From positions 1 to 50,652 of the forward strand of contig NZ_JACFXV010000042.1 of assembly GCF_014050225.1 (NCBI RefSeq): a DNA stretch of 50,652 nt, given 5' to 3'. The position numbers were made by a program, and so were the translations under genes. The notes under the pieces are model-generated. The model made no database searches. It worked only from the letters and a program-made list of their open reading frames with translations, and was not told where the DNA came from. The stretch's first letter is position 1; each line of letters begins with the position of its first letter. Below, one piece after another: positions 1 to 50,652 of this stretch. The DNA is from Stappia albiluteola (lineage in GTDB: Bacteria > Pseudomonadota > Alphaproteobacteria > Rhizobiales > Stappiaceae).

Positions 1-555
1 GCGATCGTGCGAGGGGCGGTCTCGGATATCGTCAGCGGATTGCGCAATGGCGAGAACGCCTTCGAGGTTCTCGCCGATACCGCGCTGCGCGCGCTCGATC
101 GTATCACCGACAAGCTCCTGAACGACGTGCTCGATGCAGTGCTCATGTTCAAGAGCGAAACCTCAAGCGGCTCTTCCGGCGGCGGTTTCCTGTCCGGCAT
201 CGGCGACTTCTTCGGCGAGCTTTTCTCCGGCTTCTTCGCAACCGGCGGCCTGATCCCGTCCGGCACGTTCGGCATTGTCGGCGAGCGCGGGCCGGAGCCT
301 GTCATCGGCACGTCGCGCGGCGCCATGGTGCTTCCGAATTCGTCTCTTCGCGGCGCACAGGGCGCCGGCGTCACGGTCAACGTCATCAACAATGCCGACG
401 GTACTGAAGCGCGCGAGCGGCGCAGGACCGATGGCGACGGGCGAGAGATCGTCGACGTGGTCATCGAGCGGGTGCGCGAGAGCTTCGCGTCGGGAGGCTT
501 CGATGCGGCGAACGCGGCGAGATACGGCATCAGCCCAAGGAGGGTCAGACGATGA
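1..555 (+). CDS. Phage tail tape measure protein, C-terminal part (5' end outside window)
   Basis: The frame is open from the first base, so the gene begins upstream and only about 184 C-terminal residues are visible. Near residues 78-100 is the segment GGLIPSGTFGIVGERGPEPV, typical of the C-terminal region of siphovirus tail tape measure (tail length) proteins. A glycine/serine/phenylalanine-rich linker precedes it. In this family the protein sets tail length and takes part in DNA ejection. The stop TGA (553-555) overlaps the ATG of the next gene by four bases, which indicates translational coupling inside a tail operon. Assignment rests on the motif and on the tail genes that follow. Confidence 0.85.
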   Translation, partial: AIVRGAVSDIVSGLRNGENAFEVLADTALRALDRITDKLLNDVLDAVLMFKSETSSGSSGGGFLSGIGDFFGELFSGFFATGGLIPSGTFGIVGERGPEPVIGTSRGAMVLPNSSLRGAQGAGVTVNVINNADGTEARERRRTDGDGREIVDVVIERVRESFASGGFDAANAARYGISPRRVRR

Positions 556-911
556 CTGCGGCATGGCCGGCGTCGCTGCCTCAGGAAAGCGACGCCCATT
601 CCTACCAGGAGGCGCCGCAGCGCGCGGCGGCGCTGTTCGAACCCGAAGTCGGGCCGCCGATCGGCCGCAGCCGCAGCACCGTGACGCTGTCGACCGCAAG
701 CTTCGCCTTTGTGATGACGGAGGCGCAGGTCGAGACCTTCGAAGCATTCTACCGGGTCGACCTGGCGCGCGGCGTCCTGCCCTTCACCATCGAGCACCCG
801 CGCCGCAAGGTGCCCGTGACCGTGAAGCTGACAGGCGAGACGCCCTACCAGATCGCGTCCTTTGCCCCGGGCGGATGGACGGTCAGCTTCACCGCGCTCG
901 TGATGGATTGA
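552..911 (+). CDS. Phage tail protein, small (119 aa)
   Basis: A 119-residue protein with no signal peptide or membrane segment. It sits between the tape measure gene and a DUF1833 gene, where many siphoviruses encode a distal tail or tail-completion component. I do not recognise a specific family. The body looks like a compact beta-rich fold with a conserved-looking end (GGWTVSFTALVMD). The start overlaps the upstream stop (ATGA). Only four bases separate its stop from the next ATG. A structural role at the tail tip is inferred from position. Confidence 0.7.
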   Translation: MTAAWPASLPQESDAHSYQEAPQRAAALFEPEVGPPIGRSRSTVTLSTASFAFVMTEAQVETFEAFYRVDLARGVLPFTIEHPRRKVPVTVKLTGETPYQIASFAPGGWTVSFTALVMD

Positions 912-915
912 GGCG

Positions 916-1434
916 ATGACGATCGAACGAGATATCGACCCGTCAGCGCGCCGCGAGCTCGATCGGCAGGAGAGCGCAGAAACGCTGCTGGTCTTTCTGA
1001 CCATCCGTCACGCAAATCTCCCCGAGGACGTGCGCGTGGTGTCGGATCCGGTCGATTATGTACTCGACGGCAATACCTTCCAGGGCTTCATGTTCGACAT
1101 CCAGCTCCTGAGCGACACGGACGCCCCGCCCACCACGCGGCTCACGCTCCAGAACGTCGACGAAAGGATCGGGGATGCGATCCTGTCCGTTCCAACCAGG
1201 GCACGGCTTGACTTCGAAGTGATCGCGGCCAGCCAGTTCGACCTGACGCAAAACCCGAGGGTGCCGCTTGCCACTCCCGTGCAGCGTATTTACGCCGCAA
1301 GGCACCTCGCACTTACCGACGTTGACGGCGACGTGCTGCAACTCTCCGGCACGATCCGGTCCTACGACTACACCCAGGAGGCCTGGCCGGCGATGCGCGC
1401 CACTCAGCTCGGCTTCCCGGGGCTTTATCTGTGA
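916..1434 (+). CDS. DUF1833 family phage minor tail protein
   Basis: A 172-residue protein whose sequence matches the DUF1833 family of phage minor tail proteins: an acidic N-terminus, then VLDGNTFQGFMFDIQLLSDT near residues 48-67, and LTLQNVDERIGDAIL near 74-88. In lambdoid-like tail modules such proteins lie just before the NlpC/P60 peptidase and J genes and are thought to help build the tail tip. That is exactly the order here. Start ATG lies 4 bp after the preceding stop. Biochemical function is unknown. Confidence 0.8.
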   Translation: MTIERDIDPSARRELDRQESAETLLVFLTIRHANLPEDVRVVSDPVDYVLDGNTFQGFMFDIQLLSDTDAPPTTRLTLQNVDERIGDAILSVPTRARLDFEVIAASQFDLTQNPRVPLATPVQRIYAARHLALTDVDGDVLQLSGTIRSYDYTQEAWPAMRATQLGFPGLYL

Positions 1435-1444
1435 GGTCTCGGGC

Positions 1445-1876
1445 ATGGGGATCGCCACCGCCAAAATGCACTGGAGCGACCGCTATGTCGGTATCCCTTT
1501 CAGGGATGGCGGCCGCGATCTTGCCGGGCTGGACTGCTGGGGCCTTGTCAGGCTGGTCTACGCACAAGAGCTGGGCATTGATCTGCCCAGCTATGGCGAG
1601 ATCTCGGCGCGGCAGCTAATCAGCGTGGCGCGAGCGATCTCGGCCGGTGCGCGAAGCGAAGAGTGGCGCCCGGTGGGCAGCGACAATCTAAGGCCCTTCG
1701 ACGTCGCTGTAATGCGGCGTTCGGGCGGGATAAACGCCTGCCACGTAGGGGTGCTGATCCGGCCAGGCCAGGTACTGCACGTCGAATATGCGACCGCGAC
1801 CGTCGCGGTACCGCTCTCACATTTCACCATACGCGAGAGGATCGCATGCTTCCGGCGCCACAAAGCCATGTCGTGA
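1445..1876 (+). CDS. NlpC/P60-like phage tail-associated peptidase
   Basis: A 143-residue protein. Near residues 15-35 it has the segment GRDLAGLDCWGLVRLVY, containing the catalytic cysteine context (D-C-W-G) of NlpC/P60 cysteine peptidases. A histidine follows in the segment INACHVGVLI, the expected second catalytic residue. In tail modules this protein is the counterpart of lambda gpK and of the GTA gene 14 peptidase, which opens peptidoglycan locally during injection. I chose ATG 1445 because upstream in-frame sequence overlaps the DUF1833 gene. The 3' end overlaps the start of the J-like gene by 31 bp. Confidence 0.85.
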   Translation: MGIATAKMHWSDRYVGIPFRDGGRDLAGLDCWGLVRLVYAQELGIDLPSYGEISARQLISVARAISAGARSEEWRPVGSDNLRPFDVAVMRRSGGINACHVGVLIRPGQVLHVEYATATVAVPLSHFTIRERIACFRRHKAMS

Positions 1877-4800
1877 CGATCTGGCGCGAGCCCTTTCAGC
1901 TCGGCTCGCCAAGGCTCGATCTATGGCCGCAAGGGCTCTCCGTCAGCGAGATCGTATCGCGCGCCGGATGCCTGCCTGCCGACTTTCATGCCCGCGGCGT
2001 GGTGGCGGTCGACGGCGAGCCGGTGCCGCGGCACATGTGGGCTTATGTTCGGCCCAAAGCGGGTCGCGTCAACGGTGTGCCGGTTCACGTCACGTTTCAT
2101 ATGCCGCTCCAGGGCGGTGGTGGCGGCGGCGGAGGCGGCAAGCGCATTTTCGCGATAGTGGCGGCGATTGCGCTGACCTTAATTACTGCCGGCATTTCCA
2201 CTCTCGGGATCCCGGCCATCGGCATCGCGGCCGGCTCTCTTGGTGCGAAACTGCTGGCGACCGCAGTGGGCATTGCCGGCTCCCTTGCCATCACGGCACT
2301 GAGCTCGCCTCCGACGCGCGGTGGCAGCCGCCAGGAACAAGCGTCCAGCGAGAGCGGCAGCGGAGAGCTGCAGCCGGCCTCGGTGAGCGGTAATGTGCTG
2401 CAGCCAAATGCGGCCGTGCCCCGCGTCATCGGCTCGCGCCGGCTGTTCCCGCCCTTTGCCATGCAGCCGATCGTCGAGCTGATCGGCCAGGACGAATATG
2501 TCGAGGCCGTTCACGTGCTGGCCGGTCCGCACAAGCTGTCCGATATTCGCCTGGGCGAGACGACGTGGGATCCGGAGAAAGAAGACGGCGACCTGCAGAT
2601 CGAGCTCCGCGAGGGGCTTGCCGGCGAAAGCCGTCTCGGCCTTGTCACCAGATATGGCAAGACGGCCGATCTCAGCCAGGAAATGTCCGTACACGGCGTG
2701 GATCCTATCGACCAGTCAGTCTACAGCGGCACGACGCCCGTCTGGCACGGGATGGCAACAGCGGACGCGCCCGACCAGGCGTGGTTGCACCTTGTTGTGT
2801 CGGCGTTGCTGCGGCAGGACGATGTCAGCGACAAGCTGCGCATTCCCTTTCGCATCAGGATACGGCGGCGCGGCGCGGCCGCCTGGCGGTACCTGCCGGA
2901 GCTTCATTACATGGACGCGACCCAGGCACCGCGGCGCGCCCAGATCAAGTTCCGTTTCGGCTCCGCATTTGATGGCACCTTGCCTCCGCCGCCGACCGAT
3001 CGAGGCTTTATCGAGGCGCGCAAGCTGGTGCCTGGTCAGGATGTTTCTCCAGTGGGCGAGGACTTCGACGCCGACCCCTATTTCTCGGCCGGCGCCGGCG
3101 ACGACATCTATCGATCGGATACGGCCGCGACGACGAATGTGCGCAACGTCACGGTCACCTCGGACCTGGTAGAGGTCTACCTTTCGGCCGACGAATGGCC
3201 TGCCGGAGTATATGAGATCGAGGTCATTCGCGGAGCAACCTTTCGGGACACGCTCTTCACCTCGGACACTTACATCTACGACGGGAACATTTACGACTTC
3301 TTCGGCGTCAACGACGGCGGCAGCCTGCCGCTGACGCGCGACGGCCTGATAGACCGTGTCACCCTGCGCCGGCTGGTGTCGGTCCGCGAGCAATACCCGA
3401 TCGCCAGGCGCGATGTGGCCTTGATCGGCGTGCGCGCCAGGAACCGGGCCGTGGGCCAGTTGTCTGTCAGGGCGTCAGGTTATGTGCGGGACTATGGCGG
3501 CTATCAGGTGCCGGCGGCGGTGCCGGGCACCGTGGCTCCGGTTTCCGTGATCACACACGGCACATTCGACAAGTCGGCCGACATCGCTTTTGAATGCAGC
3601 CTAAGGCTTCCGAAACAGCCAAGCGCCTGGTCCGTCGTATGGGAGGATGGCGGTTCGGGCACGGGATCGGCCATCTACATCGACGACAATGCGAGGCTGG
3701 TGGCCCGCGCCGGAGATGGCGACACGGCGGTGCAGTCGACCACGGATGACACTGTGGTGCTGAAAGTTCCCATCAAGCTTCTGCCGTTCGACGGCGAGGT
3801 GCACACGCTTGGGTGGGATATAAGGGTCAGCCCAGGCCGCGTCCGGCTCTGGATCGATGACGTTCTTGTTGGCGAGGCCGGTACCACGCTCGGCGGAAGC
3901 CTTGAAGGAGGAACGTGGGCCGGTGGCGATGCCGGAGGCTACCTTCGCCCTTCCGGTGCAGCCCCTGATCAGATCGCGGGTTCGCCAGCCGCAAGCGCCG
4001 TGAATTGGGACGATCCCTCCGACGCGAGCGACCTGAGCGTTTGGGCTGGCGGTGAGCTTCATGACGCTTCCGCAGCGGGCTGGCATATCCAGACTGTCAC
4101 GAGCAATCCTGCGCCGCATTTTCTGGACGCCATGACCGGCTCGCTGAACGCCGACCCAATTCCGGAAGAGCTTGTCGATATGGCCGGCCTGTTCGAATGG
4201 CGGCAGAAGTGCCTGGAAAACGGCTACAGCTGCAACATGGTCGCGGAAGGCGACGGCCTGGACGATCTGCTCCGGATCATCTCCAGCTGTGGCTATGCAA
4301 GAAAATATCAGTCGGAACTGTGGGGCGTCATCCGCGACTATGACCGCAGCGCAGAGGCGCCAATTCAGGTGTTCTCACCGCGCAATATAAGGGAGTTTCG
4401 CTGGAGCAAGGCGTTTTCACGCCTGCCTGCCGGCCTTCGTATCAACTACCGCGAGGCGGAGGACGATGACGCCGAGCGTCAGATCACCGTGTTTCGCGCA
4501 GGTGCTGCCGGTACTGACGCCCGCACCGAGCAGGTGACTTACGACGGACTGACGGACGAGGCGGATATCATCCGCCGCGCATCGTTCGACCTGGCCCAGG
4601 CCCAGCACCGCTCGACCTTTTATAGCTTTACCGCGCCGGTTGAAGCGATTGTCTGCCGGCGCGGCTCCTTGGTCACTGTCAATCACGACATTCTTCGCCG
4701 GCATCATGGCGGTGCGCGCATCAAGTCGGTCATTCTCGACGGCCCGGAAGAGAACGTCCTGGGCGTGGTTCTCGATGCAGTCGTAGAGGTGAAGGACGAG

Positions 4801-5163
4801 GCCGACATGCTGGGCACGGCCGACCTTCTCGAGGTGCCGGACTTGCTTGAGCTCGGCAACAAGACCGGCATCGCGATCCGACGCGCTGACGGCACCTCGA
4901 CCGTCCATGCCTTGGCAAATGCGCCTGGTGAAACGGACACGCTGACCTTTGCGGAGCCGGTGCCGAATGACGCCGTGCCAGGCGGGCCTTTCGACCCGGG
5001 TTCGGTCGCAGCCATTACCGAGGGGTGCCTCGTTGTCGTCGGCGTGGTTGGCCAGGAGTTCAAGCGTCTCATCGTGTCCGAGATCGAAAACGGGAAAGGC
5101 CTCACCGCCAGGCTAACGCTGGTCGACGAGGCTCCGCAGATATGGGAGGCCGTGAATGGCTGA
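1846..5163 (+). CDS. Phage host-specificity / tail tip protein J-like (TipJ)
   Basis: A protein of about 1105 residues, the length of siphovirus central tail tip proteins (J / TipJ). The N-terminal part (about 1-80) has a small ubiquitin-like look. A polyglycine run (about 86-95) and a long hydrophobic Gly/Ala-rich stretch (about 97-150) follow, as in J proteins. The segment after it (NAAVPRVIGSRRLFPPFA) is typical of the family. The rest is beta-rich and may form the attachment platform. It directly follows the peptidase and precedes the fibre gene, as expected. ATG 1846 fits the N-terminus, and upstream in-frame codons lie inside the peptidase gene. Receptor specificity cannot be predicted. 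Confidence 0.88.
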   Translation: MLPAPQSHVVTIWREPFQLGSPRLDLWPQGLSVSEIVSRAGCLPADFHARGVVAVDGEPVPRHMWAYVRPKAGRVNGVPVHVTFHMPLQGGGGGGGGGKRIFAIVAAIALTLITAGISTLGIPAIGIAAGSLGAKLLATAVGIAGSLAITALSSPPTRGGSRQEQASSESGSGELQPASVSGNVLQPNAAVPRVIGSRRLFPPFAMQPIVELIGQDEYVEAVHVLAGPHKLSDIRLGETTWDPEKEDGDLQIELREGLAGESRLGLVTRYGKTADLSQEMSVHGVDPIDQSVYSGTTPVWHGMATADAPDQAWLHLVVSALLRQDDVSDKLRIPFRIRIRRRGAAAWRYLPELHYMDATQAPRRAQIKFRFGSAFDGTLPPPPTDRGFIEARKLVPGQDVSPVGEDFDADPYFSAGAGDDIYRSDTAATTNVRNVTVTSDLVEVYLSADEWPAGVYEIEVIRGATFRDTLFTSDTYIYDGNIYDFFGVNDGGSLPLTRDGLIDRVTLRRLVSVREQYPIARRDVALIGVRARNRAVGQLSVRASGYVRDYGGYQVPAAVPGTVAPVSVITHGTFDKSADIAFECSLRLPKQPSAWSVVWEDGGSGTGSAIYIDDNARLVARAGDGDTAVQSTTDDTVVLKVPIKLLPFDGEVHTLGWDIRVSPGRVRLWIDDVLVGEAGTTLGGSLEGGTWAGGDAGGYLRPSGAAPDQIAGSPAASAVNWDDPSDASDLSVWAGGELHDASAAGWHIQTVTSNPAPHFLDAMTGSLNADPIPEELVDMAGLFEWRQKCLENGYSCNMVAEGDGLDDLLRIISSCGYARKYQSELWGVIRDYDRSAEAPIQVFSPRNIREFRWSKAFSRLPAGLRINYREAEDDDAERQITVFRAGAAGTDARTEQVTYDGLTDEADIIRRASFDLAQAQHRSTFYSFTAPVEAIVCRRGSLVTVNHDILRRHHGGARIKSVILDGPEENVLGVVLDAVVEVKDEADMLGTADLLEVPDLLELGNKTGIAIRRADGTSTVHALANAPGETDTLTFAEPVPNDAVPGGPFDPGSVAAITEGCLVVVGVVGQEFKRLIVSEIENGKGLTARLTLVDEAPQIWEAVNG

Positions 5164-6271
5164 CAGGAAGGTACCCACGTCCGCATCTACGCCGCCCGTC
5201 GGCGGGCCGGCTTATCTGGACGAAGTGGCGGAAAAGTTCGGCCTGTTGTTCAACGCGGTCGCCCTGAAACCGACAGCCATCGTCAATGCCGGCAACGACT
5301 ACACGATCACGGTCGATCCGGAACTGGATGGCGACGTGGTCGCGGGCATGGGCTTCTATGTCCAACCAAACGTCAGCAACACCGATGCCTGCCGCCTTAG
5401 GGCTACCGCCGACAATCCCTATTACGACCTGGTAAAGGCGACGGGCGATCCTCTTGGCCCCGGCGACTTCGATGCCGACACCGTTTATTTCGTGGTGTTT
5501 TTCGGCGGGGACTTCCGCATTCTTTCGGTGGCAGCCAGTGGCGGCGGCGGCGGTGGTGCAACCATCAGCTATCAGGAGTTCACTGCCTCCGGGACATGGG
5601 TTAAGCCGACTGGCCTCGGCTCAGAGGCAATAGCGATTGTTGAATGCTGGGGCGCCGGCGGCGGCGGCGCGACGGGAAATCACCGGCAAGGCGGCGGCGG
5701 GGGCGGCGGCTATAATCGGGCGGTCATCAAGCTCGCAGATCTCGCGGACAATGAGGCCGTGACCGTAGGCGCAGGAGGTGCCCCCGGCAATCCGGGCGGT
5801 GTCGGAGGCACTACCTCCTTCGGCTCGCATGTCTTTGCATATGGCGGCGGCGGCGGTGCCACAAACACAAATTCCTCAGGCGTCGGCGGCGGGAGCGGCG
5901 GCGGTGGCGGCGGTCAAATTTCGGCGGGTACTTCAGGCACGCCGACATCCGGCACAAGCGGCCCAACTCCTGGTGCTGGCGGGATTATTGGCGGCGGGGC
6001 GGGCGCCTCGGCTGCTGTGGGTATATGGGGTGGCGGAGGTGGGGCAAACGTGGGCGGCGCCATGGGCGGCGGCACGGGAGGCGCTTCTTTGTTTGGCGGA
6101 GCTGGCGGCGGCGGCCATCACAATGGCGGCGGTAGTGAAGGCACGGGGGGGACGAGCGTCTATGGAGGCTCGGGTGGAAATGGCCTTCAGGCCGGCAATC
6201 CGCCAGGCGGAGGTGGTGGAGCGCAGGCGGTCGGCGCTCGCGGTGAGGTTAGAGTGAGGGTTATCGGCTGA
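5156..6271 (+). CDS. Glycine-rich phage tail fibre protein
   Basis: A 371-residue protein whose N-terminal third (1-125) is ordinary and probably docks to the tail tip. Near residue 140 there is a FTASGTWVKPTG motif, seen at the start of glycine-rich tail fibre domains. Residues about 160-371 are extremely rich in glycine, with GGGGG, GAGG and GGTGG runs. This is known from receptor-binding tips of some phage adhesins, where polyglycine-II sandwiches form the tip. The start overlaps the J stop by 8 bp; the stop TGA shares its last base with the next ATG. Host-range function is inferred. Confidence 0.8.
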   Translation: MADRKVPTSASTPPVGGPAYLDEVAEKFGLLFNAVALKPTAIVNAGNDYTITVDPELDGDVVAGMGFYVQPNVSNTDACRLRATADNPYYDLVKATGDPLGPGDFDADTVYFVVFFGGDFRILSVAASGGGGGGATISYQEFTASGTWVKPTGLGSEAIAIVECWGAGGGGATGNHRQGGGGGGGYNRAVIKLADLADNEAVTVGAGGAPGNPGGVGGTTSFGSHVFAYGGGGGATNTNSSGVGGGSGGGGGGQISAGTSGTPTSGTSGPTPGAGGIIGGGAGASAAVGIWGGGGGANVGGAMGGGTGGASLFGGAGGGGHHNGGGSEGTGGTSVYGGSGGNGLQAGNPPGGGGGAQAVGARGEVRVRVIG

Positions 6272-6795
6272 TGAGACACGCGGTCATCAAGGACGGAGTG
6301 GTGATAAATGTCATCATTGCTCCTAAAGGACACCAGATCCCAGGCCATATCGTCGTTCCTGCCGGCGATGCAGGGCCTGGAGACATCTACGATCCCATCA
6401 CAGACGCCTTTTACGCGCCATCGGTTGCGGCAGTAACCCGCGATGAACTCTTGAGAACAGCGGCCGATCTGAGATGGCGCCTGGAGGTCGGCGGCGTGAA
6501 CTGGGACGGGCTTCTCGTATCTACGGATCGGGACAGCCAGGCAAAGATCATGGCCGAGCGCCTGGCAATCCTGTCTGGCATTCGCGTGGATGGAGATGGT
6601 TTCAAGTTCGCGGACGGCGTTTTCCGCACCTTGTCGAATGACGAAATGGTTGCCGTCTCGACAGCGGTCAGAGAGCACGTTCGGAGGGCATTCGCCATCG
6701 AGCAGTCTGTCATTGCGGCAATCGAAGGCGGCGCTATCCGGTCATTGCAGGACGTCGAAAAAGCGTTTGCGAAGGAGGCCGGCCCAGCGCGCTAA
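6271..6795 (+). CDS. DUF4376 domain-containing phage protein, last gene of tail module
   Basis: A 174-residue protein. Residues about 55-170 match the DUF4376 pattern found in phage tail-fibre-associated proteins: a GVNWDGLLVSTDRDSQAKI segment near 73-91 and a helical region with FKFADGVFRTLSNDEM. The short N-terminal beta domain (RHAVIKDGVVINVIIAP) resembles the N-termini of fibre-assembly proteins. The ATG overlaps the tail fibre stop (TGATG), so it is translationally coupled to it. A role as fibre chaperone or accessory subunit is a guess. No lysis or integration gene follows, so the module ends here. Confidence 0.75.
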   Translation: MRHAVIKDGVVINVIIAPKGHQIPGHIVVPAGDAGPGDIYDPITDAFYAPSVAAVTRDELLRTAADLRWRLEVGGVNWDGLLVSTDRDSQAKIMAERLAILSGIRVDGDGFKFADGVFRTLSNDEMVAVSTAVREHVRRAFAIEQSVIAAIEGGAIRSLQDVEKAFAKEAGPAR

Positions 6796-7270
6796 AAGCG
6801 GCATCCGACAAAGCCTCTTCGAAGGGCCTTAAATGCTTCGGAAAACTGTTGTCATTTGATGTTGCGCGCGCTGCCATTTGATTTTGCGCGCTACATTTGT
6901 TCGCTGCTTGTGCTCTGTCATCTCCACCACGGCATCGCCAAGCTGTTGCGCGTCGGCGAGGTAATGGCGGTCGAGCACGGCCCCGACATCGGGGGGCGAA
7001 GCGAGAGGCAACTTGCGCCATCTTCGCGTCCCGTCAGCTGACATAGTCATAAGGTTTCGCGTTGTTACTCAGTCGCCCGGCATCGCGCCCGCTTAAGCCT
7101 GCAATATTCGTGAGAGAAGATCGTCGCTGTGAGCCCCTGCCATCATGCACGTCATAAAAGTGGATTTTAAATCAGCTCGCCGTGTATTCGCTGCGTTGGT
7201 ATGATGTTTCTAGTATAAATATATTTTATGTATTTCAGTCTAAATTACAAGTGTCGATCTTATTTAGATG
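6796..7270. other. Gene-free junction between prophage tail module and capsule locus
   Basis: No convincing gene lies in these 475 bases. Short open frames here match nothing I recognise. The left part carries a direct repeat (6853-6891, listed separately). The right part (about 7150-7270, running on into the 3' end of the next gene to about 7340) is much richer in A and T than the surrounding DNA. No tRNA gene, integrase or obvious attachment core was found. The stretch looks like a recombination or integration scar, which is inference from base composition and position. Confidence 0.5.
6853..6891. repeat. Tandem direct repeat, possibly a remnant IS21-type end
   Basis: Two copies of a 17-bp unit, CATTTGATGTTGCGCGC (6853-6869) and CATTTGATTTTGCGCGC (6875-6891), differ at one base and are spaced 22 bp apart. 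A third partial copy begins near 6894. Multiple direct repeats of about 20 bp are typical of IS21-family ends, but no istA or istB coding sequence is recognisable beside them. The link to IS21 is therefore tentative. Confidence 0.35.
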
Positions 7271-8281
7271 TCAAAGATAAATATTAAAAATGTTTTCTAA
7301 ATATAGTTTTTTAGCTGCGTATTTCAAAAGTGCACTAATGCACAGTTGGTATAGTGTGGAATTTTGCCTGCGTATTGGCGCCGGTCTTATATCCTCGGTC
7401 AGTCCCCATCCGGCGTAAAATGGCATGCCGAACGTCCGAACCGGCTTTCCCCATATTAGTGCCTCGAAGCCGACCTGTGACGTTACCGCGTAGACGGCGT
7501 CTGAATGCTCTATCAAGCGAACGGGATGCACGGCCTCTGCAAGGAGCTGAATGCGGTTTGAAAGTGCTAGTATACCGGGATCGAAATAACCGTTCTTCTT
7601 GCCGGCAAGAACGTCCGGATGAGTTTTTACGATGACTGTATGGTCCGGATAATCGGAAAGTGCGGACTTGAGCATCCGGTCGAATGATGCCGCGTTTGCG
7701 CCGCCGTACCGAATCGAATGGTCGTTGCGCGTCTGATCGACAACCAGGACATATTTCTCCGGTAGCGACCCGGCGTATTCCGGTTGAAAATTGTATTTCG
7801 AGACCCGCGCGCGCCGCCAGGCAAGGATAAGTTCCCGCGCTTCGGCTTCCTCGTCTTTCGTCAATGTCTCGCAGATCAGGCGTTCGAGTCGCGACGGTCG
7901 AGAGCAGTCATAATAGATACCGAGGTCATCCACTACGATCGAAAGCGGCGGATCGATATGACCGAGATTCCGCGAACGCAAGAAACCGTCCTCAAGAAGC
8001 CATACAGGCTGGCCTGTGCGTGCGGCTATGTGCTCCGCCCGTAGACCGCTCGGTTTGCGGCCCCAACCAAGCCGCGCGGCATTTTTTGCGCGTAACAGCG
8101 GCAGATCGCGAACGATGCTCTTGCCCAGAAAACCTTCAAGCAGCCTTCGCTGTCGCCACAAACCGCTATCAGCGATCGAAATGGCGAAGCGGGAAGCATC
8201 TGTCGGTGGTGGCGCCATGTATTTATCGGGTGCGCGCAGTCGGTTGACCGCTCGCGCGGGCGTCTGGAAGTCGCCCGGCAT
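7271..8281 (-). CDS. KpsC/LpsZ-like capsular polysaccharide biosynthesis protein, single module, probably 3'-truncated
   Basis: About 336 residues containing one KpsC-type beta-Kdo glycosyltransferase-like module. Recognisable blocks are LLEDGFLRSRNLG, VVDDLGIYYDCSRPSRLE, VDQTRNDHSIRYGGA, VIVKTHPDVLAGKKNGYFDP, VTSQVGFEALIWGKPV and FGMPFYAGWGLTED. Full KpsC has two such modules (about 670 aa); rhizobial LpsZ/RkpZ have one longer module and affect K-antigen chain length. Here the last 35 or so residues (NSTLYQLCISALLKYAAKKL onward) run into AT-rich DNA, so the 3' end may have been lost by recombination. ATG 8281 was chosen; TTG 8287 is possible. It is the last gene of the export operon. Confidence 0.75.
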   Translation of the reverse strand: MPGDFQTPARAVNRLRAPDKYMAPPPTDASRFAISIADSGLWRQRRLLEGFLGKSIVRDLPLLRAKNAARLGWGRKPSGLRAEHIAARTGQPVWLLEDGFLRSRNLGHIDPPLSIVVDDLGIYYDCSRPSRLERLICETLTKDEEAEARELILAWRRARVSKYNFQPEYAGSLPEKYVLVVDQTRNDHSIRYGGANAASFDRMLKSALSDYPDHTVIVKTHPDVLAGKKNGYFDPGILALSNRIQLLAEAVHPVRLIEHSDAVYAVTSQVGFEALIWGKPVRTFGMPFYAGWGLTEDIRPAPIRRQNSTLYQLCISALLKYAAKKLYLENIFNIYL

Positions 8282-8329
8282 CAGCAATGTGACGTAGCCT
8301 AGTAAGCCTTTGGGAATTCGACAGGAAAA

Positions 8330-9691
8330 TCACGAGCGATCCCGCATGTTGTAGTAAATCAACACGGAGGCGAGCCATACGCCGAAGAGGGCCAAAAAAG
8401 TTGCAAGCGAGATCAATAACCTATGTGGATATTGGGCATCCTCGGACAGGGTCGGGCGCAGGAAGACCGCGAGATAGGTTTGCTTTGCGTCGGCGTCTGC
8501 TCGCGCCTTTTCCAGGCCGCTAAGCGCTGCGGTGTAGAGCCGCTCGGCAAATTCCCTCTCTAGTTCCAGTTCCTCGTAGCTGGCTATCCGGCCGGAGATC
8601 GTGTCCCCCCTTTTATCCTCGGAAAGGGCAGCGTCGCCATTTGAAGTCGACGAACCATATCCAAGACGTGCCCTTTCGGCGCTGATCTGCTCACGAAGGC
8701 TTTGTATCTGCCGTTTGAGAATGCGTATCTGCGGCGACTCGGGATCGAGATATTGGTTCAGGGTCTTGAGTTCGGCTTCGTTCTTCGTAAGTTGTTGTTC
8801 AAGGGTTCCGATCAGCTCCAGCGTAATGCGGGCATTTTCCGTCGGGCTAATTTCCTGCGTTGTTTGGCGGAAATTCAGGAGTTGCTTGCGGAACACCTTG
8901 AGTCTTGCTTCGGCATGCGCCACCTCTTCCTTCGCGAACCTTACCGATTCACGCTGGGCAGAATCCGAGAGGTTGTTTACGAGAAACTCGCTTCTTTCGA
9001 GAATCGCATTTGTGATTGCTTGCGCGTCCTCTGGAGAGAAGGCGCGGGCTTCGACGAATATCAACCCCGAGGATGGGTCGTAATTCACCGAAACCATGTT
9101 ATTCCAATATTCGAGCTTGTCTTCGATCGGCCGACCCGTGCCAAGCTTGAAAAACCAGTCTGCAGAGCTTCTGTTGAAAATCTGGTCGATGTCTATCGAC
9201 TTGGAAACATCCTCAATCACAACCTGGTTCTGCAGGTAATCGCTGATGATATAGCTGTTCGAGACATTGTCTGAGCGACCGCTCGGAGCAATGAGGCCAA
9301 GAAGATCTGCCGGACTTCCGCCATCCACACTGCGAACCGCGAAGGCCGCCTTGCTGTGATACTGGTCGGCGGCGATGAACGCCATGTACGTCGATACAGC
9401 CAGTGAGGGAAGAACCACGCCGAGCAGGAACCCCAGAACGATGAAACGGTGGCGCAACCGCAGCTTGCCGCGCCCGTGAGTCGTCGGGTCGATTTGCCGG
9501 ATCAGATGAACAGGATCGAGTCCTGCGTCCTTGAGGCGCGTACTTATTGCCGTTCCGGAAATAACGGCGAGTCGCCTGCCTCTGGTGCTTGCCTTGCGCA
9601 CCGACAGAGAATCCGGGGCATCGACATTCAGCGCGTCGACGGGGTCTGCATTGCTTGAGGCAGTTGCGATATCGCGCTCTTGCCGTTTCAT
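8330..9691 (-). CDS. kpsE: Capsule polysaccharide export inner-membrane protein KpsE (RkpR-like)
   Basis: A 453-residue polysaccharide co-polymerase/export protein. A cytoplasmic N-terminus of about 85 residues is followed by a membrane segment (FLLGVVLPSLAVSTYMAFIA, near 93-112). A large periplasmic part has coiled-coil stretches between about 240 and 350 and ends in a second membrane segment (LISLATFLALFGVWLASVLI). This is the KpsE/BexC/CtrB architecture. In group 2-type capsule systems the protein links the KpsMT ABC transporter to the outer-membrane exporter KpsD, which is not in this window. It lies 14 bp downstream of kpsT. In Sinorhizobium the homologue is called RkpR. Confidence 0.9.
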   Translation of the reverse strand: MKRQERDIATASSNADPVDALNVDAPDSLSVRKASTRGRRLAVISGTAISTRLKDAGLDPVHLIRQIDPTTHGRGKLRLRHRFIVLGFLLGVVLPSLAVSTYMAFIAADQYHSKAAFAVRSVDGGSPADLLGLIAPSGRSDNVSNSYIISDYLQNQVVIEDVSKSIDIDQIFNRSSADWFFKLGTGRPIEDKLEYWNNMVSVNYDPSSGLIFVEARAFSPEDAQAITNAILERSEFLVNNLSDSAQRESVRFAKEEVAHAEARLKVFRKQLLNFRQTTQEISPTENARITLELIGTLEQQLTKNEAELKTLNQYLDPESPQIRILKRQIQSLREQISAERARLGYGSSTSNGDAALSEDKRGDTISGRIASYEELELEREFAERLYTAALSGLEKARADADAKQTYLAVFLRPTLSEDAQYPHRLLISLATFLALFGVWLASVLIYYNMRDRS

Positions 9692-9705
9692 CGTATCGTC
9701 CTGTC

Positions 9706-10362
9706 TCAGGATTTCATATTATTTTCGTGGACTGCAATAGCTTCTTCGATGTTCTCGAAGTAGGTGAGTTTCCCGTTTTCCAACACCACGCCCGCCTGGC
9801 AGTATTCCCGGATCGTCTTGACCGAGTGAGACACCATGATGATATCCGAGTCTGCCAGCTTGTTATGAAAGACATCCTTACATTTGTTCTTGAAGTTCGT
9901 GTCGCCGACCGCTGTGATTTCATCGATCAGGTAATAGTCGAATTTAACGCTCATGCTCACGCCGAATGCGAGTCGGGCGCGCATTCCAGACGAATAGGTG
10001 CTGACAGGCATCCTGAATGCGCGGCCGAGTTCTGCAAACTCTTCGACATAGGCCACCAGTGCTTCCGTCGGTTGGTTGTATATGCGGGCAATGAAGCGGA
10101 CGTTCTGTTCGCCTGTCAATGCGCCATGCAGGCTGCCCGCGAACCCGAGAGGCCACGAGACGCGCGCCTGTCGAATGACCTTTCCGCTGTCTGGGTAGGC
10201 GATCCCCGCGATCATTCTTAAAAGCGTCGATTTTCCGGCGCCGTTCCGGCCAAGCAACCCGAGGCTGCGTCCTCTTGGAATGGAAAAGGAGACATTCTCG
10301 ACGATGTATTTCCGATGTCCCTTGTGCTTGAAGGATTTGCTGACCCGATCGAGATGAATCAT
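9706..10362 (-). CDS. kpsT: Capsule ABC transporter ATP-binding protein KpsT (RkpS-like)
   Basis: A 218-residue ABC ATPase. Walker A GRNGAGKST is at residues 38-46, the signature YSSGMRARLAFG at about 123-134 and Walker B with its aspartate-glutamate pair (YYLIDE) near 143-148, followed by the switch region MVSHS. The short length, without a carbohydrate-binding C-terminal domain, fits KpsT/BexA/CtrD rather than the O-antigen Wzt type. It powers export of lipid-linked capsule together with KpsM. The start overlaps the kpsM stop by 4 bp (ATGA type), so the two subunits are translationally coupled. Confidence 0.92.
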   Translation of the reverse strand: MIHLDRVSKSFKHKGHRKYIVENVSFSIPRGRSLGLLGRNGAGKSTLLRMIAGIAYPDSGKVIRQARVSWPLGFAGSLHGALTGEQNVRFIARIYNQPTEALVAYVEEFAELGRAFRMPVSTYSSGMRARLAFGVSMSVKFDYYLIDEITAVGDTNFKNKCKDVFHNKLADSDIIMVSHSVKTIREYCQAGVVLENGKLTYFENIEEAIAVHENNMKS

Positions 10363-11159
10363 TCGCTTTCCCTCAGGCGTGTGCCGAATATCTTAAGCAG
10401 AACTAGGCCAGCCAGCGTCGATCCGAAGGCCAGACTGATCAGCCAGGTTTCATCGACATAGGCTGCCCGGTATGCAGGATAGAATGCTCTCCTGAACCAA
10501 CCGATGATGTGAACGATCGGATTCCAAAGAAGGTAATCCCTATAGGGAGTTGGAATTGAATCCGGCAGAAAAAACACTCCGGAAATCAGGAATAGTGGCC
10601 TGTTTGCAATCGTGAAGATTCGCTCATAGAGACCGCTCAGGTTGAACAAGGTAGTATTGAGAAGACCTATGCCAAAACCCAGCCCCGTGGCGACGATGGT
10701 GGCTCCCATAAGGTTTGCGAAGTCTATGGATGGAAAGGGCGTGATAAAGAAAGCCATGCCGCCGAAAATAATCGTACAAACAATAAATTGCGTGACAATC
10801 TGAAGGGCTGCCCGGGCCAATACTGCGTCGTAAGGCGTAACGACCGGGTAAGTCAGCAAGGACTTGTTGAACTTGACGGCCGTGCTGGTTTGCTCCGCGA
10901 GCGTTCTGTAAATCCAGAAGCTGAGATAGCCTGTCGCATAAAAGAGCATGAAACTGCGCCCGATGGGCGGGGTATGCGATACGGATGAGAACACAATCGA
11001 CATGAGGCCGATAAAGGCTACCGGATCCAGGATCGCCCAGAAGTAACCGCCGATTTTCCGGCCGTAACGTGTCGTCATCTCGCGAATGGTCAATGCCGCA
11101 ACGACACGGATATGTGTCTTAAACACAGAGCTATGCGGGGGGAAAGTCGACGACGTCAC
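10359..11159 (-). CDS. kpsM: Capsule ABC transporter permease KpsM (RkpT-like)
   Basis: A 266-residue integral membrane protein of the ABC-2 type with about six hydrophobic segments. The N-terminal cytoplasmic helix (VVAALTIREMTTRYG) leads into GGYFWAILDPVAFIGLMSI, the typical KpsM/BexB/CtrC opening. It forms the inner-membrane channel for capsule export with KpsT. The start codon is GTG (complement of 11157-11159), and it is the first gene of the export operon kpsM-kpsT-kpsE-kpsC-like. A divergent 473-bp region separates it from manC. Confidence 0.9.
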   Translation of the reverse strand: MTSSTFPPHSSVFKTHIRVVAALTIREMTTRYGRKIGGYFWAILDPVAFIGLMSIVFSSVSHTPPIGRSFMLFYATGYLSFWIYRTLAEQTSTAVKFNKSLLTYPVVTPYDAVLARAALQIVTQFIVCTIIFGGMAFFITPFPSIDFANLMGATIVATGLGFGIGLLNTTLFNLSGLYERIFTIANRPLFLISGVFFLPDSIPTPYRDYLLWNPIVHIIGWFRRAFYPAYRAAYVDETWLISLAFGSTLAGLVLLKIFGTRLRESE

Positions 11160-11632
11160 GATATAAATCCCGAGAGTCCTGTCTGTATATCTTTCCCGGT
11201 CGGAGAATCACCGGTGCAAACCACGCAAATACAGTCTCCTAGCTATCAATAAGGGTTGATCGTTACAACATAGGATAGTAGCGCGATTGCAGATAAAACG
11301 CTGGTCGACTAGATAAGGATGCGCAGGTCTCCCATTGTCAATATGATCGTTTGAATCGCCGTTTCCGCGACCTCTTGAAGTGGAAAGTATCGCCCGGAAC
11401 ACTGGTCCGGCGCGGCTCCGTCTGGTTGCATAGTATGAATATGCCTTTTAAATCATTAGGTTGCTGCTGTTTTCAGGGCGGGGACCTCTATCTCCCTTCC
11501 AGTTATGTCGCTTTTAGCCGATGCTTAAGGCGAATGGATCACGATCAGCAGAATTCGGGTTGCCGGGATTGGAAACGGTGGAATTGAGCCCGGCATGAAT
11601 GACAGCCTCAGCCCTATCGAGAGCCCGCGAGT
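11160..11632. other. Divergent intergenic region between kpsM and manC
   Basis: These 473 bases hold the divergent promoters of the capsule export operon and the GDP-mannose operon. Composition is more AT-rich than the flanking genes. I see no clear -35/-10 pair, no terminator and no known riboswitch. The only discrete element is a 13-codon mini-ORF (11595-11636) overlapping the manC start, listed separately. Confidence 0.5.
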
Positions 11633-11636
11633 GTGA
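11595..11636 (+). CDS. 13-residue leader mini-ORF overlapping the manC start
   Basis: ATG 11595 opens a 13-codon frame (MNDSLSPIESPRV) whose TGA (11634-11636) overlaps the GTG start of manC (11633-11635). manC itself has only a weak ribosome-binding sequence, so ribosomes finishing the mini-ORF could re-initiate. The frame may be accidental because it is short and has a weak site of its own. Nothing is known about the peptide. Confidence 0.3.
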   Translation: MNDSLSPIESPRV

Positions 11637-13066
11637 AAAAGATTGTTCCCTGCATTCTGTCCGGAGGAGCCGGTTCGCGCCTTTGGCCGCTTTCCCGGCA
11701 GATCTACCCTAAGCAGTTTCTGAAAATCTTCAATGGCGCCAGCCTGTTGCAGAAGACCATCGACCGTTTCGATGATGAGATTTTTGCGGCGCCAATCATG
11801 ATTGCCAACGAAGCTCACCGTTTCCTGATCGGCGAACAGACCGAGGAAATGGGGGTGAGGCCGTCTGCCATCGTGCTGGAGCCGGAGGGGCGGAATACAG
11901 CCGCTCCCGCCGCGGTGGCGGCGCTGCTCGCGCTGCGCGAGGACAAGGATGCCCTGGTGTTGCTGACGCCGTCCGATCATCTGATCGGGGACAAACGGGC
12001 GTTCCTAGCGGCGGTAAGGGCGGGGACAAAGGCCGCCGTGGACGGACGGATCGTCACGTTCGGCATCGCGCCAAGCGAGCCGAATACCGGTTACGGCTAT
12101 ATCCGGCTGGAAAGGGAAGGCGGCGAGGCGAACGGCTCCGTGCGAAACGTGGCGGAATTCGTCGAAAAGCCGGATCTGGAGCGCGCCAGCGCTTTCCTTG
12201 CCGATGGCCACTATGTGTGGAATGCAGGCATCTTCCTGTTCTCGGCAAAAGCGATGATCGAAGCCTTCGAACGACACGCTCCGGAAGTGCTGAAGAAGGC
12301 GCGCGAGGCGCTCGACAAGGGGCGGGCGGATCTCGACTTTCTCCGGCTCGACCCGCAGGCCTTCTCGGCGATCGAGAAGATTTCCATCGACTACGCGATC
12401 ATGGAGCGGGCGGACAACGTCGCCTGCGTCCCGATGGACCCGGGATGGAGCGATCTCGGTGCCTGGTCGGCGGTCTGGGACAGCCTGGAAAAGGACGGGG
12501 CCGGCAACAGCGTGCTGGGCGAAGGCATGTTCGTCGGGGCCACGAACAATCTGATCGTGACCGACGATGCGCTTGTCGCCGTGGTCGGGTTGGACGGCGT
12601 CATGGTGGTCTCCACCAAGGATGCGGTTCTGGTTGCGGCCAAGGACAAGGCACAGGACGTGAAGGTGGTGGTGGAGGCGCTGGAGGCGGACGAGCGCCGT
12701 GAGACGCGGCGGCATCGCCGCGTCTATCGCCCCTGGGGCTGGCGCGAGGAAATCGCCGCCGCCGAGCGCTACCAGGTACAGGAAATCGAGATCAAACCCG
12801 GCAAGAGCCTGTCCAGGCAAAGCCATGTCCACCGGGCGGAGCACTGGGTCGTGGTCTCGGGCACGGTCGAGGTCGAGATAGAAGGCAAGACCCAGCTTCT
12901 CACCGAGAACCGGTCCGCCTATGTGCCGATCGGTGCAAAACATCGCCTTGCCAATCCCGGCCGCATCCCGGCCCGCCTGATCGAGGTGCAATCGGGCGCC
13001 CATATCTCCGAGGAAGACATCGTCCGGCATGACGGGGACGATGTCGATAAGCCCGGCCAGAGCTGA
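11633..13066 (+). CDS. manC: Mannose-1-phosphate guanylyltransferase / mannose-6-phosphate isomerase (ManC)
   Basis: A 477-residue bifunctional-type enzyme. The nucleotidyltransferase domain (about 1-340) opens with the signature GGAGSRLWPLSR at residues 10-21 followed by YPKQF, and has FVEKP and WNAGIFLF further on. The C-terminal cupin (about 355-470) carries a HRAEHWVVVSGT block typical of type II phosphomannose isomerases. It makes GDP-mannose from mannose-1-P and GTP, and may also convert fructose-6-P to mannose-6-P. The start is GTG 11633, which gives the canonical N-terminus. It begins an operon with a phosphomannomutase and an AGE-family epimerase, beside the capsule exporter. Confidence 0.93.
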   Translation: MKKIVPCILSGGAGSRLWPLSRQIYPKQFLKIFNGASLLQKTIDRFDDEIFAAPIMIANEAHRFLIGEQTEEMGVRPSAIVLEPEGRNTAAPAAVAALLALREDKDALVLLTPSDHLIGDKRAFLAAVRAGTKAAVDGRIVTFGIAPSEPNTGYGYIRLEREGGEANGSVRNVAEFVEKPDLERASAFLADGHYVWNAGIFLFSAKAMIEAFERHAPEVLKKAREALDKGRADLDFLRLDPQAFSAIEKISIDYAIMERADNVACVPMDPGWSDLGAWSAVWDSLEKDGAGNSVLGEGMFVGATNNLIVTDDALVAVVGLDGVMVVSTKDAVLVAAKDKAQDVKVVVEALEADERRETRRHRRVYRPWGWREEIAAAERYQVQEIEIKPGKSLSRQSHVHRAEHWVVVSGTVEVEIEGKTQLLTENRSAYVPIGAKHRLANPGRIPARLIEVQSGAHISEEDIVRHDGDDVDKPGQS

Positions 13067-13138
13067 GCGGGGCGCCGCAATCTCGCCAAGCTCCTTCGTC
13101 CATATCTGCCGCAAATTCATTCGACCGCAGGATCATCC

Positions 13139-14638
13139 ATGTTTCCCAAGCCCGAACCGAAGCTTTCTCCGAATACCTACGCTTATGAATCGCGCCCGCT
13201 GGTGAAGCCGACGGGCTTTCGCGAATACGATGCGCGCTGGCTTTTCGAGAAGGAAATCAACCTGATGGGTATTCAGGCCCTTGGGCTTGGTATCGGCACG
13301 TTGATGCACGAGCGCGAGGTCCGGCCCGATATCGTTGTGGGTCACGATTTCCGCGGCTATTCGGCGTCCATCAAGATGGCACTCGTTTCCGGCCTGATGG
13401 CGGCTGGCATCCGTGTGCACGACATCGGCCTCGCACTGTCGCCAATGGCCTATTTCGCGCAATTCGCGCTTGACGTGCCGGCGGTTGCCATGGTCACGGC
13501 GTCGCATAACGATAACGGCTGGACCGGCGTGAAGATGGGCATCGACCGGCCGCTGACTTTCGGGCCGGACGAAATGGGTCGGCTGAAGGACATCGTGCTC
13601 GGCGCCGCCTTCAAGCTGCGCGTCGGCGGCGAATACCGCTTTGTCGAGAATTTCCCCGAAAGCTATATCAAGGACCTGACGGACCGGCCGAAGCTGAAGC
13701 GGCCGATCAAGGTCGTGGCGGCCTGCGGCAACGGAACGGCAGGCGCCTTCGCGCCGCGCGTGCTCGAAGCTCTGGGGGCGGAGGTGATCCCGCTCGACTG
13801 CGAGCTCGACCATACCTTCCCACGCTACAACCCCAATCCCGAAGACCTGAAGATGCTGCACGCCCTTCGCGACAAGGTGCTGGAAACGAAGGCGGAAGTG
13901 GGGCTCGGCTTCGATGGCGACGGCGACCGTTGCGGCGTCGTCGACAATGAGGGCGAGGAGATCTTCGCCGACAAGGTGGGCGTGATGCTGGCGCGCGACA
14001 TCTCGGCGCTGCATCCCGGCTGCACCTTCGTGGTGGACGTCAAGTCGACCGGCATCTTCGCCATGGATCCGGTGTTGAGGGAAAACGGCGCGAAGACCGA
14101 GTACTGGAAGACCGGCCACTCCTACATGAAGCGGCGGGTCAACGAGCTTGGCGCCATCGTCGGTTTCGAGAAGTCCGGCCACTATTTCTTCAACACGCCG
14201 ATCGGGCGCGGCTATGACGATGGCCTCGTGTCGGCAATCGCCATTCTCGACATGCTCGACCGCAACCCGGACCGCACCATGGCTGATCTGCGCCGGGCGC
14301 TGCCGCGCACATGGGGCTCGCCGACCATGTCTCCGCATTGTGACGACGAGATCAAATACGAGGTGATCGACCGCGTGATCGACCGGTTCAAGGCAATGAG
14401 GGAAAAGGGCGAGACGGTCGCGGGCCAGCCGATCAGCGACCTGATCACGGTAAATGGTGTCCGGGTCGTGTCCGAGGATGGCACCTGGGGCCTGGTGCGC
14501 GCTTCCTCCAATAAGCCGGAACTGGTCGTGGTGGTCGAAAGCCCGGTTTCCGAAGCCAGGCTGCACGAGATGTTCAAGGCGGTGGATACGGTGCTGCGCG
14601 AGAATCCGGAAGTCGGCGCCTACAATCAGACGATCTGA
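13139..14638 (+). CDS. manB: Phosphomannomutase / phosphoglucomutase (ManB / ExoC type)
   Basis: A 499-residue alpha-D-phosphohexomutase. The phosphoserine loop TASHNDNGWTG contains the catalytic Ser near residue 122. The magnesium loop GFDGDGDRCG is near 257-266, and the sugar-binding loop lies in GFEKSGHYFF. These are the hallmark motifs of bacterial PMM/PGM enzymes such as rhizobial ExoC. It interconverts mannose-6-P and mannose-1-P (and probably glucose-6-P/glucose-1-P), supplying ManC encoded 72 bp upstream. The N-terminus FPKPEPKLSPNTYAYESR is rhizobial in style. Start ATG 13139 follows AGGATC, a moderate ribosome-binding site. Confidence 0.9.
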   Translation: MFPKPEPKLSPNTYAYESRPLVKPTGFREYDARWLFEKEINLMGIQALGLGIGTLMHEREVRPDIVVGHDFRGYSASIKMALVSGLMAAGIRVHDIGLALSPMAYFAQFALDVPAVAMVTASHNDNGWTGVKMGIDRPLTFGPDEMGRLKDIVLGAAFKLRVGGEYRFVENFPESYIKDLTDRPKLKRPIKVVAACGNGTAGAFAPRVLEALGAEVIPLDCELDHTFPRYNPNPEDLKMLHALRDKVLETKAEVGLGFDGDGDRCGVVDNEGEEIFADKVGVMLARDISALHPGCTFVVDVKSTGIFAMDPVLRENGAKTEYWKTGHSYMKRRVNELGAIVGFEKSGHYFFNTPIGRGYDDGLVSAIAILDMLDRNPDRTMADLRRALPRTWGSPTMSPHCDDEIKYEVIDRVIDRFKAMREKGETVAGQPISDLITVNGVRVVSEDGTWGLVRASSNKPELVVVVESPVSEARLHEMFKAVDTVLRENPEVGAYNQTI

Positions 14639-14650
14639 GGTTTGATCCTG

Positions 14651-15814
14651 ATGGAAGGCGAGCCGGCCAACGCAGCGGCTTTGAAGCAAGCGGGGGAACG
14701 CCTCCGCCGCTGGCTGCTCGAAGCCGCACTGCCACTCTGGCTTGACGCCGGTCAGGACGCGGCAAGCGGGCGCTATTTCGAAGCACTCGACATCCATACG
14801 GGTGAGCCGGTGCGCAGGCCGACGCGAGCCCGCGTACCGCCGCGCCAGGTCTATTCCTTCCTCGCCGGAGCCGAACTTGGGGGGCGGGACGACTGGCGCC
14901 GCGCCGCTGAAGTCGGCCTCGACCGATATCTAACGGATTTTACGAGTGAAGCCGGTTTGATGGTCGCTGCCTGCGATCTGGACGGAACGGTCGTTGATGC
15001 CGGTATCGATCTCTATGATCAGGCCTTCGCGTTGTTCGCCCTGGCAGAAGCGGCAACGGCCTTCCCGGAACGAAAGACTGAATTTTCCAGCCGCTCTGGC
15101 GCGATGCTTTCCCGGCTGAGGTCGGATCTGGGCCATCCGCTCGCAGGCTTTGAGGAAGCGCATCCGCGCCGTCTGCCTTTGCGCTCGAACCCGCATATGC
15201 ATCTCTTCGAAGCGGCACTTGCCTGGGAGGAACTTGAGCCTGCCGGCCCTTGGGCAGCGCTGTCAGACGAGATCGCCGGGCTGGCGCTGACCTGCTTCAT
15301 CGACCGCGACGGCGGCTATCTGCGCGAGTTTTTCGACGGTGACTTCCGTCCAATGGCGGATGCCAGCGGCAGGATTGTCGAGCCTGGACACCAGTTTGAA
15401 TGGGCCTGGCTGCTGACCCGCTGGGGAGTGTCGCGCGGGAACGGCAAGGCGCTTTCGGCAGCGCGCCGGCTTTTCGAGATCGGCGGGCAGTACGGCATCG
15501 ACCGGCGGCGGGGTGTCGCGGTGATGCAGCTTGCCGATGACTTCTCGGTACGCGATCCGGTGGCGCGGCTTTGGGGCCAGACGGAATGGATTAAGGCAGC
15601 ACTTATACTGGCACGGATATCCGCCGCGCAGGAGCGTGAATATTATCTCGCCTCCGCGGTGCAGGCGGTAGCCGCGCTGGAACGGTTTTTCGACGAGGAC
15701 AGGCCGGGGCTCTGGCGTGACAAGCTGACGGTCGAGGACAGGTTCATCGACGAACCGGCTCCGGCAAGCTCGCTCTATCACATCGTCTGCGCAGTCCTGG
15801 AGCTTTGCCGGTAA
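14651..15814 (+). CDS. AGE-family epimerase/isomerase, probable mannose-6-phosphate isomerase
   Basis: A 387-residue (alpha/alpha)6-barrel protein of the N-acylglucosamine 2-epimerase family. Conserved blocks include NPHMHLFEA near residues 180-188 and EPGHQFEWAWLL near 243-254, which provide active-site histidines in the family. Members include acylglucosamine epimerases, aldose-ketose isomerases such as YihS, and rhizobial mannose-6-phosphate isomerases. The position 12 bp after the phosphomannomutase gene favours fructose-6-P to mannose-6-P, completing the GDP-mannose route. ATG 14651 was chosen over TTG 14642. Exact substrate is inferred. Confidence 0.8.
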   Translation: MEGEPANAAALKQAGERLRRWLLEAALPLWLDAGQDAASGRYFEALDIHTGEPVRRPTRARVPPRQVYSFLAGAELGGRDDWRRAAEVGLDRYLTDFTSEAGLMVAACDLDGTVVDAGIDLYDQAFALFALAEAATAFPERKTEFSSRSGAMLSRLRSDLGHPLAGFEEAHPRRLPLRSNPHMHLFEAALAWEELEPAGPWAALSDEIAGLALTCFIDRDGGYLREFFDGDFRPMADASGRIVEPGHQFEWAWLLTRWGVSRGNGKALSAARRLFEIGGQYGIDRRRGVAVMQLADDFSVRDPVARLWGQTEWIKAALILARISAAQEREYYLASAVQAVAALERFFDEDRPGLWRDKLTVEDRFIDEPAPASSLYHIVCAVLELCR

Positions 15815-15858
15815 GCGCGGCCTTCGGCTTGCCCCGCTCTGCTCTGGCCTTGCCGCGT

Positions 15859-16845
15859 TCAGGAATTGCGCTTGGCCAACTTCTCCTCCCATGCCAGCGC
15901 ATGGGTCACGATCTCGGTCAGGTCGTCGTGGCGCGGCTGCCAGCCGAGTTCGGCGCGCAGCCGGCTGGCGTCGGCGACGATCCGGACGCTGTCGCCGGGT
16001 CGGCGTGCCTCCATGCGGGTCTCGAAGGGGCGCCCGGAAACCTTGCGGACGGCCTCGATGACCTCGAAGACGGAATAGCCGTGGCCGTAGCCGCAATTCA
16101 TCACGGCGCTGTCGCCGCCCTGTCGCAGGCGCTCAAGGGCGAGCGCGTGGGCGCCCACGAGGTCGGCGACATGGATGTAGTCGCGGATGGCGGTGCCGTC
16201 TTCGGTCGGATAGTCGGTGCCGTAGACGGAAAGATGGGCGCGTTTGCCAAGGGCGGCTTCGGCCGCGACCTTGATGAGATGGGTGGCGCCGGCGGTGGAC
16301 TGGCCGGTGCGGCCCCTGGGATCGGCGCCCGCGACGTTGAAGTAGCGCAGTGCCGTGTAACGGAAATCATGGGCGGCCGCGACGTCGGCCAGCATCATCT
16401 CCGTCATCAGCTTCGAAGTGCCATAGGGCGAGACGGGCTTCAGGGGTGCGTCTTCCGGAACGGGGATGATCTCGGGATCGCCATAGACGGCGGCAGTCGA
16501 GGAGAAGATGAACTTGTCGACGCCCTTGGCCGCGCAGGCGGCGATCAGGCTGCGCGAGTTGGCAGTGTTGTTTTTGTAATATTTCAGCGGGTTGGCGACG
16601 GATTCCGGTACGATGATGGAGCCGGCGAAATGGATGACCGCGTCGACGCCGTGTTCGGAAAGAACGCGGGCCACGAGCGCTTCGTCGCCGATGTCGCCGC
16701 GCACCAGCGGCACATCGCCCGGCAGCGCCCAATCGAAGCCGGTGGAAAGATTGTCGATGACCACGACTGCCTCGCCCGCGTCATGCAGGGCCCAGACCAT
16801 GTGGCTGCCGATATAGCCGGCACCGCCGGTGACGAGGACGGTCAT
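15859..16845 (-). CDS. galE: UDP-glucose 4-epimerase (GalE/ExoB)
   Basis: A 328-residue extended short-chain dehydrogenase. NAD-binding GGAGYIG is at residues 7-13, the SST active-site block near 115-117, and the catalytic Y-x-x-x-K at 141-145 (YGTSK). The RYFNVAGAD block near 192 and YGTDYPTEDGT are typical of GalE. It interconverts UDP-glucose and UDP-galactose; in rhizobia the homologue ExoB feeds exopolysaccharide and lipopolysaccharide. It is convergent with the GDP-mannose operon. A purine-rich AAGGGAA sequence lies 8 bp before the ATG. Divergent upstream is a DD-carboxypeptidase gene. Confidence 0.93.
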   Translation of the reverse strand: MTVLVTGGAGYIGSHMVWALHDAGEAVVVIDNLSTGFDWALPGDVPLVRGDIGDEALVARVLSEHGVDAVIHFAGSIIVPESVANPLKYYKNNTANSRSLIAACAAKGVDKFIFSSTAAVYGDPEIIPVPEDAPLKPVSPYGTSKLMTEMMLADVAAAHDFRYTALRYFNVAGADPRGRTGQSTAGATHLIKVAAEAALGKRAHLSVYGTDYPTEDGTAIRDYIHVADLVGAHALALERLRQGGDSAVMNCGYGHGYSVFEVIEAVRKVSGRPFETRMEARRPGDSVRIVADASRLRAELGWQPRHDDLTEIVTHALAWEEKLAKRNS

Positions 16846-17124
16846 GTGAAATTCCCTTGAAGCAAGTATTGACCGCTATTGATCAGATTCTGGTGTGTCC
16901 AAGCAAGCTTGCGAAATTGGGTATTTGCCACCTTCCGCGCCATGCCCACGAACATGGCCATGGAGCCACCACGGACGCCTTGGGTCGCACAGCCCAAGCG
17001 CGCCGCTGTCGGTTTTCCGCATTGGCGGATATGTCACGCAAAGCGGCGCGCAAATCTTTTGTTCGATCTTGACCGGACATCAACTCCTCTTGCGTATAGG
17101 GTAAATGCGAAGCCGGGATTTCTT

Positions 17125-18033
17125 GTGAGGCGTTTCGTGTATTTTCCCAGTCCGCTTCGCGGCCTCGTCGCCGCCCTTGCCCTTTCCGCTCTCCTTGCCG
17201 CCTGCCAGTCGGTTTCGCCCCAATCGAAAGCGGCCACGGGCGGAGTTTCTGTTGCAACGGCGGTTGCAGCGGTAGAAGCGGTGCCGCTCCAGGCCGTGCC
17301 GCACCGCGCGGAGGCGCGTGCGGATGCGGCCATCGTCATCGATGCGTCGAGCGGCGCCGTGCTGTTCGAGGAAGCGGCGGATGCGCCGCGCTACCCGGCT
17401 TCGCTCACCAAGATGATGACGCTGTATCTCCTGTTCGAGGAGGTGCGTGCAGGCAGGTTGTCGCTTGGCAGCGAACTCGCGATCTCCACCAATGCAGCGT
17501 CGCGTCCGCCGACGAAGATCGGTCTGCCGGCTGGCTCGAAGATTGCCGTGCGCGACGCCGCGCAGGCGATTGCCGTGCGGTCAGCCAACGATCTTGCGGT
17601 GGCGATCGCCGAGCGCGTTGCCGGTTCGGAGGAGGCATTCGCCGTGCAGATGACGGCCAAGGCAAGAAGCCTCGGCATGTCGCGCACGCGTTTCGTCAAT
17701 GCGTCCGGTCTGCCCGATGTGCGGCAGGTGACGACCGCGCGGGACATGGCGACGCTGGGACGCGCGCTGAAGCGCGATTTTCCGCAATATGCCTCGTTCT
17801 TCCGAGCCCGCGAATTCCGCTATGGCGGGCGCGTCTACAAGGCGACGAACAATCTGCTCGGCAAGGTCGATGGCGTCGACGGCATCAAGACCGGCTATAT
17901 CCGGCTGTCGGGCTACAACCTGGTTGCCTCTGCGAGGCGCGGCGGCAAGAGCCTTATCGTCGTCGTCATGGGCGGGGAGAGCGAAGGCGCACGCGACCGG
18001 CGGGTGGCCGCGCTCTTCGAGGAATATTTCTGA
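17125..18033 (+). CDS. D-alanyl-D-alanine carboxypeptidase (penicillin-binding protein 5/6-type, S11)
   Basis: About 302 residues with a lipoprotein-like signal (hydrophobic stretch ending LLAACQS, cysteine near residue 27). The peptidase domain carries all three penicilloyl serine transferase motifs: S-x-x-K at 93-96 (SLTK), S-x-N at 153-155 (SAN) and K-T-G at 255-257 in GVDGIKTGYI. It trims the terminal D-Ala from peptidoglycan stem peptides in the periplasm. The C-terminal stalk domain and amphipathic anchor of PBP5 are missing, so membrane attachment is probably by the N-terminal lipid. I chose GTG 17125 because it gives a clean signal peptide; the frame stays open farther upstream. Confidence 0.87.
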   Translation: MRRFVYFPSPLRGLVAALALSALLAACQSVSPQSKAATGGVSVATAVAAVEAVPLQAVPHRAEARADAAIVIDASSGAVLFEEAADAPRYPASLTKMMTLYLLFEEVRAGRLSLGSELAISTNAASRPPTKIGLPAGSKIAVRDAAQAIAVRSANDLAVAIAERVAGSEEAFAVQMTAKARSLGMSRTRFVNASGLPDVRQVTTARDMATLGRALKRDFPQYASFFRAREFRYGGRVYKATNNLLGKVDGVDGIKTGYIRLSGYNLVASARRGGKSLIVVVMGGESEGARDRRVAALFEEYF

Positions 18034-18037
18034 CGGG

Positions 18038-18075
18038 ATAAAAATGCGGGGCCGGATGCTGTCACCCGGTCCCGC
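18038..18075 (-). terminator. Rho-independent terminator of the DUF1344 gene
   Basis: Read on the minus strand, a 10-bp stem with one G-T pair (arms 18066-18075 and 18046-18055, 10-nt loop) is followed by ATTTTTAT. It lies about 30 bp after the stop of the minus-strand DUF1344 gene. No T-run follows on the plus strand, so it is less likely to serve the carboxypeptidase gene. Confidence 0.65.
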
Positions 18076-18105
18076 GATTGTTGTGACTGGACCGACAGGC
18101 CGCTC

Positions 18106-18360
18106 TCATTCCTCGATCTGAAGATCGGCGAGCACCTTCTGGCCGCCTTCCTCGTCGAAGACGACCCGCACCTTCATGCCCGGCTGCAGGTCGTCGACAT
18201 AGAAGTCGACGGGGATGAGGTAGGTCTGTCCGTCGCTCAATGAAATCGTGGCGTTTTCATTGTCGATATTGACGATATGGCCCTCCGATTCACCGGCTAT
18301 GGCCGAGGTCGCGATCATGGCCGACAGGGCGAGAGCTGTCATGCGCGCGATGAAATTCAT
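18106..18360 (-). CDS. DUF1344 domain-containing secreted small protein
   Basis: An 84-residue protein with a Sec signal peptide (ALALSAMIATSAIAG, cleavage probably after about residue 22). A small beta-barrel-like domain follows with the blocks GHIVNIDNENATISLSDG and LQPGMKVRVVFDEE. This matches DUF1344, a short periplasmic family common in Rhizobiales and of unknown function. ATG 18360 was chosen because it gives the signal peptide; the longer frame upstream is not protein-like. An intrinsic terminator lies just downstream. Confidence 0.82.
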   Translation of the reverse strand: MNFIARMTALALSAMIATSAIAGESEGHIVNIDNENATISLSDGQTYLIPVDFYVDDLQPGMKVRVVFDEEGGQKVLADLQIEE

Positions 18361-18635
18361 GCGAAATCTCCGGGGCGATTGATCGCGCTGATCCCGCTTG
18401 TCGGCACCAGTCGTACGATCGATTCCAAATCGAGATGGCGGCCTGCGGCCACCTGCCGCGATCATTTGGGCAGGATTGGCGCTGCCGTCAATCGCCTGCA
18501 TTTAGTGGCAGGCGATTTCGAAACGCGTTTGACGATGCTGGGGCGGAATTGCGGCGTGGGGAAATGGGCTTTTCCTGCGCCCGAAATCGGCGGGACGTTC
18601 CGCGCGCCACCAAACCGCGGGGATGGAAAGAGCGT

Positions 18636-19877
18636 ATGTCCGGTATGGGAGAAGGCGCAATGGTCTCCGATAGTCCGGACTTAGAAAGCAGATTCTATGC
18701 GGATTTGCCGGTGTTTTCCGATTTCAGCGGCATTGGCGACGATGCGGCCTACCGTCCTTTGCCCGAAAGCTGGAGCCTGCTTGCATGCGATATCGTGCGT
18801 TCCAGCGATGCCATCGCCGCAGGCCGCTACAAGGACGTCAACATGGTGGGGGCGGCGGCGATCGCGGCGGTGCTGAACGTTTCCAAAGGGACTGAACTTC
18901 CCTTTGTCTTTGGCGGCGACGGGGCGATGATCGCGGTACCCGGTTCGCTGAAGGAAAAGGCCAGCGCCGCCCTTGCCGGCGTGCGGCGAATGGCCGGTTC
19001 GGTCCTGGGACTTGCCCTGCGCGCCGCCTCGTTTCCCGTCGGGGACCTTTCCGAAGCGGGCGGGGCGCTGAGGGTGCGGAAGTTCGAGCTTTCCCCCGGC
19101 AATCATCTGGCGATGTTTGCCGGCGGCGGCCTGGAAGTCGCCGATACGCTTTTGAAAGACGAAGCGAAAGCGGCCGCCTATCTCATTGGCGAAGAGGTTG
19201 AATCCGACGCCGCCCTCGACGGGCTCTCCTGCCGCTGGGAGCCGCTGCCGGCAAGGAACGGGCGGATCGTCAGCCTGATGGTGCGCCCGACGAGTGCCGG
19301 GCTCGCGGCAGGCTACGACCTGCCGGCGCTGATCGCCGGCCTCGAAGCCATCCTCGGCTCGTCGCTGGTAGAGCGGCAGACCGGGGCGGAACCTGTCCGC
19401 AAGGAGACGCTGCGCCACCGCTTTCCGCCCAGCGGCCTCATGCGGGAGGTGCGCGTCGTCGGTTTTCGCAGCGGCCAACTGAAGACCTTCGCGAAAGCTC
19501 TCTTCGAATGCGCGGCCGCCGCCTATGCCTATGCCACGGCCCGGCGCGTCGGTCCATTCGATCCCGTGCGTTATGTCGGCGAATTGCAGCAGAACACCGA
19601 CTTCCGGAAATTCGACGATACCCTCCGCCTCGTCCTCGATCTGACGGTGGCTCAGGTCGACGTGCTCTCGGCCTACCTGGAAGGGGAGTATCGGCGGGGC
19701 CGTCTGGTCTATGGCCTGCATGGCGCGTCCTCGGCCCTTATGACCTGCCTCGTCTTCAGTCTGGAGCAGAGCCGCCATATCCATTTCGTCGACGGTGGAG
19801 ACGGCGGCTTCTCGGAGGCGGCGCGTGAATTCAAGGAGCGGGTCGCGCTGCTCGATGCAAAGGAACGGGCAAACTGA
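18636..19877 (+). CDS. DUF3095 domain-containing protein
   Basis: A 413-residue cytoplasmic protein matching DUF3095 over most of its length. The N-terminal block is [20 protein letters not shown], then [29 protein letters not shown], and C-terminal [19 protein letters not shown]. The family is often listed beside adenylate-cyclase-like folds because of the aspartate-rich FGGDGA motif, but no activity is established that I know of. ATG 18636 and ATG 18660 are both plausible; the first has GGAAAGAG upstream. It is followed after 97 bp by aroC, with an unusual hairpin-rich leader between them. Confidence 0.8.
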
Positions 19878-19920
19878 CCATCGGTGTTTCCAATTGACGG
19901 GAAATGAGACTAGAAAGCGT

Positions 19921-19960
19921 GCGGCACAGATGCCGCATGCATGCGGCTTAAATTCCGCAT
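19921..19960 (+). promoter_or_regulatory. aroC leader with three mutually exclusive hairpins
   Basis: Four short segments can pair in overlapping ways. Segment 1 (19921-19926, GCGGCA) pairs with segment 2 (19931-19936, TGCCGC). Segment 2 extended (19932-19938) pairs with segment 3 (19941-19947), forming the perfect 16-bp palindrome GCCGCATGCATGCGGC. Segment 3 (19941-19946, ATGCGG) pairs with segment 4 (19955-19960, CCGCAT). Segment 4 ends 14 bases before the aroC ATG, so the 3:4 hairpin could affect ribosome access. There is no T-run, so classical termination is unlikely. Function is inference. Confidence 0.4.
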
Positions 19961-19974
19961 CCCGGGACGTATTC

Positions 19975-21063
19975 ATGTCGCACAACACTTTCGGCCATCT
20001 CTTCCGCGTCACCACCTGGGGCGAAAGCCACGGGCCGATGATCGGCTGCGTCGTGGACGGCTGCCCGCCGCTGATCCCGCTGACGGAAGCCGATATCCAG
20101 TCCTATCTCGACAAGCGCAAGCCCGGGCAATCGAAGTTCACGACCCAGCGGCGCGAGGCGGACGAGGTGCGCATTGTCTCCGGCGTGATGGTCGACGAGG
20201 ACGGTATCCAGAAGACGACCGGTACGCCGATCTCCCTCATCATCGAGAATACCGACCAGCGTTCGAAGGACTATTCCGAGATCAAGGAACGCTATCGGCC
20301 CGGCCATGCCGATTTCACCTATGACGCAAAGTACGGCATTCGCGACTATCGCGGCGGCGGGCGCTCCTCGGCGCGCGAGACCGCGATGCGCGTTGCGGCG
20401 GGTGCTGTCGCCCGCAAGGTGGTGCCGGGCCTGCTGGTGCGCGGCGCGCTGGTGCAGGTCGGTCCGCACAGGATCAATCGCGACAACTGGGACTGGGAGG
20501 AGGTCAACAACAACCCCTTCTTCTGCCCGGACAAGGAAGCGGCCGTCCTCTTCGCCGATTATCTGGACGGCATCCGCAAGGCCGGCTCATCGGTCGGCGC
20601 GGTCATCGAGGTCGTGGCGGAAGGGGTTCCGGTCGGGCTAGGCGCGCCGATCTACGGCAAGCTCGACCAGGAAATCGCGTCGGGCCTGATGTCGATCAAT
20701 GCGGTCAAGGGTGTCGAAATTGGCAACGGCTTCGAGGCGGCGGCGCTGACGGGTGAGGAAAATGCCGACGAGATGCGCCTTAGCGGCAACGGTCATCCGG
20801 TGTTTTTGTCCAACAACGCCGGCGGCGTGCTTGGCGGCATCTCAAGCGGCGAACCCGTAGTCGCACGTTTCGCGGTGAAGCCGACCTCATCGATCCTGAC
20901 GCCGAAGAAGTCGATCACGCGCGGCGGCGAGGAAGTCGACGTGATGACGAAGGGCCGCCACGACCCTTGCGTCGGTATCCGCGCGGTGCCGGTCGGCGAA
21001 GCCATGGTTGCCTGCACCATTGCTGATCATTACCTGCGTCACAGGGGGCAGGTGGGCGGCTGA
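19975..21063 (+). CDS. aroC: Chorismate synthase
   Basis: A 362-residue enzyme, the normal length for AroC. It catalyses the last step of the shikimate pathway, EPSP to chorismate, with reduced FMN as cofactor. Signatures seen are GESHG near residues 16-20, [31 protein letters not shown] (about residues 100-130) and the C-terminal [18 protein letters not shown] block with a nearby phosphate-binding SI(L)TPKKSI. ATG 19975 gives the canonical MSHNTFG start. The following gene makes a precursor of riboflavin, the source of FMN, and starts 77 bp later from its own promoter. Confidence 0.96.
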
Positions 21064-21119
21064 TTCAGGAGATTTCAGCGACACTGAAAGATTTCTGATT
21101 TTTTGTTGAGACTGAAATC
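21062..21119 (+). promoter_or_regulatory. Candidate operator cluster upstream of the HTH-RibB gene
   Basis: A perfect inverted repeat TTTCAG-CGACA-CTGAAA lies at 21073-21089. Further half sites are GATTCAG at 21062-21068 and CTGAAATC at 21112-21119, the last inside the promoter spacer. The downstream gene product begins with a helix-turn-helix domain, so autogenous binding is a natural guess. The half-site repetition is seen directly; the regulator identity is inference. Confidence 0.5.
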
Positions 21120-21134
21120 GGCTGGCGTTAATAT
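21106..21134 (+). promoter_or_regulatory. Sigma-70-type promoter of the HTH-RibB gene
   Basis: TTGAGA (21106-21111), a 17-bp spacer and TAATAT (21129-21134) form a near-consensus promoter. Transcription would start about 7 bases after the -10 box, at 21141, which is the A of the ATG. The predicted mRNA is therefore leaderless. No FMN riboswitch fits into the 77-bp gap. Confidence 0.6.
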
Positions 21135-21140
21135 GCCGGC

Positions 21141-22460
21141 ATGCGTCTCGACCAATGGCTTGTCCACAATCAGGAATCGCGTTCCGCCTTCGCCCGCCGC
21201 ACGGGGTTGTCACCCGCTGCGATCACCGCGCTATGCAACGACCCGCGCGTCTGGGTCTCGCGGGAGACAGCGGAGAAGATCGCCGCTGCGACGGGCGGCA
21301 CCGTGACGCCCAACGACCTTCTCGGACTTGCCCCATCCAAGGAAATAGCCATGTCACAGTCCCGTGTCGCCGAAGCCATCCGGGCTTTCGAACGCGGCGA
21401 GATCGTCGTCGTGACCGACGATGACGACCGCGAGAATGAGGGCGATCTGATCGTCGCCGCCTCCAAGATCACGCCGGAGCAGATGGCCTTCATCATCCGC
21501 CACACCTCCGGCATCGTCTGCACGCCGATGACGCGCGATACGGCGCGCCGCCTGCGGCTGGACCCGATGGTGGCCGACAATGATGCGCCGTTGTCGACCG
21601 CTTTCACGATCTCCGTCGACTACCGTCATGGCCTGACCACCGGTATCTCGGCGGAGGAACGGACAGCAACAGTGCATGGCCTCGCCAACCCGAACGCGGG
21701 CGCAACGGATTTCGCCCGCCCCGGCCATATCTTCCCGCTGATCGCGAAGGATGGCGGCGTTCTCATGCGGTCCGGCCATACGGAAGCGGCAGTCGACCTG
21801 TGTCGGCTTGCCGGCGTGCCCGAGGTCGGCGTCATCAGCGAACTCGTCAATGACGACGGCACGGTGAAGCGTGGCGCGGCGGTGGCGGAATTCGCCGCCG
21901 AGCACGGGCTGAAGATGGTTTCCGTCGCCGACCTGATCGCCTGGCGGCAGCGGACCGAGCGGCTTGTGGAGCGGGTGAGCGAGCAGCCGATCGATACGAT
22001 CGCCGGACCGGCCTATGCCATCACCTACGCAACGCCCTACGATCCGATGCATCATGTGGCGGTGGTCTTCGGCGACATTCTCGACGGCCGCAACGTGCCG
22101 GTGCGCCTGCAGCTTGAATCGGTGCTGGACGATATTTTCGGCGAGCGCCGTCAGCTCGACGATGTGATGCGCGGTTTTGCCGAGCGCGGCCGTGGCGTGA
22201 TCGTCTATCTGCGTGAGGGCTCGGTCGGCGTCGCACGCCAGGCGCGCCGGTCGCGCGCCGACATCGAGGCGGCGGAACTCGAGAAGCACGGATCCGCACA
22301 GGCCCGCGAGGAGCAGTGGCGCGAAGTCGGCCTTGGCGCGCAGATTCTCAAGGATCTCGGCGTCAATTCCATTCAGCTGCTGTCCTCGCGCCAAAGGCAC
22401 TATGTCGGACTGGAAGGGTTCGGTATCGTGATCGAGGGGACAGATATCCTCGAAGGCTGA
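21141..22460 (+). CDS. ribB: 3,4-dihydroxy-2-butanone 4-phosphate synthase RibBX with N-terminal HTH domain
   Basis: A 439-residue fusion. Residues about 8-64 look like a Cro/YdaS-type helix-turn-helix (RSAFARRTGLSPAAITALCN, then VWVSRETAEKIAAATGGTV). Residues about 71-285 are DHBP synthase with the acidic loop DDDDRENEGDL, TSGIVC and RSGHTEAAVDL; this enzyme makes the four-carbon precursor of riboflavin from ribulose-5-P. Residues about 290-439 resemble GTP cyclohydrolase II but lack the zinc cysteines, which matches the described RibBX architecture. An internal ATG at 21351 (residue 71), preceded by AAGGAA, could give a normal RibBX without the HTH. Confidence 0.88.
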   Translation: MRLDQWLVHNQESRSAFARRTGLSPAAITALCNDPRVWVSRETAEKIAAATGGTVTPNDLLGLAPSKEIAMSQSRVAEAIRAFERGEIVVVTDDDDRENEGDLIVAASKITPEQMAFIIRHTSGIVCTPMTRDTARRLRLDPMVADNDAPLSTAFTISVDYRHGLTTGISAEERTATVHGLANPNAGATDFARPGHIFPLIAKDGGVLMRSGHTEAAVDLCRLAGVPEVGVISELVNDDGTVKRGAAVAEFAAEHGLKMVSVADLIAWRQRTERLVERVSEQPIDTIAGPAYAITYATPYDPMHHVAVVFGDILDGRNVPVRLQLESVLDDIFGERRQLDDVMRGFAERGRGVIVYLREGSVGVARQARRSRADIEAAELEKHGSAQAREEQWREVGLGAQILKDLGVNSIQLLSSRQRHYVGLEGFGIVIEGTDILEG

Positions 22461-22493
22461 TGGAAATTACTCCGCCAGCCGGGGAATTGAACC

Positions 22494-23081
22494 ATGGCTG
22501 GAGCATCGAGGCGGCGCAGTCTGCCTGCGAGAGATGATCAGGAGGTTGCGGGCGGGCTCGCCGGCCGCACTCCGCGCCCCTTCGCCATCGGCTATCGGAA
22601 GGGAGCCGGCGAGGCGCTCGTCTATGGCGCGCTGGTCGCTGGCCTGCTGTGCGTTGTAGCCGCCGTTCTCCACGGTTCCGGGCTGATATTGCTGGGCGTC
22701 CTGCCGGCCGGTTTTTGCGCCTATCGCTTCTATCCGATGGTCGAGACGAGGACGCCGCAACTCGGCGCCAATGCCGAGGGGCTGTTCGTCGAGGGTATCG
22801 GCTTCATTTACTGGCAATCGATTGCCCAAGTGGATCTTTTCCAGACCTCCGTGCGCAACATCCGCCTTGCCGCGCTTCGCGTCACGCTGAACGGTTCGCT
22901 GGAGGATTCCCTCGCGAAACGGCTTGAACGGCCGTCCGTGCGGATGCTGATGACCCGTTCCTGGAAGGTCAGGCGCTGGCCCGGCGGCGATGGCCTGGAG
23001 GTCGAACTGCACCCGCTCGACGGCGACCCGCACGAGATCCTGGAGCGGGTGCGGGATTTCCTGCCGCTGCACGCGAGATAG
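22494..23081 (+). CDS. Small membrane protein of unknown function
   Basis: A 195-residue protein with a basic N-terminal tail (about 1-40) and two adjacent hydrophobic segments (ALVYGALVAGLLCVVAAVLH and LILLGVLPAGFCAYRF, about 43-80). A soluble domain of about 115 residues follows, in which EGLFVEGIGFIYWQSIAQVD resembles bacterial PH-like membrane-associated domains. I do not recognise a named family. It lies 33 bp after ribB on the same strand and may be co-transcribed. Function unknown. Confidence 0.65.
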   Translation: MAGASRRRSLPARDDQEVAGGLAGRTPRPFAIGYRKGAGEALVYGALVAGLLCVVAAVLHGSGLILLGVLPAGFCAYRFYPMVETRTPQLGANAEGLFVEGIGFIYWQSIAQVDLFQTSVRNIRLAALRVTLNGSLEDSLAKRLERPSVRMLMTRSWKVRRWPGGDGLEVELHPLDGDPHEILERVRDFLPLHAR

Positions 23082-23086
23082 GTGCC

Positions 23087-24169
23087 TCACACCTTCTCAT
23101 AGACGGCGATGCGCGAAAGAAATGCCGTGTCGAAAGAGGCAAGGCGCAAGCCGGTAGCCGCGAATATCCCGTCCAGATCGTCAGACAGATAGGACGCGAA
23201 ATAGGGCTCGTGGAAGAGCTGTGGAAAGACTTCGAGCAGACCGTCGAAAGCCGGCCGTTCTCCCGTCTGCAGACTATCGATGAAGATCAGCCGCCCACCG
23301 GGCTTCAGGGCGCGAGAGAATTCCGCCGCGACCTGTCGCCTGACCTCGGGCGGCAATTCGTGAAAGAGATAGACGGTCGAGAGGATGTCGAGGCTTTCGT
23401 CGCCGAAAGGCAAGGCTTCGGCCGGAGCGGAGATGAAGGTCGCACGCCGTTCTTCCGAGGGGCGAAGCCGGCTTCGAGCTTCGTTCATGTAGGCTTCCGA
23501 CAGATCGACGCCGACGCCCTTGAGGCGCGGAAAGGCCGCGAGTGCCGGCGCCAGAAGGCCGCCGGTGCCGCACGCAATGTCCGCATAGGCCACCTTTCGC
23601 TGGTCGCGTTGGCGCAGGATCTCGGCGAGAGGCAGGAGGCCCTGGCGGCGCATGGCTGCCGTCGCGCCGGTGAACAGCACCTCGACCTGAAAATCGTAGA
23701 GGCGGGCGCTTTCATCTGACAGCCAGCCGTCGGTCTGGAAATGGAAGTTCTGGCGGTAGTAGCGCGGCAGGCTGTCCTTTTCCGCTTTCGTCTCCCGATA
23801 GACTTCCTGATGGGAGCCTTCTGCGCGCCGTCTGGCGACCTTCGGCGCGTCTTCGAAGAAGTGGCGGCTCAAGCTCAGGAAGTTGCCGGGCGAACCGAAT
23901 TCGCCCCGGGGCAGCGGGTAAATGCCAGCCTCCACATTGGCGAGATCGCGACGAAAGAGAGCTGCGATCCCGGCCAGCAGTTCGGACTGGGAAGGAACGG
24001 GCTTCGATGGAGGAACGAAGGGACGCGGGTTTTCCGGCAGCTTCGCTTTCAGGCGCCGGTTGAGCCGTTTCAGCGCCTCGCCATGCGCGGCGAACCAGGC
24101 GACCCGCGCGCCCTGGCGGGCGATGAAACGGGCGCGGGTGGCAAGCGTCGCAACCGGCGATGGCGCCAT
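23087..24169 (-). CDS. Class I SAM-dependent methyltransferase
   Basis: A 360-residue protein. A helical, basic N-terminal domain (about 1-190) precedes a Rossmann methyltransferase domain with motif I ADIACGTGGLLAPAL near residues 197-211, VGVDLSEAYMNEA (acidic ribose-binding residue in VGVDLS), and LPFGDESLDILSTVYLFHEL. This matches UbiE/Methyltransf_11-type enzymes acting on small molecules. Substrate is not evident. It is convergent with the membrane protein gene and lies 12 bp downstream of an RNA methyltransferase gene, with which it may share an operon. Confidence 0.8.
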   Translation of the reverse strand: MAPSPVATLATRARFIARQGARVAWFAAHGEALKRLNRRLKAKLPENPRPFVPPSKPVPSQSELLAGIAALFRRDLANVEAGIYPLPRGEFGSPGNFLSLSRHFFEDAPKVARRRAEGSHQEVYRETKAEKDSLPRYYRQNFHFQTDGWLSDESARLYDFQVEVLFTGATAAMRRQGLLPLAEILRQRDQRKVAYADIACGTGGLLAPALAAFPRLKGVGVDLSEAYMNEARSRLRPSEERRATFISAPAEALPFGDESLDILSTVYLFHELPPEVRRQVAAEFSRALKPGGRLIFIDSLQTGERPAFDGLLEVFPQLFHEPYFASYLSDDLDGIFAATGLRLASFDTAFLSRIAVYEKV

Positions 24170-24181
24170 GTGGGTTCCTCC

Positions 24182-25426
24182 TTACCGCGTCATTATGGCA
24201 ACCACCTCGATATGGGGCGAGAAGCGGAACTGGTCCACAGGCACGATCTTTTCCAGTTTGTAGCCGCCGTCGAGCAGGATCCGCAGGTCACGGGCAAGCG
24301 TTGCCGGGTTGCAGGAAACGGCGACGACGCGCTCCACCTTCGAGCGGGCGATTTCGCGGGCCTGGGCTTCCGCTCCCGCGCGCGGAGGATCGAAGACGAC
24401 GGCCTGGTAGCCGCGGCCGAAATCGTCGAGCTCGGAGGCGACATACGGATTGCGGAACAGGTCGCGCCGCTCATGGGTGATGGACTTGCGTCCTTGCGCC
24501 CTGCGCAAACCGCCATCGAGCGCGGCCAGCGCCGCCTTGTCGGTCTCGACCGCATGCACGTTGGCCTGCCGCGCCAGCGGGAAGGTGAAGGTGCCGATAC
24601 CGGCAAAGAGATCGGCAACCTTGGTCGCCGTGCCTATACCTTCGCAGACCAGACTGGAGAGTTCCTGTTCCGCGGCGGCCGTCGCCTGAATGAAGCCGGC
24701 GGGCGGCGGGGTGACCGGCACGCCGTCGATCGACAGATGCGGCGGGCGCGCCTCGACCAGAACTTCGCCATTGACCGAAAGCCTCGCGAAACCCGCCTCC
24801 ATTGCCGACGAGACGAGTTCGGGGACGAGCTTCACCGGCATCGCCTCCTTCCGCTCGAAGGCAAGGTCGAGGCCGTTTTGCGTGGCGGTGACGGTGACGC
24901 GCAACTCGCCGCGTCTCGGCAGAAGCGGCGCGGCCAGTTTGCGAAGCACGGGCAGGGCGTCGGTGATTTCCTGAACCAGCACAGGGCATTCGGCAAGATC
25001 GACCAGCCGGTGGCTCTGCCTTTCGTGAAAGCCCAGCAATGTCTTGTGACCGGCGCGCAAGGCGGTGAGCACCGCGCGCCTGCGACCGGCGCCGGCCGCA
25101 TCGATCGTGTCGCCGACCTCCGCCTCGATGCCCCGGTCCCGCAAGGCGGCAATAACCTGCTCGCGCTTCCAGGCCAGATAGGCCTCGCCCGCCATGTGCT
25201 GGAGCGCACAGCCGCCGCAGGTGCCGAAATGCCGGCAGACCGGATCGATACGGACAGGCGAGGGGGCTGTGATTTCTATCGGCGCGGCATGGGAGCCTTT
25301 CGGCTCAGCAACGACAGTCTCGCCGGGCAGTGTGAAGGGGATGAACAGCGGGCCCTTCGCAGTCCTGGCGACGCCGTCGCCCTTGTGTGCGAGAGAGTCT
25401 ATCTCGTATGTGGATTTGGTCGACAT
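24182..25426 (-). CDS. 23S rRNA (uracil-C5)-methyltransferase, RumA/RlmD type
   Basis: A 414-residue protein of the TrmA/RumA family. An N-terminal TRAM-like beta domain (about 3-50) precedes iron-sulfur-cluster cysteines C64, C70 and C73 in the segment CRHFGTCGGC. The methyltransferase domain has VADLFAGIGTFTFPLA, VFDPPRAG and the catalytic cysteine in VSCNPATLARDL. It would methylate a specific uridine in rRNA, U1939 in E. coli RlmD; the exact target here is inferred. I chose ATG 25426 because the upstream extension is basic and unconserved-looking. The next gene upstream also encodes an rRNA methyltransferase. Confidence 0.87.
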   Translation of the reverse strand: MSTKSTYEIDSLAHKGDGVARTAKGPLFIPFTLPGETVVAEPKGSHAAPIEITAPSPVRIDPVCRHFGTCGGCALQHMAGEAYLAWKREQVIAALRDRGIEAEVGDTIDAAGAGRRRAVLTALRAGHKTLLGFHERQSHRLVDLAECPVLVQEITDALPVLRKLAAPLLPRRGELRVTVTATQNGLDLAFERKEAMPVKLVPELVSSAMEAGFARLSVNGEVLVEARPPHLSIDGVPVTPPPAGFIQATAAAEQELSSLVCEGIGTATKVADLFAGIGTFTFPLARQANVHAVETDKAALAALDGGLRRAQGRKSITHERRDLFRNPYVASELDDFGRGYQAVVFDPPRAGAEAQAREIARSKVERVVAVSCNPATLARDLRILLDGGYKLEKIVPVDQFRFSPHIEVVAIMTR

Positions 25427-25476
25427 GATTGAGGCGGTACAGGCGTGGCGCTCAAAGGGCAAGTGGCTTGATCGGT

Positions 25477-26220
25477 TCAACCTGCCTTGAGGGCGCCGAG
25501 AAGCCATTCCCGATTGCCGTCACCGCCGGCAATGGGCGACGGTTCAAGGCCAAGGACGGACCAGCCCGGGTAGGCGCCGAGCCAGCCGGAAATGCGCAGG
25601 GATGTCTCCTCCGCGATATCCGGTGCGACGATGCCGCCCTTGCCGAGGGCGTTGCGGCCAGCCTCGAACTGAGGCTTGACGAGGAAGAGCCCCAGCGCGC
25701 CGGGCGCCGCCAGATCGAGGGCGGGCGGCAGGGCAATTGTCAGCGAAATGAAGCTGACGTCACAAACGACGGCCTGCGGATGGTCGCCATCCAGATCGGC
25801 AAGCGTCAGGGCGCGGGCATTCAGCCCATCCCTGCGGCGGACGCGGGGATCGGAGGCAACCTTCGCATGGAGCTGGTCGTGGCCGACATCGATCGCGTGA
25901 ACCCTGGCCGCGCCACGCTCCAGCAACACCTGCGTGAAGCCGCCGGTCGAGGCGCCCACATCCAGCGCGATCAGGTCCCTGACATCGAACGAAAAGCGAT
26001 CGAGCCCCGCGACGAGCTTCAACGCGGCGCGCGAGACATAGGCGGCGGCAGGATCGTCGACGGTGATCAAGACGTCCGACGCGACAAGCTGGCCGGGCTT
26101 GGCAACGGGATTGCCGTCGATGGCGACGGCGCCACGCAGGATCGCATCGCGTGCCCGCGCCCTGCTTTCGGCGAGGCCGCGCGCCACAAGCAACTGGTCG
26201 ATGCGTTCACGATTGGACAT
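25477..26220 (-). CDS. tlyA: TlyA family rRNA (cytidine-2'-O)-methyltransferase
   Basis: A 247-residue protein. The S4 RNA-binding domain occupies about residues 1-60 (RIDQLLVARGLAESRARARD). The FtsJ-like methyltransferase domain has IALDVGASTGGFTQVLLERG near 80-100 and KPQFEAGR. TlyA enzymes methylate cytidines of 16S and 23S rRNA; older databases call them hemolysins. ATG 26220 gives the canonical MSNRERIDQLL start. It sits 50 bp upstream of the RumA-type gene on the same strand, so the two probably form an RNA-modification operon. Confidence 0.9.
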   Translation of the reverse strand: MSNRERIDQLLVARGLAESRARARDAILRGAVAIDGNPVAKPGQLVASDVLITVDDPAAAYVSRAALKLVAGLDRFSFDVRDLIALDVGASTGGFTQVLLERGAARVHAIDVGHDQLHAKVASDPRVRRRDGLNARALTLADLDGDHPQAVVCDVSFISLTIALPPALDLAAPGALGLFLVKPQFEAGRNALGKGGIVAPDIAEETSLRISGWLGAYPGWSVLGLEPSPIAGGDGNREWLLGALKAG

Positions 26221-26245
26221 GAATGGCCGGCCTGTTCGCGGCTGT

Positions 26246-26395
26246 TCAGAAGCAGCCGGCGATCCCCGCAAGCAGGCGCTCGATGAAGACACGCTCGCCG
26301 TAGTGCCACCACAGCAAGCCCGTGCCGGCAAGCGCGAGCGCAGCCAGGGCGGCGAAAGGCGCTATCAGCTTGCTGGTCTCATGGTTCGCTTGCAT
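26246..26395 (-). CDS. Small membrane protein, 49 residues
   Basis: A 49-residue frame (starting MQANHETSKLIAPFAALAAL) with one hydrophobic segment (about residues 11-30) and a conserved-looking tail (LLWWHYGERVFIERLLAGI, then AGCF). I recall similar short proteins with WHYG and a terminal CF in other Rhizobiales, annotated only as hypothetical. The frame sits 25 bp upstream of tlyA and 65 bp downstream of the EamA gene, all on the minus strand. Function unknown. Confidence 0.65.
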   Translation of the reverse strand: MQANHETSKLIAPFAALAALALAGTGLLWWHYGERVFIERLLAGIAGCF

Positions 26396-26460
26396 GCCGG
26401 TGAGGCCTTCCTCGGGGCGGACTTCTTCTGCCCTATATAGGGCGGCGTGGTCGAAATTTG

Positions 26461-26898
26461 CTAGATTTTTATCGCAACGAGAAGCGCGCCGGCAGCGATC
26501 AGCGCGACGCCGAGCCAGTTTACCGGGCTCAGGCGCTCTCCGAGAAACAGCGTTCCGAAAACAGCGACAAGCACGACGCTCAGCTTGTCGATCGGTGCGA
26601 CGCGCGAAGCGTCGCCCAATTTCAGGGCGCGGAAATAGCACACCCATGACGCTCCGGTCGCCAAGCCGGACAATACCAGGAACGTGGCGGACCTGGAGGA
26701 TACGGCTGTCAGGTCGCGCCAGCCGTCCGTGAAGGAGAGGATCCCTGCCAATGCGGCAATCACAACGAGGGTGCGCAGGAAGGTCGCCAGATCGGAGCTG
26801 ACCGTCTCCACGCCGATCTTGGCGAAGATGGCCGTCAAGGCAGCGAAGGTTGCGGCGAGCAGCGCCCAGAACTGCCAGGATGCGATGACAAGCTTCAT
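26461..26898 (-). CDS. EamA/DMT family transporter, half-size
   Basis: A 145-residue protein with four to five hydrophobic segments, equal to one EamA repeat. Most DMT transporters have two repeats and about 300 residues, so this one probably works as a dimer, like small multidrug transporters. The C-terminal block LSVVLVAVFGTLFLGERLSPVNWLGVALIAAGALL is diagnostic of EamA. Substrate unknown. Two hairpins lie immediately upstream between this gene and the SCO gene. Confidence 0.85.
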   Translation of the reverse strand: MKLVIASWQFWALLAATFAALTAIFAKIGVETVSSDLATFLRTLVVIAALAGILSFTDGWRDLTAVSSRSATFLVLSGLATGASWVCYFRALKLGDASRVAPIDKLSVVLVAVFGTLFLGERLSPVNWLGVALIAAGALLVAIKI

Positions 26899-26911
26899 GC
26901 CGGTGGCTCCC

Positions 26912-26969
26912 GCTCACATGCCTTCCGTGAGCATATTCCTGTCGATCAGGCGATTCCACCTGATCGACA
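26912..26969. repeat. Two consecutive perfect hairpins between SCO and EamA genes
   Basis: The first has 6-bp arms GCTCAC/GTGAGC (26912-26917 and 26927-26932) with a 9-nt loop. The second has 11-bp arms TGTCGATCAGG/CCTGATCGACA (26940-26950 and 26959-26969) with an 8-nt loop. Neither is followed by a T-run on either strand. They could be a Rho-independent-like processing hairpin for the SCO mRNA, an operator for the EamA gene, or a dispersed palindromic repeat. Confidence 0.5.
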
Positions 26970-26990
26970 AGGTTTGGCAGCCGGCTTTCG

Positions 26991-27611
26991 TCAGGCCCCC
27001 GCCTTGCCGATCAGCCGCCGCAGCTTGGCCATGGCATTTTCATGCGCTTCGCCATAGGCGATGGTGCCGACGAACCGGTTATCCGCGTCCATCAGGAAGA
27101 CGCCCGCCGAATGGTCCATCGTGTAGCCGCCGTCAGGCCGCGTCACCTTGCGAGAATACACCCGGTAGGTCATGAGCATGTCGGCGATTTTTTCCGGCGA
27201 GCCGGAAAGCGGATGGATGCGCTTGTCGAAGGCGGAGACATAGTCGCGCAGCACTTCCGGCGTATCCCGCTCCGGATCGACGGTGACGAAGGCGAAGTTC
27301 ATCTTGTCCGCGTCGCTGCCGAGTTCATCGATCCAGCCCTGAACTTCGGCCAGCGTCGTCGGACACACATCGGGACAGAAGGTGAAACCGAAGAAATAGG
27401 CCGACGGCTTGCCCTTGAAATCGGCGTCGGTCACTGTTTGACCGCTCGCGCCATCAACGAGCTCGAAGGGGCCGCCGATGCCGGCGACAGGCGAGATGAG
27501 TTCGTCCTTGTCGATCGAGCGGAAGTGGCCGAGCGAAATTGTAATGATTGCAAAGACGAGAACGGCGACCGCCGCCCATGCGCCGTAGCGGATGATTTTC
27601 AGTCCGGACAT
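26991..27611 (-). CDS. SCO family copper chaperone (SenC/PrrC)
   Basis: A 206-residue protein with an N-terminal membrane anchor (AAVAVLVFAIITISL, about 12-26) and a periplasmic thioredoxin fold. The copper-binding C-x-x-x-C is in FGFTFCPDVCPTTL, and the conserved histidine in YTMDHSAGVFL. SCO proteins deliver copper to the CuA site of cytochrome c oxidase and help keep it reduced. It is the last gene of a minus-strand copper cluster (DUF2946, PCu(A)C, PCu(A)C, SCO), only 8 bp after the second PCu(A)C gene. Confidence 0.93.
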   Translation of the reverse strand: MSGLKIIRYGAWAAVAVLVFAIITISLGHFRSIDKDELISPVAGIGGPFELVDGASGQTVTDADFKGKPSAYFFGFTFCPDVCPTTLAEVQGWIDELGSDADKMNFAFVTVDPERDTPEVLRDYVSAFDKRIHPLSGSPEKIADMLMTYRVYSRKVTRPDGGYTMDHSAGVFLMDADNRFVGTIAYGEAHENAMAKLRRLIGKAGA

Positions 27612-27619
27612 GGCAATTC

Positions 27620-28114
27620 CTACTTTGTCTTGTCCTGTGCGGATTCGGCACCGGCAGCGGCTATAGCCGGCGGTGTCTTGCGGATATCGAACTCGACTGT
27701 GATCTTGCCGGCCTTTTCGAAGGTCAGTTCGACGGGCATTTTCGTGCCGTCGTCGAGCGGCTCCTTGAGCCCGATGAACATCAGGTGGAAGCCGGCACGC
27801 GCCATGTCGAGCGTTTCGCCGCTGGAAAGTGGAATTCCTTCCTGTTGCGGCAGCATGATCGCCTGGCCATTTTCCAAAACGACGCGGTGAAGCACGGATT
27901 GGCCCGCCACTGGAGCGGCCACCGCCATGAGGCGGTCGTCATCGCCCGCGTTGGCTATGGTCAGGAAGCCGAGCGTCGCCACAGGCCAGGGAGGCGTTGC
28001 CCGCGCCCAGGCTCCCGAGATGCTCAGATCGCCGAGCGAGGCCTCGCCCGCCAGCGCCGTACAGAAGGGGAGGCAGGCCGCGAAAGCCAGAGCTGCAAAG
28101 CGGATGATCCTCAT
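27620..28114 (-). CDS. Copper chaperone PCu(A)C, first paralogue
   Basis: A 164-residue secreted protein with a signal peptide (MRIIRFAALAFAACLPFCTA). The cupredoxin-like PCu(A)C domain has GAWARATPPWPVATLGFLTI and the metal ligands around VLHRVVLENGQAIML and FHLMF. The usual H-x-M in the last block is present; the first His is kept, but the context LHRV differs from the common LHEM. It moves Cu(I) in the periplasm to cytochrome oxidase, working with SCO encoded downstream. ATG 28114 is preferred over an upstream in-frame start because it gives the signal peptide. Confidence 0.9.
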   Translation of the reverse strand: MRIIRFAALAFAACLPFCTALAGEASLGDLSISGAWARATPPWPVATLGFLTIANAGDDDRLMAVAAPVAGQSVLHRVVLENGQAIMLPQQEGIPLSSGETLDMARAGFHLMFIGLKEPLDDGTKMPVELTFEKAGKITVEFDIRKTPPAIAAAGAESAQDKTK

Positions 28115-28236
28115 TCCCGTCCTTCCTGTCTGCACCACGCCTTTGTTGCCGGGACTATGGAGCGCGACTACCCTGCCGTCGAGGCCAAGGCCGGTCGGGC
28201 TCCATCACAATCAAGCGTGTTCGCGAGGCTCCTGGC

Positions 28237-28719
28237 TCAGTGCGCCCCGTGCTCCTGCGATGGCTCCTTGGCACCGATCTTCTCGACGTTGAAGGGTACC
28301 TCGACGGAGCCGGCTTTCTCGAATGTGAGGGTTACCGTCAGCGTATCGCCCTGTTTCAGTGGTCCGGTCAGGTCCATGAACATGACGTGATAGGCGCCGG
28401 GCTTCAGTTCCACCGTCTGTCCGGCCGGGATCGGAATGCCGCCCTCCATGTGGCGCATGGTCATGACATTGTCGACGACGCTCATTTCATGCAGCTCCGC
28501 ATGGCCGGAGAAGGGGGCCGCCACCGCGATCAGCCGGTCGTCTTCACTGCCGTTGTTCGCGATGGTGAGGAAGCCGCCACCGATCTGGGCATTGGGCGGT
28601 GTGGCGCGTGTCCAGCCGGGCGAAAGCGTGAGGCTGCCGAGCGTGATGTCGTGAGCCAGGGCAGAAAGGGGTGTGAGCGCAACTATTGCTGCGAGCGCGA
28701 GCTTGCTGATGAGAGACAT
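28237..28719 (-). CDS. Copper chaperone PCu(A)C, second paralogue
   Basis: A 160-residue secreted protein with a signal peptide (MSLISKLALAAIVALTPLSA, cleaved after ALA). It has a canonical PCu(A)C domain: ELHEMSVVDNVMTMR, then YHVMFMDL, giving the H-M...M...H-x-M copper site. The C-terminus ends in EPSQEHGAH, an extra histidine-containing tail absent from its neighbour. It lies about 120 bp upstream of the first paralogue on the same strand. ATG 28719 gives a clean signal peptide, whereas the longer upstream frame is not protein-like. Confidence 0.9.
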   Translation of the reverse strand: MSLISKLALAAIVALTPLSALAHDITLGSLTLSPGWTRATPPNAQIGGGFLTIANNGSEDDRLIAVAAPFSGHAELHEMSVVDNVMTMRHMEGGIPIPAGQTVELKPGAYHVMFMDLTGPLKQGDTLTVTLTFEKAGSVEVPFNVEKIGAKEPSQEHGAH

Positions 28720-28801
28720 TGGATTGCAGTCCTGAACTTGCTTTGTATGGCGCGCGGGCGAGTCTTGATCCCACCCGGTTGTTAATATGGATGATGCAAA
28801 A

Positions 28802-29191
28802 TCAGGCGCGCGGCGGCGCGCGGATGGCGTGGCCGTTGCCGGTGTCGCCATGCCAAGGCAGGCGAACCGCCAGTGGGTGTTCCGCATGCCCGCAACGGGG
28901 TTCGAAATCTTGCGCAGCGAGTGTGGGCGCCAAAGCGGTCGCGCAGCAATGACCGGCAATACAGGCTGGGCCGCAGGGGCAGTTGCCGGGATCCTGGTCG
29001 CCCGGTGCGTTATTCGACTGCGGGGCCTCGCCTGTTGAAAGGCATAGACCGGCGGCGGCGGCGGGATCGAATCCTGCAAGGGCTACGGACGCCTGAAGAT
29101 AGAGGCCGAAGGCAAAGGCAAGCGCGGCAAGAAGCGCCACCGGGGCCCTTTCCCGCCGAAAGGCTTGCAATATCGTCATGCCCTGTCCCAT
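28802..29191 (-). CDS. DUF2946-like cysteine/histidine-rich protein
   Basis: A 129-residue protein. An N-terminal hydrophobic segment (PVALLAALAFAFGLYLQASVALA) acts as signal or anchor. The rest is rich in Cys and His (GNCPCGPACIAGHCCAT, CGHAEH) and ends IRAPPRA. This layout matches DUF2946, a family found beside copper genes in proteobacteria. It is the first gene of the PCu(A)C-SCO cluster, so a copper-related role is likely but unproven. An alternative start is ATG 29179. Confidence 0.7.
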   Translation of the reverse strand: MGQGMTILQAFRRERAPVALLAALAFAFGLYLQASVALAGFDPAAAAGLCLSTGEAPQSNNAPGDQDPGNCPCGPACIAGHCCATALAPTLAAQDFEPRCGHAEHPLAVRLPWHGDTGNGHAIRAPPRA

Positions 29192-29256
29192 CGCGCCGGA
29201 CTATGACGGTTGGTCGAAGCCACGTCCAGTGCCACCATGCCGCATGCCGACCGGCA

Positions 29257-30543
29257 TCAGCTGACCGCCCGTTCCTCGTAGGCCGGGAACTCTTCGGGCG
29301 GAATGACATCCGGGTTGTCGGTGTCGAGCGGATCGGGCGTGATGACGGCGCCGACAGGAGCCGAGGCCGCGTATTCGAACTCGGTTCGGGTCCCTTCGGG
29401 TGGCGCGGAGCGGATGAAAAGCCTCGAAAGGACGAAGCCCGCCAGCAGGGACTGTACGCCGACGATCCAGATATACAGCCCGCCGGGTCCCATGGCCTCC
29501 ATCAGCAGGGAGGCCGTGAACGGGCCAATGATCGAACCTATGCCGTTGGCAAGCAGAAGACCGGAGGAGGTTTCCACATAGGCGTCCGGTTCGCAGTGGT
29601 CGTAGGCATGCGAAACGGCAATTGCATAGGCTGGCTGCGTCATCGCACCGACAAGAAAGGCAAACGCGATAGCGGGGAGCGGGGATGTCGGCTCCAGTAG
29701 ATAGACGATGAGACCGCTCAAGGCTGCCCCGGTTCCAAGTCCGACCAGAATGTAGCGCCGATCCATGCGGTCGGAGAGGCGTCCGAACGGCCATTGCGCC
29801 AGCGCTCCGCCAAAAATCACGGCGGCGGCGTAATAGGCGGCATTGCTGGTTTCGAGGCCGATCAGGGAGCCGTAAAGCGGTGCAAGCGTCCAGATCGCGC
29901 CATTCGCCATGCCGATTAACAGAACGCCGACAACCGCTGCCGGCGATGTCCGGTATAGAGCGATCGGCCTCAGTCGAACGAGCGTGATCGGAGCCGGCTG
30001 GTTGGCACGGGTGAGTGAAACGGGAATGACGGCAACGCTGACGACGACCGAGGCGATCGCATAAGGGACGAAGGTCGAGATATCGAAGCCCGTCACCGTG
30101 ACCTGCCCGATGGTCATGGAGAGGTAGAGCACAACGATATAGATCGACATGACCGTACCGCGGTTCTCGTTCGTCGCGCGTTCGTTCAACCAGCTTTCGA
30201 CGATCAGGTAGAAGCCGGCAAGGCAGAAGCCGGAAACGAAGCGGATCACGGACCACGACACCGGATCGATCAGGATCGGATGGAAGATCGCCGCTCCGGA
30301 CATGAGGGAAACGATTGCGGCGAATGCCCGGATGTGGCCCGCTCGCATGATCGCATAGGGCGCCAGCAGGCAGCCTGCGACGAAGCCGACATAGTAGGCC
30401 GAAGAAAGGACGCCGATCGCCACGTCGCCGAAAGTCGCCTGGTTTGCAGCGAGCGGCAGCAGCGTCGCCTGCAGCCCGTGGCCGAACAGCACGAAGGCGA
30501 TCGAAAGAAGCAAGGCTGCGATTGAGCCAAGGGTTTGCGCCAT
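29257..30543 (-). CDS. MFS transporter
   Basis: A 428-residue protein with about twelve hydrophobic segments, the major facilitator fold. The N-terminal half has the cytoplasmic loop VIRFVSGFCLAGFYLIVESW, close to the YcaD-like branch, and the C-terminal half has WPFGRLSDRMDRRYILVG, the loop 8-9 motif. YcaD-like members have no firmly known substrate. A hydrophilic acidic tail of about 50 residues ends the protein. It has its own 5' region of about 155 bp next to the dxs stop. Confidence 0.85.
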   Translation of the reverse strand: MAQTLGSIAALLLSIAFVLFGHGLQATLLPLAANQATFGDVAIGVLSSAYYVGFVAGCLLAPYAIMRAGHIRAFAAIVSLMSGAAIFHPILIDPVSWSVIRFVSGFCLAGFYLIVESWLNERATNENRGTVMSIYIVVLYLSMTIGQVTVTGFDISTFVPYAIASVVVSVAVIPVSLTRANQPAPITLVRLRPIALYRTSPAAVVGVLLIGMANGAIWTLAPLYGSLIGLETSNAAYYAAAVIFGGALAQWPFGRLSDRMDRRYILVGLGTGAALSGLIVYLLEPTSPLPAIAFAFLVGAMTQPAYAIAVSHAYDHCEPDAYVETSSGLLLANGIGSIIGPFTASLLMEAMGPGGLYIWIVGVQSLLAGFVLSRLFIRSAPPEGTRTEFEYAASAPVGAVITPDPLDTDNPDVIPPEEFPAYEERAVS

Positions 30544-30646
30544 GATTTCCGATCTGCTTCTCGAGCGAATATGTGCTTGCGCGGATGTCCGCGGCGAAGG
30601 AAGCTCAGGTTACCGTATTAGAAAATAACGGAAATGACACGTCGGC

Positions 30647-30668
30647 CCGGCGTCCTATCCGACGCCGG
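30647..30668. repeat. GC-rich hairpin downstream of dxs
   Basis: A perfect hairpin CCGGCGTC-CTATCC-GACGCCGG lies 33 bp beyond the minus-strand dxs stop. No T-run follows on either strand, so it is not a classical intrinsic terminator. It may protect the dxs 3' end or assist Rho-dependent termination. Confidence 0.45.
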
Positions 30669-30700
30669 ATTGAGGAAACGCGCCTTTACGCCACGATCCG

Positions 30701-32617
30701 TCAGGCACGGCGAACGGGGATGGCGTCCTGTCCGAGCGCTTCGAAAACCTTAGCCAAAATTGAAGCCGCATCAAGGCCGGCCGCCGCATACATCGCCTCG
30801 GGCTTGCCATGGTCGATATAGATATCGGGCAGGACGAGGGGCCGAATCTTGAGGCCGGTGTCGAAGAGGCCGAGAGTGGCCAGTGCCTGCATGACATGGC
30901 TGGCGAAGCCGCCGACCGACCCTTCCTCGATCGTGATGAGGACTTCGTGCTCGCGGGCAAGCCGGCTGATCAGGTCAACGTCGAGCGGCTTGGCGAAGCG
31001 GGCGTCGGCAACCGTCGTCGAAAGGCCGGCGGCCTCCAGATCGTCCGCTGCCTTCAGGCACTCGCCAAGGCGGCCGCCGAAGGAGAGCAGGGCGACTTTC
31101 GTTCCCTCCCTCAGGATACGGCCCTTGCCGATTTCCAGAATTTCGCCGCGTTCCGGCAGATCGACCCCAAGTCCTTCGCCGCGCGGATAGCGGAATGAGA
31201 TCGGGCCTTCATCGAAGGCGGCGGCCGTTGCCACCATATGGCGAAGCTCTGCTTCGTCGCCGGCCGCCATCACCACGAAATCGGGCAGGCAGGCAAGATA
31301 GGTCGTATCGAAGGAACCGGCATGGGTCGGGCCGTCGGCACCCACAAGTCCGGCGCGATCGATCGGGAAACGGACCGGCAGGCCCTGGATCGCCACGTCG
31401 TGCACGACCTGATCGTAGGCACGCTGCAGGAAGGTGGAGTAGATCGCGCAAAACGGCTTGTAGCCTTCCGACGCCAAGCCTGCGGCGAAAGTGACCGCGT
31501 GCTGCTCGGCAATGCCGACATCGAATGTCCGCTTCGGGAAAACTTCCTCGAAAAGGTTCAGGCCCGTTCCGTCCGGCATGGCGGCGGTAATGGCCAGGAT
31601 CTTTTCGTCGTCGCGCGCCTCGGCGATCAGGCTTTCCGCGAAGACGCGCGTATAGCTCGGCGCATTGGCCTTCGGCTTTGCCTGCTTGCCGGTGATCACG
31701 TCGAAGCGGGATACGCCGTGATATTTGTCGGACGACGTCTCCGCCGGCGGATAGCCCTTGCCCTTCTGGGTCACGGCATGGATCAGCACCGGACCTTGAT
31801 GAGTATCGCGGACGTTCTTCAGGACGGGCAGGAGATGGTCGAGGTTGTGACCGTCGATCGGCCCGACGTAGTAGAAGCCGAGTTCCTCGAACATGGTGCC
31901 GCCGGTCAGGAAGCCGCGTGCGTATTCTTCCGCCCGAGCCGCCTTTTCCTTCAGCGGCTTGGGAAGCGATTGCACCAGGTGCTTCGCCGCGTCGCGCAGC
32001 GAGGTATAGGTGCGTCCCGACACCAGACGGGCAAGATAGGCCGACATCGCGCCGACGGGCGGAGCGATCGACATGTCGTTGTCGTTGAGGATGACGATCA
32101 GGCGCGAATGCTGCGCGCCCGCATTGTTCATCGCTTCATAGGCCATGCCCGCCGACATGGCTCCGTCGCCGATCACCGCGATGATGTTGTTGGCACGACC
32201 GTCGAGGTCGCGCGCGACGGCCATGCCGAGGCCGGCCGAAATCGATGTGGAGGAATGGGCCGCGCCGAAGGGGTCGTATTCGCTCTCCGTGCGCTTGGTG
32301 AATCCAGACAGGCCGCCATCCTGTCGCAGCGTGCGGATCCGGTCGCGCCGGCCGGTGAGGATCTTGTGCGGGTAAGCCTGGTGGCCAACGTCCCAGATCA
32401 GCCGGTCTTCCGGCGTGTTGAAAACATAGTGGAGTGCAACCGTCAATTCGACGACGCCCAGCCCCGCGCCCAGATGGCCGCCGGTGGTCGATACCGCGTC
32501 AATCGTCTCCCGGCGCAGTTCTTCGGCGACCTGCTTGAGATCCGACTCCGCAAGCATCCGCAGATCCGCCGGATAGACGATGGTGTCGAGCAGAGGGGTC
32601 TTGGGTTGATCGGGCAC
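30701..32617 (-). CDS. dxs: 1-deoxy-D-xylulose-5-phosphate synthase
   Basis: A 638-residue thiamine-diphosphate enzyme, the usual length for DXS. It condenses pyruvate and glyceraldehyde-3-P, the first step of the MEP isoprenoid pathway, and also supplies thiamine and pyridoxal precursors. Motifs seen: [31 protein letters not shown], the ThDP-binding [15 protein letters not shown], and [15 protein letters not shown]. The start is GTG 32617 and gives the normal N-terminus [10 protein letters not shown]. The upstream 585 bp to xseB are gene-free. Confidence 0.96.
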
Positions 32618-32806
32618 TTTTGTTCGGTCGCTATACTTGGATTGTCGGGCGTCTGGTTATTCCAGTGGATGGTTTTGGCTTACACCAATGAAATATGGGG
32701 CGCAATTGACGATCCGGAAGCGCGTGCCTCACGCATGCCTGTTCCAGCGTCGTGCCGCAACGTCATCACATGCTTGGAACGGAAATGTTACCTCTATGGT
32801 GAATTT

Positions 32807-32930
32807 TTTCCGCCTCTGGCTTCAGAAAGGTGATGCAAATCAGCGTGAAAAGCACTAAACAAGGGTTGTGGTCGATGGGGCCACGTGCACAGTGATCGAC
32901 TTAGGGCCGCAGCAATGCGGCCCTTTTTTT
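32807..32930 (+). ncRNA. Candidate small RNA ending in a strong intrinsic terminator
   Basis: The 3' end is well defined: stem-loop 32871-32900 (GTCGAT/ATCGAC) followed by the terminator at 32904-32930. The 5' end is a guess from a weak promoter-like pair, TTGGAA (32774-32779) and TATGGT (32795-32800), whose 15-bp spacing is short. Many alphaproteobacterial trans-acting sRNAs have this layout of stem-loops ending in a terminator. No sequence family was recognised. Confidence 0.35.
32904..32930 (+). terminator. Orphan plus-strand Rho-independent terminator
   Basis: The perfect 7-bp stem GGGCCGC/GCGGCCC with a 6-nt loop is followed at once by seven T residues (32924-32930). On the minus strand no T-run follows, so it works only for plus-strand transcripts. 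No plus-strand gene lies upstream until beyond dxs, which implies an unannotated transcript. Confidence 0.8.
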
Positions 32931-33202
32931 GTCGCAGGCTGGAGCTTTGCCGTCTAGAGGCATTTGCCCCTGTAAAAATTGACAATCTCAGGCAAACTTA
33001 TGATTTTTGACGTCCCGACGCGTCATATTTTACGGGACTGATGCAGGCAAAAGACCTCGTTCGATACGAATATTCGACCATGGGCGTGCAGTGTCAGCAT
33101 CGGTACAGCCTATGGTGATGCAATCGGAAGTGGTATTTCTAACGTTGCGTCAACGCAGGACCGCAAGCGGCATGGATCGCGCCTGAGTCTTTCTGGGCGG
33201 GC

Positions 33203-33457
33203 TCAGTCGACGTCGAGAGGTGCAGTCCCTGCGGCGTCGCCATTCTGCGAAAGCTGGATCTTTTCGACCTTGGCCTCCGCAGCCTTCAGCAGCTTGTCGC
33301 AATGGCGCCGCAGGGCGTCGCCTTTTTCGTAGAGGCCGATGCTTTCTTCAAGGGGCACGTCGCCACGCTCCAGGCGCCCGACGATGCCTTCGAGTTCCTT
33401 GAGGGCTTCCTCGAAAGAAAGGTTTGAAACTTCGGCGGCCGCCGCATCCTTGGCCAT
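33203..33457 (-). CDS. xseB: Exodeoxyribonuclease VII small subunit
   Basis: An 84-residue protein with the XseB pattern: [34 protein letters not shown], two helices forming the coiled-coil subunit that binds XseA. Exonuclease VII degrades single-stranded DNA and takes part in mismatch repair. ATG 33457 gives the typical N-terminus [19 protein letters not shown]; the frame upstream of it is not family-like. The gap of 112 bp to the HDAC-like gene on the same strand suggests co-transcription. Confidence 0.94.
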
Positions 33458-33569
33458 GGGAACTGTCCTTTCAGGGAACTCTCGATCCGTTCGTGCGCGC
33501 GGCAGGATCGAAGAAAGCGCACCCCCGGTCAAGCGAAGGGAGCCCGCCGGAGGACATGCCTGTGGACGG

Positions 33570-34499
33570 TCATGCGGTCATAAGCGTCATGACGTGAGCT
33601 GCGACGGAACGTGCCAGGCCCTCGAGATCGTAACCGCCTTCCAGCACCGAGACGACCCGTCCGTCAGCATGCTTGTCGGCAATTTCCATCAGTTTCAGTG
33701 TAGCCCAGGCGAAGTCGGCCTCGACAAGGTTCAGCCCGCCGAGGGGATCGCGGGCGTGGGCGTCGAACCCCGCCGAGATCACCACGAGATCCGGCGCGAA
33801 AGTCGCAAGGCGCGGCAGGATGGTGACTTCCATCGCTTCGCGGAATTCTGCACCGCCGTCGCCGGCCATGAGCGGTGCGTTCACGATGGTGTCAGCATCA
33901 CCCCGCTCGGAAGCAGAGCCGGAGCCGGGATAGAGCGGCATCTGGTGAGTGGAGCAGTACATCACCGACGGGTCGGACCAGAAGATATCCTGCGTGCCAT
34001 TGCCGTGATGGACGTCGAAATCGACGATGGCGACACGCTCGGCGCCGAATTTCGACTGCGCGTAGCGTGCGGCGATGGCCGCATTGTTGAAGAGACAGAA
34101 ACCCATTGCACGGTCCCGTTCGGCGTGATGGCCGGGAGGGCGTGAAGCGCTGAAGGCGTTCTTGACCTTGCGCTCCATCACTTCGTCGACCGCCCGGCAT
34201 GCGCCGCCCACCCCGCGCATGGCGGCCTCCCAACTACCCGGGGAAACCGTCGTATCCGCATCGAGGCGCGCCAGACCTTCCTCCGGCACCGCATTGTGGA
34301 TCATGTCGACATAGGCTGACGGGTGGCATCGCGCGATGTCGACGACCGTTCCCATCGGTGCCACTTCGCGTTCGAGCGCCTGAAACTTCTCATGCTCCAG
34401 GATCCGGTCGATCGCCCGGATGCGATCGGGACGTTCAGGGTGGCCCACAGGCGTCAGGTGGTCGAGAAACGACGTGTGGTGCAGGAGAAGCGTTGCCAA
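33570..34499 (-). CDS. Histone deacetylase family protein (acetoin-utilisation/AcuC type)
   Basis: A 309-residue arginase/deacetylase-fold hydrolase. Conserved zinc-site blocks are [37 protein letters not shown] and [19 protein letters not shown], and the C-terminal [16 protein letters not shown]. Bacterial members deacetylate acetylpolyamines or acetylated proteins. The native substrate here is unknown. The neighbourhood with xseB and dxs is common in rhizobia. The start at 34499 gives [15 protein letters not shown], typical of the family. Confidence 0.92.
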
Positions 34500-35111
34500 G
34501 ATACAGATCCTCGGGTCGAACCAGTCGCGGTGCGGATGCCGGCCCGCAATATGCGGCGGTCGTCATCGCTGACGCAAACGGGGATGCACATGTGACCGAG
34601 GGGGTCTGGCCAAGTCAATGCGCTGGGTCAAACCTGCGGGGGACGTTGCGTGCCCGGTCGTCAGCGCCAACACCGTTGGGAGGTGCGAGACACCTGCGAT
34701 CCTGATCGAGATGAAACGGAAGAAAGCGGGGCCCGGACAAGGAAAACCGGAGCGGGCTGGAGGGGCCTGCTCCGGGGGAAAGTTGCGAGCGCTAATGGCT
34801 CGTGGGGAGGTCCGCTGCATCACCAAGGTTACAAGTATTAACCTAGTTGATTCGAAGCGATTTGCGAAGCACCGAACATGTAGAAGCCAAGTTGAAGAGG
34901 CGCGTATTCACCGGTTTTTCACATTATTGGAAACTTAAACTAATTTTCCTCTCGGAAGGCCACTTCCAGAAGTGCTTGAAAAAATGAAGAAAATAAAAGC
35001 CTCCACTCGAAGGCTCCTGGGCCTGCAGGTCGTTGGTGCATAAAAGACACAGTACCGGGCAAAGAAAATCCGGAGGCCTTCAGAAGCACGTGTAGTGGGT
35101 GTGATTGAGGC
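34500..35111. other. Gene-free region between HDAC-like and sua5 genes
   Basis: I find no supported gene in these 612 bases. It holds a probable sua5 terminator (34987-35015) and a second hairpin with 7-bp arms (34747-34753 and 34769-34775, CCGGAGC/GCTCCGG), followed on the minus strand by TTTTCC. The right half (34800-35080) is more AT-rich than average. Confidence 0.45.
34987..35015 (-). terminator. Probable Rho-independent terminator of sua5
   Basis: On the minus strand AGCCT (complement of 35011-35015) pairs with AGGCT (complement of 34998-35002) across an 8-nt loop, and TTTATTTTC follows. It lies about 100 bp past the sua5 stop. The stem is short, so the call is moderate. Confidence 0.5.
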
Positions 35112-36116
35112 TTACGTAGCGTTTTCTTGGGGTCTGGGAGCCGCCGCGCGTCGAAGCCGATCGTTGATCGCTTCGCCAAGTCCGGTTCGCGGGATCGGCG
35201 TCGCCGCAATTGCCTTCGCGCCAGTCGCATCCAGGCGTCTCAGGGCTGAAAAGAGCCTGGCGGCGGCTTCCGTCAGGTCTGCGCTCTCGCTGAGGTTCTC
35301 CACTGCCATCGCCTGCTCGCTGCCGGGCGGCAATGGCAGGCCAAAGGCGAGCAATGCCTCGCCCGGCCGAACCGATTTGGCGTCGAGCCGCATTCGGGCG
35401 GCCGGCGCGTAGTGCGATGTGAGCATCCCGGGTGCAGTCGGGGCGGTATCGTTCGGCGCCGCGGCCTGAAACGTTTCGCCGAGAACGGCTTCGATCTCGT
35501 TGGTAGGCACGCCGCCGGGCCTCAGCAGTCGCGGCCTCGGGCCGACGCATTCCACGATGGTCGATTCCACGCCAACCGGCGTTGCACCCGCATCTATAAC
35601 GACGGCAAGGCTGTCGCGAAGGTCCTCGATCACCGCATCTGCGGTGGTTGCGCTGATGCGGCCGGACCGATTGGCGCTGGGCGCGGCAATCGGACAGCCG
35701 CTATCCGCCGCCAGGGCGCGCATCGCGGCGGCGGCTGGCACGCGCAATGCCACGGTTTGAAGGCCCGCGGTCGCCAGATCGGCTATCGGGCTGTCTGGCC
35801 GCTTCTCCACAACAATCGTCAGCGGGCCGGGCCAGAAGGCGGCGGCGAGCTTGCGCGCCCGCTCGTCGAAGACACCGTGACGCTCGGCGTCTTCGAGCGA
35901 GGCGACATGAGCGATCAACGGATTGAAGCTCGGCCGCCCCTTCGCGGCATAGATCGAGGCGCAGGCGAGTGCGTTCGTCGCGTCAGCGGCGAGCCCGTAG
36001 ACGGTCTCCGTCGGCACGGCGACAAGCAGGCCGTTCCGGATCGCGGTGACGGCGGCCCGAAAATCCTCGGAATTCCGCCAGGATTCGTTGCCCGGGTCTA
36101 TGGTGAAACGCCGCAT
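35112..36116 (-). CDS. L-threonylcarbamoyladenylate synthase (Sua5/TsaC)
   Basis: A 334-residue protein of the long Sua5 type. The YrdC domain (about 15-205) has VAVPTETVYGLAADAT, the KGRPSFNPLIAHV block and the nucleotide-binding AAPSANRSGRISATT. A C-terminal Sua5 domain begins near TAPGMLTSHYAP. It makes threonylcarbamoyl-AMP from threonine, bicarbonate and ATP for the t6A37 modification of ANN-decoding tRNAs. ATG 36116 gives MRRFTIDPGN. The upstream region is shared with a divergent acyl-CoA dehydrogenase gene. Confidence 0.93.
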   Translation of the reverse strand: MRRFTIDPGNESWRNSEDFRAAVTAIRNGLLVAVPTETVYGLAADATNALACASIYAAKGRPSFNPLIAHVASLEDAERHGVFDERARKLAAAFWPGPLTIVVEKRPDSPIADLATAGLQTVALRVPAAAAMRALAADSGCPIAAPSANRSGRISATTADAVIEDLRDSLAVVIDAGATPVGVESTIVECVGPRPRLLRPGGVPTNEIEAVLGETFQAAAPNDTAPTAPGMLTSHYAPAARMRLDAKSVRPGEALLAFGLPLPPGSEQAMAVENLSESADLTEAAARLFSALRRLDATGAKAIAATPIPRTGLGEAINDRLRRAAAPRPQENAT

Positions 36117-36202
36117 CCGCCTGCCTGCATGGTTTGCGGCCGGCAATGCCGCGCCGTCCAACAGCCTATTCCAAAGAAGGACCCGATGGCGCCAGACTTG
36201 AG

Positions 36203-36231
36203 GTTGACGTTTACGTCAACTGCGATAATGT
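36203..36231 (+). promoter_or_regulatory. Promoter with perfect 18-bp palindromic operator, upstream of acyl-CoA dehydrogenase
   Basis: The palindrome GTTGACGT-TT-ACGTCAAC (36203-36220) has 8-bp arms. It includes a -35 box TTGACG (36204-36209), and 16 bp later a -10 box TAATGT (36226-36231) follows. The 16-bp core resembles, as far as I remember, sites assigned to the MerR-family regulator LiuR of branched-chain amino acid breakdown. No such regulator is encoded in this window. Confidence 0.6.
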
Positions 36232-36394
36232 CCGCCGGGTCGGCTTCGTCCACGGCGTTGTGCGAATTGCCCGCGCATTCGTCAAGCCGTTCCGCCATAG
36301 TGGTTTGCGGTCGAGCGAACCTCCGGCGGATCGAAGACCGATGCCGGCGGGCGTCAAAGCCCGCTGCAATATACACTCGGGAGGCTCTGTCATC

Positions 36395-38173
36395 ATGTTT
36401 CGCGCACCGGTCGGCGATATCCTGTTCACTCTCAAGTCCGTGGCAGGACTCACCGACGTCATGGCCTTTCCCGCGCATGGCGAGCTTTCGGACGATCTGG
36501 TCGATGCGATCATCGAGGAAGCGGGCCGCTTTGCCGCCGAGGAGATCGCACCGCTGAACGAGATCGGCGACCGGCAGGGAGCGGTGCTGAATGACGGCGC
36601 GGTCACCACGCCGCCGGGCTGGAAGGAGGCCTATCTGCGCTGGCGGGAAGGCGGCTGGAACTCCGTCATCAGCGAGCCGGAATTCGGCGGCCAGGGCCTG
36701 CCGACCATGCTGCATGTGGCCGCAATGGAGTTGTGGAACTCCGGTTCCATGGCCTTCGCCATCGGTCCGACGCTGACCATCGGCGCGATCGAGGCGCTGG
36801 AGAAGCATGCCAGCCCGCAATTGCAGGAAACGTATCTGCCGAAGCTCGTCTCGGGCGAGTGGATGGGGACGATGAACCTGACCGAGCCGCAGGCGGGTTC
36901 GGATCTCAACGCATTGAAGGCGCGCGCCGAGCGGGCGGGCGACGGGACGTACCGCATCTTCGGCCAGAAGATTTTCATCACCTATGGCGAGCACGATTTC
37001 ACCGACAATATCGTGCATCTGGTGCTGGCCCGCCTTCCCGATGCGCCGGCCGGTACGCGCGGAATATCGCTTTTCCTGGTACCTAAGTTCCTCGTCAACG
37101 AAGACGGCTCGCTGGGTGCGCGTAACGATGCCCGCTGCACCGGCGTCGAACACAAGCTCGGCATTCACGGTTCGCCGACCTGCACGATGTCCTATGGCGA
37201 CGAGGGGGGGGCTGTCGGCTGGCTGATCGGCGAGGAAAACCGTGGTCTTGCCTGCATGTTCACGATGATGAACAACGCCCGCCTTGCGGTGGGCATCCAG
37301 GGAGTGGGCGTGGCCGAGCGCGCGATGCAGCATGCCGCCAATTATGCTCTGGAGCGCCGGCAGGGCCGCGCGGCGGGCGATGCGGGCGAGGGCATGAGCC
37401 CGATCGCCCACCATCCCGACGTCAAGCGGACCCTTTTGACCATGCGGGCGCTGACGCAGGCCGCGCGCGCCATCTGCTATTCCAATGCCCATGCGATCGA
37501 CATGGCCGGCCTTGTCGACGACGAGGGCTCCCGCCGCTACTGGAGCGAACGTGCCGGCCTGCTCACGCCGATCGCCAAGGCCTTCTCCACCGATATCGGT
37601 GTGGAGGTCGCCTCCATGGGCGTCCAGGTGCATGGCGGCATGGGCTATATCGAGGAAACCGGGGCTGCCCGCCTGCTTCGCGACGCGCGGATCGCCCCGA
37701 TCTACGAAGGCACGAACGGTATCCAGGCGATCGATCTGGTCACGCGCAAGCTGCCGCTTTCGGGTGGTGAGCACATCCGGGGCTTCCTTGCCGAACTGGG
37801 TGAGATCGCCACGTCGGCGCGCGGTGCCAACAGGGCCGAATTCGCCCGCATGGCCGAAAGGCTGGAAAATTCGATTGCCGATCTGCGGGAGGCGGTCGAA
37901 TGGCTGCTCGCGGCCTTGGGCGAGGGACGCATGAGCGAGGCGCTTGCCGGCGCCACGCCGTTCCTTCGGCTCGCGGGCCTGACGCTGGGCGGGGCTCTGC
38001 TGATCAAGGGAGCGCTGCGTTCGTCGGGCGACAGCCCGGCAGAGCGGTTGCGCCTTCTGGCTGCGCGCCATTTTGCGGACAGCCACTTGCCGCTCACCGG
38101 CGGTCTGGCCGCCGACGTCATGGGCGGAGCCGACGCCGTGACGGATTTCGATGTGTCGCTGATCGCGTCCTGA
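36395..38173 (+). CDS. Acyl-CoA dehydrogenase, long DmdC-like type
   Basis: A 592-residue flavoenzyme, longer than the usual 380, with an additional C-terminal domain like 3-methylmercaptopropionyl-CoA dehydrogenase DmdC and relatives. Motifs: WMGTMNLTEPQAGSDLNAL, FITYGEHDF, VHGGMGYIEETGAARLLRDA, and IYEGTNGIQAID, which carries the usual position of the catalytic glutamate. It would oxidise an acyl-CoA to the enoyl-CoA. ATG 36395 follows GGGAGG at a suitable distance and gives MFRAPVGDILFTL. Enoyl-CoA hydratase and SDR genes follow within 25 bp each, an apparent catabolic operon. Confidence 0.9.
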   Translation: MFRAPVGDILFTLKSVAGLTDVMAFPAHGELSDDLVDAIIEEAGRFAAEEIAPLNEIGDRQGAVLNDGAVTTPPGWKEAYLRWREGGWNSVISEPEFGGQGLPTMLHVAAMELWNSGSMAFAIGPTLTIGAIEALEKHASPQLQETYLPKLVSGEWMGTMNLTEPQAGSDLNALKARAERAGDGTYRIFGQKIFITYGEHDFTDNIVHLVLARLPDAPAGTRGISLFLVPKFLVNEDGSLGARNDARCTGVEHKLGIHGSPTCTMSYGDEGGAVGWLIGEENRGLACMFTMMNNARLAVGIQGVGVAERAMQHAANYALERRQGRAAGDAGEGMSPIAHHPDVKRTLLTMRALTQAARAICYSNAHAIDMAGLVDDEGSRRYWSERAGLLTPIAKAFSTDIGVEVASMGVQVHGGMGYIEETGAARLLRDARIAPIYEGTNGIQAIDLVTRKLPLSGGEHIRGFLAELGEIATSARGANRAEFARMAERLENSIADLREAVEWLLAALGEGRMSEALAGATPFLRLAGLTLGGALLIKGALRSSGDSPAERLRLLAARHFADSHLPLTGGLAADVMGGADAVTDFDVSLIAS

Positions 38174-38198
38174 CCGCAATCGCTACCGGAGTAAGAAG

Positions 38199-38945
38199 AT
38201 GATCCGCGTTGAACGGCGGGGCAGGGTGGGGCTTTTGACCCTCGACCGTCCGCAAAAGAAGAATGCGCTGACCGGCGAGATGTATGCCGGCCTTGCCGAA
38301 GCGCTCGAAGCCGGCAACGGCGATGAAACGCTCGGCTGCCATGTAATCGCAGGCCAGCCGGGCGCCTTTACCGCCGGCAACGACATCGCGGATTTCCTGC
38401 AATCGGCGATGGGCGGCGATATGTCGGGCGCGCCCGTGATCCGCTTCCTGCGGGCACTGGTCGGCTGCGAGAAGCCGATCGTCGCGGCTGTCGACGGGCT
38501 TGCGATCGGTGTCGGTACAACATTGCTCTTCCATTGCGACATGGTGTTCGCGACGGAAGCCTCGCTCTTCAAGACGCCGTTCCTGGATCTCGGCCTCGTG
38601 CCAGAGGCCGGGGCAAGCCTGCTCGGGCCGCAGCGGATGGGCCATGCGCGCGCCTTCGAGCTTCTGTGTCTTGGCGAAGGCTTCAGCGCCGAGCGCGCCC
38701 GCGAGGCCGGCATCGTCAATCATATCGTGGCGGCGGAAGACCTGCTGCCGCGCGCTATTGAAACGGCGGAGGCGATTGCCGCGAAACCGGCGGAAGCCAT
38801 GCGGATTTCGCGCTCGCTCCTGATGGGGGATCGAACCGCCCTGCGCGAGCGTATGGAGGAGGAGATCCGCCTGTTCGCGGAACGCCTGACTTCGCGCGAG
38901 GCAATGGCGGCCTTCACCGCCTTCATGCAGAAATCGAAAGCCTGA
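38199..38945 (+). CDS. Enoyl-CoA hydratase/isomerase family protein
   Basis: A 248-residue crotonase-fold protein. The oxyanion-hole segments are FTAGNDIADF and VDGLAIGVGTTLLFHCD, and LGLVPEAGASLLGPQRMG holds the glutamate corresponding to one of the two catalytic ones. The position of the other usual glutamate is occupied differently, so the reaction could be isomerisation or hydrolysis and not only hydration. Encoded 25 bp after the acyl-CoA dehydrogenase, which would supply the enoyl-CoA. Confidence 0.88.
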   Translation: MIRVERRGRVGLLTLDRPQKKNALTGEMYAGLAEALEAGNGDETLGCHVIAGQPGAFTAGNDIADFLQSAMGGDMSGAPVIRFLRALVGCEKPIVAAVDGLAIGVGTTLLFHCDMVFATEASLFKTPFLDLGLVPEAGASLLGPQRMGHARAFELLCLGEGFSAERAREAGIVNHIVAAEDLLPRAIETAEAIAAKPAEAMRISRSLLMGDRTALRERMEEEIRLFAERLTSREAMAAFTAFMQKSKA

Positions 38946-38966
38946 GGACACAGGCGGGAGGACATC

Positions 38967-39833
38967 ATGTCACTGAAAGGCAAGACGCTTTTCATCACGG
39001 GCGCATCTCGTGGCATCGGCAAGGCAATCGCGCTGAGGGCGGCTGCCGACGGCGCCAATATCGCCGTTGCCGCCAAGACGGCGGAACCGCATCCCAAGCT
39101 CGAGGGCACCATCTATACGGCTGCCGAAGAGATCGAGGCAGCCGGCGGAAAGGCGCTGCCAATTGTCGTCGACGTACGCGACGAAGACAGCGTGAAGGAT
39201 GCGATCGACAGAACTGCGGAGACCTTCGGCGGCATCGACATCCTGGTCAACAATGCCAGCGCCATTCAGCTGACGCCGCTCGCCCAGACCGACATGAAGC
39301 GCTTCGACCTGATGCATCAGATCAATACGCGCGGCACGCTGATGTGCTCGAAATACGCCATTCCGCATCTGGAGAAGGCCGAAAACCCGCATATCCTCAT
39401 GCTGTCGCCACCGCTCGACATGCAGGAAAAGTGGTTCGCGCCCTTTACGCCCTATGCAATCGCGAAATTCGGCATGAGCCTCGTGGTGCTGGGGCTCGCC
39501 GGCGAATTGCGGTCGAAAGGTATTGCCGTCAATGCGCTGTGGCCACGCACGACGATTGCGACGGCGGCGGTGAAGAACATCATCGGCGGCGACGCGATGA
39601 TCCGCTCCAGCCGTACGCCGGAAATTCTCGCCGATGCGGCCTACCAGATTTTCGCCACGCCCTCGCGCGACCTCACCGGCCAGTTCCTGATCGACGATAC
39701 CTTCCTTTTCGAGCGCGGCGAACGGGACTTTGACAAGTACCGGGTCGATCCGACGAAGGCACTGACCCCGGATTTCTTCGTGCCTGATGACAGCGTTGCA
39801 CCGGTCGGCCTCGGGCCTGTCAAGACGAACTGA
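38967..39833 (+). CDS. SDR family oxidoreductase, HSDL2-like
   Basis: A 288-residue short-chain dehydrogenase. The cofactor motif TGASRGIG is at residues 11-18, NNAS near 92-95, and the catalytic Y-x-x-x-K is in YAIAKFG near 164-168. Long forms with a C-terminal extension ending in DFFVPDD resemble bacterial relatives of HSDL2, which lack a clear substrate assignment. The catalytic serine region reads MLSPPLDM. It lies 21 bp after the enoyl-CoA hydratase gene and may act on a beta-oxidation intermediate. Confidence 0.87.
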   Translation: MSLKGKTLFITGASRGIGKAIALRAAADGANIAVAAKTAEPHPKLEGTIYTAAEEIEAAGGKALPIVVDVRDEDSVKDAIDRTAETFGGIDILVNNASAIQLTPLAQTDMKRFDLMHQINTRGTLMCSKYAIPHLEKAENPHILMLSPPLDMQEKWFAPFTPYAIAKFGMSLVVLGLAGELRSKGIAVNALWPRTTIATAAVKNIIGGDAMIRSSRTPEILADAAYQIFATPSRDLTGQFLIDDTFLFERGERDFDKYRVDPTKALTPDFFVPDDSVAPVGLGPVKTN

Positions 39834-39864
39834 TCAATAACAAACTTCAAGGTTCTGTTTCAGA

Positions 39865-40248
39865 ATGACAATTACTCCGATCTATGCGGGGCTTCTGGGT
39901 CTCGTGTTCCTTGTCTTGAGCATTCGTGTCATCCGGGTGCGGCGGGGCGAAAGGGTCAGCCTCGGCGACGGCGGCAGCAAGATCCTGCTGCGCAGGCAGC
40001 GGGCGCACGGCAATTTCGCGGAATACACCCCGCTTGTCCTGATCCTGATGGCATTGGCCGAGATCCAGAGCGCGCCCTTCCTGCTGCTGCACCTGACGGG
40101 GCTTTGCCTGCTGTGCGGGCGGCTGTCGCATGCCTATGCGCTTGGCGGCGAGAGCCGGCCGTTCCAGTTCCGTGTTGCCGGCATGTATTTGACGTTCGCC
40201 GCTCTGCTATGCGGTTCCGTCGCCAATCTGCTCCTGCCTTTCAGCTGA
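39865..40248 (+). CDS. MAPEG family membrane protein
   Basis: A 127-residue integral membrane protein with four hydrophobic segments. The loop between the first two carries LRRQRAHGNFAEYTPL, the glutathione-binding signature of the MAPEG family (microsomal glutathione S-transferases and relatives). Bacterial members are presumed to conjugate glutathione to hydrophobic electrophiles, but few are tested. It lies 31 bp after the SDR gene on the same strand and may be the last gene of that operon. Confidence 0.88.
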   Translation: MTITPIYAGLLGLVFLVLSIRVIRVRRGERVSLGDGGSKILLRRQRAHGNFAEYTPLVLILMALAEIQSAPFLLLHLTGLCLLCGRLSHAYALGGESRPFQFRVAGMYLTFAALLCGSVANLLLPFS

Positions 40249-40265
40249 TTTTCGCTGCAGGGAAC

Positions 40266-40294
40266 TTGAGATAGCGCTGACTGACCCATATAGT
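40266..40294 (+). promoter_or_regulatory. Promoter of the MarR-GNAT gene
   Basis: TTGAGA (40266-40271), a 17-bp spacer and TATAGT (40289-40294) give a good sigma-70-type promoter. Transcription would start near 40301, which leaves only about 10-20 bases of leader. The -10 box lies inside the palindrome described next. Confidence 0.6.
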
Positions 40295-40319
40295 TGTCAC
40301 ATACAACTATATGGGTCAG
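40281..40319 (+). promoter_or_regulatory. 39-bp perfect palindrome, probable MarR operator
   Basis: The left arm CTGACCCATATAGTTGT (40281-40297) and its exact reverse complement (40303-40319) flank a 5-bp centre. The core ATAGTTGT...ACAACTAT is typical of MarR-family sites. The palindrome spans the -10 box, the predicted transcription start and the first start codon of the downstream MarR-GNAT gene, so bound protein would block transcription initiation. Confidence 0.75.
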
Positions 40320-41291
40320 ATGATGCTTGCCGTCGATAACGAGATCGTTTCGCACATCCGCGCTGCATCCCGCCGGCTGGTGCGCGAACTCGGCTTCATG
40401 AACCGTACGCTAGCCGGAACCGACTATTCCGCGTCCGCGGTTCACGCCGTGATCGAAATCGGCGCGGCGGGGCGGATTTCGGCGAAAGCGTTGTCGGAGA
40501 TCCTGCTCCTGGAGAAATCGACGGTCAGCCGTCTCGTCCAGTCGCTGGTCGTCCGGGGTCTCGTGTGCGAAGCGCGCAGCGAGGGCGACGGCCGCTCCAA
40601 AGACCTTTTCCTGACCGGCGCCGGCGAGAGGCTGCATGCCGAGATCGCCGCCTTCGCGGAAAGCCGAGTCCGCAATGCGCTTGGCCAGTTGCCGCCGGAC
40701 GAGCAACTTCAGGTGGCGGAAGGGATGGGCGCCTATTCGCATGCGCTTGCCGCGAGCAGGACCGGCGCAGCGGTTGCGCTACAGCCTGACGCGCAAATCC
40801 TCACCGGCTTCAAGCCCGGCCTGATCGGCCGCATCGCCGAGATGCACGGGACCTATTACAACCGACATTACGGCTTCGGCCCGGTCTTCGAGGCGAAGGT
40901 CGCTGCGGGTGTTGCCGAATTCGCGCCGCGCCTCACAAATTCCTGCAACGAAATCTGGCATATCGAAAGCTACGGCAGGATTGCGGGCAGCCTTGCGGTC
41001 GACGGCGAGGACCTGGGCGGGGGGCGTGCGCATTTGCGCTGGTTTATCCTCGAGGATGGCTTGCGCGGTACGGGTCTCGGCAATGAACTGGTGAAGCGCG
41101 CCGTCGCGTTTTGCGACGCCTGTGGGTTCGGCGAGACCCATCTGTGGACCTTCAGCGGGCTCGACGCGGCACGCCGGCTCTACGAGCGCCATGGTTTCCG
41201 CCTGACGGAGGAGTATCATGGCGATCAATGGGGCACGCGCCTGCTGGAACAGCGCTTCGTCAGGACGGCGCCATCCAATGCCGGGCAGTGA
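40320..41291 (+). CDS. Bifunctional MarR-type regulator / GNAT N-acetyltransferase
   Basis: About 323 residues. A MarR-type winged-helix domain occupies roughly 1-150 (SAKALSEILLLEKSTVSRLVQSLVVRGLV, wing EGDGRSKDLFLTGAG). A GNAT acetyltransferase domain follows, with the acetyl-CoA loop GLRGTGLGNELVKRAVAFC and the C-terminal YERHGFRLTEEY. Such fusions are known as bifunctional HTH/GNAT proteins; substrates are largely unknown. ATGs at 40311, 40320 and 40323 are all in frame; the first lies inside the operator palindrome, so I list the second. Confidence 0.87.
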   Translation: MMLAVDNEIVSHIRAASRRLVRELGFMNRTLAGTDYSASAVHAVIEIGAAGRISAKALSEILLLEKSTVSRLVQSLVVRGLVCEARSEGDGRSKDLFLTGAGERLHAEIAAFAESRVRNALGQLPPDEQLQVAEGMGAYSHALAASRTGAAVALQPDAQILTGFKPGLIGRIAEMHGTYYNRHYGFGPVFEAKVAAGVAEFAPRLTNSCNEIWHIESYGRIAGSLAVDGEDLGGGRAHLRWFILEDGLRGTGLGNELVKRAVAFCDACGFGETHLWTFSGLDAARRLYERHGFRLTEEYHGDQWGTRLLEQRFVRTAPSNAGQ

Positions 41292-42257
41292 TCAATCGTA
41301 TTCCGGACCGCGTGCCCGATAGGGCTTCGTCTCCTGCCAGGAGCGCATGAGCATCTGCAACTCCTTGTCGGGTTTTTCGGGCAGGACAAGCCTGAGCGTG
41401 ACCAGCAGGTCGCCATGGCCGCCAGTGCGGTTCGGCAGGCCCTTGCCCTTGAGGCGCATGGTGCGCCCGCCGCTGGCGTTTTCCGGGATGGTCAGGTTTA
41501 CCGCGCCGTCGAGCGTAGGGACGCGTACCTTGGCTCCCAGGGTGGCTTCATAAAGCGTAAGCGGCAGTTCTAGGCGCAGATCATCCCCGTCGACCTTGAA
41601 GAGCGGATGCGGGGTGAGGTGGATTTCCACGATGGCGTCACCGCTCGGCCCGCCCTGCTCGCCTTCGAACCCCTGACCCTTCAGGCGGATCTTCTCACCG
41701 TCCGTGGTCCCCGCCGGAAGTTTCACGTCGACCGTCTTGCCGGTTGGCAGTGTCACGCGGACGGAGCCGCCATGCGCCAGCTTCTCCAGAGGAATGCGGG
41801 CCGTGATCTGGGCGTCTTGCCCCCGGCGCGGCGCCGCTGCGCGGCGGAACCCGCCGGCACCCGCGCCTGCGCGCCGGCGCGCGCCGAAGCCGCCCAGAAT
41901 GTCGCCCAGAATGTCCTCGAACCCGCCGCTGCCACCGCCGCCGGGTTCGTTGAAGCGAAAGCCCTTGTCCGCACCGGCCTGGCGGAAGGAATCGAAATCG
42001 GAGAAGCCCTCGAAACCGTGCGCCTGGAAGCGTGGCTTGCCTTCCGCGTCGATCTCGCCGCGGTCGAATTTCACGCGCTTTTCCTTGTCGCCGACGATCT
42101 CGTAAGCCTGGTTGACCTCGGCGAAGCGTTCCTTGGCCTTGGGATCGTTGGCGTTCTGATCCGGATGATATTTCTTCGCCAGCTTGCGGAAGGCCTTCTT
42201 GATGTCGGCCTCGCTCGCCGTCTTGGCGACACCCAGGACGCTATAGGGATCTCTCAT
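41292..42257 (-). CDS. DnaJ C-terminal domain protein, CbpA-like co-chaperone
   Basis: About 321 residues. An N-terminal J-domain has RDPYSVLG, the HPD triad (KYHPDQ) and the acidic [14 protein letters not shown] block. A glycine/phenylalanine-rich linker (about 85-125) has GRR-like arginine repeats. There is no zinc finger, and two CTD substrate-binding domains follow ([27 protein letters not shown], then [13 protein letters not shown]). This is the class B DnaJ/CbpA layout, a DnaK partner. ATG 42257 gives [12 protein letters not shown] 42272 adds five residues. It is convergent with the MarR-GNAT gene and abuts it. Confidence 0.87.
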
Positions 42258-42292
42258 CGTATGGACCGTCATTTAAAAGGAATGCCCCAGAT

Positions 42293-42327
42293 ATATACCG
42301 GTCAATGGCCTCCCGGATATACCGGTC
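42293..42327. repeat. Direct repeats ATATACCGGTC upstream of the DnaJ-like gene
   Basis: The 11-bp unit occurs at 42293-42303 and 42317-42327, so the copies start 24 bp apart. Each contains the palindrome ACCGGT. They lie just upstream of the start of the minus-strand DnaJ-like gene, where a regulator could bind. No promoter was identified. Confidence 0.4.
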
Positions 42328-42395
42328 TGGGCCCGTATCTTCATATGGGGGTGAATAGGAATATTTGCCAGAGCGCTCGCCGGGTCACAAGCGGC

Positions 42396-42890
42396 TCAGG
42401 ATGGCGTTGCCGCGGCCTGTTCGGACTTCTGCTTCAGCTCGACGATCGTCCAGTTTGTCTTGGCGTCGCGGCAGGCCAGACCCTCGTAGGCCCGCACTCC
42501 CGCAATCGTGTTGGCGGTGGTTTCGAACCGAGTGCATTCGGTGCCGATGGTCACCGGCTCCTTCGTTGCCGAGATGATGGTGCCGGAATTGCCGCTGACC
42601 GGGTTCGACCACGTGAAGGCGGGAGACTTGGCGACCGAAGTCGGCCCGGCGGCAAGCGCGAAGGCGATGGCGCTGCGGTCGCCCTGGCCTATGTCGGCGT
42701 CGGCTGGATTTTGCGTGCCTTCGATCGAACCTGTCAGATCGAGCGGCGCTACCAGGTCGTCGCTGCCGACGGGACCGCCGAAAGATCCGCATGCGGCAAG
42801 GCTCGTCGCCAGCCCCGAAAGCAGCAGGCAATGCATCCAAAAACGAAACTGGCGTCGTTCGGCCTTCGCGGTATATGTCGATACGGTCAT
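42396..42890 (-). CDS. RT0821/Lpp0805 family surface lipoprotein
   Basis: A 164-residue protein with a lipoprotein signal (hydrophobic [13 protein letters not shown], lipobox Cys near 34). The C-terminal domain has the RT0821/Lpp0805 pattern: [48 protein letters not shown]. It belongs to a family first noted as a surface antigen in Rickettsia and widespread in alphaproteobacteria; its role is unknown. It is divergent from pdxH, 81 bp away. Confidence 0.82.
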
Positions 42891-42971
42891 CGGTTCTGGA
42901 CCTCCGGGTCCGGCCGCGAAAAGGTACAGCGCGGCAGGGGCCCATCCGCCTCGTGTCCGGCAGGAGACATC

Positions 42972-43610
42972 ATGACGGAGAATTCCGAGATTCCGGCAGA
43001 ACTCTTAACAAAGCGTAACTTTGAAGAGGGGGCGGATCCGTTTCGCCTTTTTGCCGAATGGCTTGAAGACGCGACAGCCTCCGAACCCAACGATCCGAAC
43101 GCCATGGCCCTGGCGACGGTTGACGAAACGGGACTGCCGAATGTCCGCATGGTACTCCTGAAGGGGTTCAGCGAGGCTGGATTCGTTTTTTATACCAACT
43201 TCCAAAGCGCCAAGGGGCGCGAACTCCTGTCGCAGCAGAAGGCAGCGCTGTGTTTCCACTGGAAATCGTTGCGCCGGCAAATCCGCATCCGTGGGTCGGT
43301 GGAAATCGTCAGCGATGCAGAGGCTGACGAGTATTATCAATCACGACCGCGCGGCAGCCGCATCGGCGCCTGGGCGTCGAAACAGTCTCGACCGCTGGAG
43401 AGCCGCTTCGCGCTGGAGAAGGAAGTGGCGAAATACACCGCCAAATTCGCGATCGGCGAAATCCCCCGTCCCGAGCACTGGTCGGGTTTCCGGTTGGTGC
43501 CGTCGTCAATTGAGTTCTGGCACGACCGGCCTTTCCGCCTGCATGATCGCATCGTCTTCAGTCGAGAGGCGCCGACCGCGGATTGGACCAAGGAGAGGCT
43601 TTATCCGTAA
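42972..43610 (+). CDS. pdxH: Pyridoxamine 5'-phosphate oxidase
   Basis: A 212-residue FMN-dependent enzyme of normal length. It oxidises pyridoxine- or pyridoxamine-5'-phosphate to pyridoxal phosphate. Motifs seen are [23 protein letters not shown], the FMN/PLP contacts in [12 protein letters not shown] and [14 protein letters not shown], and the C-terminal [12 protein letters not shown] 42972 follows AGGAGACATC, a good ribosome-binding site, and gives [10 protein letters not shown]. It is convergent with corA, with only four bases between stops. The bases just upstream of pdxH are shared with the divergent lipoprotein gene. Confidence 0.94.
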
Positions 43611-43614
43611 CGCG

Positions 43615-44595
43615 TTAGAGAAGCTTCTGCCAGCGGAAGAAGAGGAAGGTCAGCGCCACCGATCCCACCATCACGACGAGGGAAAACGGATACCCGTAGA
43701 CCCATTTCAGCTCGGGCATGATCTCGAAATTCATGCCGTAGATCGAGGCAATGAGGGTGGGCGGCAGGAAAATCACGGCCAGCACCGAGAAAAGCTTGAT
43801 GATCTGGTTCTGCTCCAGCGTGACGAGACCCACCGTCGCGTCCAGCAGGAAATTCAGCTTCGCATCGAGCGCGTCGGCATGCTGCTTGATCGACTGAATG
43901 TCGCGGCCGATCGACTTGCACGCAGCGCTCTGCTGCTGGGTGAGCGAGACGGTGGTGCGGTGGAATGACAGAAACAGCATCAGCCGGGCAATCGTCGCGC
44001 AGACGTCATGCATCTTGGCGATCTTCAAGCCGATGCGGCCAATGGTCTTGATCGCCTGCTGGTAGTCGCCGCTCTTGCGCGTGTTGACGCCGCCCTCGAA
44101 AACCCTCATCGCCATCAGGTCGTATTCGCTCGATGCTTTCTCCACTTCGTCGGCGGCGCGGTCGATGATCGATTCAAGCAAGAGGAACATCGCGCCGGGG
44201 CCGGTGTGAGGCACGGTGCCGTCTGTCTGCGCGCGCCGCGCGCTCATTGCGATGGATTTCGGATCGCCGTAGCGCACGGTGATCAGGCGTCGTGCTGTCA
44301 GCACGAAGGTGAGCGAAGAGACCTTGGGGTCGGGCTCGCGGACCGCCATCGGCATGACGGCGGTCATCACCAATACGCCATTGTCCTCGTAAAGCCGCTC
44401 TGACGTTTCGATCGCCGCCATGTCCTCCGGCGTCGGTATCTCAACACCGATCAAGTCTTCCGCCGCTTTTCGTTCCATCGGCGTCGGAGAGTTGAGGTCG
44501 ATCCAGATCGCCGTCGGGGGGATCGCGTTGCCGGGCGCAATATTGACCGCTTCCATGGCCCGTGCCGTCGGCAGGAAGGCTGTGATCATCGGCAT
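43615..44595 (-). CDS. corA: Magnesium/cobalt transporter CorA
   Basis: A 326-residue protein. The large N-terminal cytoplasmic domain precedes two C-terminal membrane helices, between which lies the diagnostic GMN selectivity motif (IYGMNFE). The willow-helix region and NQIIKLFSVLAVIFLPPTLIAS match the family. CorA forms a pentameric Mg2+ channel gated by intracellular Mg2+. The intergenic region upstream holds a mosaic of palindromes, listed separately. ATG 44595 gives MPMITAFLPTARA. Confidence 0.93.
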   Translation of the reverse strand: MPMITAFLPTARAMEAVNIAPGNAIPPTAIWIDLNSPTPMERKAAEDLIGVEIPTPEDMAAIETSERLYEDNGVLVMTAVMPMAVREPDPKVSSLTFVLTARRLITVRYGDPKSIAMSARRAQTDGTVPHTGPGAMFLLLESIIDRAADEVEKASSEYDLMAMRVFEGGVNTRKSGDYQQAIKTIGRIGLKIAKMHDVCATIARLMLFLSFHRTTVSLTQQQSAACKSIGRDIQSIKQHADALDAKLNFLLDATVGLVTLEQNQIIKLFSVLAVIFLPPTLIASIYGMNFEIMPELKWVYGYPFSLVVMVGSVALTFLFFRWQKLL

Positions 44596-44637
44596 GCTCC
44601 GTAAAGGGCTGATCGCCGCTAGGGCCAGAACCCTGGA

Positions 44638-44746
44638 GCATATCCCACCAGATCTGAATCGGATTTGGCAACAGGGATATGCGCAAGGTATTGATCCCGG
44701 TGCGGTTTCTTAATCCAGAAAAGCGATCCCGCTTTCGTGGAAAGCG
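44638..44746. repeat. Palindromic mosaic repeat upstream of corA
   Basis: The first module has 9-bp arms GCATATCCC (44638-44646) and GGGATATGC (44674-44682). The second has AAAGCG-ATCC-CGCTTT (44720-44735) overlapping CGCTTTC-GTG-GAAAGCG (44730-44746). Total size is about 110 bp. This size and palindromic make-up resemble the RIME class of dispersed intergenic repeats in rhizobia; identity is from memory and not checked. Confidence 0.5.
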
Positions 44747-44786
44747 CTCCGGGGAAATCATCCTTTCGGGAAACTATGCCTTATAC

Positions 44787-44828
44787 GGAGAAAAGATAAG
44801 TGCCGGTCAGGTCCTCCCTGGCCGGCAC
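44787..44828 (-). terminator. Rho-independent terminator of the 49-residue protein gene
   Basis: On the minus strand a stem of 7 bp (GTGCCGG/CCGGCAC at 44822-44828 and 44800-44806), extended by four more pairs after a mismatch, is followed by TTATCTTTTCTC. It lies about 50 bp beyond the stop at 44882. Confidence 0.6.
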
Positions 44829-44881
44829 ATGACTTACTGGCGGCCGCGATGCCGCCGCCGCTGAATTTCTGGAGGCGTCGC

Positions 44882-45031
44882 TCAGTGCTTGAGCGGCTTG
44901 CGGGTCATCGGAGCCACAGCCTTGCGGCAAAGCGTTGCCGCGGTCACCGCCTGGATGCCGACGGGCTTGTAGAGCTTGTCGAGGTCCGGGCGCGGGCTTG
45001 GTTGTTCGACTTTCTTCGGTTGCGCAGTCAT
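44882..45031 (-). CDS. Conserved-looking small basic protein, 49 residues
   Basis: A 49-residue frame starting MTAQPKKVEQPSPRPDLDKL, with lysine/proline-rich N-terminus and the block YKPVGIQAVTAATLCRKAVA. There is no signal or membrane segment. I do not recognise a family, but the PDLDK...VGI..V.AAT.CR pattern looks like a short conserved rhizobial hypothetical. A dedicated terminator 50 bp downstream supports a real gene. Function unknown. Confidence 0.6.
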   Translation of the reverse strand: MTAQPKKVEQPSPRPDLDKLYKPVGIQAVTAATLCRKAVAPMTRKPLKH

Positions 45032-45402
45032 TGCCTTGTTCCGATTGTGAATGCCGCGATTCAAGCGGCGGTTCGTATGTCCGGTCGAGGGATATGCGAC
45101 AGGGAAGCCTCCATTCCCGGTTACATCCCGTCTCGGCCAATCGCCCATCTGCCTTGCCGCTATCCGGTCAAAGCCAGGACGTGCCTGCCCCCTCTCGAAG
45201 AGCGATCCACCGTTTTTCAGGAAAAAGAGGTACAGCATTTCCAAACGGCGCCCGCCTAATCGATGGGCACGTTGCACATCAACTGTGCAATTCAGGCAAA
45301 TATAAGGATGACGCCCCAATAGGCGATAGTTCCAGTCACATTCCTTGTCGTAACGTCACATTCGCGTAATTGCGGCCGGAACGGACGGCCGGAAGCGGCG
45401 CG
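45032..45402. other. Gene-free region upstream of the 49-residue gene
   Basis: These 371 bases hold no supported gene. One discrete element is the palindrome TTGCACA-TCAAC-TGTGCAA (45272-45290), listed separately. No promoter boxes stand out. Confidence 0.45.
45272..45290. promoter_or_regulatory. 19-bp palindrome, possible operator
   Basis: A perfect inverted repeat TTGCACA (45272-45278), TCAAC, TGTGCAA (45284-45290). It could be a site for a dimeric regulator, but no gene starts close by: the 49-residue gene starts 240 bp to the left and the aminotransferase gene ends 180 bp to the right. Confidence 0.4.
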
Positions 45403-45435
45403 GAAAAAAGAAGCCGGCCGCAGGATGCGGCCGGC
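45403..45435 (-). terminator. Rho-independent terminator of the class III aminotransferase gene
   Basis: On the minus strand a perfect 9-bp GC stem GCCGGCCGC/GCGGCCGGC (45413-45421 with 45427-45435) with a 5-nt loop is followed by TTCTTTTTT. It begins 34 bp after the stop codon. Confidence 0.85.
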
Positions 45436-45469
45436 CGTTCGCCAAGAAATCCGAAAAGACTGCTTGATA

Positions 45470-46849
45470 TCAGTCTCTTAGGCTACCTTCCGCAACCGAC
45501 CTTTCCGTGTCGTCCAAAGTTTTCTCGAGCCTGTCGAAGAGCGCATCCAGTTCGTCACTTGTGATGATCATGGGCGGACAAAGGGCGATCGTATCGCCGA
45601 TCGCGCGCACGATGAGGCCGTTCGACTCGCCATGGCGGGCGCAGAGCGCGCCGATGCCGTGACCCGGCTGGAAGGGGCGCTTCGTCGTCTTGTCGGCGAC
45701 GAGCTCGACGCCGCCGACCAGACCGGAATAGCGGACCTCGCCGACGAGCGGGTGATCGGCGATGCGCTTCAGGCGCTCCTCGAACTGCGGCGCGAGAGAG
45801 CGCACATGCGCCAGGATGTTCCGCTTCTGGTAGATCTCTATCGACTTCACGCCAAGCGCGCAGGACAGGGGATGGCCGCCATAGGTGAAGCCATGGCCGA
45901 AGACGCCGATCTTCTGCGATTCCGCAACGAAGGCGTCGTAAAGCTCCTGCGACACCATCACAGCGCCAAGCGGCGCATAGGCGGAGGTGAGCTGCTTGGC
46001 GCAGGAAATCGAGTCCGGCGTGAAGTTCATCGTCTCGCAGCCCCACCAGTTGCCGGTGCGACCGAAGCCGTTGATGACCTCGTCGTCGATGAAGAGGATG
46101 TCATGTTCGGCAAGCAGCGCCTGCACCTGCTCGTAATAGCCCTTGGGCGGCACGATGACGCCGCCGGCGCCCATGATCGGCTCGGCGATGAAGGCGGCAA
46201 TGGTTTCCGGCCCCTCACGCTCGATCATTGCCTTCAGGTTGCCGACGATGCGGGCGGTGAAGTCGGCCTCGCTCTCGCCCGCTTCGCCAAAGCGATAGTA
46301 GTGCGGGCAGTCGGTGTGCAGGATGCGGTCGACCGGCAGGTCGAAGTCGCGGTGGTTGTTCGGCAGGCCGGTGAGGGAGGCCGAGACGATGGTGACGCCG
46401 TGATAGGCCTTCACGCGGGAGACGATCTTCTTCTTCTCCGGCCGGCCCTTGGCGTTGTTGAAATACCAGGCGAGCTTCACCTGCGTGTCGTTGGCCTCCG
46501 AGCCGGACGAGGTGAAGAACACTTTCGAAGCCTCGAACGGCGCGATCTCCTTGAGCTTTTCGGCCAGCTCGATCGCCGGTTCGACGCTCTTGCCGCCGAA
46601 GAGATGATAATAGGGCAGCCGCGAAAGCTGCTCCTTCGCGGTCTCGATCAGCTCCTCGTCGCCGAAGCCGAGGCCGGCGCACCAAAGGCCGGACATGCCC
46701 TCGATATATTCCTTGCCCTGGGTGTCGTAGACATAGACGCCCTTGCCGTGGTCGAGCACCAGCGGCCCGGTTTCCCTGAGTTTGTGCAGGGCGGTATAGG
46801 GATGAAGCAGGGCTTCGACATCGCGCGTCTGTACGTTGGTGAGCGGCAT
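45470..46849 (-). CDS. Class III aminotransferase (omega-amino acid / aspartate aminotransferase family)
   Basis: A 459-residue PLP enzyme. Seen are [31 protein letters not shown], the cofactor-binding [18 protein letters not shown] and the Schiff-base lysine in [16 protein letters not shown], then [14 protein letters not shown]. This is the beta-alanine/omega-transaminase branch, which takes amino groups from omega-amino acids, diamines or amines to pyruvate. The substrate is not evident. ATG 46849 gives [11 protein letters not shown] strong terminator follows, so it is the end of its transcript. Confidence 0.92.
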
Positions 46850-46875
46850 TCGACGATCCTTTTGTCTGATCCTGC

Positions 46876-47844
46876 TCATTGCTGCGGAGCGGGTTCGTCT
46901 TCGTAGATTTCTTCAAGGTCGGAGGGCAGCCGTTCCAGCCCTCCGTCAAGCGAAAGCGGACCTTCCGGCTCCTCGCCCGGCTTGCGGCTTGGTGCCGGGG
47001 GAGGGCCCTCTCGTTCCTCCTGCGGCACGTCGGAAAGAAGCGGCAGTTCCTCTTCCTCCACGGGCGCCTCGTCGTCTTCGCCGACCGGCTCCAGCGCGCC
47101 ATAGGCTTCCAGAAGCACGGCGTCGAGGTCCTGCTGGAACAGGCGAATGCGAGCCGCATTGGCGCCAAGATCGTGCTCGCCGATACGCGAGGCGGAACGC
47201 AGGTCGAGCCGCGCGCCGAAGGGGTCCGGCCGAATGCGGATGACGAAGTCGTCGGTGAAGCCGAAAACCAGGGATCGCACGTCCGCCTGGATCAGCGATG
47301 GATCGTCGGGGAGCGCCGGCGTGAGTTCGCCGACGATGGTCCAGCGCTGGCGCTCGATGACCTGTCGGGCGGCCGCATGCAACTCGGCCGGCGTCACGCG
47401 GAAGCGGCGCGACAGCAGGTCCGGATAGGCCTGACGCTGCAGGGCGCGATTGGGAGCAGGATGGTCGTCCTGGTTGCGGCCGGCAATCGGCGGCGGTTCA
47501 TTGATATCGGTGCTGATGTCGTTCAGCTTCGGATAGGCGACGACGCCGGCGACGGCCATGGCGGCTGGAATGAGGGCGATGCCGCCGTAAAGCATGCCGC
47601 GAACGGCCTTGCTCCAGCCGATTCCACCCTGTTCCCAGAGCGATACAAGGGCGCCGAGCGCGGCGATGACCGCAACGGCTCCGAGCACGAAACCCAGCCC
47701 CATCGCCGGAAAGAACTCGCGTGCCGAGATCAGGCCGCCGCGAAAGGACAGCGTGGCGATGACAAGCACCGGCACCGCGAACAGACCTGCGCGATAGCTG
47801 ACACGGGCCGATCTGGAGCGGCGAGGGGGAATGTACTTGTGCAT
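46876..47844 (-). CDS. DUF1499 domain-containing membrane protein
   Basis: A 322-residue protein. Three hydrophobic segments lie in the first 115 residues, then a DUF1499 domain follows with [20 protein letters not shown], a W-rich block and [34 protein letters not shown]. The C-terminal 60 residues are acidic and proline-rich, low complexity. DUF1499 proteins are common in alphaproteobacteria with unknown role. ATG 47844 gives [11 protein letters not shown]; an upstream in-frame ATG (47895) would add 17 residues. It lies 26 bp before the aminotransferase start on the same strand. Confidence 0.82.
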
Positions 47845-47937
47845 GCCTGGACGGTTGGACCCCGGACGGGTTGCGCTCGACCCATGCTCTAGCATGACCG
47901 GCGGGGGCTCCGAAAGGGTCGCCCGGGGCGTCTCCCG

Positions 47938-49575
47938 TCAGCCTGAGAAGGTGAAATCGGCGAATTGCGCGCGCAGTGCCGTTTTTTTGATTTTTCCCGT
48001 CGCGGTATGGGGAATTTCGTCCACGAAGGCGACGTCGTCGGGAAGCCACCAACGCGCGACCTTGTTGTGCATGAAGGCGAGGATATCCTCCTTCGTCACC
48101 GTCGCATTTTCGCGCGGTACGATGACGAGAAGGGGACGCTCGTCCCATTTGGGATGGGGCAGGCCGATGACCGCCGCCTCGGCGACCGCCGGATGGCCGA
48201 CGGCGATGTTCTCCAGATCGATCGACGAGATCCATTCGCCGCCCGACTTGATGACGTCCTTCGCCCGATCGGTGATCTGCATGTAGCCATGTTCGTCGAT
48301 ATGGGCGACGTCGCCGGTGTCGAAATAGCCGTCCCCGTCGAGAATGTTGCCGCCGTCACCCTTGAAGTAAGCCCTGGCCGTGCCGGGGCCGCGAACCTTC
48401 AGCCGGCCGAAGGTGGCGCCGTCCCACTGACGCGGCGCCCCATCGTCGCCGGTTATCTTCATCTCCACGGTGAAGGGGGCGTGGCCTTGCTTTTCCTGGA
48501 TGTCGAGCAGGGCTTCACCTGAAAGGTTCGCCACTTCCGGCTTCAGGCTGCATACGGTGCCGAGCGGGCTCATCTCAGTCATGCCCCAGGCATGCATCAC
48601 CCGGACGTCGTAGACGGTCTCGAATTTCTCCGTCATCGCACGCGGGCAGGCGGATCCGCCGATGAGCACCCGTTCGAGCCATGGCAGCGTCTTGCCGGTC
48701 TTTTCCAGATATTGCAGCAGCATCAGCCAGACGGTGGGCACGGCCGCCGTCAGCGTCACCTTCTCGGCGTCAAGCAGCTCCCAGATCGCCTCTCCGTCCA
48801 TGCGCGCGCCCGGCATGACCAGTGCCGAGCCGTTGAGCGGCGCCGAAAAGGCAAGCGACCAGCCATTGGCATGAAAGAGCGGCACCACCGGCATCACCCG
48901 GTCGCGCGACGACAGGCCGAGCACATCCGGCAGGCTCGCCGCCATGGCATGCAGCACGTTGGAGCGGTGCGAATAGACAACGCCCTTGGGATCGCCCGTC
49001 GTGCCGGAGGTGTAGCACATGCCGGCGGCGGCGTTCTCGTCGAGTTCCTTCCAGGCGAAATCGCCGTCGACCTCGGCAAGCCAGTCCTCGTAGGGGACGA
49101 CGGGCAGGGAGGTCTCGGGCATGTGGGCGGCATCCGTCAGCACCACCACCAGCTCGACCGTCCTCAACTCGCTCCAGATCTTCTCGACGATCGGCAGCAG
49201 ATTGAGGTCGACCATGATAAGCCGGTCCTCGGCGTGGTTGACGATCCAGGCGATCTGGTCGGGAAACAGGCGCGGGTTGACGGTGTGATAGATGGCGCCC
49301 ACTCCCATGATGCCGTACCAGGCTTCCATGTGGCGCCAGGTGTTCCAGGCAAGCGTCGCCGCCCGGTCGCCCTCGCGGATACCATAGGCGTCCAGCCGCT
49401 TGGCAAGCTGCAGCGCGCGAGCCCGCAATTCGCGATAGGCGATGCGGTGGATCGGGCCCTCGATGCTGCGCGAGACGATCTCGCGATGCGGATGCTGGAG
49501 GGCGGCGTGATCGAGAATGCGATTGCAGGTCAGCGACCAGTCCTGCATCAGGCCCGGCATGACGGGTGACGGCAT
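47938..49575 (-). CDS. Acyl-CoA ligase (AMP-forming), long-chain fatty acid type
   Basis: A 545-residue adenylate-forming enzyme. The P-loop-like motif YTSGTTGDPKGVVYSHR is near 188-204, then HAWGMTEMSPLGTV (A5-like motif), GYFDTGDVA and the C-terminal KSGGEWISS with the catalytic lysine in TGKIKKTALR. It activates a carboxylic acid to an acyl-CoA through an acyl-AMP. Substrate preference is unclear; the medium/long-chain FadD-like branch (VNPRLFPDQIAWIVNHAE) fits best. It could supply the acyl-CoA dehydrogenase operon farther left. Confidence 0.9.
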   Translation of the reverse strand: MPSPVMPGLMQDWSLTCNRILDHAALQHPHREIVSRSIEGPIHRIAYRELRARALQLAKRLDAYGIREGDRAATLAWNTWRHMEAWYGIMGVGAIYHTVNPRLFPDQIAWIVNHAEDRLIMVDLNLLPIVEKIWSELRTVELVVVLTDAAHMPETSLPVVPYEDWLAEVDGDFAWKELDENAAAGMCYTSGTTGDPKGVVYSHRSNVLHAMAASLPDVLGLSSRDRVMPVVPLFHANGWSLAFSAPLNGSALVMPGARMDGEAIWELLDAEKVTLTAAVPTVWLMLLQYLEKTGKTLPWLERVLIGGSACPRAMTEKFETVYDVRVMHAWGMTEMSPLGTVCSLKPEVANLSGEALLDIQEKQGHAPFTVEMKITGDDGAPRQWDGATFGRLKVRGPGTARAYFKGDGGNILDGDGYFDTGDVAHIDEHGYMQITDRAKDVIKSGGEWISSIDLENIAVGHPAVAEAAVIGLPHPKWDERPLLVIVPRENATVTKEDILAFMHNKVARWWLPDDVAFVDEIPHTATGKIKKTALRAQFADFTFSG

Positions 49576-49666
49576 TGGCTTTTCCTCCGGAAGTCGGCCC
49601 GCTGTTTTTTGAAAAGGCCGTTATTTTCCGGGATTCTATCCTAAGCCGATGCGGGCCTGTCCACCC

Positions 49667-50401
49667 TCAAATTGCCTGTGCCGGTTTTCCGTGTGCCGTG
49701 GCCTGCGCCTCGATCCAGTCACAGCCGAGCGACAGGCTGTCGGCGACGTGATCGGCATGGGGAGCAAGGGCTGCGCGAGGGATCGTGCCGGTGGTCAGCG
49801 CCAGCGTGCGGGCGCCCGCGGCGCGTCCGGCATGCATGTCGTGCAGGCTGTCTCCGACCATGACGACCTGTGACGGCGGCAGGCGGACCGCCTCGCAAAA
49901 GGCACGCACCATGCCCGGGCCTGGCTTGGCCCCGTGGCCGCTGTCATAGCCGAAGACATGGGCGAAGCGGGGCGTGATGCCGAGCGCGTCGAGCTGGGCG
50001 CGGGCCGAGCCTTCCGCGTCGTTGGTGGCAACCCCGAGCAGGAAGCCGGCGCGCGCCATCCGCTCCAGGCTCTCGGCGAGATCGTCGAAGGGGCTGACAT
50101 GGGCGATGCTGAGGCGGCCGAGCGCCTCGTCGACATAGGCAAGCAGCGCGTCCGCGTCCGCAACGCCCAGGATTGAAGCCCAACTTTCGGTGAAATCGGC
50201 ATTGGAGCCGGCGACGACGACGGAATCGGGCGCGAAGGCGCAGCGGTCGAGATCATAGCCGCAGCTTTCCGACAGGGCCCGCATCAGCCGGGCGTCGGAC
50301 CGGGTCACTTCCGATATCAGGTCATGGAAGGTTGGCGCCCAGGTGCGGTCGAAATCGATCAGCGTCCCGTCCTTGTCCAGAAGCACCGCGCGGATCGTCA
50401 T
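49667..50401 (-). CDS. HAD superfamily hydrolase (phosphatase)
   Basis: A 244-residue HAD phosphatase with motif I DKDGT (nucleophile Asp near residue 9), an alpha-helical cap (about 20-110), motif II in GVATNDAE, the motif III lysine in SGHGAKPGPGMV and motif IV VMVGDSLHDMHAGRAAGA. The pattern resembles phosphoglycolate phosphatase-like Gph/PgmB enzymes, but the substrate is not evident. ATG 50401 gives MTIRAVLLDKDGTL. The 5' side of the window beyond it (50402-50652) has no recognisable gene. Confidence 0.88.
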   Translation of the reverse strand: MTIRAVLLDKDGTLIDFDRTWAPTFHDLISEVTRSDARLMRALSESCGYDLDRCAFAPDSVVVAGSNADFTESWASILGVADADALLAYVDEALGRLSIAHVSPFDDLAESLERMARAGFLLGVATNDAEGSARAQLDALGITPRFAHVFGYDSGHGAKPGPGMVRAFCEAVRLPPSQVVMVGDSLHDMHAGRAAGARTLALTTGTIPRAALAPHADHVADSLSLGCDWIEAQATAHGKPAQAI

Positions 50402-50652
50402 GGCCTGCCCGTCCTTGTGAAGGTTCCCGTCTTCAATGGGGGATGCGGTGCGATGTTGCAAGGGGAGGGGCACTCACCCGCTCTCTATTCAAATATGGAC
50501 GCGGTTCTCGCAGTGCGCTTTCGCACGCACGGTCCGGGATGATGGCAGTGCGTGGCTCGGGGCCAGCAGGAACATCGCCGCGCGCTCGTGTGCGCCGGCG
50601 GTTTGGCCTGGGAAGCGGCAAGGCGCGGCTTTGCCGCTCTTGCGAATTGAGT

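What the first reader, a model, noticed from the sequence alone, without database searches (positions are those of the whole stretch)
21071..21351. Helix-turn-helix fused to RibBX, with a leaderless promoter over its own operator
The RibB protein begins with a Cro/YdaS-like HTH (residues 8-64) that ordinary RibB and RibBX lack. Upstream, a near-consensus promoter (TTGAGA, 17 bp, TAATAT) places transcription start on the A of the ATG, so the mRNA is predicted leaderless. TTTCAG/CTGAAA half sites cluster just before it and one lies in the spacer. The enzyme may therefore regulate its own gene in place of an FMN riboswitch, which is absent. The motifs are seen; the regulatory role is inference.
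Basis: partly seen in the sequence, partly recalled or inferred. Interest (0 to 1): 0.75.

Follow-up and report, generated by a model that had tools for sequence, protein, structure and literature searches.

The report
Riboflavin enzyme that represses its gene
In this bacterium and its relatives, an enzyme of vitamin B2 synthesis carries its own DNA-binding head, and a matching conserved binding site sits at the promoter of its gene (and, in many relatives, of the vitamin B2 importer gene), so the enzyme itself very probably acts as a vitamin B2 gene switch.

Summary
Window 21141-22460 encodes a Cro/CI-type helix-turn-helix (HTH_26) fused to RibB and a GTP-cyclohydrolase-II-like domain without the zinc cysteines (RibX). 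A perfect palindrome, TTTCAG-N5-CTGAAA (21073-21089), lies upstream; a second, weaker site encloses the -35 box; the promoter puts transcription start on the ATG. The HTH is fused in 37 of 37 genomes of the family (Stappiaceae) and in Bosea, Prosthecomicrobium and others. The operator (up to two mismatches) stands upstream in 80 of 80 named HTH-bearing loci; among 47 HTH-less RibBX loci none has it with one mismatch or fewer and one has a two-mismatch match. Most divergent HTH variants face altered palindromes of the same 6-N5-6 geometry. Family genomes with the FMN-riboswitch importer gene ribN carry the operator there too (18 of 19). No Shine-Dalgarno precedes the ATG, but an in-frame one with a conserved start codon precedes RibB, so a short RibBX is probably also made. 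Best reading: a self-regulating enzyme, probably repressing its own leaderless gene and, in relatives, riboflavin import. Binding, direction and ligand are inferred. My paper searches found no description of it.

The parts
21073..21089 (.). Operator O1, perfect palindrome TTTCAG-CGACA-CTGAAA, centre about 60 bp before the start codon
   Evidence: Unique in window and genome as an exact match; a site with up to 2 mismatches upstream of 38 of 39 HTH-bearing loci and 80 of 80 named loci; at -67..-71 in 69 of 81 distinct loci
21101..21117 (.). Operator O2 (weaker; 3 mismatches here, 1-2 in many relatives) enclosing the -35 box
   Evidence: In 69 loci the mean match to the operator peaks at offset -40 (6.93 of 12; other offsets from -52 to -25: 1.74-5.22); listed per locus
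21106..21111 (+). -35 box TTGAGA
   Evidence: TTG at -35 in 47 of 69 loci
21129..21134 (+). -10 box TAATAT, 6 bp before the ATG
   Evidence: TA at -12 in 48 of 69 and at -13 in 20 of 69 loci, counted from the ATG
21141..21143 (+). Predicted transcription start and AUG of the leaderless HTH-RibBX mRNA
   Evidence: ATG in 81 of 81 loci; SD energy before it weaker than in shuffles
21141..22460 (+). HTH-RibB-RibX coding sequence, 439 aa
21141..21332 (+). HTH domain, residues 1-64 (five helices)
21339..21353 (+). Internal Shine-Dalgarno (AAGGA, 21339-21343) and in-frame ATG (21351-21353) that would start a short RibBX without the HTH
   Evidence: SD plus start codon in 80 of 80 loci examined, the window among them, 1 of 81 skipped; where the column is Val its codon is GTG in 39 of 39
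21372..21944 (+). [quoted passage not shown]
21969..22439 (+). RibX: GTP-cyclohydrolase-II-like domain lacking the zinc-binding cysteines, the only PF00925 match in the genome
   Evidence: alignment to 4i14 and 2bz0 shows the Cys and CDC motif replaced or missing

Best explanation
HTH-RibBX is a self-regulating biosynthetic enzyme. The N-terminal HTH, dimerised through the enzyme part or by itself, binds O1 and the weaker O2. O2 encloses the -35 box, so binding should block RNA polymerase and repress ribBX; in many relatives it would also repress the riboflavin importer gene ribN from an operator just upstream of its FMN riboswitch. The mRNA is leaderless and starts at the AUG of the HTH. A conserved internal Shine-Dalgarno and start codon at the place where ordinary RibBX begins probably yields a second product, plain RibBX without the DNA-binding head. 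The signal that changes binding is most likely a flavin or pathway metabolite sensed by the RibB/RibX part; the degenerate RibX domain is the natural candidate. Shown by sequence: fusion, operator conservation, promoter geometry, missing SD, internal start, ribN sites. Inferred: binding, direction (repression), ligand, and the second isoform in the cell.
For: HTH fused in 37 of 37 family genomes and 2 of 24 others. Operator with up to 2 mismatches in 38 of 39 HTH-bearing loci (the exception, L045, has a variant palindrome), in 80 of 80 named loci against 44 of 8000 shuffles (the two sets overlap), and in 21 of 25 further fused loci (three of the four misses have a variant palindrome). In HTH-less RibBX with a located RibB start: 0 of 8 with up to 2 mismatches; of 39 others 0 with up to 1 and 1 with 2. 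Variants with the same 6-N5-6 geometry: TATTAG-N5-CTAATA in 3 of 3 loci of family f23, TTTAAG-N5-CTTAAA in L222, ATTTAG-N5-CTAAAT in L217. ribN: 18 of 19 family genomes with ribN have the operator with up to 1 mismatch and 19 of 19 an FMN aptamer. Of 59 exact sites in 37 family genomes, 26 are at ribBX, 16 at ribN and 17 elsewhere; the reversed control pattern occurs 6 times. Promoter fixed to the ATG, no SD there, SD at the internal start.
Against: No experiment; no ligand pocket tested. G029 has ribN without the operator; L218 (G116) has the HTH but no palindrome that I recognised; in five Pinisolibacter-type loci only the -40 site reached two mismatches. In several Pseudovibrio and in family f20 the operator sits at -41/-42, in other Pseudovibrio at -57 to -109, so the leaderless layout is not universal. 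Only 2 well-supported independent HTH/no-HTH pairs exist on the tree and the sign test is not significant (median p 0.5). 17 of 59 exact sites have no known link to riboflavin.
Confidence: 0.77

Rival explanations
1. HTH-RibBX binds the operator but activates ribBX and ribN: O1 at about -60 would be an activator site.
For: O1 lies upstream of -35 at a nearly constant distance in 69 of 81 loci; the window promoter is imperfect (9 of 12).
Against: O2 encloses the -35 box; in several Pseudovibrio and f20 the operator lies at -41/-42 and in f23 at -24/-25, near or over the core promoter; at ribN in four Roseibium-group loci it ends 9-10 nt before the FMN aptamer, 51-58 nt in the other twelve. Variable positions over core promoters are typical of repression (general knowledge).
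Confidence: 0.17
2. The operator belongs to another regulator; the HTH of RibBX is a passenger or acts only in protein-protein contacts.
For: Binding by this HTH has not been measured; standalone HTHs of the same type exist in the class.
Against: Operator and HTH occur together and are absent together; half-sites differ where the HTH differs; an unrelated regulator would not be expected to track the fusion across families.
Confidence: 0.06
3. The HTH region is not usually translated: the true start is the SD-preceded ATG at 21351 and the upstream stretch is a leader.
For: SD and start codon at 21339-21353, conserved in relatives; no SD before 21141.
Against: Residues 1-64 are conserved as a folded HTH across families (M1, L3, L7, A18, T51, V55 invariant; S24, T56, P57 nearly so), linker-length changes keep the frame, and the first codon is ATG in 81 of 81.
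Confidence: 0.04

Closest known systems
RibBX (RibB fused to a degenerate GTP cyclohydrolase II domain; Shewanella, Aeromonas, Bradyrhizobium; PDB 6mnz from Acinetobacter)
   Same: RibB and RibX domains; zinc cysteines lost; the full model matches 6mnz. PMC10012899 (passages) says the X domain of Shewanella RibBX regulates RibB activity by an unknown mechanism.
   Different: The passages seen mention no N-terminal HTH, own operator or leaderless promoter. The original RibBX papers were not read.
S. meliloti RibBA (SMc00008; PMC9478397, passages and Discussion read)
   Same: An alphaproteobacterial RibB plus GCHII-like protein, called bifunctional there; its deletion lowers flavin secretion without auxotrophy.
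   Different: Whether it has the HTH or operator was not tested here; the parts read mention neither.
RbkR, archaeal riboflavin kinase with an HTH (its domain make-up is recalled; PMC10746257 passages, name it only as a regulator, predicted, of a riboflavin operon)
   Same: As recalled: a riboflavin-pathway enzyme joined to an HTH that controls riboflavin genes.
   Different: Different enzyme (kinase), different HTH, Archaea.
Trigger enzymes such as PutA, BirA, NadR (recalled, no call)
   Same: Enzyme doubles as DNA-binding repressor of its own pathway.
   Different: Unrelated enzymes; here the DNA-binding head can probably be left out by internal translation start.
FMN riboswitch at ribN (RF00050; PMC4418817 passages)
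   Same: Stands before the same importer gene in relatives.
   Different: An RNA sensor; the operator reported here lies 9-58 nt upstream of it.

Membership tests
RibBX | RibB domain with conserved active-site region | tested here: met
   PF00926 274.1 bits; the DDDDRENEGD stretch invariant or nearly so in 34 sequences
RibBX | GCHII-like domain lacking zinc-binding cysteines | tested here: met
   Alignment to 4i14 and 2bz0: Cys and CDC motif replaced or missing
RibBX | No GTP cyclohydrolase II activity | not testable with these tools
   Needs an assay
Cro/CI-type (XRE, HTH_26) DNA-binding proteins | Five-helix HTH fold and family profile | tested here: met
   HTH_26 over cut-off; five helices in the model; PDB fold matches weak, best E 0.089
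Cro/CI-type (XRE, HTH_26) DNA-binding proteins | Specific binding to a palindromic operator | tested here: inconclusive
   Strong comparative footprint; no binding measured
Leaderless mRNA | Transcription start on AUG, no SD | tested here: inconclusive
   Promoter spacing fixed to ATG and no SD; 5' end not mapped
FMN-riboswitch-controlled ribB | RFN element upstream | tested here: not met
   None in the window at the gathering threshold or in the genome at E<=0.001
YdaS toxin | Profile match over curated cut-off | tested here: not met
   18.3 bits, cut-off 30; fold resembles YdaS

The most novel reading that the evidence does not exclude
This is one case of a broader class: a small HTH module grafted in front of cofactor-biosynthesis enzymes (RibBX here, CoaBC in another family), with a palindrome beside the start codon, a leaderless regulatory isoform and an SD-started catalytic isoform. 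In RibBX the dead GTP cyclohydrolase domain would have become the flavin sensor, a protein counterpart of the FMN riboswitch.
Probability: 0.3. Interest if true: 0.85.

Novelty: new variant of a known kind. Interest (0 to 1): 0.74.

Why it matters
Bacterial riboflavin genes are known mainly for RNA control by the FMN riboswitch. Here a pathway enzyme appears to carry its own repressor head, with an operator conserved across families and shared with the riboflavin importer. It suggests a role for the puzzling RibX domain (a sensor), gives a clear test of leaderless plus internal translation as a way to split one gene into regulator and enzyme, and offers a small system that could be rebuilt in E. 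coli.

Tried and rejected
FMN riboswitch or another Rfam element controlling ribBX: none in the window, no FMN element in the genome, none in 14 ribB loci scanned. Operator as part of a wider regulon in this genome: of the nine other sites with one mismatch seven lie inside reading frames and none is near an FMN element; the reversed control pattern gives 4 such sites against 10. Other exact sites in family genomes: 17 of 59 are neither ribBX nor ribN; 13 of the 17 lie inside reading frames and none has an FMN element. PDB sequence search with the HTH: no hit. YdaS toxin identity: below cut-off. The independent-pairs test of HTH against operator was not significant.

Corrections made: one search looked upstream without turning minus-strand loci; redone. 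The Val-codon count was circular because codons were preselected; the unbiased count is. One search stopped at L045 with a script error. Of the 9 first HTH-less loci, L048 is left out of the count because I could not locate its RibB start. In some searches the lowest SD energy among several candidate start codons was taken for each locus, while the control of 1558 other in-frame ATG/GTG/TTG codons (23% at -4.5 kcal/mol or below, against 100%) is per codon, so the comparison is generous to the internal start. The 39 HTH-less control loci are those I chose to fetch from the 119 genomes with a hit (40 fetched, one of which, L277, has the HTH). Eight of 28 HTH-less loci were dropped from the tree because my motif did not find their frame. 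The tree is a quick one with a simple model.

Novelty searches: (open-access library only; listings seen, with passages of the papers named in this report) showed no HTH-RibB protein or this operator; passages of a 2025 review of riboflavin regulation (PMC12542839) have no occurrence of 'helix-turn-helix'. The original RibBX papers (Brutinel 2013; Nouwen 2021) were not read: PMC3889622 is not held and the other was not tried.

Full report
WHAT IS THERE. The gene at 21141-22460 follows a chorismate-synthase-like frame (named by eye; stop at 21063) and encodes 439 aa: an HTH_26 domain (residues 2-64), RibB and a GTP-cyclohydrolase-II-like domain. It holds the genome's only PF00926 and only PF00925 match. 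Against M. tuberculosis RibBA (4i14) and E. coli GCHII (2bz0) the zinc-binding cysteine motif is lost, which makes the C-terminal part a RibX. AlphaFold with a 34-row alignment gives five N-terminal helices (block-mean pLDDT 72-91), a low-confidence linker at 62-71 and the RibBX body (overall mean 72.5). The HTH alone models at a mean of 81.3; its top PDB fold match is YdaS, at E 0.089.

THE PROMOTER AND SITES. TTGAGA-17-TAATAT is the only promoter-like site in 20900-21400, with six bases between the -10 and the ATG. TTTCAGCGACACTGAAA at 21073-21089 is the only exact site in the window (0.00 expected) and in the 4.36 Mb genome.

WHO HAS IT. Two same-genus genomes share contig lengths and places with records of Hongsoonwoonella zoysiae and Stappia sediminis, so the window lies in or near Stappiaceae (inference). 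All 37 genomes of the family match from residue 1; of 24 genomes of other families two do. In an order-wide draw of 199 genomes at least 31 carry the HTH fused to RibBX; in a class-wide draw of 289, two genomes from another order do too. A scan of named genomes found 183 stretches that encode a relative of the HTH and kept the best 80, among them Stappia, Roseibium/Labrenzia, Pannonibacter, Pseudovibrio, Breoghania, Bosea, Prosthecomicrobium, Siculibacillus, Pinisolibacter and MAGs. On a quick tree of 54 RibBX bodies the HTH is patchy: well-supported branches force at least 2 changes and the best tree needs 6.

THE OPERATOR TRACKS THE HTH. Upstream of the 39 whole-genome loci with an HTH, 38 have the site with up to two mismatches (27 exact); the exception is L045. 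In the 80 named loci 80 do (52 exact, 24 with one, 4 with two mismatches), against 44 of 8000 shuffles. These two sets overlap. Of 25 further fused loci from the order and class draws 21 do. Among HTH-less RibBX loci whose RibB start I could locate, 0 of 8 have it with up to two mismatches, and of 39 others none has it with one mismatch or fewer and one has a two-mismatch, non-palindromic match. Where the HTH has diverged the palindrome differs but keeps 6-N5-6: TATTAG-N5-CTAATA in 3 of 3 loci of family f23, L045/L238 among them; TTTAAG-N5-CTTAAA in L222 with a near copy in L221; ATTTAG-N5-CTAAAT in L217. L218 has no palindrome that I recognised. The HTH residue after the Thr/Ser in the third helix is Ala with TTTCAG and Gln with the others; this is a correlation over a few lineages. 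Adjusting for relatedness, only two supported independent pairs exist and the test is not significant.

TWO SITES AND A LEADERLESS START. In 69 of 81 distinct loci O1 is at -67 to -71 from the ATG, and the mean match to the operator has a second, clear peak at -40 (6.93 of 12). That second site encloses the -35 box. In five Pinisolibacter-type loci only the -40 site reached two mismatches. TTG stands at -35 in 47 of 69; TA, the start of the -10, at -12 in 48 and at -13 in 20 of 69. The start codon is ATG in 81 of 81. Complementarity to the anti-SD before it is weaker than in shuffles (mean -2.03 against -2.58 kcal/mol). This is what a leaderless mRNA would show; in S. meliloti 171 transcripts start on their AUG (PMC3616915, passages). 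In several Pseudovibrio and family f20 the site is at -41/-42 and in other Pseudovibrio at -57 to -109, with another layout.

AN INTERNAL START. 20-26 codons before DDDDREN, where ordinary RibBX begins, each of 80 loci examined (1 of 81 skipped) has an in-frame ATG, GTG or TTG behind an SD (-4.5 kcal/mol or below in 80 of 80; 23% of 1558 other in-frame start-like codons). Without preselecting codons, the column 22 before it reads Val in 39, Met in 18 and Leu in 3 of 60 Stappia-type loci; the Val codon is GTG in 39 of 39 (background 30% of Val codons), while the codon before it varies. In 20 Bosea-type loci the column 21 before it is ATG in 11; the others use a neighbouring codon. In the window this is AAGGA-N7-ATG at 21339-21353. 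A second, HTH-free RibBX is therefore likely.

A SECOND RIBOFLAVIN TARGET. In the 37 family genomes there are 59 exact operators: 26 at ribBX, 16 that end 9-58 nt before an FMN riboswitch followed by an EamA transporter that I call RibN, and 17 elsewhere, 13 of them inside reading frames, none with an FMN element; the reversed control pattern occurs 6 times. Nineteen family genomes have this ribN (E below 1e-70; the family's other EamA hits are weaker than 1e-30); 19 of 19 have the riboswitch and 18 of 19 the operator with at most one mismatch. Two HTH-less genomes with an FMN-riboswitch EamA gene of this kind (one at E 1e-56) lack it. RibN as a riboflavin importer with an FMN riboswitch in alphaproteobacteria is described in PMC4418817 (passages); that these genes are RibN is my assignment from the riboswitch and the EamA match. 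The window's own genome has no match to it at E<=1e-20 and no riboswitch, so there the only exact site is at the enzyme's own gene.

MECHANISM. Repression is favoured because sites overlap core promoters. The signal is unknown; a flavin or a pathway intermediate felt by RibB/RibX is the simplest guess, and PMC10012899 (passages) cites work in which the X domain of Shewanella RibBX regulates the RibB part.

NOVELTY. The searches listed in Tried and rejected found nothing on HTH-RibB. Enzyme-repressors are a known kind (PutA, BirA, NadR, RbkR; recalled), so this is a new variant of a known kind, with the probable two-isoform leaderless layout as its most unusual feature.

Noticed in passing
L236/L313-L320 (family f32 genomes): The same HTH module is fused to the N-terminus of CoaBC (coenzyme A synthesis; Pfam seen for L236) in 8 loci; 4 of 8 have an exact palindrome with a spacer of 3, 5 or 7 just before the ATG (such as ATTACA-N5-TGTAAT), and L236 (G200) shows TTGCTT-N17-TAAGTT-N6-ATG, the same leaderless geometry.
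   Followed up: partly
L229 (G229) and L223 (G452): The HTH module is also fused to a glutamine synthetase and to a nitrate-reductase-delta-like protein; none of the other glutamine synthetase hits starts at residue 1.
   Followed up: partly
L230, L231, L233, L234, L227: Standalone 65-76-aa versions of the HTH, some with repeated motifs upstream (TGCCAATTCGGCAT in L233 and L234); targets unknown.
   Followed up: no
L300 at 1500 and L307 at 1502: The same exact palindrome (TTTCAGGGCCCCTGAAA and its reverse complement) 19-35 nt before a gene starting MATEIRVPTLGESVTEATIAQWF in two Pseudovibrio-group genomes; could be a third target or chance.
   Followed up: no
L076 and L301: TTTCAGTTCATCTGAAA recurs between genes in two genomes of one genus (and in G043 of another family); no FMN element nearby in L076 or L301.
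   Followed up: no
L087 (G029): The one family ribN with an FMN riboswitch but without the operator, although its ribBX has it.
   Followed up: no
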